Assembly (NCBI GenBank): GCA_943736015.1
Contig: OX031060.1
Location: forward strand, 9,809,501 to 9,873,500
Direction: 5' to 3'
Length of the DNA stretch: 64,000 bases
DNA from: Tridacna crocea
Lineage: Eukaryota > Mollusca > Bivalvia > Cardiida > Cardiidae
The first letter of the stretch is position 1. Each line of letters begins with the position of its first letter. The notes below the pieces were generated by a model. That model searched no databases. It was not told the DNA's origin and saw only the letters and a list, made by a program, of their open reading frames with translations. Both the position numbers and the translations under genes were made by a program. Below, in pieces: positions 1 through 64,000 of this stretch.

Positions 1-322
1 AACAGGTAAAAATATAAATTGGAAAAAGGGTACTTTTACTTTTCTTTTTCTAATTACAACATTACTAGATTACCATTTGATAAATGTAAATTTGAAGATT
101 AACCATATCTGAAACTTGTTGATTTGCGCTTTAAACACGAGGTTCGGCTAATTCTTCCAATCTAGAACGATGTCTCAGATTGCTGAACTTTGTATAAATC
201 TTGTTCCAGTTGGAAAAAAGTACTTATCACTTGGAAAATGACTCTTGCATTTGAAAATGAGTTCTGCATAAAAAAGAAATACATATTTCCTCAGTAACGT
301 ATATTATTTTGGCAAAAGGGAT
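1..322. other. No gene recognised
   Basis: AT-rich sequence. I see no coding exon, RNA gene or repeat matching the rest of the window. Confidence 0.4.
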
Positions 323-550
323 TCAACCCTTTCTCAAACAATCTCTGGTTTTTACTAGTCTGAAATAGTAGCCTTTTGAAAAAATTGTGGGAAAAGGAGA
401 AAATGCTCGTAACCAGCATTTTCTCCTTTTCCCACAATGTTTTCTACATATCATAGACAGAAATCATCTTTTCACCAAGAGTTGAATTGTCGTCTGCAAA
501 TGCTTTCAATTTGGTCTAGTCCAAAATTTTGACGTTTGGGAAAGGGTTAA
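323..550 (+). mobile_element. TTAA-type palindromic MITE, copy 1
   Basis: Begins near CAACCCTTTCTCAAAC and ends GTTTGGGAAAGGGTTAA, so the ends are inverted repeats. The centre holds the family palindrome built on GGAGAAAATGCT and AGCATTTTCTCC. The right flank is TTAA; the left is decayed to TCAA. Non-coding. Confidence 0.85.
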
Positions 551-1554
551 TTAACTTAATTTGTATATAAAGTGACAAGATAATGTGTAGCCACCTCAGT
601 GTAGGATTGGAATTATGCATTGTGTGACTTGGGATTCTGGGATTCTGTTCAGAATCCCAAGTCTCATACAATACATACTTCCCTTCCTCGAATACCCCGG
701 GGTCTCCCTATTTGCTACGCTACATTGATGTAGCGTAGCAAATAGGGAGACCCCGGGGTATCCGAGGATGCATACTTCCGGTCCTACACTGTAAACCACG
801 ATCAAGAATTTAATACTATTCCTGCACGTTAAGAGAAAGTGTTGGTTAGCGAAGTGTTGTATGCAAGTAGCTCCTTCAAGCATGCGTCAAAAAAGGCTCA
901 TGCATGTTTTACTATTTTTGTCTTTTCAAAAATAAAATTCTTTAATGCCTTTTGGAATAAACATTACCTTAAAATAAAAATTTTAGAGGCATAAATCGAA
1001 AGTATCTTCAGACTACCATCTTTTAGACTGTTATCAGTAGAAATGAATGTAATAGTTCGCTTTATCATTTTTATCAAACAAGTTTACTAAAATTATATGA
1101 AACCGACTTTGGTGAGCGTCATTTGCATTTAGGTCAACAAGTTTGATAAAAAAATGATAATGCATTAACACTTATTTGAGATTCTTTTTATCAGATAAAG
1201 CAAATGAAAGACAAAATATGTATCATCTACATCATCGGTTTGAGATGTGTTCACAGATATATAGGCCTACGCAAGAAGACCGCTCTGCGACATGTACATG
1301 TACACTGAACTTACAATGGACAGTACAGTGGGCAGTTTTATTCAAGGAGTTCATCGAAGTAATTTCACATTTTTTTTTCATTTTCAGTAATTCAGCAGGA
1401 TAAGAAATAAAGATGTACACATAATGGATCCTGGATTTAGCCCAAGTTCTGCAAAGCCTGACCTTGATCGACAATGTCCAAAACGCATCGAGTTATTTGG
1501 GGTTGTGTAAATACTAAACCGTGCTCTGCACGTAGGCCCTACAGATAACGGCAT
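551..1554. other. No gene; contains a perfect hairpin
   Basis: No convincing exon. A short inverted repeat lies at about 629-661 and a perfect 32-bp stem with a 4-nt loop at 693-760. The remainder is AT-rich and not recognised. Confidence 0.4.
693..760. repeat. Perfect hairpin, 32-bp arms, loop TTGA
   Basis: Arms 693-724 and 729-760 are exact reverse complements and GC-rich compared with their surroundings. A weaker extension of about 7 bp (TCCTCG / CGAGGA) lies outside both arms. It could be a foldback insertion or a structured RNA; nothing else identifies it. Confidence 0.8.
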
Positions 1555-1915
1555 TATCTCTCCCTAGATGGGATTCTATATATACTCATCTATCTAAATT
1601 TGGCATCAGGGGTACAGAACCGAACCACTTTCCTACGCGACAACTATTACTTTGAATTTCAAACTAAAATAAACGTTTACTCAATAAAACGCTACCTCGT
1701 GCAATTCACTCGGCCATGATCAGCAGTTAAGAAAAATCTGGAGCTAAAGCAGGTTTCATTTCTCCTCAAACGTGTTGATAAAAGCTATTTTATACATTGC
1801 TACTTTATAGAGCGTAATATTACAGTCAGCCCGCTTTCGGGGTTAGTGATGTGTCATATAAGACAGTCGAATCTTCGAGGAATATAACACGCGCAGACGA
1901 CGCAGATAATGGTAA
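1555..1915 (+). repeat. Dispersed repeat R1, plus copy
   Basis: Shares long stretches with 51510-51960 (minus), with 31330-31450 plus 32010-32200, with 55960-56735 and with 63725-63800. Landmarks are ATCTATCTAAATTTGGCAT, AAACGTTTACTCAATAAAAC and the tail ATGACATGCGCAGACAACGG in variant forms. No coding capacity seen; class unknown. Confidence 0.7.
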
Positions 1916-2594
1916 GGTTGATTTGAGATAAAAAGTCCACAAGATTGAACAGTGATAACTATCTGCACAGTCCTTGACCCCCTACTTCGGTCCAGTTCGT
2001 CTCCCGAACTTGTTATTTTATTTTTCAGGGACTACAATCTTTTTTTTTTTTAATGTCGTATATCAAAATTTCTCTAGAAACACTGATAAATAGACACGGA
2101 ATATGTGGATGCGAAGAAAATAGCCTACATTCGACTTTTTTCCCACTTACTTTTGTGTTTCTTCTGTTTTTCGCTTAATATTATTCACACACTGATCAAC
2201 GTGAGCCGCGGACACCATATGTTCTTAACACACCAGATCTGATTTTCCACTCTAATTTTTTTCATTATATACCTAGCGGTGAAATCCTGGAATTTCCCAG
2301 TGTAATAAATTTTGATATCATCACTAGTGACGATATCAACTTTCACTTTAACTTCCTGCTGTAATTTAGGAAATACTTTTTTTTTCATTAAGCACTTATA
2401 GATAGTGTTAATTGTAAGTTTAATATTTTCAACCAGACAATCCAACTACTTTTCTCAGTTCTGTTCTTTTAAATTATGTATTCATCAGCACTATGTCCCT
2501 GATTTCTTCTCTCTATCCAAAGTATTGACTTCGACTTTCAAACGAAAAATTAAGAATAATAATGTTAATAAGGTATCTAGATCTAATAAATGAA
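1916..2594. other. No gene recognised
   Basis: AT-rich with poly-T at about 2040-2052. No supported feature. Confidence 0.35.
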
Positions 2595-2752
2595 TAATCA
2601 ACTGGTTATTTTTATATATGAAAAAATATCTCACTCGGATGCGTCGTAAGGCGTTAAAAAAAAAACTCGTGCTGCGCACTCGTTTTTTCAACGGCCTAAC
2701 AATGCATCCTCGTGAGATATTTTTCATATAAAAATAGGCAGTTGATTATCCT
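2595..2752. repeat. Palindromic element of about 155 bp
   Basis: Left arm runs AATCAACTGGTTATTTTTAT through AAATATCTCACTCGGATGC. The right arm is its imperfect complement, GCATCCTCGTGAGATATTTT through CAGTTGATT. The centre is AAAAAACTCGTGC / GCACTCGTTTTTT. It looks like a small foldback MITE. Confidence 0.7.
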
Positions 2753-3065
2753 CTATTTATCACATAACCTCTCTTGTTTTCGGTGTAATGTACCCATTAC
2801 AATTTTCTTATCTCATGCACGTTTAATATCATTATTGTATGACTTCATTTCTGACGTCATTGCATACGTTTTCCGTAGAAGTGAATTGGTTTTTATTGAT
2901 ACCGCGTATACATCAGTACCTATGGTTTTTCATCTTCTGATCTATCAGTTATGAAATATCTTTATCTGACATTCGTTGGCGTATGAGATAAAAAAGTCAA
3001 TATTCTCATCAAGAAAAAATGTCATCAAGCTCGCCAAAGGCCCGCAGAATGATATTTTTCCTAGA
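2753..3065. other. No gene recognised
   Basis: AT-rich; nothing supported. Confidence 0.3.
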
Positions 3066-3490
3066 CTCTTTTGATAAAATCTTTTATTTTATGCTATTCG
3101 GTAGGAAATCAAGAATAAACAATGAAAATATTTTTCGATCATACACTGGAAATACCGATTTTCATGTTGTTGTCTAGGTTAATTGCATGTGCCTCACAAC
3201 CAGATGGAAATATGACGTCATTTACCTTACACTTCTCTCGCTTGACGTAATCTTGCAATGCGTTGCTGTGTGGGAAGGGTACGCCACGAGGGATAACGGA
3301 AAAGAACTGTACCGGATTTCGATAAAGATCCTCACAGAAAGGGTTATAAGCACGAAATAAATAGAATATTTGTTTTTCGGTGAAAGATTGAAATTTATTT
3401 CATCTCGTTAACACCATCAGTAATATTTTCACTCATGGCTGCGCCACTCGTGAAAATATTACCGATGGTGTCCACTCGATGAAATAAATA
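3066..3490 (+). repeat. Dispersed repeat R2 with terminal hairpin
   Basis: Homologous to 36400-36735, 40330-40770 and, inverted, 37470-39530. Landmarks are CACAACCAGATGGAAAT, a GGGTACGCCACGGGGA-like block and a terminal hairpin around GGTAATATTTTCACT / AGTGAAAATATTACCG. No coding capacity seen. Confidence 0.8.
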
Positions 3491-3499
3491 TTGGTCTTT

Positions 3500-3545
3500 A
3501 ACCCCCCCCTCCCCCCCCCCCCAAAAAAAAAAAATATATATATAT
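3500..3545. repeat. Low-complexity poly-C / poly-A / TA tract
   Basis: A run of C, then A, then an AT dinucleotide tract, abutting the end of an R2 copy. Confidence 0.9.
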
Positions 3546-4054
3546 CCTCTACATCTAACCATCAACTCATATCAGATGCTAAATATATTCATGACATAAT
3601 CTCCCTTATTTTCATTGTATAATACCTGTAACAAATGTTCTTATCATATACGATTGATTCACAATTGATCGAGGGTTGTTCTAAAATTCGGTCTCAGTTT
3701 CAATAGGCAAAAGAAAATGAACGTTGCAAATGCAATTTTTATGTAACACACATGTATAAATAAGATCACACAAAAATCTTTACAAATACGGAAGTTATTG
3801 CATAGAATACCACAACAAGTATTCACACTGCGGCGCGCGTCAATGTTAAACTTAAGAGCCTCCATTCAAGTATTTATTAAGCATTATTTAAATAGTTTAA
3901 GTATTTACCGTGAAATTCAATGCATTTACCATGTCATTACCACAACTGCTCAATAACTGTCTTAAACCAAGTTTTTGTCAGACCCCTGTTAAAAGTTATA
4001 TGGCAGACATCAACTCATTGCTGGAATCGAACTTGCGACTTCGCAAGTCCCTCT
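3546..4054. other. No gene recognised
   Basis: AT-rich; no exon, RNA gene or recognisable repeat. Confidence 0.3.
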
Positions 4055-4276
4055 TTATCAAACGACAAAATTTTAGATTGGTCCAAATTGAAAGCATTTG
4101 CAGATGTCAAAATAGAAGTAACTGAAAATCTGAAATTTGTATTGGGGAAGATAGAAAACATTGTGGGAAAAGGAGAAAACGCTGGTTACAAGCATTTTCT
4201 CCTTTTCCCCGTAACGTTTTCAAAAGGCTTCTTTCTCAGGCTTGTTAAAAAGTCGTGATTGTGTGGGAAAGAATTA
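4055..4276 (-). mobile_element. TTAA-type palindromic MITE, copy 2 (inverted)
   Basis: Reverse-oriented copy. It carries the AGCATTTGCAGA block, the decayed central palindrome at about 4165-4207 and the AAAAGGCTTCTTTCTC block, ending near TTAA at 4273. Confidence 0.8.
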
Positions 4277-4365
4277 AGGTGTGGAAAGTAGGTAAATTTG
4301 TAAATCCGAGTAGAAATTTTTGCCTTATTGGATGGAGGGGTCCGAGGTGTTTTCCATATTTGGAG

Positions 4366-4570
4366 TGCAACACGCGAAAAGGGTCATTCGGACATTTGCG
4401 TAAAGTGTCGTCTCTAATCAGCGTGTGCAGTCCCCACAGGCTAATCCGAAACGACACTTTCCGATTTTATGTGATTTTCTGTTTTACGCAAGTCTACTGT
4501 AGCACAAAATCTAACGTAGTCGTAAAGTGCCGTCTCGGATTAGCCTGCGCGGACTGCCCTAGAAATTCTA
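4366..4570. mobile_element. GTAAAGTGTCGTCTCGG MITE, partial copy
   Basis: Starts at GCAACACGCGAAAAGGGTCA. Contains two CGTAAAGTG(T/C)CGTCTC blocks separated by the CTACTGTAGCACAAAATCTA spacer. The 3' terminal inverted half is missing. Confidence 0.8.
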
Positions 4571-5089
4571 GGGACGTGAAACTTCTTCTGTTTGTTGTCA
4601 TCAGATATCAGACGTGAAGCTCAGCTCTCGAAGACCTGTGACATGTTGAGTTTGTCCTTAAATACTCTGTGGAAGGACCTTAAAATGGCGGTTGACAATG
4701 GTACCTTCCCTACTGTTAGTTTTCGACCTGCAAAAACGCATCTCTTCACCAAATCACACGACTCTTCATCTAAAGAAATTGGCCCACCATTTTGTGCTTT
4801 TTCCCCTTTCTAAGTACTGGTATGAGACAGCCAAGAATCACATGTGCGTCACCGACCGCCATGATATGACCTAAGCTTCTATAGTCTAGTGGAGTGTAAT
4901 TCCAAGATCGGCACAAAAATTTATAACTGTTCGATGCGCCGCGCAATCTTCTGACGTCTTCTTTTCAAATGTCCTATTTTCTACTGATTGTTTTCGTTTT
5001 TTTTTTTGTATACCGTATGCTGTTCACGAGATCATATCAAAGTTTTCTGTGATGGTATCGAAGTTTCGGAAGAAACGTCCATGTAACAC
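4571..5089. other. No gene; SINE tail remnant
   Basis: 4813-4905 resembles the 3' part of the SINE at 36046-36310 (ACATGTGCGTCACCGACCGCC and ATGATATGACCT landmarks). The rest has no supported feature. Confidence 0.35.
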
Positions 5090-5575
5090 CCCTCACAACG
5101 TACGTCAGTGTGACGTCACAGGTAGTGATATCGGACCCTTGTTATAACGTCAGTGTGCGTGTTTGGTAAGACTGTTTTTATTTTTATGTAATCGTTCCTT
5201 TAAATGATCTGAAAAAGTCTTTAGACCTCCAAAGCGTACAATGCCTAGGGACTTTGTTTTTTTGTCAAAACTTTTGTTAACTACTTATACTAATGGAATA
5301 GATTTCGACCAACTATTAAAACTCAATCACTTTTTGATATTTGGTCAAAGTGTTTGCGCATATAGACATCTGCTTCCTGTCTAAAACATCAGAATATCAA
5401 ATGTGTTCATCTAATGTCTTTGATAAATACATGAGAGTCTTTGTAGTCCGTTTGTATCCACCCAAGCTAACCTCATTCTATCTTCATATCGTACTTTCTT
5501 TTCAATATGGCGGACATAAGTTACGAAAATGCACAGGTCCGATATCACTTCCTGTGACGTAGGTTGTTACCCTTG
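5090..5575. mobile_element. Element with about 40-bp inverted ends
   Basis: TGACGTCACAGGTAGTGATA followed by TCGGACC near 5111-5140 is mirrored by GGTCCGATATCACTTCC then TGTGACGTA near 5536-5563. The interior has no coding evidence. Probably a non-autonomous DNA transposon; exact ends not determined. Confidence 0.55.
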
Positions 5576-5679
5576 ATGAAATATGAAGTAGAAATGATAC
5601 CAAATATAAAAAATTTTTGTACATGACTAGAATTCCTACAAAAACGTATACAGAGTTAATAGCGTGTGCCGGTGTAACG

Positions 5680-5845
5680 CAGAGAAATGACCCTCCCCTA
5701 CAAAATTACCCAGAGGGTCATTTCTCTACGTAGAATAGTGACCCGGGTCATTTCTCTACGTAATGAAATGACTCCTGGGGTCATTTCTCTACGTAGAATA
5801 ATGGCCCGGGTCATTTTGTAGGGAGAAGGTCATTTCTCTGCAAAT
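5680..5845. repeat. Short tandem/palindromic repeat, GGTCATTTCTCTACGTA unit
   Basis: About four occurrences of GGTCATTTCTCTACGTA, each preceded by CCCGGG- or CCTGGGG-like spacers, with inverted GAAATGACCCTCCCC at the left edge and a decayed copy at the right. Non-coding. Confidence 0.8.
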
Positions 5846-6184
5846 GACACCTCCTTATCAATTTCATGACTTAAAAGTAAAGCTACTATTTCATTGGAGA
5901 CAAGTAAATATATAGTAAGATAATATCGTTATGGGTGAAATTTGTGAAAATGAATGTTTTGACGCTAAAAATGGCTCGTTTATGAAATTTATAACGGAGT
6001 TTTTGGACAATCCTTGTATGTGACGTCATTAAAGGCTGCTCATTAAAGTGATAATATTTTGCATGTGAATGTTATTTGCAACTCGTTATTGTTCATTATA
6101 ACGGTTGCATTTGAAATATATTGTTGACCGTTAGCCTTCATTTACAAATAGACTTTTTTCTTTGGTATCAAATGATGATCTATC
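5846..6184. other. No gene recognised
   Basis: AT-rich; nothing supported. Confidence 0.3.
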
Positions 6185-6325
6185 TTTGACAGAGTAGAAA
6201 ATATTGTGGGAAAGAGAGAAAATGCTTGTTATTAGCATTTTCTCCTGTTCTTACAATGTTTATGTTTTCAGAATCCTTTTCAAATAGGGTTGTTAAAACT
6301 TTGACATGTATGTTAAAGGGTAAAC
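6185..6325. mobile_element. TTAA-type palindromic MITE, truncated copy 3
   Basis: The central palindrome is present in decayed form at about 6200-6260, followed by a degenerate right side. The left side is missing. Confidence 0.65.
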
Positions 6326-6423
6326 GATGACTCACATATCAAGTTTTTGTGTTTAAAGCCGATTACATGTATTGAGCCCCTCTAACCCTTGATGTTTTTT
6401 TACTTTTCTTTTCACTTTCATCA

Positions 6424-6968
6424 CTCGCTATGACTAGCACTCGCCACGTCCAAGTCTCGCCACATCAAACACTTGCCACTTCCCAGTATCATCGGGTTCA
6501 GCAACCGCCACGTGCAAATCTCGCTACGTCAAACATTCGTCACGTCCCAATATCACCGGGATCAGCAACAGCCACGTCCAAAACCTTGCCACGTTTAAAA
6601 ACTTGCCATGTCCAAGTCTCGCCAAGTCTAACATTCGCCACGTCAAAGTCTCGCCAGGTTCAACAATTGCCACGTCCAACACTAGCCAAGTGCAACACTC
6701 GCCACGTCCAAGTCTCGCCAAGTCTACCACTCGCCACGACCTAGTGTCACATCGTCCAACACTAGCCACGTTAACACTTTACACGTCCTAGTCTTGCCAG
6801 ATTCAGCAATCGCCACGTTCAACACTCACCACGCGCTGGTCTCGCCACGTCCAACGTACACTCGCCACGTGCTAGTCTCGCTACGTCCAAAATTAACCAC
6901 AAGCTAGTCTTGCCACGTCCAACACGCGCCATGTGCTAGTCTCGGCCTCGTCCAACATTCGCCACGTA
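6424..6968. repeat. CGCCACGTCCAA minisatellite upstream of the first glycosyltransferase
   Basis: Dozens of imperfect units of roughly 17-20 bp built on CTCGCCACGTCCAA. CACGTC dominates, with several CACGTG and CACGTT variants. It ends about 115 bp before the start codon at 7085. Open frames across it are a by-product of the repetition. The motif is an E-box/CRE-like core, so a promoter role is possible but only inferred. Confidence 0.9.
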
Positions 6969-7084
6969 TACATGGGATCTCTAAATAGATATAAATAACT
7001 CTGGATACATTTATGGAGTGCCACCAGAAGATATACAAAGTAAAGTAAGGTTCCTGTGCTATTTTTGACGACTTTTATATAGTG

Positions 7085-8311
7085 ATGGCGATTTATAAAG
7101 TTTTAAAAAAGGTAGCGTTTGCCTCCATGTTTCTCATCCTGATTTTCAGTTTGCTACAGTATTATTGGATGAATAAGGGATCATCCAGACTAACTTCATG
7201 GAGTAGGACAAAGTACGGCATGGCCGCAAACAAAACATCTTTTCAAGATTTCCAATTTTTCAACACATCCTTTGCCAAACTTTGGAAAGTCGTAGACCGT
7301 TTATGGGTGAGACATAATTTGTCTGACTTTATTTTTCGGAGGCCTTCATTTGCAGACGGACACAGTCTAATCTTATGGAACAAAAACGACGAAAACAAGG
7401 AATTTATGGAAGCTCAGCCGATGAAGGATTATTTCACGGAAGTTCTATTTCTGCGCAATGGTACCTATGGCACAGATAAATTTTGTGGCTATAAAGGAGC
7501 TAAAGATTGGATTACTCAAGCAAAGACGGAAAAGATAAAGAACTGGTACCCGGTTTTAGTTCCGCTACTGAGTCGTGACGGATTTTCGTTTCAGCATTTC
7601 ACTGATGGTACCCTGCATCAAATTGTACAGATACTGCCTCTCATACAAAATAAAACCGTTAAATTGTTAATGGAAAGGCCACGTGACTCAATTCTGTATG
7701 ATTATCTGAAAAGATTAGGTATATCAAAGGATCAGTTAGTATTTTGGCATCAGCAAGAGCAATATGGGGCAGATTTGATGATACACTCGTGTATCCGAGA
7801 TAGACTTCACCCAACATTGTGGCGAGAAGCCCGTCGTCTTTTAGGTGTCCCAAACTGGCTCAGCGTTCCACACAAACAGGCTTATGTTGTTATAGTAACA
7901 CGAGATGGATGCTTCAATTGTGCAAGACACATTTTGAACTGGAAGGAAGTTATTACAATGTTAGAAAACCGTTACGGAAATGACGTCATAAAAGTGTTCA
8001 AAGGTCCCCAGACGCTTGATGCAAGCTTGGAAATATTCGGAAACTCTCGCATGATTCTAGGTCCTCATGGCGGCGGGTTGTATAATATGAATTTCGCGCC
8101 ACAAGGAACAACTGTGATAGAATTCATGCCAACCAAAGAGGATGGTAACACTGATATACCAGGTCACCAGATTTTCTGGAAAGTTGCCAACGTTTTGTAT
8201 CATGACTACTGGAGGGTGTGCTTGCCGCCTGGTAAACAGAAGGATATGACAGTGGATATAAAGATTTTATCTACTTTACTTGAAACAGTAGATGGAAAAA
8301 GAAAGCTGTAA
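7085..8311 (+). CDS. GT61/DUF563-type glycosyltransferase, paralogue A
   Basis: A 408-residue predicted type II membrane protein. It has a short basic N-terminus, a membrane anchor at about residues 9-27, then a lumenal catalytic region with several N-glycosylation sequons (for example NTS, NLS, NGT). Residues 326-334 read GPHGGGLYN, followed by VIEFMP at about 344-349. This is the GT61 signature region (the H-G-x-G-L motif of the EOGT and plant xylosyltransferase families), so transfer of a sugar in the ER or Golgi is expected; donor and acceptor cannot be told. The ATG at 7085 is chosen because it begins the anchor; the codon before it is GTG. A TATATAG just upstream could be an acceptor site, so a non-coding 5' exon is possible. 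AATAAA lies at 8358. The coding region has no intron and is visibly homologous, flank included, to the gene at 52617-53864. Confidence 0.9.
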   Translation: MAIYKVLKKVAFASMFLILIFSLLQYYWMNKGSSRLTSWSRTKYGMAANKTSFQDFQFFNTSFAKLWKVVDRLWVRHNLSDFIFRRPSFADGHSLILWNKNDENKEFMEAQPMKDYFTEVLFLRNGTYGTDKFCGYKGAKDWITQAKTEKIKNWYPVLVPLLSRDGFSFQHFTDGTLHQIVQILPLIQNKTVKLLMERPRDSILYDYLKRLGISKDQLVFWHQQEQYGADLMIHSCIRDRLHPTLWREARRLLGVPNWLSVPHKQAYVVIVTRDGCFNCARHILNWKEVITMLENRYGNDVIKVFKGPQTLDASLEIFGNSRMILGPHGGGLYNMNFAPQGTTVIEFMPTKEDGNTDIPGHQIFWKVANVLYHDYWRVCLPPGKQKDMTVDIKILSTLLETVDGKRKL

Positions 8312-8357
8312 CTCTTTCAGCTCAAACTGTATATACTCTACGTTTTTGGACGGCTGA

Positions 8358-8363
8358 AATAAA
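8358..8363 (+). promoter_or_regulatory. Polyadenylation signal AATAAA
   Basis: Canonical hexamer 47 bp after the stop codon of paralogue A and before the transposon boundary at 8402. Confidence 0.6.
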
Positions 8364-8470
8364 TACACAGAACCTCTGACAGATTTCTATTGGTCAGTAC
8401 ACACACTGGAGAGACCTTACGAACTTGCTTCTGGTCAACGTTACTGCCCCTGTCAATTTTACGTGCCCGT

Positions 8471-8516
8471 TCGAGTAAAAAAAATGGCTGCGCCCACAAG
8501 ATTACACAAGGTAAGC
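8471..8516 (+). other. Inward ATG and splice donor in the left terminal repeat
   Basis: Inside the terminal repeat an ATG opens the nine codons MAAPTRLHK, followed directly by GTAAGC, a good splice donor. The opposite terminal repeat keeps the same structure (MAAPTKLHK then GTAAGC), reading inward on the minus strand at about 13979-13940. It looks like a first coding exon carried in each end. Confidence 0.5.
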
Positions 8517-9224
8517 AGAAAAACATACTTCTATAACAACCAAATGAGTAGATGTGCTGTAGATGGTTGTCGCACGGAATGTCTGGGATGTTAGTGCATA
8601 TTTCTGTATTGTTCCTTTGTGGTTTGTTATTTGTTAAAGACGTTTAATCCAACAAACTTCCGTCAGCGACTGCAATTTCTGAATAATCAACACACGGAAG
8701 TCAGCATAAATCTTTTTTTAAACATACAAACACAACAATCTGAAGTTTGTGTTGTGTCAAGTGAATCACATATGATTTATTCACCACAGTTGAAAACAAA
8801 AAACTGTACTACATCCATTAAAAAACACTTTTCTCTCAATTTTTGTAGGCAACGCTCCACGCTCCTGAACACAATAAAACGATCCAGTTCCTGAATTGAA
8901 ACAGAGAACTATACCATAATGTGATTGTGTACGAGTTTAATGATTTTTTCCCTTTTTTTAATCAATATGTATAATTGTATACTTGTCCATCTCTCGGGTT
9001 TTCTTTCCGTCAAGTTTATTGTCCTTTTGATGATTTTGAAATAAAAATGCCATGATATAGACAAGGGAATTTGACATTCTATAACCAAAATAAATGAGAA
9101 AATATGGGAAAAAAATCTCCCCTATATAATATAAACACAAGGAATGCAACGTCTCCATTGCAAGCGACAGCACAAGACAGCCTTTCCCACCCAAAATCAC
9201 CCACAAAACAAACATTGATCATAA

Positions 9225-9330
9225 TTTCCTCAGTAGACACCTTTTCGATGGATAGAAATTGTCAACAAAAAAAAATGTGATACATGACGGATATTTTCGG
9301 TTAAAAGGTGTCTACTGAGGAATCGCCGAA
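9225..9330. repeat. Hairpin with CTCAGTAGACACCTTTT arms
   Basis: CTCAGTAGACACCTTTT near 9230 pairs with AAAAGGTGTCTACTGAG near 9305, with about 60 bp between. Lies within the 8402-14057 element. Confidence 0.75.
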
Positions 9331-9649
9331 TGTCGCAGGTACATTTTTGTGTTTTCTATCGCTAGGCTAACAGTGATCGGTAAAGAATTTATTTCAATGA
9401 GACAATGTCTCCTGTTTTTGAAAACCAATGGGACATTTTCAAAAGTAATGAGACATTTAAATCTTCAGATGAGACGTTATAAAGATTTCAAGTAAATCAC
9501 TTTATTCTGTTTTATCATTTTAGCACATGAATAATCAATACTCTTCATTTTTCCATATACAAAAAAAAAAAAAAACAATCACACATATTTAAAGCATTTG
9601 CAGACGACGACTTTCACCCCCCCCCCCCAACCTGTAAAACATAAAGCAA

Positions 9650-10385
9650 CATTTTTTCACTCATGAACCAGGAAATTTAGCTTCCAATTATTGTTTTATT
9701 CAGAGATTTGTGTAAATTCATTGTGTTTAAATTCATTATTAAAGGTGAGAAGATAGTTTGAAGTCCCCCTGATCGGACGATGCCATGCTGCTCATTGTAG
9801 TGTCATGGGTTTTCACGCTTTTTTGGCGATCTACTTTTTCGTGACAATTATTTTTTGGAGAAGTATTGCTACATGATTTGACATCATCCAGTCAGTTAAA
9901 ATAGCAAGTAACTTAAAAATCTGTCACTTTACACTGGATAAGAGGAAAAACACCTTTGTTACTCTGTCATAAATGACTCGCCAGCTTCATTACCATCCTT
10001 CTGCTATAGATCTATAATTTCATTTCATAAAACAACATTTTTTTTTTCACTCATGAACGGAATTTAGCTTTTACTTATTGCTTTATTCAGAGATTTGTGT
10101 AAATTCACTGTATAAATTCATTATTACTAATGAGAAGATAGTTTGAAGTCCCCCTGATCGGACGAGGCCAAGCTGCTCATTGTATTGTCATGGGTTTTCA
10201 CGCTTTTTTGGCGATCTATTTTTTCGTGACAATTAATATTTGGAGAAGTATTGCTACATGATTTGACATCATCCAGTCAGTTTAAGTAGCAAATAAATTA
10301 AAAAATCTGTCACTTTACACTAGATAAGAGGAGTAGCACCTTTGTTACTCTGTCATAAATGACTCGACAGCCTCATTATCATCCG
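9650..10385 (+). repeat. Direct duplication, two units about 388 bp apart
   Basis: TTCACTCATGAAC through CATAAATGACTCG appears at 9656-9993 and again at 10046-10383 with few differences. Each unit is about 340 bp. Non-coding. Confidence 0.9.
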
Positions 10386-11126
10386 CGTGTCCTTCGCATT
10401 TTATACTGATCGTGTTTAGCCCAATTTTTCTGCAGGATGAACGCAAGCTAGATTTTATGAAGCTCTGGACGATAATTTCATGCGTCAGATATTTTCCACT
10501 GTCAAAGACAGATCATTTCAAATTTCCAAGTCTCAAAACCCGGACTCAGGGATCAAATGAGAAGCGTAACGAGTTGTTAGGGTTTGTCAAATAATCCATG
10601 CACAAAAATTTCTTTCTCATTTTTCCGGCCAATTTTGATGTTTGTTATCTACTGTTCAATCGAAGATTGTGATAAATGATAGTCACAAAACCAAGAATTC
10701 AAATTTAGGCACCAAGCAAGTTCAAGAATCGACTACAATCGATTCTGGGTTTTCTCAATCGATTATCGGAATCGGAAGCCAAAACCAAATGACTTTCGAC
10801 TATAGTCGATCGTCTGCCCACCACTAAGTGATAGATACAACGACTTCCTGCAATGAGCAGTTTAATTTATGGCTCTGTTCCGATGATTTTAATCACAATA
10901 TCTCGGATATAAAGTCTCATTTTATCAAAGTATTATCGAGTAACATTCCCGAATACCTATGTTAAAAGTAGATTCTAACGCATACAATCAATAATAATAT
11001 TCACAAAATACGAGAATACCTAACTTCACTTTTCTTTTGTTTTAGTTTTAGAAAGATTTGCAAAAAATATAGGCGCAACTTCCGTATTCCTATGATACAG
11101 TTGGGCGCATTTCTAGGATTGTGAAT
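10386..11126. other. No gene recognised
   Basis: Interior of the large transposon. TTTTTCTGCAG at about 10425-10435 resembles an acceptor followed by an open frame of about 50 codons with no recognisable domain. I do not call it a gene. Confidence 0.3.
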
Positions 11127-11177
11127 GAGACAATCGAGACGTTGCAGTCCTTGTGTTTACATTATATAGGGGAGATA

Positions 11178-12826
11178 TTTATGCCCCCCTTTCGAAGAAA
11201 TGGGGGTATATTGCTTTGCACTTGTCGGTCGGTCCGTCGGTCCGTCGGTCCGTAGACCAAGTTTGTCCGGAGCATAACTCAAAAACTATTTAAGGTATCA
11301 TCTTGAAACTTCATAGGTGGATAGATCTCATTAAGGAGAAGTGCAGTGCACAAGAACCATAACTCTGCCCATCATATTTTTGGAGTTATTGCCCTTTGTT
11401 GATTTTCATAGTTAATTTTTGTCCGGAGCATAACTCAAGAACTATTTCAGGTATCATCTTGAAACTACATAGGTGGATAGATCTCATTAAGGAGAAGTGC
11501 AGTGCACAATAACAACAACTGTGTTCATCATATTTTTGGAGTTATTGCCCTTTGTTGATTTTCATACTTAATTTTTGTCCGGAGCATAACTCAAAAACTA
11601 TTTCAGGTATCATCTTGAAATTACATAGGTTGATAGATCTCATTAAGGAGAAGTGCAGTGTACAAGAACCATAACTCTGCCCTCAAAAAGTATTTTAGGT
11701 ATCACCTTGAAACTTCATAGGTGGATAAATCTCATTAAGGAGAAGTGCAGTGCACAAGTACCATAACTCTGCCCATCATATTTTTGGAGTTATTGCCCTT
11801 TGTTGATTTTCATATTTAATTTTTGTCCGTAGCATAACTCTAAAAGTATTTCAGGTATCACCTTGAAACCTTATATGTGAAAAGATCTTATTAAGGAGAA
11901 GTGCAGTGCACAAGAACCATAACTCTGCCTATCATATTTTTGGAGTTATTGCTCTTTGTTGATTTTCATAGTTAATTTTTGTCCAGAGCATAACTCAAAA
12001 AGTATTTCAGGTATCATCTTGAAACTACATAGGTGGATAGATCTCATTAAGGAGAAGTGCAGTGCACAAGAACAACAACTCTGCCCATCATATTTATGGA
12101 GTTATTGCCCTTTGTTGATTTTCATACTTAATTTTTGTCCGGAGCATAACTCTAAAAGTGTTTCAGGTATTATCCTAAAACCTCATAGGTGGATAGATTA
12201 TACTAAGGAGAAGTGCAGTGCGCAAGTACCATAACTCTGCCCATCATATTTTTGGAGTTATTGCCCTTTGTTGATTTTCATAGTTAATTTTTGTCTGGAG
12301 CATAACTCAAAAAGTATTTCAGGTATCACCTTGAAACCTTATAGGTGGATTAACCTTATTAAGGAGAAGTGCAGTGCACAAGAACCATAACTCTGCCCAT
12401 TATATTTTTGGAGCTTTTGCCCTTTGTTGATTTTCATACTTAATTTTTGTCCAGAGCATAACTCAAAAGGTTTTTCAGGTATCATCTTGAAACCATATAT
12501 GTGGATAGATCTTATTCAGGAGAAGTGCATTGCACAAGAACCATAACTCTGCCCATTATATTTTTGCAATTACTGCCCTTTGTTGATTTTCATACTTATT
12601 TTTTTTCCGGAGCATAACTCAAAAATAATGTGAGGTAAAATCATGAAACTTTAAAAGTTGATAGTTCACTTAAATGGGAAGTACAGTGCCCAAGAATTGT
12701 TAATTTATCATTAATAATTTTTGAGTAATTACCCTTTGTTCGTTTTTACATTTTGAACGTAAGAGTTTATAATCACATTGGATGCCATTAGGGGGGCATA
12801 CATGTTTTACAAACATCTCTTGTTTT
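11178..12826 (+). mobile_element. Helitron-like element with a tandem core of about 156 bp
   Basis: A short 5' part with the hairpin GCCCCCCTTTCG / GAAATGGGGGT and a GTCGGTCCGTCGGTCC tract is followed by about ten tandem units of about 156 bp (landmark GTCCGGAGCATAACTCAAAA). The 3' end is GGGGGGCATACATG, a GTTTTACAAAC hairpin, then CTCTTG and poly-T. The inverted match of its flanks to 9065-9165 gives an empty site and shows no target duplication, as for Helitron/Helentron insertion. This is the known bivalve pearl/BIV160-type plan. Non-autonomous. Confidence 0.8.
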
Positions 12827-13109
12827 TTTCATATTTGATCATTTATTTTGGTTATAGAATGTCAAATTCCTGTGATATTGATGAAGAGCTTGATGACAGA
12901 CAGTATCATGCAAAGAATATTTATCATAACTATCGTGCAGAAGATCCATAACTATTATAAATACCATCTTCGATATCATCATCAAGAGACTCGTTTTCGT
13001 GAATATGATTCAATAATAAGGATCATCAACGAACAACCATTCATATGCCTTGTAAGCGGCACACCTAAAAGTAACTAGTAATATCTAATACTATGCTTTA
13101 AATATTGAT

Positions 13110-13220
13110 CAGCGATACTCTGTGAAAAGAGGGCTTAATGCATCTGCGGAAAGAATCTGCACAGGTCAGCTTGTGCATTCCGTGCAGGCGGAAGTGGACC
13201 AAGACTTTTCGCTTTAGGTC
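13110..13220. mobile_element. Fragment of a CTGTGAAAAGAGGGC MITE
   Basis: Resembles 25525-25622, 57825-57915 and 50005-50090 (landmarks: a TCTGTGAAAAG-like end, GCGCAGGCTGA, CTTTTCGC). Fragmentary and related in style to the GTAAAGTGTCGTC family. Confidence 0.5.
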
Positions 13221-13759
13221 AATTTTCTGTATGTTCAAGGACCAGTCTACCTAATGATACCTCTTTCTGTCTCTCTCTCCTTTTCATGATAGGTGTCTGA
13301 TTCTGCCAGCTTAATAAAATTGGGGATAGAAAAAGGAAACCCGAGATCGCCTGAATACATGCCCAGTAACATTAGGCCTATTGATAGAAAGAAGAGTTCA
13401 GTGTGTTGTAGAATTGTACTTCCATTCATTTCACGTATTTATTTAAATACACTACGACTGTGACTACGATAATTAATATAGAATCTTGACCAACTTAATA
13501 ACAAAATTGTTCACTGTAACACAAATCCATACGCTTACCGTATTTTCAGCTCAGAAGCTGAATCGTTGTATTGACTGCAGGAGCATCTTACGTTGTAATG
13601 TAAAAAATGGCAAAATATCCCTGAATAACTGCAATTTGATTTTTTATCGGTTTATAGTGCTGAGGATAATCACTGTATTGGTCATCTGACACGGCACACA
13701 CTTCAGAATATTGAGTGTACATGTATATGTTTTACAAAGGTTTTTGGAGACTCCAAGAA
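13221..13759. other. No gene recognised
   Basis: Interior of the large transposon; no supported exon. Confidence 0.3.
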
Positions 13760-14116
13760 GTGTTTTTCCAGAAATCGTAGTCTCCGACGGAACTTTGTTG
13801 GATTAAACGTCTTCAACAAACGCTTAGGGCCTAACCACCAAAAGAACTAGAGATTAACGTGCACTGACACCCCAGACATTCCGTGCGACAACCTGCAACT
13901 GCATATCTATTCAATAACATGTTTAAAAAATTATGTTTTTGTGCTTACCTTGTGTAATTTTGTGGGCGCAGCCATGTTTTTTACTCAAGCGGGTACGTAA
14001 AATTGACAGGGGCAGTAACGTTGACCAGGAACAAGTTCGTAAGGTCTCTCCAGTGTGGTACATACAGTAAGATTAACCACAGGGATTTTTGGACCGGAAA
14101 CGAATCTTACTGCATT

Positions 14117-14362
14117 TATAGTGTATATCCCTTATACATGTGTCATAAGATTTTGCAGTTTCATACTACTGTATTAGGTCTAGAGTAATGCTCTATTTCC
14201 TACAATTTGTGATAGAGTATTAGACAATCACAGCTTAGCATTTCCTTGAAGGTGACTTACCTGCATATTTGTTAACCCATTACCACACAATCTCTACTTT
14301 TGACGACCCTGTGAAGAAAGCCTTTAGAAAACATTGTGGGAAAAGGAGAAAATGCTGGTAAT
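14117..14362 (+). repeat. Segment repeated at 15912-16200, ending in a half MITE
   Basis: GAGTAATGCTCTATTTCCTA and the following TAGAGTATTAGACAAT recur at 15983-16024. From 14275 the segment is the left half of a TTAA-type MITE, which stops at its central GCTGGTAA where the minisatellite begins. Confidence 0.7.
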
Positions 14363-15126
14363 GAGTGTATCATGATTAAACAATCTCTGAGAATCACAAG
14401 ATTTGTATTAGTGTGTATCTGCGTGTATCATGATTAAACAATCCCTGAGAATCACAAGATTTGTATTAGTGTTAGTATCTGAGTGTAAACAATCTCTGAG
14501 AATCACAAGATTTGTATTAATGTGTGTATCTGAGTGTATCATGATTCAAAAATCCCTGAGAATCACAAGATTTGTATTAGTGTGTATGTCTGAGTGTAAA
14601 CAATCTCTGAAAATCACAAGATTTGTATTAGTGTGTGAGTCTGAGTGTATCATGATTCAAAAATCCCTGAGAATCACAAGATTTGTATTAGTGTGCGTGT
14701 CTGAGTGTAAAAAATCTCTGAGAATCACAAGATTTGTATTAGTGTGTGTATCTGAGTGTAAACAATCTCTGAAAATCACAAGATTTATATTAGTGTGTGA
14801 GTCTGAGTGTATCATGATTAAAAAATCTCTGAGAATCACAAGATTTGTATTAGTTTGTGTATCTGAGTGTAAACAATCTCTGAGAATCACAAGATTTGTA
14901 TTAGTGTGTGTATCTGAGTGTATCATGATTCAAAAATCTCTGAGAATCACAAGATTTGTATTAGTGTGTGAGTCTGAGTGTATCATGATTCAAAAATCTC
15001 TGAGAATCACAAGATTTGTATTAGTGTGTGTATCTGAGTGTATCATGATTAAAAAATCTCTGAGAATCACAAGATTTGTATTAGTGTGTGTATCTGAGTG
15101 TATCATGATTCAAAAATCTCTGAGAT
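14363..15126 (+). repeat. Minisatellite with 51- and 60-bp units
   Basis: About thirteen units built on AATCACAAGATTTGTATTAG and GTGTGTATCTGAGTGT. Two length variants alternate irregularly, with or without ATCATGATT. Both lengths are multiples of three, so long frames stay open on both strands (about 14430-15191 plus, 14657-14926 minus). I treat these as by-products. The left edge abuts a half MITE and the right edge a second MITE. Confidence 0.9.
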
Positions 15127-15217
15127 TAACCCTTAGGCTGCTAAGCGGACAGCATAGATTAAGAACAGACGGCACAAAACGTGCGGTCTGATCTTGGATC
15201 TACACTGTCCGATAAGA
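15127..15217. mobile_element. GATCAGACTGCAC palindromic MITE, copy a
   Basis: Begins TAACCCTTAGGCTGCTAAGC. The palindromic centre is decayed: AGAACAGACGGCAC / GTGCGGTCTGATCTTGGATC. Ends ACACTGTCCG. Confidence 0.75.
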
Positions 15218-15354
15218 GTATGTTATTTCCCGAAACGTAATCTTGAAACAGTACTATTTTGGTCCTTAGTATCGAAATGAAAACTTTATTTTAGTTATTT
15301 AGCAAAATAAGAGTTAATTTCATGAGACAGGTATCTTAATTATTATTATACTGC

Positions 15355-15900
15355 AAAGAAATGTCACGTGACCTGATTGGATAATATGCCCTAAACATAT
15401 ATATTATGTACACTGGCAAAACCCACGCAAAAGCAGTTTCACTTTCGCGAGCCCCGTATACATGGCTACACTATCAACGCAACATTCAAAATGGCGGCGT
15501 CGATCAAAATTAACATCAAGAGTATGCGCCAAACTGCACGTTTGAGCAAGCATTACCAAGGTTTCAGTGACGTCATTTCACAGCACTTGACGTCAAGTTT
15601 CATTGAATTGAGGCACTCAAAAGGGGAAATCTAATTCGTCACCATACTCATTTTTTCAAATAAAAAAGAACAGGTAAAAAATTCCGTTAACAAATGTTGG
15701 AATGGTAAAACTTTGCAGTATAATAAATTCGCTGTACGGTCAGGCGGCAAGGGGCTTGTAAAGTTGTTCACGATAAATCATGTCGCCCTGAGCCGAAGGC
15801 TGTTCACGGCTGTGGTAAATCATGATTCACTACAGCCGTAAACAAGTTTCCAAGTTCCCTGCCACCTGACCGTACAACTAATATTGTGTGTACAGGCCCT
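15355..15900 (+). repeat. Dispersed repeat with AAAATGGCGGCGTCGATC block, copy 1
   Basis: Homologous to 32270-32775 (same orientation) and 60135-60665 (inverted). Each has an ATGGCGGCGTCGATC start-like block near 15490, TGACGTCA-type sites, then a palindrome of about 150 bp from GTACGGTCAGGCGGC to GCCACCTGACCGTAC (15735-15887). Frames after the ATG in this copy and the inverted one read alike for about 20 codons. No transposase seen. Confidence 0.75.
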
Positions 15901-15911
15901 TACATGTACAT

Positions 15912-16340
15912 CCAGTGTACATCCCTAATACATGATTGTATTTTAAAATCTTCTGGACTTTCATGAAACTGTACTGGTTTTAGAGCAATGCTCTATTTCC
16001 TAAGATCTTTGTTAGAGTATTAGACAATAACAGGTTAGCATTCCCTAGAAGGTGAGTTACCTGTAGATTTGTTAGTGCTTTAAAATTTTGACGTCAGGTA
16101 AATAGTTAACCCTTGACCACACAAACCTTAGTCTTAATGACCTTGAGGAAGAGTCCTATTAAAAACATTGTTGGAAAACGAGAAGATGCTGGTAACCAGC
16201 ATTTTATTCTTTTCTTCACAATGTTTTCTATCATTTTAGATACAAATTCCATTATGTTAGCAACATTTAATTTGTCGTTGCAAATGTTTTCAATTTGGAT
16301 AAGTATAAAGGTTCGTTTTCAGGTAAATAGTAAAGGGTAC
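15912..16340 (+). mobile_element. Second copy of the 14117 segment plus TTAA-type MITE copy 5
   Basis: 15912-16100 matches 14117-14275. 16106-16340 is a diverged complete MITE starting TTAACCCTTGACCACACAAA with the GATGCTGGTAACCAGCAT centre. Confidence 0.75.
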
Positions 16341-16417
16341 TTTCTATAGAAGCGATGCTTAGTCAGCGACGCCAAATCTACAACAATTTTAGAACTGGGA
16401 ATTTCTACAAGGTCATG

Positions 16418-16527
16418 TACCCTTTGGCTGCCAAGCGCGACTTGCTGACCTTTTGCGGACAGTGTAGATCAAGATCAGACTGCACGTTCTGTGCAGTCTG
16501 ATCTTGGATCTACACTGTCCGATAAAG
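16418..16527. mobile_element. GATCAGACTGCAC palindromic MITE, copy b
   Basis: A near-complete left side (CCCTTTGGCTGCCAAGCGCG, then GACCTTTTGCGGACAGTG), a perfect-looking centre GATCAGACTGCACGTTCTGT, and the mirrored right side to ACACTGTCCG. Confidence 0.85.
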
Positions 16528-16604
16528 AGATGTTATTCCCTGAAACATAATTTTGAAACAGCATTTTTTTTTGGGGGCGGGGTTTGATATCGATTTGAAA
16601 ATTC

Positions 16605-16645
16605 AACCCTTTCCCAAACGATAAACTTTTGGACTAGACCAAATT
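16605..16645 (-). mobile_element. Left fragment of the TTAA-type MITE split by the 16646-22101 insertion
   Basis: Reads AACCCTTTCCCAAACGATAA through GACCAAATT. It continues across the insertion at 22102 with AATTGAAAACGTTTGCAGAC. The intact order is visible in other copies. Confidence 0.85.
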
Positions 16646-17084
16646 CACTATGGACCAACGTACAGTGTCGCAAATCGGAAGCTGCTGCTACTGTATGCCC
16701 CAAATGAGTTAGCTGCAGTAAACAAGTTTAACAAAACAGGCTGGCACGCGTAATCTAGCAAACAGAAAATGATCGGGTGTTTTGCATTTGAAAGGTAAGA
16801 AGTTTTTCTACAAATACATACTGCGATTGGGTTCATAAACTGAGCGAGTTTTGTATAGGAAAGCTGCATCACCAAATTTCGTCGTTGGCGGCTGCCATGA
16901 TCACTAAACATTCGCTTTCTACTCCTTCGGGAAGATCGGAAACCATTTTCTGATACTGCATACAGATAAAGAAATCATTCAGCTTTGCGTATACATTTCT
17001 ATGGTTGTATTTAGTGCCATATCCACTGAAATAATTCACTTTTTATCAAGGTACCATCAAAACGTTCACTGTACGGCTAGCTGC

Positions 17085-18384
17085 ATCTGTACGCTATGAT
17101 TAGCTGCATTTCACAATAAAAAATGTGTACGCCTAGCTGCATTAATGCATCATAATACTGAACAAAAAAGTTCAGCCCATATGGTAAAACACGTTTTTTT
17201 AGCTCAAAATTATAAATGTCGTATGCCGGATCGGAATCTGGGCATATCCCGGGAATCTGCCTAGACCAAATTAGAATAATACTTTAGCGTAGACCAAAAT
17301 AGATCTAGATTCTTTTCCAAATTTTTAATCATATTAATTCTTATACATGTGTTTACAATTGAGACCTATTTTTAATTGAAGCAATTTATTTGTTTTTCCC
17401 TCAATTGCTCCGTTTTCCTCCTTGCATTTTTTCCTCGAAAGTGCTAAACACTCAAAATATAATCTTACTCAGAATTTCTAATTAAACTTCTTTTATGTTG
17501 GAGTTTAAGTTGACTAAGATGGTTAATATGTAGTCGCATTATATAAAACGAGAAAATATTCCGATTTGGTCTAGGCAGATTGTGGAGCTGCCTAGCCAAA
17601 CTGTTAAACTATTTTGGTAAAGGCAAAATTCCAGTTTGGTCTAGATTTCGGATCTGCCTAGATTCCAGTTTGGACAGCGACATACATAAATATATAAATT
17701 CAAACAATAGCAGGTAAGATTATTTTGTTTCTTCAAGGCATTTCATGAATTACACAAATCCGGCTCCATTGATAAATCCTTTTATTACATGGAAAACATC
17801 GCTGATATTATTTCTTGATTTAGGTCTGGTTCCTGTACAACAGATAGGTACAAAGTTTGCCATTTTTTTTGCAACCCCTAATCATTGATTTTAATTCATT
17901 GATAAACATCAATGAATTATACAGTTTTTTTTTGTAGCTTTTCAACGAAATAAAGAATTCAGTTCGGTTTAAACATAAAGTTTTCTGGTTTTCGTTCTTC
18001 ACCTGAATTCACGATATTATCTCGCACATCCATCTCCAAGTCTTAAGTCTTTTCCAAAGCATTTGCAGACGTTCAGTTGGTAGCGTTTTCATTTGAATTT
18101 ATAAATCTGAGTGAAAACAGAAGTACTAGCTTAAAGGCAGCCGATTCTTGACATCTAACCGCTAAACGTGCTCAATACTGACTATGGATCGTTTATAGAC
18201 GATGGTAGACCTATTCACTACCGCTTGATTCACCGAGTCTTTAAAGGGTGGAAATGGAACCTGGAAAAGTCGAAAACGAACTTTATACATTCACCACTGC
18301 CAACCTCACATCTTCAGAGCTAGATCTATATGTCATTAATTGCAACACTCTTAACCAAGATGTACACAATTCTCATTATAAGCT
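17085..18384. other. Interior of the transposon, no gene
   Basis: AT-rich. Blocks of GATCTGCCTAGA / TCTGCCTAGACCAAA recur at 17255-17275 and 17630-17670, suggesting an internal duplicated or inverted unit. No coding exon supported. Confidence 0.35.
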
Positions 18385-21300
18385 TTAAAAGCCTGTTTCA
18401 CATCAGCCTTACGACAGTCGTACGGGAACATAAATCGCAGGACTTCGCGCGGTTTCCGCAAGACTGTCTTACGAATTTGCAACGCCGTAGACGTCGCAAT
18501 TAAGCTGGTTTTTCAACATGCTCATTTTCCTAGCGATTTCTTTGCGATTTTTTGAGTTTGCACAGCAACTGTACGGTTGCCACAAGGGAGCCATACGGCT
18601 AACTTGAGACCATAGCACATCAATCATACGGTTTTATAACTTGCGTTTGTCCTGCGAAGGCCGAAAGACGATCGCACTAACATCTTGCGGCTACCTTGCG
18701 AATGCCTTGCGTTTGGTGAAAGTCTGTCTGAAGACTACTGCGGAACGTAGGAACAACGTAGAGATTCGCACAGCTGCCTCGCAAATGCTTTGCGAAAAGT
18801 TAGCGTCATCCGTCCTCTTTTAAAAAGTTTGTATGTCTTGTTCGTCATCAGTCGCTATCGAGATTTCAGGACGAGAAGGTCATGCAGAAACGAAGATCTC
18901 AGAATGGAAAGGGATAGGTTCCGATTGCTGAACCCCCATTGAACCCGAGACATTCAAGGTACCACCAACCCAGGATTTAGATGAAGAAAGCACGTGCTTG
19001 TACAAGAATGACAAAATGCCCTTAGCATAAAATATTGTCGTCCCGGTCTTTATCTGCGAGTATCCTGTCCATTGTTTCAATATGCAACCTATGTGCCGGG
19101 GTAGCATTGTGAATATATATATCCAATCGGACAAGAGGAGATAATTCCTCCTCCTTATGGCGATCGCACGAACACCGTACAGCTGTCTTGCAAAATCGTG
19201 CTTGCCATGCGGTGGTCGTAAGAAACTTTGAAAATTCTTACGGCAGTCTTGCGGGTGCCTTGAGAATTTGTGCAGCAGCCTTAAGCTAACCGCATGACAG
19301 CCGTGCGAACTCGTCGCTTTGTTTTTAGCTCACCTTAGCACAAAGTGCTACAGGTGAGCTATTGTGATCGCCCTATGTCCGTCGTCCGTAGTCTGTCGTC
19401 CGTCGTCCGTCAACAATTTCTTTAAAAATCTTCTCCTCCTAAATACTGGGTTAATCTTGGCAGGAATGTTCCTTGGGTGAAGCTCTACCAAAATTGTTCA
19501 AAGAATTTAATTCCACCCATAACTCTGGTTGCCATGGCAACAAAAAAAACAAAAAAAAAAAACACGAAATCTTTGAAAATCTTCTTCTCTGAAACTATAA
19601 GGCGTAGAGCTTTGATATTTGGTATGTAGTATCTCTTAATGGACCTCTATCAAGTTTATTCAAATCATGCCCCTAGGGTCAAAACTGGCCCAGCCCCGGG
19701 GGATAACGAGTTTGAGCCTAGGAACAAAGGAGGAAAACTTTAAAAATCTTCTCCTCTGAAACTTGAAGGCGTAGAGCTTTGATATTTGGTATGTAGCATC
19801 TCCTAGTTGACCTCTACCAAGTTTGTTCAAATTATATCCCTGGGGTCAAAACTGGCTCCATCCCAGGGGTCACAAGTTTGAGCAAAGGAATGAAGAAGGA
19901 AAAATTTAAAAATCTTCTCCTCTGAAACTTGAAGGCGTAGAGCTTTGACATTTAGTATGTGACATCTCCTAGTGGACCTCTGCCAAGTTTGTTCAAATTA
20001 TGTCCCTCGGGTCAAAACTGGCCCCACCCCGGGGGTCACAAGTTTGAGCATAGGAACAAAGAAGGAAAACTTTAAAAATCTTCTCCTCTGAAACTTGAAG
20101 GCGTAGAGCTTTGATATTTGGTATGTAGCATCTCCTAGTTGACCTCTACCAAGTTTGTTCAAATTATATCCCTGGGGTCAAAACTGGCTCCATCCCAGGG
20201 GTCACAAGTTTGAGCAAAGGAACAAAGAAGGAAAAATTAAAAAATCTTCTCCTCTGAAACTTGAAAGCGTAGAGCTTTGACATTTAGTATGTGACATCTC
20301 CTAGTGGACCTCTACCAAGTTTGTTCAAAATGTGCCCCTGGGGTCAAAACTGGCCCCACCCCGGGGGTCACAAGTTTGAGCATAGGAACAAAGAAGGAAA
20401 ACTTTAAAAATCTTCTCCTCTGAAACTAGAAAGCGTAGAGCTTTGATATTTGGTCTGTTGGATCTCCTAGTGGACCGCCACCAATTTTATTCAAATGATG
20501 TCCCTGGGGTCAAAACTGGCCCCACCCCGGGGGTCACTAGTTTGAGCATAGGAACAAAGGAGGAAAACTTTTAAACTCTTCTTCTCTGAAAATAGATGGC
20601 GTAGAGTTTTGATATTTGGTATGTGGCATCTCCTAGCGGACCTCTACCCAGTGTCTTTAAATCATGCCCGTGGGATCAAAACTGGCCCCGCCTCGGGGGT
20701 CTCAAGTTTGAACATAGGAACAAAGAAAGAAAATTTTCAAATTCTTCTTCTCTAAAACTAGAAGGCATAGAGTTATGATATTTGGCATGTAGCAGTGAAT
20801 CTCTACCAAGTTTGTTCCTATTATGCCCTTGGGGTCAAAACTGGCCCTGCCCCGGTGTGTGTGTGTGTCACAGGTTCGACCATAGCAACAAAGAAGGAAA
20901 ACTTTGGAAATCTTCTCTGAAACTTGAAGGTGCAGAGCTTTGGCATTTGGTATGCAGAATCTTCTAGTGGACCTCTACCAAGTTTGGTAATATGATGTCC
21001 CTGGCGTCAAAACTGGCCATGCAGGTTGGAACATATGAACAAAGAAGGAAAATTTTGAATTTTATTTCCTCTTAAACGGGAAGGTGTAGACCTTTGATAT
21101 TTGGGATGTAGCATGTTTGAGTGGACCTCTATCAAGTTCGTTCCAAGGGTGCTGCTTTGGTTAAAACTGACCCAGCCCGGGGACCACAAGTTCGAACATA
21201 GGACAAAGAAGGAAAATTTAACATTCTTCTTTGAAACTGGCAGGTGTATAGCTTTGATATTTGATTGCCCTATGTCCGGCGTCTGTCGCCCATCAACAAT

Positions 21301-21625
21301 CTCTTAATCTTCTTCTCCTAACCCACTGGGCCAATCTTGATGAAACTTGGCAGGGATGTTCCTTGGGTGAAGCTTTACCAAAGTTGCTCAAAGAATTGAA
21401 TTTCAATCATAAGCTATAGTCTAAGGTGAGCGTTCCAGGGCCAAGTTGTTTTTTCGTACGTTCAACCTGCGGACACCATACAGTTCGTGAGTCAACTGTA
21501 CGAACAATGTACCGAGAAAATTTGCAATATGTGCGACGGGTACGAATAAATAGCGATCGTGTTTGCAGCGAAAATCGTAAGACGAAAAAATCGTACGGCT
21601 GATGTGGAAGAGGCTTTACCAAGAA
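18385..21625. mobile_element. Nested element with AAGCCTSTTYCACATCAGCC ends
   Basis: AAGCCTGTTTCACATCAGCC at about 18389 is mirrored by GGCTGATGTGGAAGAGGCTT at about 21598. Both sides also share CTTACGA / CGTACG-rich subterminal sequence. It carries the Helitron-like array 19327-21450. 18880-19140 has a more protein-like minus-strand stretch, perhaps a decayed transposon gene, but no domain is recognisable. Confidence 0.55.
19327..21450 (+). mobile_element. Helitron-like element with a tandem core of about 165 bp
   Basis: Starts AGCTCACCTTAGCACAAAGT with a GCTCACC / GGTGAGC hairpin and a GTCCGTCGTCCGT tract. About ten units of about 165 bp follow (landmarks AATCTTCTCCTCTGAAACT, GGCGTAGAGCTTTGATATTT, GGTCAAAACTGGCCCC). 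It ends GGTGAGCGTTCCAGGGCCAA then GTTG and poly-T. A different subfamily from 11178-12826, with the same architecture. Non-coding. Confidence 0.8.
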
Positions 21626-22101
21626 AATCGCAGCTAACCGAGCAGTACAAAAATTCGGGTTAGCAGCTAGCCGTACAGTGAACGTTTTGATGGTACCTTG
21701 ATAAAAAGTGAAATATTTCAATGGATATGGCACTGAATACTACCATAGACATGTATACGCCAAGCTGAATGATTTCTTTATCTGTATGCAGTATCAGGAA
21801 ATGGTTTCCGATCTTCCCGAAGGAGTAGAAAACAAAAGTTTAGCGATCATTGCAGCCGCCAACGACAAAATTTGGTGATGCAGCTTTCCTATTCAAAAAT
21901 CGCACCGTTTATGAACCCAATCGCAGTATGTATTTGTAGAAAAACTTCTTACCTTTCAAATGCAAAACACCAAATCATTTTCTGTCTGCTAGATTACGCG
22001 TGCCAGCCTGTTTTCTTAAACTTGTTTACTGCAGCTAATTGATTTGGGGCGTACAGTAGCAGCAGCTTCCGATTTGCGACACTGTACGTTGGTCCATACT
22101 G

Positions 22102-22245
22102 AATTGAAAACGTTTGCAGACGACAATTCAACTCTTGCTGAAAAGATGATTTCTGTCTATGATGGGGTAGAAAACATTGTGGGAAAAGGAGAAAATGCTG
22201 GTTACCAGACCCGTAAAAACCAGGGATTGTTTGTGAAAGGGTTAA
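22102..22245 (-). mobile_element. Right fragment of the split TTAA-type MITE
   Basis: Continues the MITE interrupted at 16645. The central palindrome has lost its second half (CTGGTTACCAG then ACCCGTAAAAACC). Ends TGTGAAAGGGTTAA. Confidence 0.85.
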
Positions 22246-22305
22246 TTTTAATTATTTGGCAGGATAAGAGTTAATCCTTCATTTATTCATAATTATCTTC
22301 ACGAT

Positions 22306-22534
22306 TTAACCCTTTCTCAAACAATCCCTGGTTTTTACGGGTCTGGAATAGTAGCTTTTTGAAAACATTGTGAGAAAAGGAGAAAATGCTGGTAACCAGC
22401 ATTTTCTCCTTTTCCCACAATGTTTTCTACCCTATCATAAACAGAAATCATCTTTTCAGCAAGAGTTGAATTGTCGTCTGCAAATGCTTTCAATTTGGTC
22501 TAGTCCAAAAGTTTGTCGTTTGGGAAAGGGTTAA
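22306..22534 (+). mobile_element. TTAA-type palindromic MITE, copy 7 (well preserved)
   Basis: TTAA at 22306-22309 and 22531-22534. Termini CCCTTTCTCAAAC and GTTTGGGAAAGGG. Intact central palindrome with GCTGGTAACCAGC. Confidence 0.9.
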
Positions 22535-22639
22535 ATGCACTTGTGTCACCGATAAACCTGTCGTGCAGGTTTTAATTGTTTTGCAGATGTATGCAGGTGT
22601 ATATAATGAAAAGACATAAATCGAGATGAATTTCACGAT

Positions 22640-22870
22640 TTAACCCATTACCACACAACAAAATTTTAGACTGGTTCAAATTGAAAGCATTTGCAGACGA
22701 CAAAAAATAAAACTGACTGAAAAATTGAAATTTGCTCTGGGAAGGGTAGAAAACAATGTGGGAAAAGGAGAAAATGCTGGTTACCAGCATTTTCTCCTTT
22801 TCCTACAGTGTTTTAAAAAGGCTTCTTTCTCAGAGGCGTCAAAAGTAGGGTTTGTGTGGTAATGGGTTAA
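22640..22870 (-). mobile_element. TTAA-type palindromic MITE, copy 8
   Basis: TTAA at both ends (22640-22643, 22867-22870). CCCATTACCACACAA terminus variant. Intact centre GCTGGTTACCAGC. Confidence 0.9.
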
Positions 22871-22971
22871 CCCTTATCCTGGTAAATAACTGAAATGAAA
22901 TGTTCAAATCAATAGCACTGACCCAAATATTGCTATTTTAAAGTTGTGTTTGGTGTATACCATCTCCTTAT

Positions 22972-23045
22972 CAGACAGTGTAGATCAAAGATCAGACTGC
23001 ACGTTCTGTGCAGCCTGATCTTGATCTACTCTGGCCGTAAAGGCA
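22972..23045. mobile_element. GATCAGACTGCAC palindromic MITE, copy c
   Basis: GACAGTGTAGATCAAAGATC, ACTGCACGTTCTGTGCAG, then the mirrored right arm. Confidence 0.85.
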
Positions 23046-23646
23046 ACAAAAGTTGTGTAAGACGCCATAAGGGAGTAAAAGAAGTCTGAAAAAATGTAAT
23101 CTGCTAAAGTGTACAGAAAGTCTGGAAAAAATGTCATCTGCTAGTATACAGAAGTCTGGAAAAAATGTCACCTGCTAAAGTATACAGAAGTCTGGGGAAA
23201 AATGTCATCTGCTAAAGTATACAGAAGTCTGGAAAAAAATGTTATCTGCTAAAGTATACAGAAGTCTGGGGGAAAATGTCATCTGCTAAAGTATACAGAA
23301 GTCGGGGGGAAATGTCATCTGCTAAAGTATACAGAAGCCTGGGGGAAAATGTCATCTGTTAAAGTATACAGAAGCCTGGAGGAAAATGTCGTCTGCTAAA
23401 GTATACAGAAGCCTGGGGAAAAATGTCATCTGCTAAAGTATACAGAAGCCTGGGGAAAATGTCGTCTGCTAAAGTATACAGAAGCCTGGAAAAAATGTCA
23501 TCTGCTAAAGAGTGAAAGGAATACTGGGGAAAATAATCACATAAAGAATTCAAGTAGTATGAAAAACGGATACGAAAAAGTCATGTGCTAAAGACTTACA
23601 GGAGCCTGGAGAAAAAGTCATGTGCTAAAGAGTTAATGTCATGGTT

Positions 23647-23880
23647 TACCCTTTACCACACAGCAGAATTTCAGACCTATCCAACCCGAAAGTATTTGCA
23701 GATGATGATTTCGTATTGGCTCAAATGGTGCAATTTTTCTTTGATAGAGTAGGAAACTTTGTGGGAACAAAAGAAAATGCTGGTTACTAGCATTTTCTCC
23801 TTTTTCCACAAAGTTTTCAAAAGGCTTCTTCCTCGGGGTCGTTAAAAGTCGTCATTTGTGGGAAATTGATAAAGAGTTAA
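23647..23880 (-). mobile_element. TTAA-type palindromic MITE, copy 9
   Basis: Diverged. TTTACCCTTTACCACACAGC at the left, AATGCTGGTTACTAGCATT centre, ending GATAAAGAGTTAA. Inserted in the minisatellite. Confidence 0.8.
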
Positions 23881-23931
23881 AAGAGTCTGAAGAAAAATGT
23901 TATGTGCTAAAGATTTTATGTCTTGGGCTAG

Positions 23932-24168
23932 TTAGTTAGTTAGTTAAACATATTTATCTTACCTTGATTGAGAAACAAGTTCTTACAACTTATACTAATC
24001 TCTCTCGATTCTGCTTCCTGGGAGCTATACCAGTACTCGCGCCGAACGTGTGGGCCAACGAAAAATCCCAAAGTTGACACCCGCTCCCAGGTATCGAACT
24101 CAGGACCCTTAGGTTATGAGGCCGACGCTCTACCTCACGGCCACGGACACCACACTTGTCTTAGGCTA
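23932..24168 (-). mobile_element. tRNA-headed SINE-like unit (minus)
   Basis: Read on the minus strand, the head has GTGAGGTAGAGCGTCGGC (A box-like) and GAGTTCGATACCTGGGAG (B box-like). The tail on the plus-strand left side is an AGTT tetranucleotide run at 23936-23955. Not a functional tRNA: no acceptor stem pairing. Confidence 0.7.
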
Positions 24169-24925
24169 AAGAGATTAAGAAGTCTGAAAAACATGTTATC
24201 TGCTAAAGAGATAACGGAGTCTTAAAAAATGTCATGTGCTAAAGAGTTTAAGGAGTCTGAAAAAGAAATGTCATTTGCTAGAGAGTTAATGTCATGGGCT
24301 AAAGAGTTAAAGAATCCTGGAAAATATGTCATCTGCTAAAGAGTTAATGGAGGCTTGAGGGGGGAGATGTCATGTGCTAAAACGTTAAAGGGGATGGGGT
24401 GGGGGTGTCATGTGCTAAAGAGTTAATGTCATGGGCTAAAGACTTCAAGAAGTCTGGAAAATATATCATCTGCTAAAGAGTTAATGAAGTCTTGAAAAAC
24501 ATTGTCATGTGCTAAAGTGTTGATGTCATGGGGTAAAGAGTTAAAGAAGCCTGGGAAATATGTCATCTGCTAAGGTTAAAGGAGTTTTAAAGAAAAATAC
24601 ATTGTATGTGCTAAAGAGTTATTTTAAGGGGTTTGGAAAAGTTCTATGTGCTAAAAAGTTCGGGGGGGAATGTCATGGTATAAAGAGTCAACGTCATTTG
24701 CAAAAGCAGTCTGGAAAGAAAAATGTCATCTGCCAAGAAATTAAAGGTGTCTGATAAAAAAAATCACCTTCTAAAGAAGACCGGGAAAAATGCCATCTCC
24801 TACAGAATTAAAGGAGTCTTGGACCAAAATTGTCATCTTTTAACTGTTAAAAGAGTCTGGAAAAATGATATCAATATTATTTATCCAAATCAAATTAAGT
24901 GCTGCATTAATAATCCCTGACGTCA

Positions 24926-25047
24926 TTAAGCATGGACAAACGAGCTCTTCTTCTTGCACCTCTTGTCTAAAAGGCTGCGAATGATGCAGGTGAGACTGGA
25001 ACCGACAATCAGTCCAAGGACAAACAGACAAGGGGAAACCAACGTCA
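24926..25047 (-). CDS. Cysteine-rich membrane protein, exon 2 (membrane segment and tail)
   Basis: The minus strand reads TTTTCTTTTCAG directly before 25047, a strong acceptor. The exon supplies the last two bases of codon 218 and then 39 residues to a TAA at 24928-24926. The encoded stretch starts LTLVSPCLFVLGLIVGSS (membrane segment about residues 219-240) and ends with a short basic tail containing KRCKKK. Joined to exon 1 (652 + 122 = 774 bases) it gives an uninterrupted frame of 257 residues. The exon alone has no start, so it would be missed by intron-blind gene calling. Confidence 0.75.
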
Positions 25048-25121
25048 CTGAAAAGAAAAGAAAATAGTTGTTTATAAATATGTCATGTTCTGGCAAAAGG
25101 GTGCTCACATTAAATGGCCTG

Positions 25122-25380
25122 CAACATGCGAAAAGGGTCATTCGGACATTTGCGTAAAGTGTCGTCTCGGATCAGCGTTTGCAGTCCGCACATGCTAATC
25201 CGAAACGACACTTTCCGATTTTATGTGATTTTCTGTTTCACGCAATTTCTACTGTAGCACAAAATCTAATGTAGTCGTAAAGTGTCGTCTCGGATTAGCC
25301 TCCGCGGAAAGCGCAGGCTAATCCGGGACGACACTTTACGCAAATGTCCGAATGCACCTTTCCGCGTGTTGCACTCCAAT
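25122..25380. mobile_element. GTAAAGTGTCGTCTCGG MITE, near full length
   Basis: GCAACATGCGAAAAGGGTCA start and TTCCGCGTGTTGC end. Internal GTAAAGTGTCGTCTCGGAT blocks in both orientations, with a GCCTCCGCGGAAAGCGCAGG palindromic centre in the right half. A good reference copy for the family. Confidence 0.9.
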
Positions 25381-25524
25381 TTTAATGCATCTCAAAAATA
25401 TTCATGGTAACGTGCATGTCATCACACGAAAATGGGTCCATAAATTCGTTTTTGTCACACAATTGACTGAATCATGAGATAAACTGGTCCTTTTACATGC
25501 AGAAAATTAACCCCAGGAAAAAGT

Positions 25525-25622
25525 TTCGGCCCAAGTCAGCCTGTGCGAACTGCGCAGGCTGAGCTTGGTCGATGCTTTTCGCAGTTGCATGAAGCCCCCT
25601 TTTCACAGAGCATGGTTCAAAT
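25525..25622. mobile_element. Small MITE fragment, GCGCAGGCTGAGCTTGG
   Basis: CAGCCTGTGCGAACTGCGCA, GGCTGAGCTTGGTCGATGC, then TTTTCACAGAGCATGG. Same family as 57825-57915 and 13110-13220. Confidence 0.6.
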
Positions 25623-26790
25623 AGAAAATTAATCTTATTACCATTTATAATTATTATATATTTTTCATTATAATACATATTTCTAGGTGCGGTATGATCA
25701 TTTCAAAATTATTTTCGTTACTTTATATGCGTGTTTTGCAATAAAGCTTTGGCTTTTGAATATTGTTCTTCTTTTACATTCCAAAACAAGTCGCCTGATA
25801 CGACTGAAATACCCATTCGGCATACTCGGTTGATAGGACCCACCAAATTCCTCGGCAATCTCCGAGCAGAGTTGTCGTTCGTTACCTCACATACATCTCT
25901 GCGATGGGCTAAATGACAAGAATCTTGTCAAACCGAGGAAAAGATGTTTTGTTACTGTTTAACTGTTTCGTGTGTAAAATTATAAGGTAGACATAGGAAA
26001 TATGATTCTGGATACATTATAGGTGCGTTCAAACTGATGAATTTACCTGTATAAAATGGAACTATTTTTTTTCGAGCCTCTTTACTTTTTAGACTCTTAC
26101 GCCAAGTTTACCAAAAATAGCTGCGCCCAGGAATGATGACAACAGTTTTGACACACCGATAAATCTTAGGTTATGAGATTAAAAAAACAAGTAATGGTCC
26201 TTTAAAAGACATTTAAGCGTTTCAGAAAATCCCTCTTTTGTACATTTCCTATCAATAAGTCTGATTGGTCCCCTGCTGTTTGAACAGCATACAAAACAAT
26301 CAACATTGGTCTTTCTTTCACCGGCGTTTGTGTCGCCGTTTTGAGTTATGGTCATGTGACAAAAATATGACGTAATGACGGACTACATTCTGAGCCCACT
26401 ACAATGGTAAATGTAATGATCCGGAGTGCAAGAGAGTGATTCCTCGGGTGTATCTGGTGGATTGATATGCACCAGATCGGTACATACCCGGAAATACACC
26501 TGTTTACTGTTCTGAAAATTGTATGGCTCCTCTTAAAAAAGAAACCTGGAGTTTCAATTTTCTATCGAAATCTTTCTAACTATATTTAAGTCGAGTTGGC
26601 AAACAGTTCATACGTTCATTATGGTTTTATCAATTACGACTGAAGATTTCACCGACAGATAAACAGATGTGAATAACTATATCGAGATTGTTAATGTCGT
26701 TGCTAAATGACTGTCTGTAGCGCGCCATGTATAAGATCAATTATTTAATTGGTCAAAGGAAAAAGGTATGTTTTCCTTTCTTAAAACAAA

Positions 26791-27020
26791 TTAACCCATT
26801 ACTACACAATCCCTACTTTTGACGCCCCTGAGAAAGAAGCCTTTTGAAAACACTGTAGGAAAAGGAGAAAATGCTGGTAACCAGCATTTTCTCCTTTTCC
26901 CACAATGTTTTCTACCCTTACCAGAAACAAATTTCAATTTTTCAGTCACCTTTATTTTGTCGTCTGTAAACGCTTTCAATTTGAACCAGTCTAAAATTTT
27001 GTCGTGTGGTAAAGAGTTAA
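26791..27020 (+). mobile_element. TTAA-type palindromic MITE, copy 10
   Basis: TTAA at 26791-26794 and 27017-27020. Termini CCCATTACTACACAA and TTGTCGTGTGGTAAAGAG. Intact centre. Lies in the predicted intron. Confidence 0.9.
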
Positions 27021-27169
27021 AGAGAAATTGACCGAACGATTTAGTGAGGATCGATTCATTGCATGGTGTTTATTAACGTGTCCAATTTTATTCGAGTTAT
27101 AGCACGGCGTACAGTGCACATATCCATGCTTACATAGAGTGTCTTTTACCAGAACTCTGGACAATATTC

Positions 27170-27365
27170 TTTCTAAGCCACTGGCTGCTTTCCCACATAA
27201 TCATCGTCGAAACAATGGTCAGCGGTAGGAGAAGAAAAAATCTGTCGAAATGACTACATGTATCATCAATCCTCGGGACAGAAACTGGCCAAGCAGGAGA
27301 TCGAAACAGCAATCCGCTGTCCTTGAGTACTGTACGGCACTGCGCTAGTGGGGATCGGCTCAACC
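27170..27365 (-). mobile_element. SINE family A fragment (minus)
   Basis: CTGGCTGCTTTCCCACATAA, AACAATGGTCAGCGGT and ATCATCAATCCTCGG match 56880-57070 (minus) and, inverted, 62420-62725. The tRNA-like head is toward 27365 and carries GGAGATCGAAACAGC, a decayed B box. Confidence 0.7.
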
Positions 27366-27445
27366 ACAGGTGCCTGACGTGTCTGATATCATACCATCCC
27401 TCTATATAGAGGGATGGTATGATACCAGACACGTCAGGCACCTGT
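27366..27445. mobile_element. 80-bp perfect-type palindrome with 9-bp flanking duplication
   Basis: Two 40-bp arms meet at 27405/27406 with no loop and one mismatch. GGCTCAACC stands immediately left (27357-27365) and recurs at 27447-27455. It appears inserted in the SINE fragment; 9-bp duplications are typical of Mutator-like elements. Confidence 0.75.
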
Positions 27446-27545
27446 GGGCTCAACCATTCTGATTACAGTTCTAATTCTAAACCCTATATCATATCATCTG
27501 ATCGACGCGCACTTCTCCACCAATTAGATTGCTAGTCTTAGAATT

Positions 27546-27660
27546 AAGATTTAGCAAATCATTTAACTCTTTACGAAATGTAAAAATTTTAGACTTGTCC
27601 AAATTGAAAGCATTTGCATACGACAAAATAAACGCGACTCAAAATGTTAAACTTTTGAGC
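27546..27660 (-). mobile_element. TTAA-type MITE fragment
   Basis: CATTTAACTCTTTACGAAAT, GACTTGTCCAAATTGAAAGC, ATTTGCATACGAC; the centre and right side are lost. Confidence 0.65.
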
Positions 27661-27673
27661 GAGGCTCTTATTA

Positions 27674-27897
27674 TGGCTTTCAACACGCCAAAAGAGCCAT
27701 TCGGACATATGCATGAAGTGTCGTCTCGGATCAGCCTACCTTAGACTTTGTCCTACAGTAGACTTGCGCAAAATAGAAAAATAAAAAGATACTCAAAAAG
27801 GAAAATTTCGTTTCGTAACAGTCAGTGCAGGCCGATCCGAGAGAAAACTTTACGCAAATGTTCCATTGCACCATTTCACGTTTATGCAGCCCAATTA
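27674..27897. mobile_element. GTAAAGTGTCGTCTCGG MITE, diverged copy
   Basis: Starts TTTCAACACGCCAAAAGAGC, has AAGTGTCGTCTCGGATCAGC and the CCTACAGTAGACTTGCGCAA spacer, ends near ACGCAAATGTTCC. It overlaps the nominal read-through of exon 1, which supports ending that exon at the donor. Confidence 0.75.
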
Positions 27898-27945
27898 TAT
27901 GATGAAAATGCTGATCATTCGTTAAAATAAAATAAAAAAACTTAC

Positions 27946-28597
27946 ATAAAGATGTACAAGGGCGGCTGAAACATTCGAGGAGGCAAGTATCCCACTCGTC
28001 GACGCCGGTACATTCTTTTCGACAGTCCAGCGTGTCGTTGTGTCCAGTCTGTGACAGACCAGACGATATGACATTGGACAATGGCGGCAAGCCCTGGTCT
28101 AAAACACTACCAATGGATGCCGTGGAACAAGCTTGTAGCACTTTTCTGGCGGCCGTGGTTGACGATAAATTACTCAGTCCTGCTTGCTTGTCCGTCGTTA
28201 CTACAAAGGACTGTGGAGATGGATTGGGCGATGACATAGTTTCTACCACGGTTGTTTCTCGGGTTCGCGTTTGTGTCAACAGCAAAGATGTGTAAACAGG
28301 AGTGGTTGGACATTCACAGTTCGGAACACATGGACCTTTCATCATTGTATCTGTTGGAGTATACCCACACGCCTTCAAACACTGAGGGGTGTCTGTAATA
28401 TTGTGGCAACATATTCCTCGCGCTCGTAACGCAAAGCGTACTGGTGGCGGTAAATTGGCGCGGCAACAGCGCGCGCAGTCCCAGGCAAACCAAGCTGTCC
28501 AATGGCAATTTGTATCACAATATCCACATACGAATTTGAAAAGTATTGGCATCAAAATTAATGAACCCACAAATCGGAACCGAGGTTTCAATAACAT
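27946..28597 (-). CDS. Cysteine-rich single-pass membrane protein, exon 1
   Basis: ATG at 28597-28595 opens 217 codons plus one base to a GTAAGT donor at 27945. Residues 1-26 are a signal peptide (hydrophobic, ending near FKFVCGYC). Residues 27-96 are very cysteine-rich, with a W-x-x-W-x-x-W-x-C run (W33, W36, W39, C41), C44C45, an R-A-R-G-I-C-C stretch and NCEC at 93-96. This resembles a divergent thrombospondin type 1 repeat with possible C-mannosylation, but I cannot assign it firmly. A Ser/Thr-rich linker follows (about 98-155). A second cluster near 192-214 has CRKECTGVDEWDTCLLECF. Exon 2 adds the membrane anchor. Probably a cell-surface protein; ligand and function unknown. Reading past the donor enters a MITE, so the longer unspliced frame is not the real C-terminus. 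Confidence 0.75.
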
Positions 28598-29082
28598 TTT
28601 AAAATCTGTTGTCGATCAGAATAGCATCGATGAGTTAGTTATTGGTTACTGGTTTCGACCGACTATGGTTAATGTGTTATAGATAAAAGTATACTTTACT
28701 TCATGTGCATTTTTTTTGTGTGAGCGCTGAAATGTCATTTTCTTTGCCAGTAAAACTGTTGCAGAAACGTAAAAACCAGTATGTTAAAAGTATAATTTAC
28801 GGTCGCTTCCGTCGACGAGATGGCCATGTATGCAATAGTAAGCCTAAGATTATTTTTTCGGGCAAATTCCTAACTTTTCACATTTTTTTAAAAATGATTT
28901 CCTTCTGGATCATTACAAGGAACATGAACTATGGGAAAGTAATATTGAGTTATTGAACTTTCCTCACGATCTGGTATTAGATCAGCTTTATTAGTTTACA
29001 ATGGAATTAATCGACCTGTTTTATCCAACAGCTAGTGTGGCACTTTGTTTGATTTTGATAATCCATTCTAATTCGAAAATGA
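28598..29082. other. 5' side of the cysteine-rich gene; nothing further recognised
   Basis: Presumed promoter or 5' UTR region of the minus-strand gene. No TATA box or repeat I can support. Confidence 0.3.
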
Positions 29083-29275
29083 GTTAACACTTTACCAACC
29101 ATTTCTGATTGTGGAAGAATGCTTCTGAAAACATTGTTAGAAAAAAAGAAAATGCTGGTAACCAGCATTTTTTTTTTCTCACAATGTTTTCTATCTTTTC
29201 AATGTATCAACTTCATTTATTTGAACAACATTTATATTGTCCTCTGCCTTCAAAATCAATTAATAATAAACTAGG
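29083..29275 (+). mobile_element. TTAA-type palindromic MITE, copy 12 (decayed)
   Basis: GTTAACACTTTACCAACCAT start and AATGCTGGTAACCAGCATT centre with T-rich right arm. The right end is lost. Confidence 0.75.
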
Positions 29276-29574
29276 TGTGTCACCTGGTTAAGGTCAAACC
29301 CTGACCTATGACGTCACTTCTGTTTGATACAAGTGTCACCATTCGGCATACCTCAGGTGATCAGGTGATCAAGTCACTCACCTGCATTACATAGTTTGAC
29401 ATGTTCCTACACGGTACATTTCGGAAAACGACGTTTAACCGCTCTTAGAATTGTAAGGCTCCCCTGAAAAATAAAAATAAAACCTGAGTCAAACTTTTTC
29501 AATCTAAATCTTTCTAAGTATATTTCCGTTGATGAACAGTTGATTCAATTTTGATTGGCCATTTCCACATTTCC

Positions 29575-30095
29575 CAAAGGAGCCCTTGTTTTACGACCCT
29601 TAGCCAGAGGGCTTCTATAAACATCTTTGGAAAAAGAGGATTGATAGTTCCATCAATTTCCGTCTCCCTCCGCTGCATATTTCTACCCTCCAGCCCTATA
29701 TCAAGCAACTCCAAGTGCTAACAACACTGACAATGAAGGTTCTCAAAGAAAAAAAAAATCTGGCTAAGGGGGGAAATGCTCGTAACTATCATTTTCTTCT
29801 TTATTCTCAACGATTGCCTCCCTTCTGAAGACAAATCTTTAAAAAAAACATCCATATTTATCCCTATACCAAAACAATCCCTGTTTTTTACGACCCCGAG
29901 ATAGAAGCCTTTTGAAAACATTGTGGAAAAAGAAACAGGAGAAAATGCTGCTTAAAAGCATTTTCTCTTTTTCCCACAATGCTGTTTACCCCTTCACAAA
30001 ACAAATTTCAAATTTTCAGTCACTTTTATTTTGTCGTCTGCAAATGCTTTCGATTTGGACAAGCCTATAATATTTTCGTTTGGTACAGAGTAAAG
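29575..30095 (+). mobile_element. Cluster of decayed TTAA-type MITEs
   Basis: 29575-29860 holds at least one heavily diverged copy (GGAAATGCTCGTAACTATCA centre). 29863-30095 is a clearer copy with GAAAATGCTGCTTAAAAGCA, a mutated centre, and GTCGTCTGCAAATGCTTTCG. Confidence 0.7.
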
Positions 30096-30126
30096 ACAAG
30101 TCTAAAATTTTGTCGTTTAAAAAGTC

Positions 30127-30353
30127 AATAACCTTTTACAAAGCAATCCCAGTCTTTTACCCTGAGATAGAAGCTTTTTAAAAACACTGTAGGAAAAGGA
30201 GAAAATGCTGGTAACCAGCATTTTCTCCTTTTCCCACAATGTTTTCTACCCTGTTGGAAACAAATTTCAATTTTTGAGTTATGTTTAATTTGTCGTCTGC
30301 ATGTGTTTTCAATTTGGAGCAATCGAAAGATTTGTCGTTTGGTAAAGCGTTAA
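30127..30353 (+). mobile_element. TTAA-type palindromic MITE, copy 14
   Basis: Intact central palindrome GCTGGTAACCAGC at about 30207-30219, right end GTTTGGTAAAGCGTTAA, left end decayed. Confidence 0.85.
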
Positions 30354-30459
30354 CCCATATCCGGCTAAAAAAGTTTAATGAAACTTTAATGCCGAAAATA
30401 TTAAAATCTCGACTCATGCGTTTACAACTAACTTCTCCTCTAGGAGGAAAAAAACTCCT

Positions 30460-30565
30460 TTCTCCAATCAGATAGGGTAGATTCAAGATCAGACTGCACA
30501 TTCTGTACAGTCTGATCTTGATCTGCACTATTCGAAAAGTCCGAGTCGAAGTACGCTTAGCAGCC
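30460..30565. mobile_element. GATCAGACTGCAC palindromic MITE, copy d
   Basis: TCAAGATCAGACTGCACATT, CTGTACAGTCTGATCTTGA, then a right flank ending CGCTTAGCAGCC. Confidence 0.8.
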
Positions 30566-30684
30566 GAATGGTTCAAGATGATAGTCCACTATTAGATCTA
30601 TATCTGTTTTCTGCAAGAGCTTTTGAATGAAAGAGGTGTCTAAAATTTGTTATCTGATACCGGGTTAAGGTCTACAGCCCTTTA

Positions 30685-31275
30685 CTCTTATTTTTTTTTT
30701 AAAGACGGGTGTTGCCGAGATTGGCCGAATAGCCTTTACAAAAACAAAGTCGATGTTACACGATATTTATCGACGGTTAACGTAGTGGACCCGTAATAGA
30801 AAACAGCTATTTCCACTGAAATATTATCATACAAAATTTGCTAAGATTAAAAATGAGTATTATTGTACTACTTTCACCGAGCCACTTTTTCCTTTTTGTC
30901 CTTCGTAGAATTATCATTTATAAATCTAAAACCACTATATTCTCAATATAAGCAGATATGATAATTACCTCCCTTTTCTTGAAACTAACAAAAGTATACA
31001 CAAATAATTTGAAGATAGACATCAAAGGAATTTCTGGTCAGCTAAAAATGTGCAAAAGTATTATACATGTATCTGTGTAAATCTGTCTTTATCAGCTGTC
31101 AAGAAACTTTATGCCATGCTGCACTAGATCTATTAAGGGTCCACTACCTTAAGTGAGTCCACGGCCCCTAACTCTTATATTAAGAGATGAAAACTGCCGA
31201 CATTGACCGAATAGCCTTTACGAAAACGTCAAAATTACACGATATTTACCGATCACTCAGGGGTCGTAATCCTTT
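30685..31275. repeat. Diverged repeats related to 57926-58302 plus a direct duplication
   Basis: 30800-31060 matches 57940-58240 (ACAGCTATTTCCACT, AAAATGAGTATTATTG, TAATTACCTCCCTTTT). GACCGAATAGCCTTTACGAA and TTACACGATATTTA occur at about 30723-30770 and 31205-31245, flanking that copy. Confidence 0.7.
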
Positions 31276-31329
31276 AATGTTTTTCCTGAACAAGGCCTTG
31301 TTCCTTATCGAAAACGGGTTCTTTCCATT

Positions 31330-32200
31330 ATCTCTCGCTAGATAGCATTCTAGAAATGAACATCTATCTAATTTTGGCATTCTAGTTATATAGAACAGGA
31401 CTACTTTTCAAAACGGCAACCGTTATTTTAAATTTCAAAATATACGTTTACACAATAAAATGCAACTTCGCAAGCCAAGGGTTACGATCCACTACGTTAC
31501 TCTCTACCCTTGGCGGATTTAGCTTGATTTCGACAATCACCCGATACGCATTTTCTTTGGTTGCAGCGCTCTCTAACTGCATCAAATCAAATCGTTCGTA
31601 ACATTTTATCTTTGATAAAAATAGAACAGGGTCGCGATAAAAATAGCAGATAAACATGAATACCTCCGTGGATGTTTGCAGGATCTGTAATGATTATTAC
31701 CGAAGGAAACACAGACGAACAATATTGGCATAAAGTTTCAATGTGGCCAATCAATTATCAGATGTTTTAGGCGATATCCCAGCACCTGACCATGGAATGT
31801 CGAAGTATGTTTATGGTTATTGCTTCATGTTTAATTATTGTATTTGTAAGCGGCTATTAAAACGATATTTCGTTGGCTATAAGAAATATGATGTAAAGGA
31901 AGATAATAAGTAGCATCCAATAAGGGGCGTGTAACGGGAACCTCGAAATCGGGCTCAATCCGCTAGGGTAAGATCCATGTAGTGATCGTAACCTTGGCTC
32001 ACGAAGATGAATAAAACGCTACCTGGTGCGATTCATTTCGCTATGATCAGCTAGTATTAAAACAGCCCAGGGTAAGAGACTTGAGTAATAGCCTCGGTAT
32101 AAGCCCTACTTTTCTCAACCATATGGTGTTGGGTGATGCGTCATAGGAGACAGGTCGATTTTTCGAAGAGTATGACATGTGCAGACAACGGGTTTTTTTC
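31330..32200 (+). repeat. Dispersed repeat R1, interrupted copy
   Basis: 31330-31450 matches the R1 left part (ATCTATCTAATTTTGGCATT, then TACACAATAAAATGC). R1 resumes at about 32010-32200 (AAAACGCTACCTGGTGCGAT ... GACATGTGCAGACAACGG). The 31451-32009 insert has no identified class and no supported gene. Confidence 0.6.
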
Positions 32201-32269
32201 AGTTTTTGTCAGTCTGCTCTTTTCTCTTCCATTGGCAGAAAGCCAGGGATCTTATGTTATACCCATTTA

Positions 32270-32775
32270 TTTTTTCTGCAAAGAATTTTTTCTTGATCTG
32301 ATTGGTTAACATGCCGGGAACATATATATCACCCTGGCAAAAACCACGTAAAGCCAGTTTCCCTTTTGAGTGTCCCGTAAACATCACTACACTTGCAATA
32401 CAACATCCAAAATGGCGGCGTCGATCGATCACCAGACTGCACGTTTATGCACCAAACTGCACGTTTTAGTGACGTCAGTTCCCAGTGACGTCAGTTTTCA
32501 TTGAATTGGGGCACTCAGAATGGAATTTCTATTTCGCCTACTCGATTCGTGAGATTATAAAACAGGAAAACTTCGCTTAACGCGGCTTGAAAGAGTAAAA
32601 CTTTGCAATATAATAAATTCGTTGTACGGTCAGGTGGCAGGGGACTTGAAAACTTGTCCACGGATGTGTCAAATCATGTCACCATCTCCCTTTGGCTCGG
32701 GATGACATGATCCACCACAGCCGTGAACAAGTTTCCAAGTCCCCTGCAACCTGACTGTACCACTAATAATGTCCG
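32270..32775 (+). repeat. Dispersed repeat with AAAATGGCGGCGTCGATC block, copy 2
   Basis: Same order as 15355-15900: CTGATTGGTTAACATGCC, AAAATGGCGGCGTCGATC at about 32409, GTGACGTCAG sites, TAATAAATTCGTTGTACG, then the palindrome GGTCAGGTGGCAGGGG / CCCCTGCAACCTGAC. Confidence 0.8.
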
Positions 32776-33512
32776 CAGTGCGTGCGTGTGTCCGTTTTTC
32801 CAAACCTCATTTTCTGTGAAACAAGCAATCCAAATTTGACTAAATTTTACAGAAACGACTAATATTTTAAAAGTGTTCACCATATAGGCTCATGTGAAAC
32901 TTATAATCCAATGGGCATGTCCAACATTGACTACAGGGCTAATAAGATGAGCTGCCTTGGTACAAGTCCATCAGATTGAGCTTCATGCCAAATTCGTACC
33001 TCTAGGCCTCCCAATTCTGTTGCTATGGCAACCAGAGTGTTTATCGGAATCAAGTCCTTTGAAGAAATTCTTAAGAGGCCCATGGCAGGATCATTTCTTT
33101 GAGGTTTGGCCCAAAATGTATCAGTAATGGCAGAGAACAAAATTGAAACAAGAATTGACACGTGAGTCATATATTTATCTAGTCGTCTGAAAATACTTTT
33201 AATTAAATAGTACTAAAATATTGTCACTTCATAGAGTCATATCTAGTTTTTATAATATGTATTTTCTTGTGTTGTTTGCTGAATGACAACTGCTTTTGTA
33301 CATAGTTCCAATTAAAATAATGTTGAATTTCGCCAAAGAATGACTATGCTTGTGTCTTACAATTGTTTGTTCTTTTCTTTTTTTTAAGTGTTAATGTGCA
33401 TTCTAAAGATTGTTAAGGACTTTTCAGTTCATTTCTCATCGAGTTCTGCATAAATACTACTGGTCAATTTGAAATGCGATAAAACTTTTCTTGAGAGAGG
33501 CCAGATTTTTTT
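32776..33512. other. No gene; possible old repeat fragment
   Basis: 32930-33175 contains TTGCTATGGCAACCAGAG, a phrase seen in the Helitron-like repeats (TTGCCATGGCAACA at 19530). It is probably a decayed fragment. The rest is unrecognised. Confidence 0.35.
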
Positions 33513-33513
33513 T

Positions 33514-33863
33514 AACTCTTTACCAAACATCATAACTTTAGAATTCTGAGAGCATCTGCAAACGACAGCTCGAACGCATTTACCATTTTTTCCTTCTTCC
33601 ACATTGTTTCAAAATGATTCTTCGGCTATGTTGTTAACCCTTTACCAAACAATCCCTGGCTTTTACGACCCTAAAGATAGAAGCCTTTTGAAAACATTGT
33701 GGGAAAAGAAGAAAATGCTGGTTACCAGCATTTTCTTCCTTTCCCACAATGTTTTCTACCCGTCTAGAAGCAAATTTCAATGTTTGAATTACGTTTATTT
33801 TGTAGTCTGCAGGTGCTTTCGATTTGGACCAGACTAAAATTTTGTCGTTTGGTAAAGGGTTAA
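33514..33863 (+). mobile_element. Two adjacent TTAA-type MITEs
   Basis: 33514-33634 is a deleted copy (TTAACTCTTTACCAAAC start, no centre). 33634-33863 is a complete copy with TTAA at both ends and centre GCTGGTTACCAGC. Confidence 0.85.
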
Positions 33864-34619
33864 TACTCGGGATTAACATAATGTTTCAAATGGTGCAAAC
33901 TTAAACATTAAAAAAACAACAAATGGCCTAGGGTTAAAATATTAGTCGTGTAATATCCCCACGTGGACCTCTGTAATGTGCCCTGTTTCAGAAATAATTG
34001 ATTTGCGACGCCATTGATGTGATGCATCAAGTTCAGGTCTGAACTCAATAATAATTCAGGCCCCCCCCCCTTCCCTTCCCTATAATGAGTTTTTAGTGCA
34101 ATCTAACATCCAACAACCACGCAAAAAATCTCAAAATTTCGAAATTAGCCTCCCTCCCTTTTCCCCCCACTCCCCCATTTTGAAATGCTTCCTACGTGCC
34201 TGTCAACATTTACTTGTTTTTAGTATAATTTCCCGTTTCTGACCGTCGCTGTAATAGTTTCCTTAAATCTTAAGAAAAAAGAAGTATTTTTATTTCATGC
34301 TTTCCGGTAGGATATCGAGCATTTTCGAAATTCCACGGGTTTGACCAATGAAATTACCGATTTTTAATCTGTCGTTAGACCGATTAGAGACGGCGTTTTC
34401 CACAATCTAAACTGACCCAATTCCCGAAAAGGCCCTTTACAGGAATGGACGCATACAAAATATACATATATAATTTGTATAAAGACTGTTAGATTAGCTA
34501 CTATTTAAGAAACATTAGATTTACTTTGTTTTTGTTTCTTTGAATGGCGAATATGGCATATTGTTATCAATGCGTACAGTAATGAATTATGACACTCGTC
34601 TTCTTATACCAGCACGGTC
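33864..34619. other. No gene recognised
   Basis: Includes C-rich tracts at about 34060-34080 and 34145-34175. No supported feature. Confidence 0.3.
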
Positions 34620-34679
34620 TTGCATAGATTCTAGATACTGGTCAACAAATTGAAAATTTCCGACGTAAAGGGAAGAAAT

Positions 34680-34910
34680 AGTCACGTGATATATTTAGGT
34701 GGAGGTTTCTGGCGATATACAAGTCACATGATACATGTGAGAACTGAGCGGAGAACGAATCAAATTCTTCTGTGTGTATCACGTGATCGATTACCCATGC
34801 TTTGAAGTCCACTATAGTCGTCATTTTGAAGAAGATTGCAGAGAGCGAGAGAGTCTCAGAGAGAACGAGATGAAGTCTAAATAAAAAAGCAACAACTGAA
34901 ATGTAAGTTT
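34680..34910 (+). promoter_or_regulatory. Candidate promoter and non-coding exon (weak)
   Basis: Three E-box-like sites in about 110 bp (GTCACGTGATAT, GTCACATGATAC, ATCACGTGATCG), then a purine-rich stretch ending CAACTGAAAT before GTAAGT at about 34902, a good donor. It could be a 5' exon of a plus-strand gene. No link to the receptor at 46461 can be shown. Confidence 0.2.
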
Positions 34911-34915
34911 TCATG

Positions 34916-36045
34916 TAATTCTTGTATGCAAGTACTTTATCTGGATTGATTCCTTTGAATTTTTAAGAGACAGAACTTGTACACTTTGGGCTAGCTTCGC
35001 ATTCCCGTGGATCGTTTTCGTTTATACTGTATCCCCCTCTACTATTTTTAAATGTTAAGTAGACGGCAAGGTTTCATGTGTGTGATCAAGGAAGCATCTT
35101 CGTTGCACGGATATAATTATGCATCGATCGGCGATACATTCAAATCCACAAAAGTATAAGTTTGTAGATTTGTTGAAAAGAGAATCAGTCTGTCTGGAAA
35201 TGGGGAACTGTCATTTAGAGCTAGTCATCTGAAGAAACTTATCAATTATTTAACTTCATGTGTATAGAGCTGACTTTTGAGAAGTTTTGTATACGAGTAC
35301 TCTATTTGATATCTATCTGTACTATTTCAATGTTTTGTTAGAGTTAATACTCCTTGTTTACTTTTTTAACTAGTAAGAAGTGGTAACCGGTCATTTGATA
35401 AATTAGATTTAGCACGGTCTCTTATATATTTTCGATGGGATAAAAATATTTCTTCCCATTCAGAATCGAATGCTCAGCTATTCAAAATCTATAAAAGAAA
35501 CCTTTATGTGCATTCAATAGATTTAACAAAATACAACCCTGAAAAATAGAAAAATATTAAATAGAAGTTTAACATTTTCAGTTTCACAGATCATTTTGCA
35601 AAGAAAGCCATTTTTGGTCTAGAACTCTCAAAATGACAGTTCATGTTTTTTTTACGATTTTCATTGGTCAAATTAAGAGGAGGTACAGGGAAGTAAAAAG
35701 TTTTGGTAATTTTTTCAATCATACAATGTGATGCTCATTTAAGGTTAAAAATAAGAACAGAAACCTTCAAAGATCCTTTTAAGCTCACTATTTGACTATC
35801 TCAGACAGTTATTGGCATTGCCTATGTCAGCAGATCTATTTGCAAAAATGACTCGAAAATTTTGAACGAACTCAAACTCACCTCCAAGAAGTAGTACTCA
35901 TGGCAAGTGTTATATATGTCCACTAGTAATTGGTGAAATACTTTTCTCGAATCAAATTTTAAACTAACCTAAGTAATTTTCATTAAAAAGTCTGGTTTCC
36001 GTGACAACCTTTGAAAATATTCACATTGCTTAAACATTCAGTGGC
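34916..36045. other. No gene recognised
   Basis: The longest stretch without an obvious repeat from the families seen here. AT-rich, stops in all frames. Confidence 0.3.
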
Positions 36046-36355
36046 ACCGCCCTGGTGGCTCAGTGGTGAGCGTGTCGGACTCATGACCCGGTGGTTGTCA
36101 GTTCTATCCTTGGTTGAGGCGAACTTTCTTTCTGGGGTATTTTCACCTCTCACCTCTGCAGAAGCATGTGAAAAAAGTAGTCGGTAGCTTTGGAAAGAAA
36201 AGTTGTGTTAGTACTGGTGTGAGAAAGTCAGGAAACACATGTGTGTCATCGATCGCCATAATATGACCTTAGCTGTTAAAGTGGCGTTAAACTCCAGTAC
36301 AATCAAGCAACCAAATTGGTTGCTTGTTTGTACTGGAGTTTAACGCCAATGATAA
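36046..36355 (+). mobile_element. tRNA-headed SINE with a hairpin tail
   Basis: Head GGTGGCTCAGTGGTGAGCG (A box-like) and GTTGTCAGTTCTATCC (B box-like), then a body with GGTAGCTTTGGAAAGAAAAG. The tail GCGTTAAACTCCAGTACAAT is followed by its own inverted copy to 36350, making a hairpin of about 30 bp per arm. Confidence 0.8.
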
Positions 36356-36399
36356 TCTTTCAATGACGAAGTACAGTGCTTACAGCACTTTGATTATTT

Positions 36400-36735
36400 T
36401 CTAGTTACCTAGGTAAATGCGTGTGACTCACAACCAGATGGAAATGTGACATCATTTACCTAACATTTCTCGCGCTTTACGTAATATTGTAATACATTGC
36501 TATTTACAGGGGGTACGCAACGGGGAATAGCCCAAAAAGAACTATGCTGGATTTTGATAAAGCTTCTCCCAAAAAAGGGTTAAAAGCATAAAATAGATAG
36601 AATATGTTTTTTTTTTCTTTGACAGATCGAAATTTATTTCATGTCGTGAACACCATCGGTTATATTTTCGCTCGTGGCTGCGCCATTCCTGAAAATATTA
36701 ACGATGATGTTCATTTGATGACGTAAATGTTTGAA
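36400..36735 (+). repeat. Dispersed repeat R2 with intact ACCTAGGT site
   Basis: CTAGTTACCTAGGTAAATGC is the uninterrupted form of the site duplicated around the 38059-39406 element. The remainder follows R2 order to the decayed terminal hairpin. Confidence 0.85.
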
Positions 36736-37236
36736 GAAGGACTTCGTAGCTGCATTCTGCTGTAGTAGCCATAGCAACCTGCAACTTCTGTGCAGATACA
36801 CCTTTACCTATTTATGGTGAACTCCTGGAGAAATCAAAAGCGTTTTCCAGAATCCTTTTCTCTGACCCTATGATCTTCAACAACATTAAATTATCGTCTG
36901 ACCAGAATTTCGTAGCAATGTTTTGTAACCATATAATTCAGGTCGATAACTTTTTTTTTATCGTGCGTCCTATATACGGTAGTTACAAAGACAAGGTTGG
37001 GAGTCAAGAACAAAAACTAAAAGTAGAATGAGTAAAGCGCAAGTGTATTGAATGTTGCAGTATTTTGTTCCGGTCTGACTGATCACAATAGGCGATCTGA
37101 CTTATCACAATTGGCGGCTTTGTCATACATATCCGCCAAAAAAGCCATTTTTGCTCTAAAAAAATCATCGGTCTTCAGTAAGATAACTTAAGAAAAAAAA
37201 AAATACTTATGAAACGATATTTGGTTTATTGCCGCT
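36736..37236. other. No gene recognised
   Basis: Contains tandem-like GGCGATCTGACTTATCACAA / TGACTGATCACAATAGGCG phrases at about 37075-37110 only. Confidence 0.3.
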
Positions 37237-37464
37237 TAAACCTTTGCCCCATGAGGCATTTCTATTGTATCTCAAATTGACCCTAAATAACAGTAAGGAT
37301 GAAGCTGTTTCTAATGTGTACATGACACCTTTTGATATCATAGAAAACATTGTGGTAAAAGGTGAAATTGCTCGTCACGAGCAATTTCACCTTTCGCCAC
37401 AATGTTTTCCAAAGGCTCCTACAAGCAATGCTTAGAAATGAGTATCTATGGAGTAAAAAGTTAA
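37237..37464 (+). mobile_element. TTAA-type palindromic MITE, diverged copy 16
   Basis: Centre GGTGAAATTGCTCGTCACGA / GCAATTTCACC, a variant core (ATTGCTCGT) also seen at 54961-54990 and 56155-56180, so a subfamily exists. Confidence 0.75.
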
Positions 37465-37514
37465 AGTAATATGGAGGATATTTACTTTTTTTGGGATGAA
37501 AGATCGAAATTTAT

Positions 37515-37743
37515 TTAACCCATCACCAAACGACAATATTATGGACTTGTCCAATTTGAAAGCATTTGCAGACGACAAAACAAAAGTGACTGAAAATTTG
37601 AAATTTGTTTTGTGAAGGGTAGAAAACATTGTGGGAAAAGGAGAAAATGCTGGTTACCAGCATTTTCTCCTTTTCCCACAATGTTTTCTAAAGGCTTCTT
37701 TCTCAAGGGCGTCAAAAGTAGGGATTGTGTGGTAATGGGTTAA
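37515..37743 (-). mobile_element. TTAA-type palindromic MITE, copy 17, with clear TTAA duplication
   Basis: TTAA at 37515-37518 and 37740-37743, interrupting R2 between ATCGAAATTTATT and TCGAGTGAAC. This copy best proves the insertion target. Centre intact. Confidence 0.92.
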
Positions 37744-38660
37744 TCGAGTGAACATAATCGGTAATATTCTCACGATTCGCCCAGCTACGATGAAAAAGAA
37801 ATACCGACGATGTTCATGAGATGAAAAGAATGTCGAAGTTTCACCGAAAAAAAGCCTGTTTCATTCTTCTAACTCCTTTGGGGCGTGGTGGGGGACTAAC
37901 ATCAAAATCCAGTACATTTTTTTTGTAATTCCCCGTGGCGTCCCCCTCTTCATAACATCACATAACAGCATTACAATAATACGTAAAAGGGCAAGAAATG
38001 TAGGGTAATTTACGTCACATTTCCACCTGGTTAAATGGCATGCTCTGTTTACCTAGGTCGGGCGTTGGACATTCGAACGAACCCGCAGTACAAAAGAGCG
38101 AAAAAAAGAAAGTACGTTTGAGTGACAAAATAGTGGACATTTGAGCGACAAATTTTTAACCCATTTGAGCGACATTTCAAATTTGGGGTGGACATTTGAG
38201 CAACAGGTTTTTACCCCATTTGAGGTATTTCTTTAACAGATTCTTGGACAAATTTAATGGATTTGTATACCTCTTCCATCAGCCAGACAAAGTCTGTTGC
38301 CCCCTGCTTACCACGGGGATATTTTTTTTTTGTAAAACAGCACAATTTTTTAAAAATACTTTTTAATGATAAAATCTCATAAAACTGTTAAAACTTAAAG
38401 CATTTATATGCCAGTTCTAGCCTGATACTTAAATCCAAGGTTACAAGTAAATCTAAAGCGACATACTTCACCATCTGCATACTTCTGATAAAAGTCCAGC
38501 AACTAATCAGATTTTTCCCTCTCCAGCCCAGAGATCGGAGCTGATCATTGATGTTTCTAATTTTGATGTTGTTTGTCTGGACCATTATTTGTTCTGCATG
38601 AGTCCGACGGCACTTCAGCCCAAAGAGGTGGGGGGAAAAGCACTTTTAACCGGTGAAAAT

Positions 38661-38877
38661 TTGTTATTTGTGCCACTGTGGCAATTATGTTGAAAATGCG
38701 CAGCATTATTCTTTTCACTGCCTGTCATATACCAATCAAAGATTGATATTATTTCGCAAACTCCGCAAATGCATGTATCACCCTTTAAGCTTAAATTTAT
38801 TATTGTTTGGATCTGATAATTTAAGCCTTAATGATAATATTAAAATAGTTTATTCTGTCCAAGAATTTAAGGTTTGA
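38661..38877 (+). pseudogene. C-terminal fragment of a non-LTR reverse transcriptase ORF
   Basis: The frame has a C-x-C-G ... H-Y-x-x-x-C-x-x-Y pattern (residues like CHCGNYVENAQHYSFHC), followed by LLLFGSDNLS and VQEFKV before the stop. This is the usual extreme C-terminus of jockey/CR1-type LINE ORF2 proteins. The domain itself is absent through 5' truncation, so it is a dead fragment. Confidence 0.7.
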
Positions 38878-39274
38878 ATAACCGTTTATTATACGTTCCT
38901 TGAGCCCATCCTATATGAGTCGTCATTTGATCAGAATTCTCCAATCTCAAATCCGGGCTGACAATATATCTTTAATCTTTATCACTCTGATGTTGTCTAG
39001 TACATTAGTCTTTGGTGTTCAGATTTTTCATTATCTGTTTCTCTTTATTATCCCTAACTACTGAAAAGTTTGAAATTTTTTCAGCTGCCATAAGACTGTT
39101 GTTTCCTAAACATGTAATTGGAGGAAGGGAATGGCCGAAGCCAAGTTGTGAGAACTTGTGGCCAGACCCCTTTGCCAATTTACATTTGTCATTCCTTGTA
39201 CTAGTAATTGTGTTTATGTATTGCTTTTGTTGACATGTACATATGTAAAGCAATAAAATATGTTTACACTAAAC
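38661..39274 (+). mobile_element. 5'-truncated LINE, 14-bp TSD TAACCGGTGAAAAT
   Basis: The direct repeat TAACCGGTGAAAAT is at 38647-38660 and 39275-39288. The insert begins in coding sequence and ends after CAATAAAATATGTTTACAC, a polyadenylation-like tail, as expected for target-primed reverse transcription. Confidence 0.85.
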
Positions 39275-39530
39275 TAACCGGTGAAAATCATTTGTCCACC
39301 TGGAAATACAGGTGGACGTTAAAATCCGTCGCTCAAATGACCACCAAAGCTGTCGCTCAAATGTCCACTACAAAAATGTTCAATTTCGCTCAAATGTCCT
39401 GCGCCCACCTAGGTAACTAGTGCGCAAGAACTACTGTTTTTTTCGCCTTCAATCAAAGAGTTAGAAAATAAAATCCGTATTTTCACGGGTTTTAGCCATG
39501 AAATATCGAACAATATTCCAACTTTATTTC

Positions 39531-39984
39531 TCTATAAACTACCGTATAGCATGTCATAAATTAGCATTATTTCTTACTACGGTTTTCATTAGTTTATAGA
39601 AAACTAATGGCGAGTTATATACTTGTAATTCACCGATGGATGTTATATATTTTTCTCTGTCAGTGTTCAGCGTTAGTACTTGGCATGTGCTGATTAAAGT
39701 AATTGATGAATTTTAATGAGGGACTAGGGTTTATGTAAATACAGATAAACTGCTACGTTAAAATGGATTAATGATCAAAATAAACCTTCGTTGGATAGTT
39801 TATAGAAAATAGACGGTCATGAATTTTCAAACATGAGCCTGTTGATTGGATGGAAAAGTAGAACAAAGACTTAAAGCTGTGGGGAATCATTTCCTCGTCA
39901 CAGTGAATATTTTCCTTCTGTCGAAAATCTGGAACCACTTTCTTGTTCTACTGTTAAAAGTGGCATTTGTTGACAAAATAATCA
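39531..39984. other. No gene recognised
   Basis: AT-rich; TTAGTTTATAGAAAACTAAT at about 39588-39607 is a short hairpin. Confidence 0.3.
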
Positions 39985-39989
39985 GAGGA

Positions 39990-40180
39990 AATATAACATA
40001 ATTATAATTTATTTCATCAGCTTGCGGTTAATATGGGGAAATATTTGCATCGACAGGGAAATGTCCACGAAAATAACCCGTGCCTTACGGCACGAATTAT
40101 TTTCGCATATACCTTTCCCTGTTTCGGCAAATATTTCCCCATATTAATAACCACAAGCTGATGAAATAAATTCTATTTAA
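39990..40180. repeat. Palindromic element of about 180 bp
   Basis: TTTATTTCATCAGCTTGCGG ... GGGGAAATATTTGC is mirrored by GCAAATATTTCCCC ... CAAGCTGATGAAATAAA. The centre is CCCGTGCCTTACGGCACG. A foldback MITE. Confidence 0.85.
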
Positions 40181-40202
40181 ATCACACAAACAATATGTCC
40201 TA

Positions 40203-40328
40203 ACCTTTTTACCGAACAATATTTGAACAACCCGAACGGGTTAAGCATTTAAAAATATTATGGGAAAAAAGTAGAAAATAACTTGTAAACAGCAGTTTCT
40301 CCTCCTCCACAATGTTTTCTACCCTTTA
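40203..40328 (+). mobile_element. TTAA-type MITE, truncated copy 18
   Basis: Decayed centre (AAAATAACTTGTAAACAGCA) and CACAATGTTTTCTACCC; the right side is missing, joining directly to R2. Confidence 0.6.
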
Positions 40329-40329
40329 T

Positions 40330-40768
40330 TTCATGCGATCCGTTAGGATATCGAGGAATAGCAGTGAAAATATTTTTCGATCTTACCCTCGTACCACCAG
40401 TGAAAATACCGATTTTCACGTTCTTGTTGCCTAGGTAAATTGCGCGTGCCTAACAACCAGATGGGATATATGACGTCATATACCTTACATTTCTCGCGCT
40501 TGACGTAACGTTGCTATGCGGGAGGGGTACGCCACGGGGAATAAGGGAAAAGAACTGTACTGAATTTTGATAAAGCTCCTCCAAGAAAGGGTAAAAAGCA
40601 TGAAATAAATAGAATATTTGTTTTTTTTTCGGTGAAAGATCGAAATTTATTTCATCTCGTGAACACCATCGGTAATATTTTCACTCGTGGCTGCGCCACT
40701 CGTGAAAATATTACCGATGGTATCCACTCGATGAAATAAATTTCGATCTTTCACCAATAGCAACAAAT
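40330..40768 (+). repeat. Dispersed repeat R2, fullest copy
   Basis: Complete order from TTTCATGCGATCCGTTAGGA to the terminal hairpin GATCGAAATTTATTTCATC ... GATGAAATAAATTTCGATC at about 40640-40757. GTTGCCTAGGTAAATTGC marks the site equivalent to ACCTAGGT. Confidence 0.85.
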
Positions 40769-40769
40769 A

Positions 40770-41460
40770 TCCTCTATTTAATCCTCGAAAAAACGAAGAT
40801 ATTGATCCCTTCATGGATTCGAATCCCGCCAGGTGCGGCTTGTATTTAAGCTATGCATTTGTTTCTATGTTACGGACCTTGTTCGTAAGATGGGGGCTCG
40901 TTCAGGATAGGCCATAGAGCCATTAATCCCATTTGTTGTCAAAAAACCCCCGGATTTTCTGCTTAATGAGGCTTTGAGTCATCAATGAATGATGACTTTA
41001 AGAGCTCAGCGGGTGTGTTACGAAAGATCACTCCTTCCTTACTGCATAGGTTTCCCGCATAAAATCAATACCTGACAACTACGTCAGAGAGGATTTTCTT
41101 TGGCTCAGTGGTTATGATATTGCACTTTTAATCCTCGAAAAACGAGGATATTTATCCCTTCGAGGTTTCGAATCCCGCTAGATGTGGTTTTGTATTAAAT
41201 TTTGATCTAAGCATTTATTTTTTTTTTTCTTTGTGACGGACCTTGTTCGTCAGATAGAGGCTCGTCCGGGATAGGCCATTGAGCCATTAATCCCATTTTG
41301 TTATCCAAAAAGGGACTTTCTGCCTATTGAGTCATCAATAAATGATGATTTTAAGATTTTTCGAATCCCGCAAGATGCGATTTGTATTTGAGCTACGCAT
41401 TTATTTGTTTCTTTGTTACGGACTTTGTTCGTACGAGTTTTTGGTTTTCAAACAAAGAAT
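40770..41460 (+). mobile_element. Three tandem tRNA-headed SINE units
   Basis: GGATTCGAATCCCGCCAGG, GGTTTCGAATCCCGCTAGA and TTTCGAATCCCGCAAGATG B-box-type sequences at about 40815, 41163 and 41357. The middle unit keeps the A box region TTTGGCTCAGTGGTTATG. Bodies share TTACGGACCTTGTTCGTAAG and GGATAGGCCAT. A minus-strand relative is at 51375-51510. Confidence 0.75.
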
Positions 41461-41695
41461 TTAACGCTTTACCACTCAGTCCCGAATATTAACAACCCTT
41501 ACAAAATAAGCTTTTGAAAACTAGACTTAGTCACAAAGGGTGAAATGCTGATAACCATTCTCCCTTTTTCCGAGAATGTTTTCTATCCTATCATTAAAAA
41601 AAATCCATTATCTGACGCTGATTTAATCTGTGGTCTGCAAACTTTTTTTTTTTACATAAACAAGTCGGTTCTTTTGTCGTCTGATAAAGAGTCTA
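41460..41695 (+). mobile_element. TTAA-type MITE, diverged copy 19
   Basis: TTTAACGCTTTACCACTCAG start, degenerate centre GAAATGCTGATAACCATTC, end GTCGTCTGATAAAGAG. Confidence 0.7.
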
Positions 41696-41704
41696 GGGAA
41701 GAAT

Positions 41705-41792
41705 AACGTCGGTTTACTTCAAAAACCGCGTAACTACAGCTTGTTTCAAGCTGTAGTTACGAGGTTTTTGAAGTAAACCGACTATAAATTAA
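41705..41792. mobile_element. Palindromic MITE of about 85 bp, GTCGGTTTACTTC
   Basis: GTCGGTTTACTTCAAAAACC and GTAACTACAGCTTG meet TTTC then the mirrored right arm. A second copy is at 52062-52143. Confidence 0.85.
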
Positions 41793-41944
41793 AAATTGTC
41801 CACTATACGAGTTCAACGATCAAAGATTACTAATTCAGAAAAGTAAACATGTTAAGAGATCTGCTTCCTTGATAAGTTACAGAGGCAAGAATTCGTGCAT
41901 GGGCATATACATATAAATTACTGTTTTTTTCTATTTGTACGCTG

Positions 41945-42050
41945 ACCCCTAGGCTGCAACGCACGACGCACTGTCCATTTGCGGACAGAGTAGATCAAGA
42001 TCAGACTGCCCAGAAAATGCAGTCTGATCTTGAATATACACTCTCAGATA
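41945..42050. mobile_element. GATCAGACTGCAC palindromic MITE, copy e
   Basis: CCCCTAGGCTGCAACGC left end; GATCAAGATCAGACTGCCCA / TGCAGTCTGATCTTGA centre. Confidence 0.8.
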
Positions 42051-42252
42051 TGGAAATGTATACATAATTTCTGCAAAAAGTCATTTCGAAATACCAAAAT
42101 TTGTGTGTTTACTTTAGACATGAAACTTTCATATCAGTTAATCAATAGGATAAAAGTTCACCTTTATCCTGCTGTATAGCTCATATGAAATTTTCGATTC
42201 GAGAATAAAAAAACACAAATATTGCTTCTTCAAGTGTAACTTTTGAGGAATA

Positions 42253-42368
42253 ATATCTCGTTAGCGGACAGTGTAGATCCAAGATCAGACTGCACGTTCT
42301 GTGCAGTCTGATCTTGATCTACGCTGACCGCAAGAGGTCAGTAAATCGCGCTTTAATAGTAGCCTAAG
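42253..42368. mobile_element. GATCAGACTGCAC palindromic MITE, copy f
   Basis: GCGGACAGTGTAGATCCAAG, intact centre, and a right flank AAGAGGTCAGTAAATCGCGC ending TAGCCTAAG. Confidence 0.85.
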
Positions 42369-42604
42369 TCTTAAATTTTACACTTGTGTAACGTATTAAT
42401 ATTGATTGCAAAAAAACTTTTGACAAATTGAATGAATTTCTTTTGATATTGCTTCCTTATGCTGCCATGGTATCTTTTCGCGGGGATGTGCTTAGTTTCA
42501 GTTATTGACTCTAATCAGGATTTGAACTCCGTGTCATCGATGCGAAGCGGATCTTCTTCCTGAACACCTCTCTCTCCTGCGATATGTTCAAGTAAGTACT
42601 TGTA

Positions 42605-42840
42605 CATCATTAGTTGTACGGTCAGATGTTAGGGGACTTTGAAACCTGTTCAAGACTGACGAATCATGTCGGTCCGAGTCTAGGTTAACATGCTCACGGG
42701 ACCTCGGTTTAATAATGTCTCATCCGAATGACTTATTTGTAATTTTAGTTGGCCAGCCGGGGATTCGAACCCACAACCTGTAGTGACCCGAAACATTGTG
42801 TTCACAAGTACTACGATCTACCTATTGAGCTATATTTTTT
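42605..42840 (-). mobile_element. tRNA-headed SINE, minus, joined to palindrome fragment
   Basis: On the minus strand TAGCTCAATAGGTAGATCG (A box-like) and TGTGGGTTCGAATCCCCGG (B box) at about 42835-42760. 42613-42720 is a decayed copy of the GTACGGTCAGGTGGCAGG palindrome. Confidence 0.7.
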
Positions 42841-43227
42841 TAATCATTCAATTGAAATGACCATACAAAGTCTTGTCGTTTACTTTAAATTCAATACGGA
42901 GTGTGAAATAAAGAGATCATTCATTTTAAACATGTTTGGGTACAATACTGACTTAATTTAGATTCATACACTGCAGAACCAGTCTATATTTTGGACTCGG
43001 CTGTCGACTTGTCCAAAATATAAACTAGTTCTGAAGTGTACACATCCAATAGAATTCATTATTGTAACCAAGTATGTTAAATAACCTCATAGTAAAGTAC
43101 CGAAGCATGTTAAATAACCTCACATTATTAACGTTATGTAAGGGGACGTATAACATGTTATAAGCATAATTTCTATAATGTTGTAGGTTGGGCTGTTAGC
43201 CTACATTTACGATAGAAAATATATTAT
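42841..43227. other. No gene recognised
   Basis: A short inverted pair (CAGAACCAGTCTATATTTTG / CCAAAATATAAACTAGTTCTG-like) lies at about 42974-43038. Otherwise nothing. Confidence 0.35.
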
Positions 43228-45296
43228 CACGGGTAGGAAACTTCATATTCAGAGCCAATGGCTCCGACGAGAAAATGTTGTGTTGGTCTTCCGTTTCTGA
43301 AGATGTCGGCTGAAAAGCAATCCCAAAACAGGTAGGCATGTCAGTATTTGTAATTATGTGTTCTTATGTCTTTGGAATTCAAAAAAAGGAGAATGTCATT
43401 CGATCCTCTGGTCTTTCAACGTGCTTTCTGCACTACGGAAAGTTGGAACAGGTTTTCGATGTTGTCTGAATCATTTGTGGCGTGGGTTGACGTCTCGGAA
43501 ATAAATGCAGGATCTTTCTGCCCTTTAAATATCCAAACTAAAGAAACTTTCCTATTCTACAGGCTTAGATAATTGTCTTTGACGTTTCCATTCGCTCAGT
43601 CCAAAAATTTACAGAAAACTATCCGAAACGGGCGTAATTTAAGAAAGGCTCCGACTGTGTGGGTCGTTTACGAAAATATCGGTTGGCTCCGATGGAAGAG
43701 AAATTTCGTTTATTTTTTTTTCGCTCTAATTTTCGGGTATATAAAAAGGTGCGTGGAGTTAAATGTGAAGCAACAGTTCATTTTAAGCCTATTTTCTCGT
43801 TTTGTTTATATAGATAAATAGCAAAGAGAGGTATTTTACCAATTTTACATATTGTCAAATTGGCATTTTGCTAATATGAATATACAATCAGAAAACGTAA
43901 AAGATGCCATTCATTCCATTTTTTAGCAACGTGCTCAAGGGGAGCTTTTAGATCAGATGTGTCCGTCGTGCGTCGTCTGTCATTCGTTGTTCGTCGTGCG
44001 TCGTCCATCATCTGCTATTTCTTTAAACATTTCACAGAGATGTTCCTTAGGTGATCACATTCGAAATTTGTTGGCGAATGTTTTATTCTTCAGGAAACAT
44101 GGCTCAGGTGAATGGGGGCTACTTGCACTATACGGACTGAATGAAGAAATTCTCTATTAGTATTCTCTTCTGAATGTTCCTCGGATAACCATTTTTAAAA
44201 CTTATCAGCAAAATTTTGGTCCAACAATAATAATAAAAACTTCGCCAACAAATTTCGAAAATGATCACCTACGGAACATCTCTGTGAAATCATTTCAAAA
44301 TTTGACGAGCGGTTTCAGAGCAGAAGATTTTTAAAGAATTTCTTAGAAATTCCATTTGATTGCCATGGCAACCTTGGTTTTAGATTGAATCAAATTCTGT
44401 GAACAGTTTTTAAAGAGGACCTCCCAAGGAGCATTCTAGCCAAGTTTGGTCCAAATTGGCGCTGTGGTAGAGGAGATGAAGATATTTAAAGAAATAGCAG
44501 ACGACGCACGACGGACGACGAATGACAGACGACGCACAACGGACACATCTGATCTAAAAGCTCCCCTTGAGCACGTTGCTGAAAAAAGGAATGAATGGCA
44601 TCTTTTACGTTTTCTGATTGTATATTCATATTAGCAAAATGCCAATTTGACAATATGTAAAATTGGTAAAATACCTCTCTTTGCTATTTATCTATATAAA
44701 CAAAACGAGAAAATAGGCTTAAAATGAACTGTTGCTTCACATTTAACTCGACGCACCTTTTTATATACCCGAAAATTAGAGCGAAAAAAAAAAATAAACG
44801 AAATTCCTCTTCCATCGGAGCCAACCGATATTTTCGTAACCCACCCACACAGTCGGAGCCTTTCTTAAATTACGCCCGTTTCGGATAGTTTTTTGTGAAT
44901 TTTTGGATTGAGCGTATGGAAACGTCAAAGACAATTATCTAAGCCTGTAGAAAAGGAAAGTTTCTTTAGTTTGCTTATTTAAAGGGCAGAAAGATCCTGC
45001 ATTTATTTCCGAGACGTATTATTTTGGCTACGGTCAACCCACGCCACAAATGATTCAGACAACATCGAACACCTGTTCCAACTTTCCGTAGTGCAGAAAA
45101 CACGTTGAAAGACCAGAGGATCGAATGACATTCTCCTTTTTTTGAATTCCAAAGACATAAGAACACATAATTACAAATACTGATATGCCTACCTGTTTTG
45201 GGATTGTTTTTCAGCCGACATCTTCAGAAACGGAAGACCAACACAACATTTTCTCGTCGGAGCCATTGGCTCTGAATATGAAGTTTCCTACCCGTG
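43228..45296. mobile_element. 2.07-kb foldback element, arms of about 800 bp, TSD TTAT
   Basis: The left arm from CACGGGTAGGAAACTTCATA (43228 to about 44027) is mirrored by the right arm ending at 45296, with high similarity throughout. TTAT stands at 43224-43227 and 45297-45300. The middle (44028-44500) holds a further inverted pair (TTTCACAGAGATGTTCC) and GTCCGTCGTGCGTCGTC tracts on both sides. CAC ends with a 4-bp duplication fit a CACTA/Chapaev-like group. No transposase. Confidence 0.85.
43302..43337 (+). other. Inward ATG and splice donor in the foldback arm
   Basis: AAGATGTCGGCTGAAAAGCA opens MSAEKQSQN plus two bases, ending AACAG before GTAGGC. The right arm keeps the same start and donor (about 45222-45188, minus) with one synonymous change. 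Confidence 0.45.
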
Positions 45297-45409
45297 TTAT
45301 TGTGCTGTTTGACTCTAAATCTGTAACTATATCCCTTCAGCGGTAAAGGCGAAAAAAAGGGCCTTTCGAAACACAACAGATCATGAGTTCTTGGAACGTG
45401 CAATCTGGG

Positions 45410-45608
45410 CCCGTATTCACCAACCATTCTTGAGAATATTCTTAGTCTTATTCTCCAAGGTTTTCTACAGTTGTGAGTAACACAACTTCTGATTGACTAA
45501 ACCGAATGGTTTAGCCAATCAGAAGTTGTGTTACTTACAAATGTGGAAAATTCTGGAGAACAAGACAAAGAACGTTCTTCAGAATGGTTGGTGAATATGG
45601 GCCCTGAC
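45410..45608. mobile_element. GGGCCCGTATTCACCAACC palindromic MITE
   Basis: Ends GGGCCCGTATTCACCAACC and the mirrored GGTTGGTGAATATGGGCCC. The inner palindrome is GTAACACAACTTCTGATTG / CAATCAGAAGTTGTGTTAC around AACCGAATGGTTTAGC. The terminal triplets suggest a PIF/Harbinger-like MITE, but no target duplication is clear. Confidence 0.8.
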
Positions 45609-45994
45609 ATAAGATCTGTAAAGTCCACTTATTTTGTAATTGGCCTGGCTATGAGTAAACGTGTTTTGGAGTCCCAGTGGGTGTACATTCGGTCTTTAAA
45701 GCCATAGTAGCATAGTTTTGTCACATATTTATTCATTATGATTTCTTTTAAAATTGTGCATTGAAAATATCGTAAAACATGTCTAACAGCGAAATTTATG
45801 ACAATAGCGGTCATTCATATTTTGATTCTTGGGCAAATGGCGCGTATTAAAATAATTCCTTACTTAACGAGGCACGTGAAAAAGCTCTGAAGTATATAAT
45901 ATGAAATTATGCAATATAAAAAAAAATTAGATCTACTATTGCATACTTGCATCCATTGCAAATATATTGGGACAATATCAAAGAGTATGGCTTA
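45609..45994. other. No gene recognised
   Basis: AT-rich; nothing supported. Confidence 0.3.
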
Positions 45995-46200
45995 CACCAT
46001 GCAAAAGGGGGGCATTCGGACATTTGCGTAAAGTGTCGTCTCGGATCAGCCTGCGCAATCCGCGCAGGCTAATCCAAGATGGCACTTTACGACTACATTC
46101 GATTTCGTCCTACAGTAGACTTGTGCAAAAAAGAAAATTACATAAACACAGAGTGTCCGAGTATTCCTTTTCGCGTGTTGCTGGCCATATAGCAAGGCCA
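45995..46200. mobile_element. GTAAAGTGTCGTCTCGG MITE, copy upstream of the receptor
   Basis: TGCAAAAGGGGGGCATTCGG start, CGTAAAGTGTCGTCTCGGAT, CTGCGCAATCCGCGCAGGC centre, TACAGTAGACTTGTGC spacer, TTCGCGTGTTGCTGGCCAT end. One internal block is deleted. Confidence 0.85.
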
Positions 46201-46407
46201 GTTTAGGAGTTCAATGAATGAATGAATGTTGTTTTATGGCGCATCGACAGCTTTGGTCATTTAGCGCGCATATCTGTGTTACTTAGGAGTTCGGAATCCA
46301 TACTATATGTGTCATAGTTGGTGAGTTGGGAACGGCAACGTACGTTATGTAATACAGCGGGTTCTTGGTGTTTAGTCACGTGATAATATACGCAATTTAT
46401 CTTTAAT

Positions 46408-46423
46408 TTTTCGTATCTTTCAG
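46408..46423 (+). promoter_or_regulatory. Splice acceptor ahead of the receptor coding exon
   Basis: TTTTTCGTATCTTTCAG is a good polypyrimidine tract plus AG. It implies at least one upstream non-coding exon and a 37-nt leader on the coding exon. Confidence 0.5.
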
Positions 46424-46460
46424 ATCGCCAGACAACATAGTACAGAAAGTTTTGACGAAG

Positions 46461-48635
46461 ATGCATTTCCAGATTCTTTTCTTTCTTCTGTTGGTTCACG
46501 CATGCGCAGCTGCGTATGACGACTACTCATCTATGCAAAAGCCACGCTGTAAAGGTAAATTCAAGTCTTGCGCCGAGGACCTGTGTTGTTGTACAAGAGA
46601 TGAAGCATATTGTAACGGGCATGGCAAGAAGCTTGGATACATTCCTAAACTACCACGGAGTATATCACGTTTTGCATTTATGAAAAACTTTCTCCCCCAG
46701 CTATCGAAAGAGACCTTCAAGAATATAAGTGAACTGAGACTGACCTCACTAGCAATTGTGAACAATAAAGTCCTTAACGTAACAACAGATGCATTCACAG
46801 ATTTTCAAAATCTGTCCAAACTTGACATTAGTATCAATCCGAATATAAATAAAACTGAGCTGTCTTTGTCCTTTGCTAGCCTCCAGAAATCGAGTATTGA
46901 AACGCTGACTTTAGAAAACATTGGATTGGTGAGTTGGATTCCAACTGGATTTTTGAAATGGCTCGACGGATCCAGCATCACTAGCCTCGATCTGGATAAC
47001 AATCACTTAACATCTGTCAATATTAGCGATTTTCAGTACCTACGGTATTTGAAGCATTTGCACCTAGTCAACAATACTCTAAGGGAATTCACTATAGGTA
47101 TAGGACATCCATCGTTGACGAGGTTGATGTTGACACACAATGAGTTTGGCCGGGATCCGCCTTCGTTTTGTCCGTCAGAAGGCAGCGTATTTCCCAGTTT
47201 AAAACGCATATATATTGAACAAAATTTCATATGTAATATAGTACCTCAAACATGGAAGTGTCTTTCAAACTTAACCTGGCTTGCAATCGGAGGGAACGTT
47301 ATACGGCATATCCCAAATAACGCTATATCTGACCTGACCTCGTTAACTGTGTTCCGGGTAAATGGAATGCAAACCGTTTCCATAAAGCCAGATAAATTAG
47401 CCTTTAACAGTAGCAGTCTTCAACAACTCGTGTTCGATTCAAACAACATTATATACAAGAAAACGCGGTCACAGACCCAAGTTTTTCAGGCTTGTAAGCA
47501 GCTGACCACTCTGGACATCAGCAAAAATAATTTAGTGCATTTAAGTGACGCTGATATCACCGAGATGCTTGCCCCGCTGTCACAATTAGAGAAACTATAC
47601 ATGGTCAGCACCCGCTTACGATCTATACCTGAAACTCTGCTCGAGCATTTCCCAAATCTAGAGCTCCTTAACGTAGATGGAAATGGTATTCGTCACCTCG
47701 GCAAATCTCTACTTGGACCGTCTAATTTGAAACATCTAAGTATACAAGGTAACAATATCAGAGTGCTTAAGCCTGAATCGTTTCCTTTATTGATCAGGAA
47801 AACTCTTAAAATTCTAAACTTGGCGGATAACCCATTTGCCTGCAGCTGTGAAAATCTCTGGTTTCGAAACTGGGTTGGGAAACACGGAAACCTCACAGGT
47901 ACAAACATTTCTCTGACCAGTTGGCCCAAGCGCTATCAATGTCGTTCTCCAAGGGAATGGGAAGGAAAATATTTTAAATCCTTTCAACCAACAGAGGCAT
48001 CTTGTCGACCGGATCATCTTGTATTGTATATTTGTGCTACTCTAGGATCAGTTCTCCTCATTGTCGCAATTTCCATACCAGTTTGCGTTAGATACAGGTG
48101 GCATATACAGTATATAGTATATCAAATGAAAAAGACCCGAAAAAGTGAAGAGGCAACCCCTTTGCTGGCCGGCAGTGACAATAGACTTCCGTCACAGCCC
48201 TATACATACGTTATATACCATGACAATGACATGGACTTTGTGCATCAAGGTCTTCGCAAGTTGGTTGAAGAGGACATGGATTGTAAACTCTATATATGGC
48301 ACAGAGATGCTGCTCTTGGCTCAATGGCGAAAATCATGTTCAATGCAATAGACGCAAGTTCTCATGTCCTGGCTATCGTTTCGAGCACTTTTGTCGCAGA
48401 TGGCTGGTGTGAATTTCAGTTGGATATTGGACTAGGAAAAAAGAATGAAAGTAGAAAAGACTGTTTAACTTTACTTCTGATGGAGGACTTGGATCTGAGT
48501 TTACTTCGAAGATCGTGGTGTGTGACCCTGGTAAAGAATGCAACAGTGCATTGGTCCTCTGATCCAGAATCGATTCAGTCGAGACTGTGTGCGGATCAGT
48601 TGAGATCACGATTTCAGAGAAGTCAAAATGATTGA
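46461..48635 (+). CDS. Toll-like receptor with divergent TIR domain, single coding exon
   Basis: A 724-residue receptor. Signal peptide at about 1-18. A cysteine-rich N-terminal cap (C30, C37, C42-C44, C51). About a dozen leucine-rich repeats at about 85-455. A C-terminal LRR cap (NPFACSCENLW ... YQCRSP ... C515). Membrane segment about 519-543. A cytoplasmic TIR domain about 581-715. The TIR keeps a WCEFQL motif at 649-654 and an IDASSHVLAIVSSTF stretch, but the BB-loop reads HRDAALGS (614-621), where the usual RDxxPG proline is leucine, and box 1 is YTYVIYHDND. This is the single-cysteine-cluster type. It is expected to sense microbial ligands at the cell surface or endosome; altered adaptor binding is inference. 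The ATG at 46461 is chosen because it starts the signal peptide; an in-frame TTG lies 9 bp upstream. Confidence 0.92.
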   Translation: MHFQILFFLLLVHACAAAYDDYSSMQKPRCKGKFKSCAEDLCCCTRDEAYCNGHGKKLGYIPKLPRSISRFAFMKNFLPQLSKETFKNISELRLTSLAIVNNKVLNVTTDAFTDFQNLSKLDISINPNINKTELSLSFASLQKSSIETLTLENIGLVSWIPTGFLKWLDGSSITSLDLDNNHLTSVNISDFQYLRYLKHLHLVNNTLREFTIGIGHPSLTRLMLTHNEFGRDPPSFCPSEGSVFPSLKRIYIEQNFICNIVPQTWKCLSNLTWLAIGGNVIRHIPNNAISDLTSLTVFRVNGMQTVSIKPDKLAFNSSSLQQLVFDSNNIIYKKTRSQTQVFQACKQLTTLDISKNNLVHLSDADITEMLAPLSQLEKLYMVSTRLRSIPETLLEHFPNLELLNVDGNGIRHLGKSLLGPSNLKHLSIQGNNIRVLKPESFPLLIRKTLKILNLADNPFACSCENLWFRNWVGKHGNLTGTNISLTSWPKRYQCRSPREWEGKYFKSFQPTEASCRPDHLVLYICATLGSVLLIVAISIPVCVRYRWHIQYIVYQMKKTRKSEEATPLLAGSDNRLPSQPYTYVIYHDNDMDFVHQGLRKLVEEDMDCKLYIWHRDAALGSMAKIMFNAIDASSHVLAIVSSTFVADGWCEFQLDIGLGKKNESRKDCLTLLLMEDLDLSLLRRSWCVTLVKNATVHWSSDPESIQSRLCADQLRSRFQRSQND

Positions 48636-48639
48636 AATA

Positions 48640-48897
48640 TATAGTGCAACATGCGAAAAGGGGTATTCGGACATTTGCGTTAAGTGTCGCCTAAGATCAG
48701 CCTATGTGGCCCGCGCAGGTGAAACCGAGACGACAGTTTCCGTTTTTATGTAATTTTCTGTTTTGCGCAAGTCTACTGTAGCAGAAAATATAACGTAGTC
48801 GTAAGGTGCCGTCTCGGATTAGCCTGCGCGGACTGCGCAGGCTGATCCGAGACGACACTTTACGCAAATGTCCGAAGGCCCCTTATCGCGTGTTAAA
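48640..48897. mobile_element. GTAAAGTGTCGTCTCGG MITE, full-length copy
   Basis: Begins GTGCAACATGCGAAAAGG five bases after the receptor stop codon and ends TTATCGCGTGTTAAAA. Four GTCGCC/GTCGTCTC-type blocks with the GCCTGCGCGGACTGCGCAGG palindrome. The receptor 3' UTR probably includes it. Confidence 0.9.
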
Positions 48898-48974
48898 AAC
48901 CATATATAGTGTACGAGTTATGCTGTGGGGTACAGCTAAATACAAACTAATCATTTGGAACATTATTATATATA

Positions 48975-49248
48975 TGGCTTGCAACACCCGAAAAGGGGCA
49001 TTCGGACATTAGCGTCAAGTGTCGTCTCGGATCAGCCAGCGTAGTCCGCGCAGGCTAATCCAAGACAACACTTTTCGACTACATTTGTTTTTGTGCTACA
49101 GTGGACTTGTACAAAACAGAAAATTATATAAAAAAAGTGGAAAATGTCGTTTAGAAATAGCTTGCGTAAATTGCATAGACTGATCCGAGACGACAATTTA
49201 CGCAGATGTCTGAATGCCCCTTCTGGAGTTTTGCACGCCATATAGAAA
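48975..49248. mobile_element. GTAAAGTGTCGTCTCGG MITE, second copy downstream of the receptor
   Basis: GCTTGCAACACCCGAAAAGG start, GTCAAGTGTCGTCTCGGATC, ATCCGAGACGACAATTTACG and TTTGCACGCCATATAG end; diverged. Confidence 0.85.
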
Positions 49249-50147
49249 AAGGAGAAAATTGACAATGTATTAGAGTGTTTATCTGTCGGTACAATAAGTA
49301 AAAACCATTACATAGGAATGACCATGCTCTAAGAAACGGGTATGCATATCCGTAATGCATTCTACCGAGCAAGTCATCAATTATTTGTTTTATTCTTTAC
49401 CTATATTTTGCCAAATCACCAGAGCTCCAGGTAAGGGGGAGTGATGATATTCTCAATCCATTATTTCTCTTTCAAACCGATTGATCTGGGTACTCATTAG
49501 AATCGTCTCGTTGAGACGATTTTAATGAGTATCCATTACACAGGGTCTGGTGCAGAAAAATTATTTTTTAGATTGTAAAATCAAAATCCTTACCTCCATC
49601 TGAAACTCTGAACAGCTAACTAAATCATGAATTCGTTTAAAAAAAAGTTTTGACCTAGGTCGGCCTAAGCGTCCTGCTTACCTAGATCGATACCTTTTGC
49701 AGACATAGTACCCCCATCCCACCCGTCGCGGTTTTCAGAGTTGACTGGAATCAAATCAAGCAAGTTCGATTGTTCAACCCACCTTTTTCTTTTTTTTTAT
49801 GGAAAAACATACGTGATGTCAGTCGTTTTGAAATACAATGAAAAAAATGTGTTTTTCACTTGTCCTGTTATGTTCTAAATCGGTTTTTTTTTTCAATTTT
49901 GAAAAGTTCTTTCATGAGGAAGATCATTGCAGAATCAGACCTAATTGAATGTGTAAGAAATTATGTTGTTTATATAGCTCTATGTTTTTAGTATAGGATA
50001 CGAATTGCGCAGGCTGACCAGGGTCGACATTTTTCTCTTTAATGACATTTTCTGTATGAAAAGTGAAATTGTACCTTGTTATACAATAATTTTTAATTAA
50101 TAGCTTAAACTGACGTCTACAATTGTTGATCTGTTTTCATCGAATAT
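49249..50147. other. No gene; small hairpin and MITE scrap
   Basis: GGTACTCATTAGAATCGTCTC / GAGACGATTTTAATGAGTA at 49489-49533 is a hairpin of about 20 bp per arm. 50005-50090 resembles the GCGCAGGCTGA MITE. Otherwise nothing. Confidence 0.4.
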
Positions 50148-50732
50148 GTAGTATAGGGGCCGGTTTGTGTGTAAACAAAGATGACGTAATATTGGATGAC
50201 CTATTACTATAACTAGTAACTCATTTGCATATAAGGATGTTATTAGGTTTAGACCAGAGGAAATTTTGAATGACGTACTCTTTTAGTTTTATGTCTATTT
50301 TGAATTATTTTTACTTGGATGACTTAATTTTGGCAATCATTTTAGACAGCTCTGTATACTGTTAGGGTACTCACTCATATGACTCATTTTTAAAGCTATT
50401 TCTCTCTAAATTTATAATCGAAAGAAAAATCAATATAAGTACAAGATAAAGGGGATCTCTAAAACTGAAAAAAAAATCGTGATCTAAAATGATTGCCAAA
50501 ATCGTTATCTAAAATGACTGCCAAAATTAAGTAATCCAAAATGACTGCTGGTCTGTAAATAAAAATCATTCAAAAAAGCCGCTGATCTAAAAAATAAAAA
50601 ATACGTCATCCAAAATTTCCGCTGGTCTAAACATAGTACCATCCTTATATGCAAATGAATTACTAGTTGTAGTATGTAGGTCATCCAATATTACGTCATC
50701 TTTGTTTACACACAAAACGACCCCTATACTAC
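50148..50732. mobile_element. Inverted-repeat element of about 585 bp, GTAGTATAGGGG ends
   Basis: The left arm from GTAGTATAGGGGCC through GTTTACAC-type sequence, GATGACGTAATATTGGATGA and TTTGCATATAAGGATG is mirrored to 50732. The inner pair is TTTTGGCAATCATTTTAG. Its flanks together match the uninterrupted unit at 52262-52350 (inverted), giving an empty site. The target duplication is unclear. Confidence 0.75.
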
Positions 50733-51204
50733 TTACAGAATTCCCAGATGGTCCCTTTTATGCGTGATCGGTCACATATAACTATCTTGCTCGATGTTTT
50801 TTTTACGATAGCTTAATCGCCGCTACTAGTTGCTGAAAGGGGCTATATACACTTATATACGATAGATAAGTCTTTTCGTGGATTTATTGTTTCTTAAGTG
50901 AAATCCGTATTTGTTGTATATACTTATTTGAATAAAATTATATCATGCAAAAATAAAGTATATCGGGATCTTACAATTTTCAGCACCTGGGCCGAATGGG
51001 TCGTGGACAGTTTTGAGAGTATCCTTGCCTAATTACAGAAATGTAACAGAAGTATACCAGTAGATTATTCCATTTAGGTTATAAAGCCCAGCCATATCAA
51101 AACTCGGCTCGTTTCTGGCAATACTCGTTGGACATCAACTGTTACAAGATTAAATGGTAAAGCCGCGCAGCGCCATTGGCTTATACATTTCTTCTCAGAG
51201 AATT
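50733..51204. other. No gene recognised
   Basis: 50735-50780 is the continuation of the host unit seen at 52262-52310; the rest is unrecognised. Confidence 0.3.
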
Positions 51205-51365
51205 GGCCTGCAACACACGAAAAGGAGCATTCGGACATTTGCGTAAAGTGTCGTCTGGGATCCGCCTGCGCAGGCTAATCCGAGACGACACTGTACAACT
51301 ACATTAGAATTTGTGCAATATTAGACTTGTGCGAAACAGAAAATTACATAGAAACGAAAATTGTC
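51205..51365. mobile_element. GTAAAGTGTCGTCTCGG MITE, left half
   Basis: GGCCTGCAACACACGAAAAG, GCGTAAAGTGTCGTCTGGGA, then GAGACGACACTGTACAACTA and the spacer. The right half is missing. Confidence 0.8.
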
Positions 51366-51374
51366 CTTTGATTT

Positions 51375-51510
51375 TCATTTTTTACGAACAAAATCCGTAA
51401 CAAAGAAACAAATTAACAAATGCATGGCAGAAATAAAACCGGGCAGGACTCCGCCGATAGAAGATCGAAAGGCGAATGCCTTAACCACTAGGCCAAAGAG
51501 ATATCTCACT
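51375..51510 (-). mobile_element. tRNA-headed SINE, minus
   Basis: On the minus strand TTTGGCCTAGTGGTTAAGGC (A box-like) and a decayed B box (GGCGGAGTCCTGCCCGG), then GTTACGGATTTTGTTCGT. Same family as 40770-41460. Confidence 0.65.
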
Positions 51511-51960
51511 GACGCAGTAGTCAGGTATTGTATTTAAATCGAGACGAAGCCATGCATGACGGAGTGGTCTCCCATACCACAGTGAACTTTTTTCAACCTT
51601 GTCTACGCATGCCATGTTCTTCGAGGATTCGACTTGTCTGCTATGACGCATCACTCCCCCCATTATTTGGGGATTGTAGTAATACGCGCTATAAATCAGC
51701 GATAGAAAAAAGATGGCTTTTATCAATACACTTAAGGAGAAATCAGGCCTGTTTTAGCTCCAGATTTCTCCAAACTGCTGATCATAGCTGAGTGAATCGG
51801 ACCAGGTAGCGTTTTATTGAGTAAACGTTTATTTTAGTTTGAAATTCAGAGTAACGGTTGTCGCGTAGAAAAGTAGTCCGGTTTTGCACACAGAACACCC
51901 AAATTAGATAGATGTGTATTTGCAGAATGCCATCTACCCAGTAGCTGGTGATAATGATTT
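51510..51960 (-). repeat. Dispersed repeat R1, minus copy
   Basis: GGTAGCGTTTTATTGAGTAA, ACGGTTGTCGCGTAGAAAAG and AATTAGATAGATGTG are the reverse of R1 at 1555-1915. Confidence 0.75.
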
Positions 51961-52061
51961 TTTCAACTGACGAAAGGGGTCAAGTTTACATACTTGACTT
52001 TGAAACTGATAATTTTCAGACACCATGATGACAGTCGCTGCTTTGCCAAAGACGAGAGCAT

Positions 52062-52145
52062 ATCGTCGGTTTACTTCGAAAACCTCGTAACTAAGGCTTG
52101 TAACAAACTGTAGTTAAGAGGTTTTCGAAGTTAACCGACGATATG
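52062..52145. mobile_element. GTCGGTTTACTTC palindromic MITE, second copy
   Basis: GTCGGTTTACTTCGAAAACC and GTAACTAAGGCTTG with a mirrored right arm. Relative of 41705-41792. Confidence 0.85.
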
Positions 52146-52261
52146 GAAAAAAAGTTGTTTTCAAAGACTGAAAACACCAATATATCCAATAGTTTTGTGT
52201 CCGCCTGGTTATAGTGCTTTTATCCTGGAGAGTAATGTATTACATCTACACTTTCTCTGTA

Positions 52262-52350
52262 AAATATATGTGACCCATCACGCAAAAAGGGACCATCTGG
52301 GAATTCTGTACATCAATTAGATGAAAACAGATCAACGACAGTGCAGGTCA
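52262..52350 (-). repeat. Intact copy of the unit interrupted at 50148-50732
   Basis: TGTGACCCATCACGCAAAAA, GGGACCATCTGGGAATTCTG and GATGAAAACAGATCAACG are contiguous here but split in the other orientation by the 50148-50732 element. Confidence 0.75.
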
Positions 52351-52392
52351 GTTGAAGTTGATATATTCAAAAAAGATTGTATAAATCTCTTC

Positions 52393-52609
52393 CACACACA
52401 ATGACGACTTTTAGCGACCATTGGAAAGAAGCTTTTGAAAAAAATGTGGCAAAAGGAGAAAATGCTGGTAACCAGCATTTTCTCCTTTTCTCACAATGTT
52501 TTCTACCCTATCCTTAAACAATTGTGCCATTTGAGCCACATTGAAATTATCGTCTGCAAATGCTTTCATTTCGGACAGGGCTAAAATTTGTCGTCTGGTA
52601 AAGGGTTAA
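52393..52609 (+). mobile_element. TTAA-type palindromic MITE at the 3' end of paralogue B
   Basis: Intact centre GCTGGTAACCAGC, GTCGTCTGCAAATGCTTTC, end CTGGTAAAGGGTTAA. Its edge is only 7 bp from the stop codon at 52617, so the transcript probably ends in or beyond it. Confidence 0.88.
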
Positions 52610-52616
52610 CTTGTGG

Positions 52617-53864
52617 CTAGGCCATTCTTTTTGCGTCTACTTTATCAAGTAGAGCAGACAAAATATTTATATCAGCAATCATATTCTTATTTTCACCAGG
52701 CGGTAAGCACACCCTCCAGTAGTCATGAAATAAAACATTGGCAACTTTCCAGAAAATCTGGTGGCCGGGTATATCGGTTTGACCGTCCTCTTTGGTTGGC
52801 ATGAATTCTATCACAGCTGTTCCCTGTGGCGCGAAATTTATATTATACAGACCGCCGCCGTGAGGACCTAGAATAATCCGAGAGTTTCCAAATATTTCTA
52901 AGCTTGCATCAAGCGTCTGGGGACCTTTGAACACTTTTATGACGTCATTTCCGTACCGGTTTTCTAACATCGTAATAATTTCCTTCCAGTTCAGTATGCG
53001 TCGTCCACAGTTTACACAACCATCCCTTGTAAGTATGACGATATAGGCATTCTTGTATGGAATATTTAGAGATTTTGGAACACCTAAAAGACGACGGGCT
53101 TCTCGCCACAATGTTGGGTGAAGTGGTTCCTGAATACACGAGTGTATCATCAAGTCGGCTCCGTATTGAAATTCTGCAAGCCTAAATACTAACTGATCAC
53201 TAGATATGCGTAATTTTTTAAGTATATCATACAGAATTGAATCACGTGGTCTACGCATTAACAATTTTACGGTTCTATTCTGTATCAGGGGCAGTATTTG
53301 TACGATACGATGCAGGGTACCATCAGTGAAATGCTGAAACGTATTTCCATCGCGGTTCAGTAGTGGAACTAAAATCGGGTACCAGTTCTTGTGAATAAAA
53401 GATGGAAACCAATTCATTATCTTCCCTTCATGTGCTTGAGTAATCCAGTCTTTAGCTCCTTTATAGCCACAAAATTTATCGACATCAATGGTACCGTTGC
53501 GAAGAAAAAACACTTCCGTGAAATAATCCTTTATCGGCTGAGCTTTCATGTAGCCCTGGTTCTCGCCATTTTTGTACCATAACTCACGACTGCTTTCGTC
53601 TGCAAATGATGGTTCCCGAAAAGTGAAGTCCGAATAATTATATCTTACCCACAAGCGGTCTTTGATTTGTGAAAGTTGTGGAAAGGAGACGTTGACAAAC
53701 TGGAAACCTCGATAAGAATTTTCGTCACTTATCATACCGTAATACGAGTTCCTGAGATGGTATGACCCGTAAGTTATCCCATAATTGCGCAATAGCTCGA
53801 GACCTAGGTGAAGGACAACGAAGGTAGTTAGAAACAAGGCTCCTTTTTCCACAGCCTTTTTCAT
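52617..53864 (-). CDS. GT61/DUF563-type glycosyltransferase, paralogue B
   Basis: A 415-residue type II membrane protein. Hydrophobic anchor at about 8-25, lumenal catalytic region, sequons NVS, NYS and NGT, GPHGGGLYN at 333-341 and VIEFMP at 350-355. It aligns end to end with paralogue A, with long identical runs such as KVFKGPQTLDASLEIFGNSR. It differs by an insertion near 150-159: NWFPSFIHKNWYP where A has only KNWYP, which looks like a partial in-frame duplication of the NW(F/Y)P step. The sequence before the ATG also aligns with that of A (shared AAAGTAAG and ATTTTTTGCGACG / ATTTTTGACGAC), so the duplication included 5' flank. Substrate unknown; ER/Golgi location inferred from topology. 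The coding region is uninterrupted. Confidence 0.9.
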   Translation of the reverse strand: MKKAVEKGALFLTTFVVLHLGLELLRNYGITYGSYHLRNSYYGMISDENSYRGFQFVNVSFPQLSQIKDRLWVRYNYSDFTFREPSFADESSRELWYKNGENQGYMKAQPIKDYFTEVFFLRNGTIDVDKFCGYKGAKDWITQAHEGKIMNWFPSFIHKNWYPILVPLLNRDGNTFQHFTDGTLHRIVQILPLIQNRTVKLLMRRPRDSILYDILKKLRISSDQLVFRLAEFQYGADLMIHSCIQEPLHPTLWREARRLLGVPKSLNIPYKNAYIVILTRDGCVNCGRRILNWKEIITMLENRYGNDVIKVFKGPQTLDASLEIFGNSRIILGPHGGGLYNINFAPQGTAVIEFMPTKEDGQTDIPGHQIFWKVANVLFHDYWRVCLPPGENKNMIADINILSALLDKVDAKRMA

Positions 53865-54414
53865 TGCAATCGTGAACGTCGCAAAAAATAAGTATATCTT
53901 ACTTTAAATGTTTATTTAACCGTCAAGCTATGTTTATAAATCGTTTTTCATGTATTTCTGTAATGGGTGTCATTTAAGAGACAAATGTCCAATACGCTTC
54001 TTGTCATTTTCACGTATCTTGTTTGAGAATTCTTTCAGAAGTGCCCGTTTACACAAGAAGACACTCGGTTTGAACATTATTTTCGCAATATTTACCAATT
54101 CACACCTGAAATAAAGTAAGTTTTTTCCTTCCTAGCCGAAATAAATCACCAAAAGCTGTATTATATCAGAAAGACATTCATCACATGACACCCTTTTGCA
54201 CACAGACGTGAAATAACAACATCATTTGATTCCCTCCAATAAGACGAGTACTCGATGTGGCGAGTGGTCGAAATTGCCAGTGTTCTACATCTTTAATAGT
54301 TTCAGTTTTGATTGGGCGTCAAGCTTGTACCCTGAAAATAAACAGTGGTAAATATTGACCGAAATATGAATATCAAAGTGACCACAAAATGAATTATGCA
54401 CGCGAGTCGATATG
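53865..54414. other. 5' flank of paralogue B, otherwise unrecognised
   Basis: 53865-53910 is homologous to the leader of paralogue A. The CGCCACGTCC minisatellite seen before A is absent here. Nothing else supported. Confidence 0.4.
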
Positions 54415-54734
54415 GTCTGCAAGACGAGAAAAAGGGGCTTGCGGACATTAGCGTAAAGCGTCGTCTCGGATCAGCCTGCGCATTCCGCGCAGGCTAATGC
54501 GAGACGGCACTTTACGACCACATTAGATTTTGTGTTACCTTGAACTTGCGTGAAACAGAAAATCGTACATGATCGAAAAGTCACGGTCGTCTCGGATCAG
54601 CATTTTCTCATTTTCGCACAATGTTTTCTCCCCTGTGAAAGAAAAATTGCACCATTTGAGCCACATTGAAATTGTCGTCTGCAACTGCTTTCAGTTTTGA
54701 CAAGGTTAAAATTTTGTCGTCTGGTAAAGAGTTA
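54415..54734. mobile_element. Fused halves of two MITE families
   Basis: 54415-54596 is the left half of the GTAAAGTGTCGTCTCGG family. At 54597 (CAGCATTTTCTCATTTTC) it changes into the right half of a TTAA-type MITE ending GTAAAGAGTTAA. The join falls at CAGCAT, shared or nearly shared by both. Confidence 0.8.
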
Positions 54735-54883
54735 ATAAGCAGAAATAATAATTCATGAATACCTTGGCTCACTTCCGGTACATATGTCCCACAATTCACC
54801 ATAATCTGATTCCGAGTTCCATGACAATTTCGCAAAGAAAATGGATTTTACTGAATATCAATTTCTGAGGCAGTCTGCCTTTT

Positions 54884-55115
54884 TTAACCCTTTCCCAAAC
54901 AAGCCCTTGTTTTTACGTGTCTGCAGTACTATTTTTTTGAAAACACTGTGGGAAAAGGAGAAATTGCTCGTAACGAGCAATTTCTCCTTTTCCCACAGTG
55001 TTTCCTACGTATTTGGAGAACTTTCTGCCATTTCTATCAAATTTAAAATTGTCGTCTGCAAACTCTTTGAGTTTGGAGGAGTCTAAAATTTGTCGTTTAG
55101 GCATGAAAGGGTTAA
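54884..55115 (+). mobile_element. TTAA-type MITE, ATTGCTCGTAACGAGCAAT subfamily
   Basis: TTAA at both ends (54884-54887, 55112-55115). Centre GGAGAAATTGCTCGTAACG / AGCAATTTCTCC rather than GCTGGTAACCAGC. Confidence 0.88.
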
Positions 55116-55226
55116 ACTCACCGCAGTTGGAGGATAAACTCTTCAGTGATCGTGTTTATATGAAAGAGGCGAACGACAATATACAATACACAATCTTTAT
55201 CAAAATGCCCAACGGCAGTTAAATTT

Positions 55227-55462
55227 GTAACCTTTTACACAAACCAAATAATTTCGTGTTCTGGCATACCTGTCGGGAAAAAGGGCTTTAAAAACATCGT
55301 GGGAAAAGCAGAAAGTGCTTGTATTCAGCACTTTTTTTTTTATCCCACAGTATTTAAAAAAAAAACAGTTGCAGGAACAGCTTAATTTCAATCTCACTGA
55401 ATTTGTCGTTTGCGTATGTCTTCAATTTGGACCAGTCTGAAATGTTATTATCTGATAAAGAG
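55227..55462 (+). mobile_element. TTAA-type MITE, diverged copy
   Basis: TAACCTTTTACACAAACCAA, centre GAAAGTGCTTGTATTCAGCA, GTCGTTTGCGTATGTCTTC, ATTATCTGATAAAGAG. Confidence 0.7.
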
Positions 55463-55539
55463 AGTGTCGGCTGCATAAACGAAATTGAGCTTAAACAGCC
55501 AATACTTAAGACCAGAACATTACTACGTAAATTGATTTC

Positions 55540-55766
55540 CAAATGACAAGATTTTATACTTGTCCAAATTGAAAGAATTTGCAGACGACATTAGAAATGA
55601 CTGACCATCTGACTGAAAAACTGAAATTTGTACTGCAAAGGGAAGAAAACGTGGGAAAAAGGAGAAAATGCTGGTTTCCAGCATTTTCTCCTTTTTCCCA
55701 CAATGTTTTCAAAAGGCTTCTTTTACATGGACGTTAAAACTCGGGAAAGCGCGGTGAATGGGTTAA
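55540..55766 (-). mobile_element. TTAA-type MITE, inverted copy
   Basis: CAAATGACAAGATTTTATAC, GAAAATGCTGGTTTCCAGCA centre, end GGTGAATGGGTTAA (TTAA 55763-55766). Confidence 0.85.
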
Positions 55767-55769
55767 ATG

Positions 55770-55960
55770 ATGTTTACGCTACTTTCAACATTATTTTAGT
55801 CATATCACCGCGACAGCCCACATTTTGATATACATGTATTTTTAGAGTTCCACCAGTACTAGTCTAGGGCTCCGAAATATCTTTCTCGAGGACACTCCCA
55901 CAAAAACCTAGTGGATCCATTGGGGCTCGAACGCGGATGCTAGCGTCATCTCCTGCTAGA
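55770..55960 (-). mobile_element. SINE family B, minus copy
   Basis: TTTACGCTACTTTCAACATT and CGACAGCCCACAT tail block, TTCTCGAGGACACTC, then a head with GGCTCGAACGCGGATG, a B box complement. Relatives at 62770-62955 and 63510-63725. Confidence 0.75.
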
Positions 55961-56735
55961 TTGCATTCTACAAATACACATCTATCTAATTTGGGCATTC
56001 TGGGTAAAGAAGCGGAGTAATTTTTCAAAACGAAAACCGTTTCTTTGAATTTCAAATGGAATAAACGGTTACTCAATTAACCCTTTCCCAAAACAAACCC
56101 TGGTTTTAACGTGTCTGCAGTAAAAGTCTTTTGAAAACACTGTAGGAAAAGGAGAAATTGCTCGTAACGAGCAATTTCTTCTTTTTCCACAGTGTTTTCT
56201 ACCCTTTTTAAGAACTTTCTGGCATTTTCTCCAATTCCAAAATTGTCGTCTGCAAACTCATTTGGTTTGGAAGAGTCCAAAATTTGTCGTTTGGGAATGG
56301 GTTAAACGCGACCCAGTGCCACTCATTAAGCTATGATTGGCTTGCAAGTAACCGATGCAACAACCCTAGAATGGTGTCAGTCCGTTAAATAGAGTCTTTT
56401 CATTGAAACAAAATCATCAAGTAAAACTGCAAAATGGAAACTCTGTGTTCTCAGTGCTCTGAATGTCTGATTTAACGAACTTGTATATTTCAGAGGAAGG
56501 GAGAGTAACAACACATATTTCTGTGACTTTGCTGTAGTTGCGTTCCTTGTTTATTAGAATGACTTAAATGCAGGGCCTGAATGCCAGGGTAAAATAGCCC
56601 CTACATGTTTGGTAATAGGCTAATAGCTTCGATATACGCTCTACTTTTCCAGGTATACGGGGACGGGAGATGCGTCATTGCAGTCACGTCGAATCCTCGA
56701 AGAATGTGACATGCGCAGACAACGGAACGCGGGAC
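55961..56735 (+). repeat. Dispersed repeat R1, split by a MITE
   Basis: 55961-56076 (CACATCTATCTAATTTGGGC ... ACGGTTACTCAA) and 56306-56735 (ending CATGCGCAGACAACGG) are R1, separated by the MITE at 56077-56305. The middle also contains unrelated or diverged sequence. Confidence 0.65.
56077..56305 (+). mobile_element. TTAA-type MITE inserted in R1, ATTGCTCGT subfamily
   Basis: TTAA at 56077-56080 and 56302-56305. Centre GGAGAAATTGCTCGTAACGA. R1 phrase ACTCAATAAAACGC is split at the site. Confidence 0.9.
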
Positions 56736-56799
56736 CTTCAGATCACGAGTTCTACATTTGGCTACTGAGCCACGAAGCATTGGTTAATAAATTGTAAGG

Positions 56800-57075
56800 T
56801 GTCTAACACCGTTTTCAACATTATTTCGGTTTTATCGCGGCGACCAGTATGCTTTTCTTGGGTCTATCATTTACCAGTGCTCCGCAAAGTTTTCTTTCCA
56901 TGCCACAAGCTGCTTTCCCTCATAATAATCGTCGAAACAATGGTCAGCGGTGGGAACGGAATGAATCCTGTCACAATGACTATCATCAATCCTCGGATAG
57001 AAATTGGCCGAGCCAAGGATCGAACCAACTACCCCCTCTCCTAAAGTCCTGTACGCTAATGACTGAACGCGGGTG
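56800..57075 (-). mobile_element. SINE family A, minus copy
   Basis: AAGTTTTCTTTCCATGCCAC, AACAATGGTCAGCGGTGGG, ATCATCAATCCTCGGATAG, then GCCAAGGATCGAACCAACT, the complement of a B box. The left edge TAACACCGTTTTCAACATTA resembles a family B tail. Confidence 0.75.
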
Positions 57076-57194
57076 TTGGGGTGGGTGGGGTGTGGGCTCT
57101 GCGGGTGGAGGGGTGGGCTCTGCGAGTTATGAAGGACAGGTTTGCTCTGTCAAAGCTACTCGTACTTGCAGAAAAAAATCTCGTCACACACGAT

Positions 57195-57300
57195 TTTGTA
57201 GATCAAATTTCAGATTGCACGTTCTGTGCAGACCGATTGAGTGTCGATCACTGTCCGCAAGAAAGTACCAGAATTCGGTTTTCGGGGCCTAAGGGTATAT
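57195..57300. mobile_element. Decayed GATCAGACTGCAC MITE
   Basis: GTAGATCAAATTTCAGATTG, ACGTTCTGTGCAG, CACTGTCCGCAAGA and a trailing GGCCTAAGGG. Confidence 0.6.
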
Positions 57301-57429
57301 GAGATTGCGAGTGACAATGCATATACAGGTGAAAAAAAAAAGAGATTGATCGATAATAGTGAATCCTCAACAAGCGATGTCTGCCACGTAGTTTGACCCT
57401 TCGCCTGATTCGCGCGACTCTATACTGAC

Positions 57430-57510
57430 TTTTAGCGGACAGTGTAGATCAAGATCAGACTGCACAGAACGTGCCGTCTGATCTTGGATCTACACTGTCC
57501 GATAACGAGA
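57430..57510. mobile_element. GATCAGACTGCAC palindromic MITE, copy g
   Basis: GCGGACAGTGTAGATCAAGA, ACTGCACAGAACGTGCCGTC, GATCTACACTGTCCG. The core GTTCTGT is inverted relative to copies b, f and j. Confidence 0.85.
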
Positions 57511-57606
57511 TATCTTTCTTTCAAAAAACGCTTTTGAAACAGTAAACCCTGGGTTTTCTTTCTATAAACCTATCAATTTAATTTCATTTATATTGATGGA
57601 TAAGGC

Positions 57607-57815
57607 TTAACCCATTTGCACACAATCCCTACTTTTGACGACTCTGAGAAAGAAGCCTTTAGAAAACATTGTGGGAAAAGGAGAAAGGGCTGGTAACCAG
57701 CATTTTCTCCTTTTCCCACAATGTTTTCTACCCGTCACAAAACAAATTTCAAAATTTCAGTCACTTTTATTTTGTCGTCTGCAAATGCTTTCAATTTGGA
57801 CAGGCCTAAAATATT
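57607..57815 (+). mobile_element. TTAA-type MITE, right-truncated, joined to another MITE
   Basis: TTAACCCATTTGCACACAAT start, AGGGCTGGTAACCAGC centre, stopping at GGCCTAAAATATTGA. 57825-57915 then carries the GCGCGGACTGCGCAGGCTGA fragment. Confidence 0.85.
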
Positions 57816-57925
57816 GAAATATGTCTTCTGCCTGCGCGGACTGCGCAGGCTGACACGTGTCGATATTCTTTTGTAGGTACCGTGCATGATTAAGAACCCT
57901 TTTCACAAATCATGGCTCAAATTTA

Positions 57926-58302
57926 AGGTAAGACCTGTGTTATGGAAAACAACTATTTCCACTAAAATATCATCTTGCAAAATTAGCTATAATTAAAAAT
58001 GAGTATTATTGAACTACTTTCACCTTTTCCCGTTTTCCATTTTTTCCTTCTTTGAATTATGATTTATAAATCTAAAACTGCTATATTCTCAATTGAAAAA
58101 GAGATAATAATTACCTCCCTTTTTAGAAAACAAACAAAAGTATCAAAAAAAAGTTTCAAGATAGACATAAATGGAATTTCTGATCCGTTAGAAATGTGCA
58201 AAAATGTTATTTCTGCATAAATCCTTACTTATCCTCATTTAACAACCAATTAGAATTTTTGCCCAATGCTCACCGGAAGTGCATTACACAGGTCTTACCT
58301 TA
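57926..58302. mobile_element. Element of about 375 bp with TTAAGGTAAGACCTGTGT ends
   Basis: TTAAGGTAAGACCTGTGTTA at the left and ACACAGGTCTTACCTTAA at the right, consistent with a TTAA target plus a 14-bp inverted end. The interior matches 30800-31060 in diverged form. Non-coding. Confidence 0.75.
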
Positions 58303-58367
58303 ACTGATACTAAACATCGAATGCCATTTTCTTACTTACTTTTTTAAATGTCATACATTCCTCTTAG

Positions 58368-58554
58368 TGTGATGGACAACCGTCCCGTCTCAGAAAATCC
58401 CTGGCACAACTCTGAAGGAACCGTCTATTTATCTCGTGGGAACGCGATAAGCACAGTGGGAACAAACTACTCGTTTAGTGGAAACAATAAAGTATTTCCT
58501 GCAAAGAAAACAAGAGGAGAAGAATTTATCACCCGAGCCTTTGTCCGTACATGA
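58368..58554 (+). CDS. Candidate terminal coding exon (unrecognised protein)
   Basis: A plausible acceptor ACATTCCTCTTAG ends at 58367. The open frame then reads about 61 codons to TGA at 58552, beginning MDNRPVSENPWHNSEG and containing GTVYLSRGNAIS and GEEFITRAFVRT. Composition is polar and more balanced than surrounding AT-rich DNA, and the stretch belongs to none of the repeats I recognise, though a Helitron remnant begins about 10 bp later. No domain recognised and no matching upstream exon found. It could be chance. Confidence 0.25.
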
Positions 58555-58564
58555 CCCATTTCCA

Positions 58565-58857
58565 ATCTCTTCCGAGATGCGTCAAACATTCTGATAAACC
58601 TGAGTAGTTGAGAATAAATATGGCCTCTAGAGCGTACACAAGATTTCTTTAAGATTTGACCTGGTAACCTAGTTTTTTACCGAATTTCGGGCTCGTCCAA
58701 GATATTATCAAAGTAAGTTTCATGGGTATCAGACTGCATGAAAATGTGGCCTTCACAAAGTAAAATTTGGCGACGGACGCCTGGATCCATACACCGGACA
58801 CAGCATGATCACAAGGGCTCGCCTTGTTTACTTCGTGCTCAGGTGAGCTAATAAAAA
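58565..58857 (+). mobile_element. 3' remnant of an AGCTCACC-type Helitron-like element
   Basis: TCAGACTGCATGAAAATGTG, GACGGACGCCTGGATCC, GGACACAGCATGATCACAAG, then TCAGGTGAGCTAATAAAAAC, the typical closing phrases of this repeat class. The tandem core is absent. Confidence 0.65.
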
Positions 58858-58999
58858 CTATTATGATGACCCCGTTTTGCTACCGTAGATATTTTGTATG
58901 CTGTCTGCATCAGACTGCTTTTATTTTATAACGGATGACGTCATTGCTGTAATTATTACGACTATTAATTACACTATCTGTACACATTGCTTCGCTAGT

Positions 59000-59228
59000 T
59001 TAACCCTTTACCAAACAATCCCTGGTTTTTACGACCCTGAGACAGAAGCCTTTTGAAAACATTGTGGGAAAAGGAGAAAATGCTGGTTACCAGCATTTTC
59101 TCCTTTTCCCACAATGTTTTCTACACTGCTGGAAACAAATTTCAATTTTTAAGTTACCCTTATTTTGTCGTCTGCAAGCTTTTCCAATTTGGAACAGTCT
59201 AAAATTTTGTTGTTTGGTAAAGAGTTAA
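59000..59228 (+). mobile_element. TTAA-type palindromic MITE, well preserved
   Basis: TTAA both ends; CCCTTTACCAAACAATCCC; intact centre GCTGGTTACCAGC. Confidence 0.92.
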
Positions 59229-59420
59229 CATAATTATGCTTATGAATATAGGTCTCCATCGATAAATCTTTCATCATTATCTTAAACTATAGTTTGTGCT
59301 TCGGAATACAGCTTTAATGAACACTGCACACGGTGACGAGATAATTTTACTTTAGTGTAGAAAGTTAATAAATATCAATAGAATTGCATGTACATTGTAC
59401 TTACTGAAATAACCCTATGC

Positions 59421-59874
59421 TTCACCCATTACCACACAGCCCCGATTTTTAACAACCCTAAGGTAGAAGCCTTTTGAAAACATTTAACCCATTACCACAC
59501 AATCCCTACTTTTGACGCCCCTGAGAAAGGAGCCTTTTGAAAACACTGTGGGAAAAGGAGAAAATGCTGGTAACCAGCATTTTCTCCTTTTCCCACAGTG
59601 TTTTCTACCCTTCCCAGACCAAATTTCAATTTTTCAGTTACCTTTATTTTTCGTCTGCAAATGCTTTCAACTTGGACCAGTCTAAATTTTTCTCGTGTGG
59701 TAATGGGTTAACTGTACAGGAAAAAATGCTGGAAACCAGCATATTCTCCTTTTCCCGCAATGTTTTCAAACTGCTCAAGGACAAATACTATTATTTGAAA
59801 AACATGTGAAATGCCAATAGTAAATTTCCTAAATATGGAAAAATCAAAAGTTCTGCTTTGTGGTAAAGGGTTAA
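59421..59874 (+). mobile_element. TTAA-type MITE with another copy nested inside
   Basis: The outer copy runs 59421-59483 (CACCCATTACCACACAGCCC ... GAAAACAT) and resumes at 59712-59874 (AAATGCTGGAAACCAGCAT ... AAAGGGTTAA). The inner complete copy 59484-59711 has TTAA at both ends. Direct evidence of successive activity. Confidence 0.9.
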
Positions 59875-59969
59875 CTGAATTTTTACATTGAGATTTTCCG
59901 ACAATATAAACACGCTCGAGTGGGGTTTACACTCATAGATAACTCTTCCCATATCATAGACGACACCAG

Positions 59970-60050
59970 AATCTTTTGTGGATGGTGTAGATCTAGCTCA
60001 GACTGTACAGAACGTACAGTCTGATCCCTGATTTACGCTGTCCACTACTT
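59970..60050. mobile_element. GATCAGACTGCAC MITE, diverged copy i
   Basis: GTGGATGGTGTAGATCTAGC, CAGACTGTACAGAACGTACA, CTGATCCCTGATTTACGCTG. Confidence 0.75.
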
Positions 60051-60134
60051 AATTATGGTTTATGACTGAGGTCTCTCTTGATCTTGCACTGATCTTTGAC
60101 CTAAACTCTACCGCTCATCGTCGCTAAAATAGTC

Positions 60135-60665
60135 TCAAAAAGGCGAGGTGGCGACATGATTTACCTCAGCAGTGAACAAGTTTCCAAGTCCCCTGCCACC
60201 TGACTACATGTAAATACGAATTTATTATACTGCTAAGTTTTACCATTCCAACATTTCTTAAGCGAATTTTAGCTGTTTTTTTTTTTAGTTTCAAAAACTG
60301 ATTACGCTGACAAAGTAGAAATTCCCTTCTGAGTGCCCCAATTCAATGAAACCTGACGTCACAGGGAACTGACGTCCCCGAAACCTTGGAAAGACGTGCT
60401 AAAACGCTCAACTTTGCGCATAATCTTTAAGGTAATCTTGATCGACGCCGCCATTTTCGATGTTGTGTTGATAGTGTAGTCATGAATACGGGGAACTCGA
60501 AAGGGAAACTGCCTTTGGCTTTACGATGGTTTAGCCAATGTACATGATAAATATGTTCGGGGTATATTTTCCAATCAGATCTCCATGCAGTATAATAATG
60601 AAATATGTACCAAATGCCGTCAAAAATGACGTCAAACAATTAATGCTGCCTAGGATAAGAAAATC
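60135..60665 (-). repeat. Dispersed repeat with AAAATGGCGGCGTCGATC block, copy 3 (inverted)
   Basis: Starts inside the palindrome (AACAAGTTTCCAAGTCCCCT then GCCACCTGAC) and runs in reverse order to TTGATCGACGCCGCCATTTT at about 60437-60456 and beyond. Only half the palindrome is kept. Confidence 0.8.
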
Positions 60666-60719
60666 TGTAACGTGTGTATTACACTGAAAACAAGGGAGAT
60701 GATGTGATAAAAATGCATT

Positions 60720-60948
60720 TTAACCCATTACCACTCAATCCCTACTTTTGACGCCCCTGAGAAAGAAGCCTTTTGAAAACACTGTGGGAAAAGGAGAAAA
60801 TGCTGGTAACCAGCATTTTCTCCTTTTCCCACAGTGTTTTCTACCCTTTCCAGAAAAAATTTCTATTTTTCAGTCACCTTCACTTTTTCGTCTGCAAATG
60901 CTTTCAATTTGGACCAGTCTAAAATTTTCTTGTGTGGTAATGAGTTAA
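60720..60948 (+). mobile_element. TTAA-type palindromic MITE, well preserved
   Basis: TTAA at 60720-60723 and 60945-60948; CCCATTACCACTCAATCCC; intact centre GCTGGTAACCAGC. Confidence 0.92.
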
Positions 60949-60965
60949 AACACTACTAAACTTAA

Positions 60966-61235
60966 GATGGCTCGGTAGCACAGTGGCAGGATCGCCTACT
61001 CTGGTTTTGAATGCCGTAGATTCGAGTCCCATAGGACTCAGTTTCATAGTTTTCCCCCATGTTTAAAAGCAGCAATGTCCTTATGGTTTTCCTTTGAAAA
61101 ATATAAACCCCTCCAGTAAAAAATTAAGGGGATCAAATCTACTTCAATACCCCTTGAAAAGCTACTTAATGCACACCGTTTAACACTTATCCTGTTAAGT
61201 AAGTTAAATAAAGTCGATAGAAACAAAAAAAAAAT
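60966..61235 (+). mobile_element. tRNA-headed SINE with poly-A tail
   Basis: Head GGCTCGGTAGCACAGTGGCA (A box-like) and GTAGATTCGAGTCCCATAG (B box). The body is unrelated to families A and B. It ends GTCGATAGAAACA then an A run at about 61226-61236. The acceptor ends do not pair, so it is not a tRNA gene. Confidence 0.75.
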
Positions 61236-61279
61236 CCGAACAGTGTTATTTCAAACTTATTATTTGTAGAAAAATATCT

Positions 61280-61393
61280 ATTTTGCGGACAATGTAGATC
61301 CAAAATCAGACTGCACGTTCTGTGCAGTCTGATCTTGACCTACATTTTCCGCAGGAGGTCAGTGAGTCGTGCTTAAGAGCCTTAAGTTTAGTA
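61280..61393. mobile_element. GATCAGACTGCAC palindromic MITE, copy j
   Basis: TTGCGGACAATGTAGATCC, intact ACTGCACGTTCTGTGCAGT, right flank GGAGGTCAGTGAGTCGTGCT ending AGAGCCTTAAG. Confidence 0.85.
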
Positions 61394-61477
61394 CGGAATG
61401 TCTATTTATGTTCCTGTGACCTTGTTATGGGTTAGTAACACGGAAATACTTAAACGGAAATACTTAAACGGAATGCT

Positions 61478-62036
61478 TTTAAAGGTGGCCCTTCAGATTT
61501 TGGGACGAAAATTTCATAAAAACGCAAAAAAAATTATCCTTATACTCCCATAGCCTTTTAATTTGCGTTCATGAAACCCAAGTGGTCGAAAACCAACCGA
61601 TAACACGAGAAATTAGAGATTTATTACGCACCAGGTTGACACTAACGGGAGACACGTTCTATTTTTAGATTATCAATTCTCTCATTTAAATACGGGAAAA
61701 CACAAAGTTTCAAACATCCGTCCGAAGAAGACATTATGGAAAATAATTATTACATGTTTGTTATGCAATGGAATTTAAGCGTTATTAGTCACGTTCCAGT
61801 CACTTGACATTCCCACAATGCTTTATTGATTTTTGGCGCGAAATCTAAAATAGCTTAAGAGGCTACGTAGCCTTTTAAGGGAATACTATCAAAAACATTT
61901 TTTTTGTTGTTGTAATTTTATGATTCTTAATCATTAATGATTTTTATTGTTTTTTCATATAAATTTCAATGATATACATATTTTTTTTAATTTGGTGTGA
62001 TGTGAAAATTCTAAATACCCACCTTTAACACCACAA
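61478..62036. mobile_element. Element of about 555 bp with TTAAAGGTGG ends
   Basis: TTTTAAAGGTGGCCCTTCAG at the left and TACCCACCTTTAACACC at the right form short inverted ends around TTAA. The interior is AT-rich with no coding signal. Confidence 0.55.
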
Positions 62037-62082
62037 ATTATCCACTTGAAACATGGTTTACTTTGCTGTGGCGACCATGTAA

Positions 62083-62130
62083 GTTGAGATCAGACTGTAC
62101 GAAAGGTGTAGTCTGATCTGTATTCATCTT
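62083..62130. mobile_element. GATCAGACTG MITE core fragment
   Basis: GAGATCAGACTGTACGAAAG and TGTAGTCTGATCT only. Confidence 0.6.
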
Positions 62131-62419
62131 TTGTGTCGGCTGTATGTAATCATTCAATCAAATTATAGATGTTCGGGGAAAAGGAGGTTTAATGCATCAG
62201 CATATTGATTTATAGGAAACGAAGTAGTATGTATATCGACGATGAACCTTATGTGTTGAAGTCGTTTTTCTGATTAAAATCTGTTCTGTTCTGTTCTGTA
62301 AATTTGAGTTCAGTACGTGAAAAACTGATGGAGTATTGCTCCGGACATTTGTGTCTACGGACAGTCGGACGGATGGACGGACAGACAGCCATGGCGATTC
62401 CAGGATACCTCTCCCCCAC
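62131..62419. other. No gene recognised
   Basis: CTGTTCTGTTCTGTTCTGTA at about 62281-62300 is a short microsatellite. Nothing else supported. Confidence 0.3.
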
Positions 62420-62730
62420 GTCGTTGTGGGGTTAAAATTAGGACCGAGAACAAGGGGTCGTGGATTCGATTCCTGGTTTGGCCAATTTCTTTCCGAGGAT
62501 TGATGATAGTCATAGCGACACTATTAATTCTCCCCCCACCATTGACCACTGTTTCCAAGATAGTTATGTGGGAAAGCAGCCAGTGGCTTGGAAAGAAAAT
62601 TGTGCGGAGTACTGGTAAAAGAGACTCCAGGAAAGCATGAATAGGTGCAATGGTCACCGCGATGTAACTGAAATATTGTTGAAAACAACGTTAAACACAA
62701 TTAAATCAATCATTCAATCAATCAATTAGG
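62420..62730 (+). mobile_element. SINE family A, plus copy with AATC-type tail
   Basis: GTCGTGGATTCGATTCCTGG (B box), GGATTGATGATAGTCATAGC, ACTGTTTCCAAGATAG, CAACGTTAAACACAATTAAA, then ATCAATCATTCAATCAATCA. This is the most complete family A copy. Confidence 0.8.
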
Positions 62731-62769
62731 ACAGGTCTTAGTTGTTGTCTTCATATAACTATAGGGCTA

Positions 62770-62955
62770 ATGGTGTTTTGCACCGCTTTCAACTTTTTTA
62801 GCCACAAAACCGCAGCAGTAAACTTGAATTATGTTGTTATGAATTCATGCACTGGGCTACACCAGTAGGCCTACTAGGCTAGAGTTCTGAAGTGTGTTGC
62901 CCAAGGACACTCACGCGAAACCCCCAAAGGCGTCGAGTGAGGATCGAACCAGAAA
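62770..62955 (-). mobile_element. SINE family B, minus copy
   Basis: GGTGTTTTGCACCGCTTTCA, GTTGCCCAAGGACACTCACG and GTGAGGATCGAACCAGAAA, a B box complement. Confidence 0.75.
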
Positions 62956-63035
62956 ATCTTATGCACATGACAATAAAAGCAAAATACTCACTTGATCTGA
63001 AGCGGAGGAAAGTCACTATAAGTAACACTTATTTA

Positions 63036-63092
63036 TAAACCATGTCATTTGATTGTTCAAAATTAAACCATGTCATTTGATTGTTCAAAATT
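63036..63092 (+). repeat. Two tandem copies of AACCATGTCATTTGATTG plus tail
   Basis: The unit of about 28 bp AACCATGTCATTTGATTGTT plus CAAAATTA occurs twice in a row. Confidence 0.9.
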
Positions 63093-63227
63093 CTATTCCT
63101 TTATCTTACGTCTATATGTCTTAACACTTTATCTGCAAAGCAAATAATTTACACTTTTTCAATGGCTATAAATATAGTTCCACTGCAATATGTACAGACA
63201 GGTTGGCTTAAATTTGAAATAAAATAA

Positions 63228-63302
63228 ATTAGTGGACAGTGTAGATCAGAGATCAGACTGCACATTCTGTGCAGTCTGATCTTGATCTATACTGTCCACA
63301 AA
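63228..63302. mobile_element. GATCAGACTGCAC palindromic MITE, copy l
   Basis: GTGGACAGTGTAGATCAGAG, ACTGCACATTCTGTGCAGTC, GATCTATACTGTCCAC. Confidence 0.85.
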
Positions 63303-63509
63303 AGCTTCTGGTGTCTTCAACATTAAGAAAGGGTTTAAAGTACAGTGTTCAGCATAGTACACAACACTGAATACACTAACCTGATGTAACAACGTTACAT
63401 ACACCCTGTCTACACGCTTACAGCACAAGTATTGCTCCGAATTGCTTTTTTATGCTTTTGTTGAAAATACGTTGCGCGTGTTTACGTAACTTTGCGGTTA
63501 TTACTGTTT

Positions 63510-63725
63510 GAATGGTGTTTTACGCCGCTTTCAACATTATTTCAATAATATCACGGTTGCAGCTCACATATTCATGTTTTTCTGTGTTTCATTAGTACAA
63601 GTCTGGAGCTCTGAAGTGTCTTGCCCATGGACACTTCTGTGAAAAACTCAATGGGGCCAGTTGGGCTCGAGCCCGTGGCTCCCAGGTCACGAGTCCTTCG
63701 CTTTACCACCGAGCCACACAGGTAG
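63510..63725 (-). mobile_element. SINE family B, minus, best copy
   Basis: TGGTGTTTTACGCCGCTTTC, CTTGCCCATGGACACTTCTG, GGGCTCGAGCCCGTGG (B box complement) and CGCTTTACCACCGAGCCAC (A box complement). Confidence 0.8.
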
Positions 63726-63805
63726 TACATACAACAGGTGATGCGTCATAGCTGACAGGTCGAATCTACGAAGAATATGACATGCACAGACAACGGGAGA
63801 AATAT
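63726..63805 (+). repeat. R1 tail fragment
   Basis: GGTGATGCGTCATAGCTGAC, GGTCGAATCTACGAAGAATA, TGACATGCACAGACAACGG. Confidence 0.7.
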
Positions 63806-63811
63806 ATCTCT

Positions 63812-63918
63812 ATCAGACACTGCAGAACCAAGACCAGACTACACTTTCCGTGCAGTCTGATCTTGATCTGCACTGTCTGCAAACGGTCGGTGAATCGCAC
63901 TCAGCAGCCTGAGGTTAC
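63812..63918. mobile_element. GATCAGACTGCAC palindromic MITE, copy m
   Basis: ACACTGCAGAACCAAGACCA, ACTACACTTTCCGTGCAGTC, right flank CGGTCGGTGAATCGCACTCA ending GCAGCCTGAGG. Confidence 0.8.
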
Positions 63919-64000
63919 TACACTTACTTGATCTAATAGTTATACTTGAAGATAGTCTTGCGCCGCTCTTATAATATATACAAAAACTCACTAGGCGTAG

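Follow-up and report, generated by a model that had tools for sequence, protein, structure and literature searches.

The window, a 64-kb stretch of Tridacna crocea DNA, contains an element that begins at 8402 (CACACTGG) and ends at 14057 (CCAGTGTG), is flanked on both sides by GTACA, and carries in each terminal repeat what looks like the start of an inward-facing gene. The question raised by this locus is what kind of element it is, what type of enzyme moved it, and whether the start codons and splice donors in its ends are the remains of a first exon. We conclude with good confidence that it belongs to a family of non-autonomous cut-and-paste DNA transposons moved in trans; its superfamily and the meaning of the exon-like starts are proposed below with less assurance.

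Architecture of the window copy and its family

The features of the window copy are collected in Table 1. The first-pass annotation had described GTACA duplications directly outside both ends, as well as an inward ATG followed by nine codons and GTAAGC in each end, and all of these are present; its terminal inverted repeats are also there, although the length of ~290 bp that it gave was too short. When the two ends of the window copy are compared, the repeats are ~79% identical overall. Their outermost 120 bp are identical at 112 of 120 positions, and the interior beyond this outer part falls to ~50 to 80% per 15-base window, with the exception of two conserved blocks.

Table 1. Coordinates of the element and of its parts in the window
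Feature	Position	Strand	Basis
Left target-site duplication, GTACA	8397–8401	.	Window sequence and sister copies
Right target-site duplication, GTACA	14058–14062	.	Window sequence and sister copies
Left terminal inverted repeat, 358 bp; outer ~125 bp near-identical between ends, inner part diverged	8402–8759	+	
Right terminal inverted repeat, 371 bp	13687–14057	-	
Left exon-like start: ATG, nine codons MAAPTRLHK (8484–8510), donor GTAAGC (8511–8516)	8484–8516	+	
Right exon-like start: ATG, nine codons MAAPTKLHK (13975–13949), donor GTAAGC (13948–13943)	13943–13975	-	
Conserved inner block 1, left repeat	8567–8596	+	
Conserved inner block 2, left repeat; strongest at 8642–8656	8642–8671	+	
Left arm of the family's internal inverted repeat; at 664–758 of a typical element	9066–9160	+	
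Right arm of the internal inverted repeat, interrupted by the insertion; remainder at 11131–11180	12823–12870	-	
What is left of an internal palindrome of the family, most of it deleted here; 20-bp perfect arms remain	9226–9322	.	
Internal tandem duplication, roughly 360–380 bp; copies at ~9640–9998 and ~10026–10384	9640–10384	+	
Secondary insertion, 1.64 kb, 156-bp tandem units; edges uncertain by a few T	11181–12822	.	

The family is dispersed in many copies through the Tridacna crocea genome. The left repeat was matched in all 40 scored places, the window's own counted (from 700 loose candidates), and the outer 120 bp in 40 of 40 (from 654 candidates). The stretch just inside the repeat is common to all 30 left-end loci, the window's own among them, and the same deeper interior is reached in 29 of these, the remaining one (L008) being interrupted there by an insertion. 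Twenty sister copies other than that in the window were each read at 10 kb, and 19 of them have both ends within reach; in the twentieth (L035), the left end and insertions are present and the right end lies beyond the 10 kb read. The copies chosen were those most similar to the left repeat of the window copy, and the conservation figures given here are therefore inflated. All 20 two-ended copies (19 and the window) start with CACACTGG and finish with CCAGTGTG. Exact 5-bp duplications, of differing sequence, flank 16 of them and 6-bp duplications two more, with no exact duplication in the last two (AATAT/AATAA in L031, GT only in L041). A 5-bp match beside fixed ends would be expected by chance with a computed probability of ~0.0013, and the differing duplications of the sister copies settle that GTACA in the window is real. 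Similarity running past the ends and a lack of 5-bp duplications, either of which would have spoken against a mobile element, were looked for in the sister copies, and on both counts the result favored a mobile element. Its repetition across the genome between CACACTGG ends also supports a mobile element, and the description "gutted" is borne out by the lack of a transposase in any copy read.

Divergence from the family majority sequence ranges from 1.06 to 6.08% among the copies and is 3.6% for the window copy, which at 5.66 kb is longer than the ~3.9 kb usual for the family, mainly because of the 1.64-kb tandem-repeat insertion. In one sister copy (L036) the site of this insertion is uninterrupted and represents an empty site. 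The window copy has lost most of the internal palindrome, gained the internal duplication, and taken up the tandem-repeat insertion. A nested transposon delimited by the two inner arms was considered and rejected, as the sister copies show these arms to be parts of the family. An empty site for the whole element was sought through a glycosyltransferase paralogue at 52625–53725, and dropped: the sequence 7001–8401 joined to 14063–16000 has no spanning match in the window, and the alignment with the paralogue ends at about 8303, just before the stop codon.

Exon-like starts in the terminal repeats

On both strands of the 64 kb, the two exon-like starts alone fit a pattern in which ATGG, preceded by a purine at -3, is followed by up to ~60 nt of open frame and then by [AC]AGGTAAG[TC]. 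In 40 simulated 64-kb strands of the same dinucleotide make-up the pattern occurred once in total (0.025 each, or ~5e-5 per 120 bp), an expectation tempered by the fact that the sites had been seen before the pattern was composed. A survey of 50 ends, made up of 20 right and 30 left ones (28 of the left ends being distinct) and including the window's two, found the ATG in 49, the donor GT in 48, AAGGTAAGC exact in 44, and MAAPTRLHK exact in 37; one right end has a stop within the nine codons. In a typical copy (L048), MAG|GTRAG donors occur only at these two sites, with codon AAG starting at position 107 of each end. The exon-like starts are real as sequence motifs and mostly kept among copies, although conservation of this segment is no higher than that of the neighboring sequence.

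Our tentative preference, held at somewhat less than even confidence, is that the ATG, the nine codons, and GTAAGC in each repeat may be the kept first exon of a gene of the autonomous ancestor. If so, either end could start an inward transcript that splices off at GTAAGC. A splice acceptor proposed before 13293 (VSDSASL...) was rejected, since its TAG is found in only two of the 16 copies that have the stretch (the window and L037).

A rather doubtful but serious alternative is that the repeats keep the ATGGCTGCGCC segment as a YY1/TISU-like promoter and initiator motif, for transcription or for transposase binding, with the codons and donor unused as an exon. ATGGC(G/T)GC in the repeats resembles the TISU/YY1 motif, and the entire outer 125 bp, rather than the codons alone, are alike in both ends; however, this leaves unexplained the strong donor that directly follows the open frame at both ends, where the only such donors of L048 are located. 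A chance origin of the exon-like start, with spread by copying, is unlikely. The copies presumably all derive from a single master or a small number of them, and sharing among them is therefore no independent support for function, but the simulated expectation is low, within the caveat given above, and both majority ends retain the start while the inner part has diverged to 55–90% per 20 bases.

Coding content and the probable type of transposase

No coding region or transposase was found in the copies read. The six frames of L048 gave nothing above the Pfam cut-off, and Rfam gave nothing at the gathering threshold over 8300–14200. In Pfam, an open frame of the left repeat at 8595–8894 matches a Tc3-type transposase helix-turn-helix very weakly (E 0.081, 13.4 bits, cut-off 27.2), most likely by chance. 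The inner repeat blocks (KTFNPT..FR..LRFL) were also considered as coding sequence, a reading that found no support: no Pfam match rises above the cut-off, and a three-base rhythm is non-significant in one inner stretch (P 0.053) and lacking when the entire inner repeat is taken. The Pfam RAG1 model PF12940 has no match in the genome, a weak test, as none of 14 control genomes matched either. When a RAG1 fragment was compared with solved structures, 6pqn was listed (E 0.011). The exact 23-base end, two 18-base inner blocks, and the start-plus-donor segment have no match in viral_contigs, nor does the exact 20-base end in genome_contigs, results that say little for a viral and a prokaryotic collection, respectively. 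Among the literature matches listed for the end octamer together with "transposon", none is by its title about such an element, and none found for a first exon within a transposon terminal repeat is by title on that subject.

A transposase encoded elsewhere would bind the terminal repeats, cut at CAC, and insert the element with a 5-bp stagger. Judged by terminus and duplication length, this enzyme probably belongs to the CACTA-Mirage-Chapaev-Transib (CMCT) clade, with Transib nearest; neither a transposase nor an autonomous copy turned up, so this placing is drawn from those two traits.

An improbable alternative is a non-autonomous hAT with 5-bp duplications (hAT5), or a member of another superfamily that occasionally leaves them. 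Usual hAT termini resemble CAGNG or TAGNG, and most hATs lack a long, near-identical outer repeat, so that both the CACAC terminus and the outer repeat of the family are atypical for them. hAT families with 5-bp duplications do exist (PMC12730594, excerpt), and the Tc3-type match could be read in favor of this alternative, but lies below the cut-off. The weakest reading, that of a derivative of a molluscan RAG-like (RAG1L–RAG2L) transposon, agrees in the CAC start, the 5-bp duplications, and the report of non-autonomous RAG-like elements in oyster (PMC7204232, excerpt), but is very improbable, since the terminus here is CACACTGGAGAGACC, an RSS nonamer-like stretch is absent (best 4/9 at offsets 7–44), and the genome lacks a RAG1 model match, for what that search is worth.

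Comparison with known transposon groups

In most CMCT elements the ends are CA..TG and the duplications 2–5 bp long, those of EnSpm being 3 bp (PMC12730594, excerpt). The family has such ends and duplications, which are necessary but insufficient for membership; its CAC..GTG ends resemble those of EnSpm/CACTA, Chapaev, and other CMCT elements, whereas its 5-bp duplications differ from those of EnSpm. They also differ from those of Chapaev, which are 4 bp. MuDR-type elements carry promoters in their terminal repeats, and the family, both ends of which could start inward transcription, may resemble them in this respect, but they leave 9-bp duplications and form another superfamily.

The exact end octamer is found in 48 of the 50 ends (exceptions CACTCTGG and CACACCGG) and the CACACTGGAGAGACC terminus in 44, the six variants all being without AAA at positions 8–10. 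The Transib terminus is CACWRTGG, and the antibody-shuffling RAG enzyme arose from this group of transposons. The family fits seven of these eight positions, including the CAC start and TGG at 6–8; the deviation at position 5, pointed out in the first-pass annotation, is C in all 50 ends and is thus a family trait, not decay. The kinship with Transib or RAG which that annotation had suggested remains putative: no transposase was found, and the protostome RAG-like consensus is unmatched. Duplications of both Transib and RAG-like elements are 5 bp, but the protostome RAG-like ends, which share the CAC start with the family, have the consensus CACTWMCAAACKTYKBB, with AAA at positions 8–10 (PMC7204232, excerpt). 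The family also differs from Transib in the lack of a transposase in the copies read and in its long repeats (~360 bp), compared with the 13-bp repeats of one TransibSU described as "analogous to the known Transibs" (PMC4411706, excerpt). Autonomous Transibs typically occur in one or a few copies (PMC4411706, excerpt), which would fit the missing partner here. The search for a transposase in this genome, Transib-like or of another CMCT kind, has a clear target in any gene between CACACTGGAGAGACC ends.

The family may offer a natural example of a repeat with the potential to launch spliced transcripts into host DNA at many sites. One may go further, as a long shot, and envisage an autonomous Transib-side parent in which each repeat carried a promoter, start codon, first exon, and donor, with two convergent genes (e.g., a transposase and a partner) sharing the leader MAAPT(R/K)LHK. 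Such an arrangement, if true, would parallel the convergent RAG1–RAG2 pair and would bear on how that pair could arise.

The element and its copies in the genome

The terminal inverted repeats described in the first-pass annotation, with GTACA directly outside them, are present and measure 358 and 371 bp in the window element. They are ~79% alike overall, matching at 112 of the outer 120 bp, and inward of these at ~50 to 80% per 15-base window, two conserved blocks excepted. The insertion point lies 38 bp beyond an AATAAA that follows a glycosyltransferase-61 frame, and thus near what is likely the 3' end of that gene. The two frames of this type, in opposite orientation, share ~80% DNA identity across 1.1 kb. 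The leucine-rich-repeat frame has the layout of a Toll-like receptor, with a C-terminal TIR-domain match just below the Pfam cut-off (26.6 vs 28 bits). A ~90-bp repeat (for example 14272-14361), partly also inverted, occupies ~18 near-full places in the 64 kb at 74-93%, with additional partial matches.

Coordinates of features in the window and in the typical copy L048
Feature	Position	Strand	Remark
Element	8402-14057		
Target duplication	8397-8401 and 14058-14062		GTACA
AATAAA	8358-8363		3' of the glycosyltransferase-61 frame ending at 8311
Glycosyltransferase-61 frame	7049-8311	+	~420 aa, uninterrupted
Glycosyltransferase-61 frame	52617-53903	-	~420 aa, uninterrupted
Leucine-rich-repeat frame	46407-48635	+	uninterrupted
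Tandem array	14362-15125		~60-bp units
Tandem array	19566-21263		~166-bp units
Tandem array	23080-23510		~37-bp units
Insert in the window copy	11181-12822		1.64 kb, 156-bp tandem units
Palindrome in L048	830-1297 of the element		8501-8975 of locus L048

Searches of the window's own genome (1.05 Gb, 31 contigs) gave 700 loose candidates for the left 299 bp, of which 40 were scored (96-100% identity, the window's own included), and 654 for the outer 120 bp, of which again 40 were scored; such numbers suggest that the family ends in this genome are likely to number hundreds. Thirty places, including the window's own (L001), were examined over 3.3 kb, with 10 kb read at 20 of those other than L001; since these copies are the ones most similar to the left end of the window element, they are a sample biased for similarity. 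All 30 share the sequence that adjoins the repeat on its inner side, and 29/30 also share the deeper interior, the sole exception, L008 (= L035), being interrupted by an insertion. Both ends are present in 19 of the 20 ten-kilobase stretches, which with the window makes 20 two-ended copies. All of these are bounded by CACACTGG and CCAGTGTG, and their 200-bp flanks differ from one another, save for shared repeats in some. Exact 5-bp target duplications (GTACA, AAGAT, ATTGA, GTGTA, and others) flank 16 copies and 6-bp duplications two; of the remaining two, L031 is flanked by AATAT/AATAA and L041 shares GT only. Two of the properties on which the earlier reading had been staked, 5-bp duplications and similarity that stops at the ends, are seen to this extent in the genome copies. 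A twenty-first copy, L035, contains insertions; past its break, a frame (7639-8949, minus strand) matches RNase H (E 2e-10) and, more weakly, reverse transcriptase.

Exon-like start in the terminal repeats

The inward ATG, nine codons, and GTAAGC donor noticed in both ends of the element are confirmed, and a start-to-donor pattern, composed after the sites had been seen, finds no further site in the window. The count covers 50 ends, among them the two of the window copy: 30 left, of which 28 are distinct, and 20 right. Of these, 48 have CACACTGG without change and the other two have CACTCTGG and CACACCGG. The ATG is kept at 49 ends, exact MAAPTRLHK at 37, the donor GT at 48, and exact AAGGTAAGC at 44; a stop within the nine codons occurs at one right end. 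When the majority sequences of the two ends are compared, only 2 mismatches fall in the first 125 positions and none from start to donor; beyond these positions their identity is 55-90% per 20 bases. The only MAG|GTRAG donors on either strand of L048 are those of the two exon-like starts.

Among copies, the nine codons are conserved no better than the remainder of the outer repeat, and ATGGCTGC may instead represent a YY1/TISU-like initiator. Judged by sequence, the conservation at the two ends is as would be expected if a promoter-plus-first-exon module had been retained.

Internal sequence and coding content

Apart from the window copy, most two-ended copies (15 of 19) have a length of 3.8-4.4 kb, and four measure 2,671, 3,384, 4,929, and 6,901 bp. 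Distance from the majority ranges from 1.06 to 6.08% across two-ended copies; the window copy is at 3.60%, with 16 of the 19 others nearer. The typical copy L048, 3,921 bp long, contains a further inverted repeat of 95 bp in its interior, besides the terminal ones. RNA across its palindrome is predicted to form an extended hairpin (-260 kcal/mol, z -26), which could be a source of double-stranded RNA. The palindrome arms contain TGACGTCA and GGCCTCC motifs. In the window copy, the greater part of the palindrome is missing, and an internal duplication has been gained, as well as the tandem-unit insert, the site of which is uninterrupted and cleanly empty in the sister copy L036. This insert, which is reminiscent of oyster Helentron-type elements that bear tandem repeats (in the part of PMC7492417 consulted), may be a candidate of that type. 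A 144-bp stretch of the element, 13115-13258, resembles 25471-25613 of the window at 76% and is probably a short dispersed repeat.

As had been claimed, no transposase is visible: neither the frames of L048 nor nine window frames within the element match a Pfam family above cut-off, one of the nine having a weak match below it (Tc3-type helix-turn-helix, E 0.081). Stop-to-stop frames longer than 138 aa are absent from the 20 two-ended copies.

Comparison with Transib, RAG-like, and other CMCT elements

The kinship to Transib and RAG-like elements that had been proposed may hold in part. The 5-bp duplication is the value of both groups (PMC7204232, in part), whereas the family's ends do not fit the protostome RAG-like consensus CACTWMCAAACKTYKBB given in the same source. 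Position 5 of the end, already remarked on as deviating, is C in 50/50 ends, and no RAG-type nonamer is seen in them (best 4/9). A RAG1 profile gave 0 matches in the genome, a weak negative since 0/14 controls rang either. In the CACTA-Mirage-Chapaev-Transib (CMCT) clade, ends are mostly CA..TG and duplications 2-5 bp long (PMC12730594, in part); with no transposase to assign it by, any position of the family within this clade, or possibly outside it, is provisional. As a mollusc genome survey by profile, in the part consulted, lists one Transib element only (PMC10294476), the family, if it is Transib, would be of some note.
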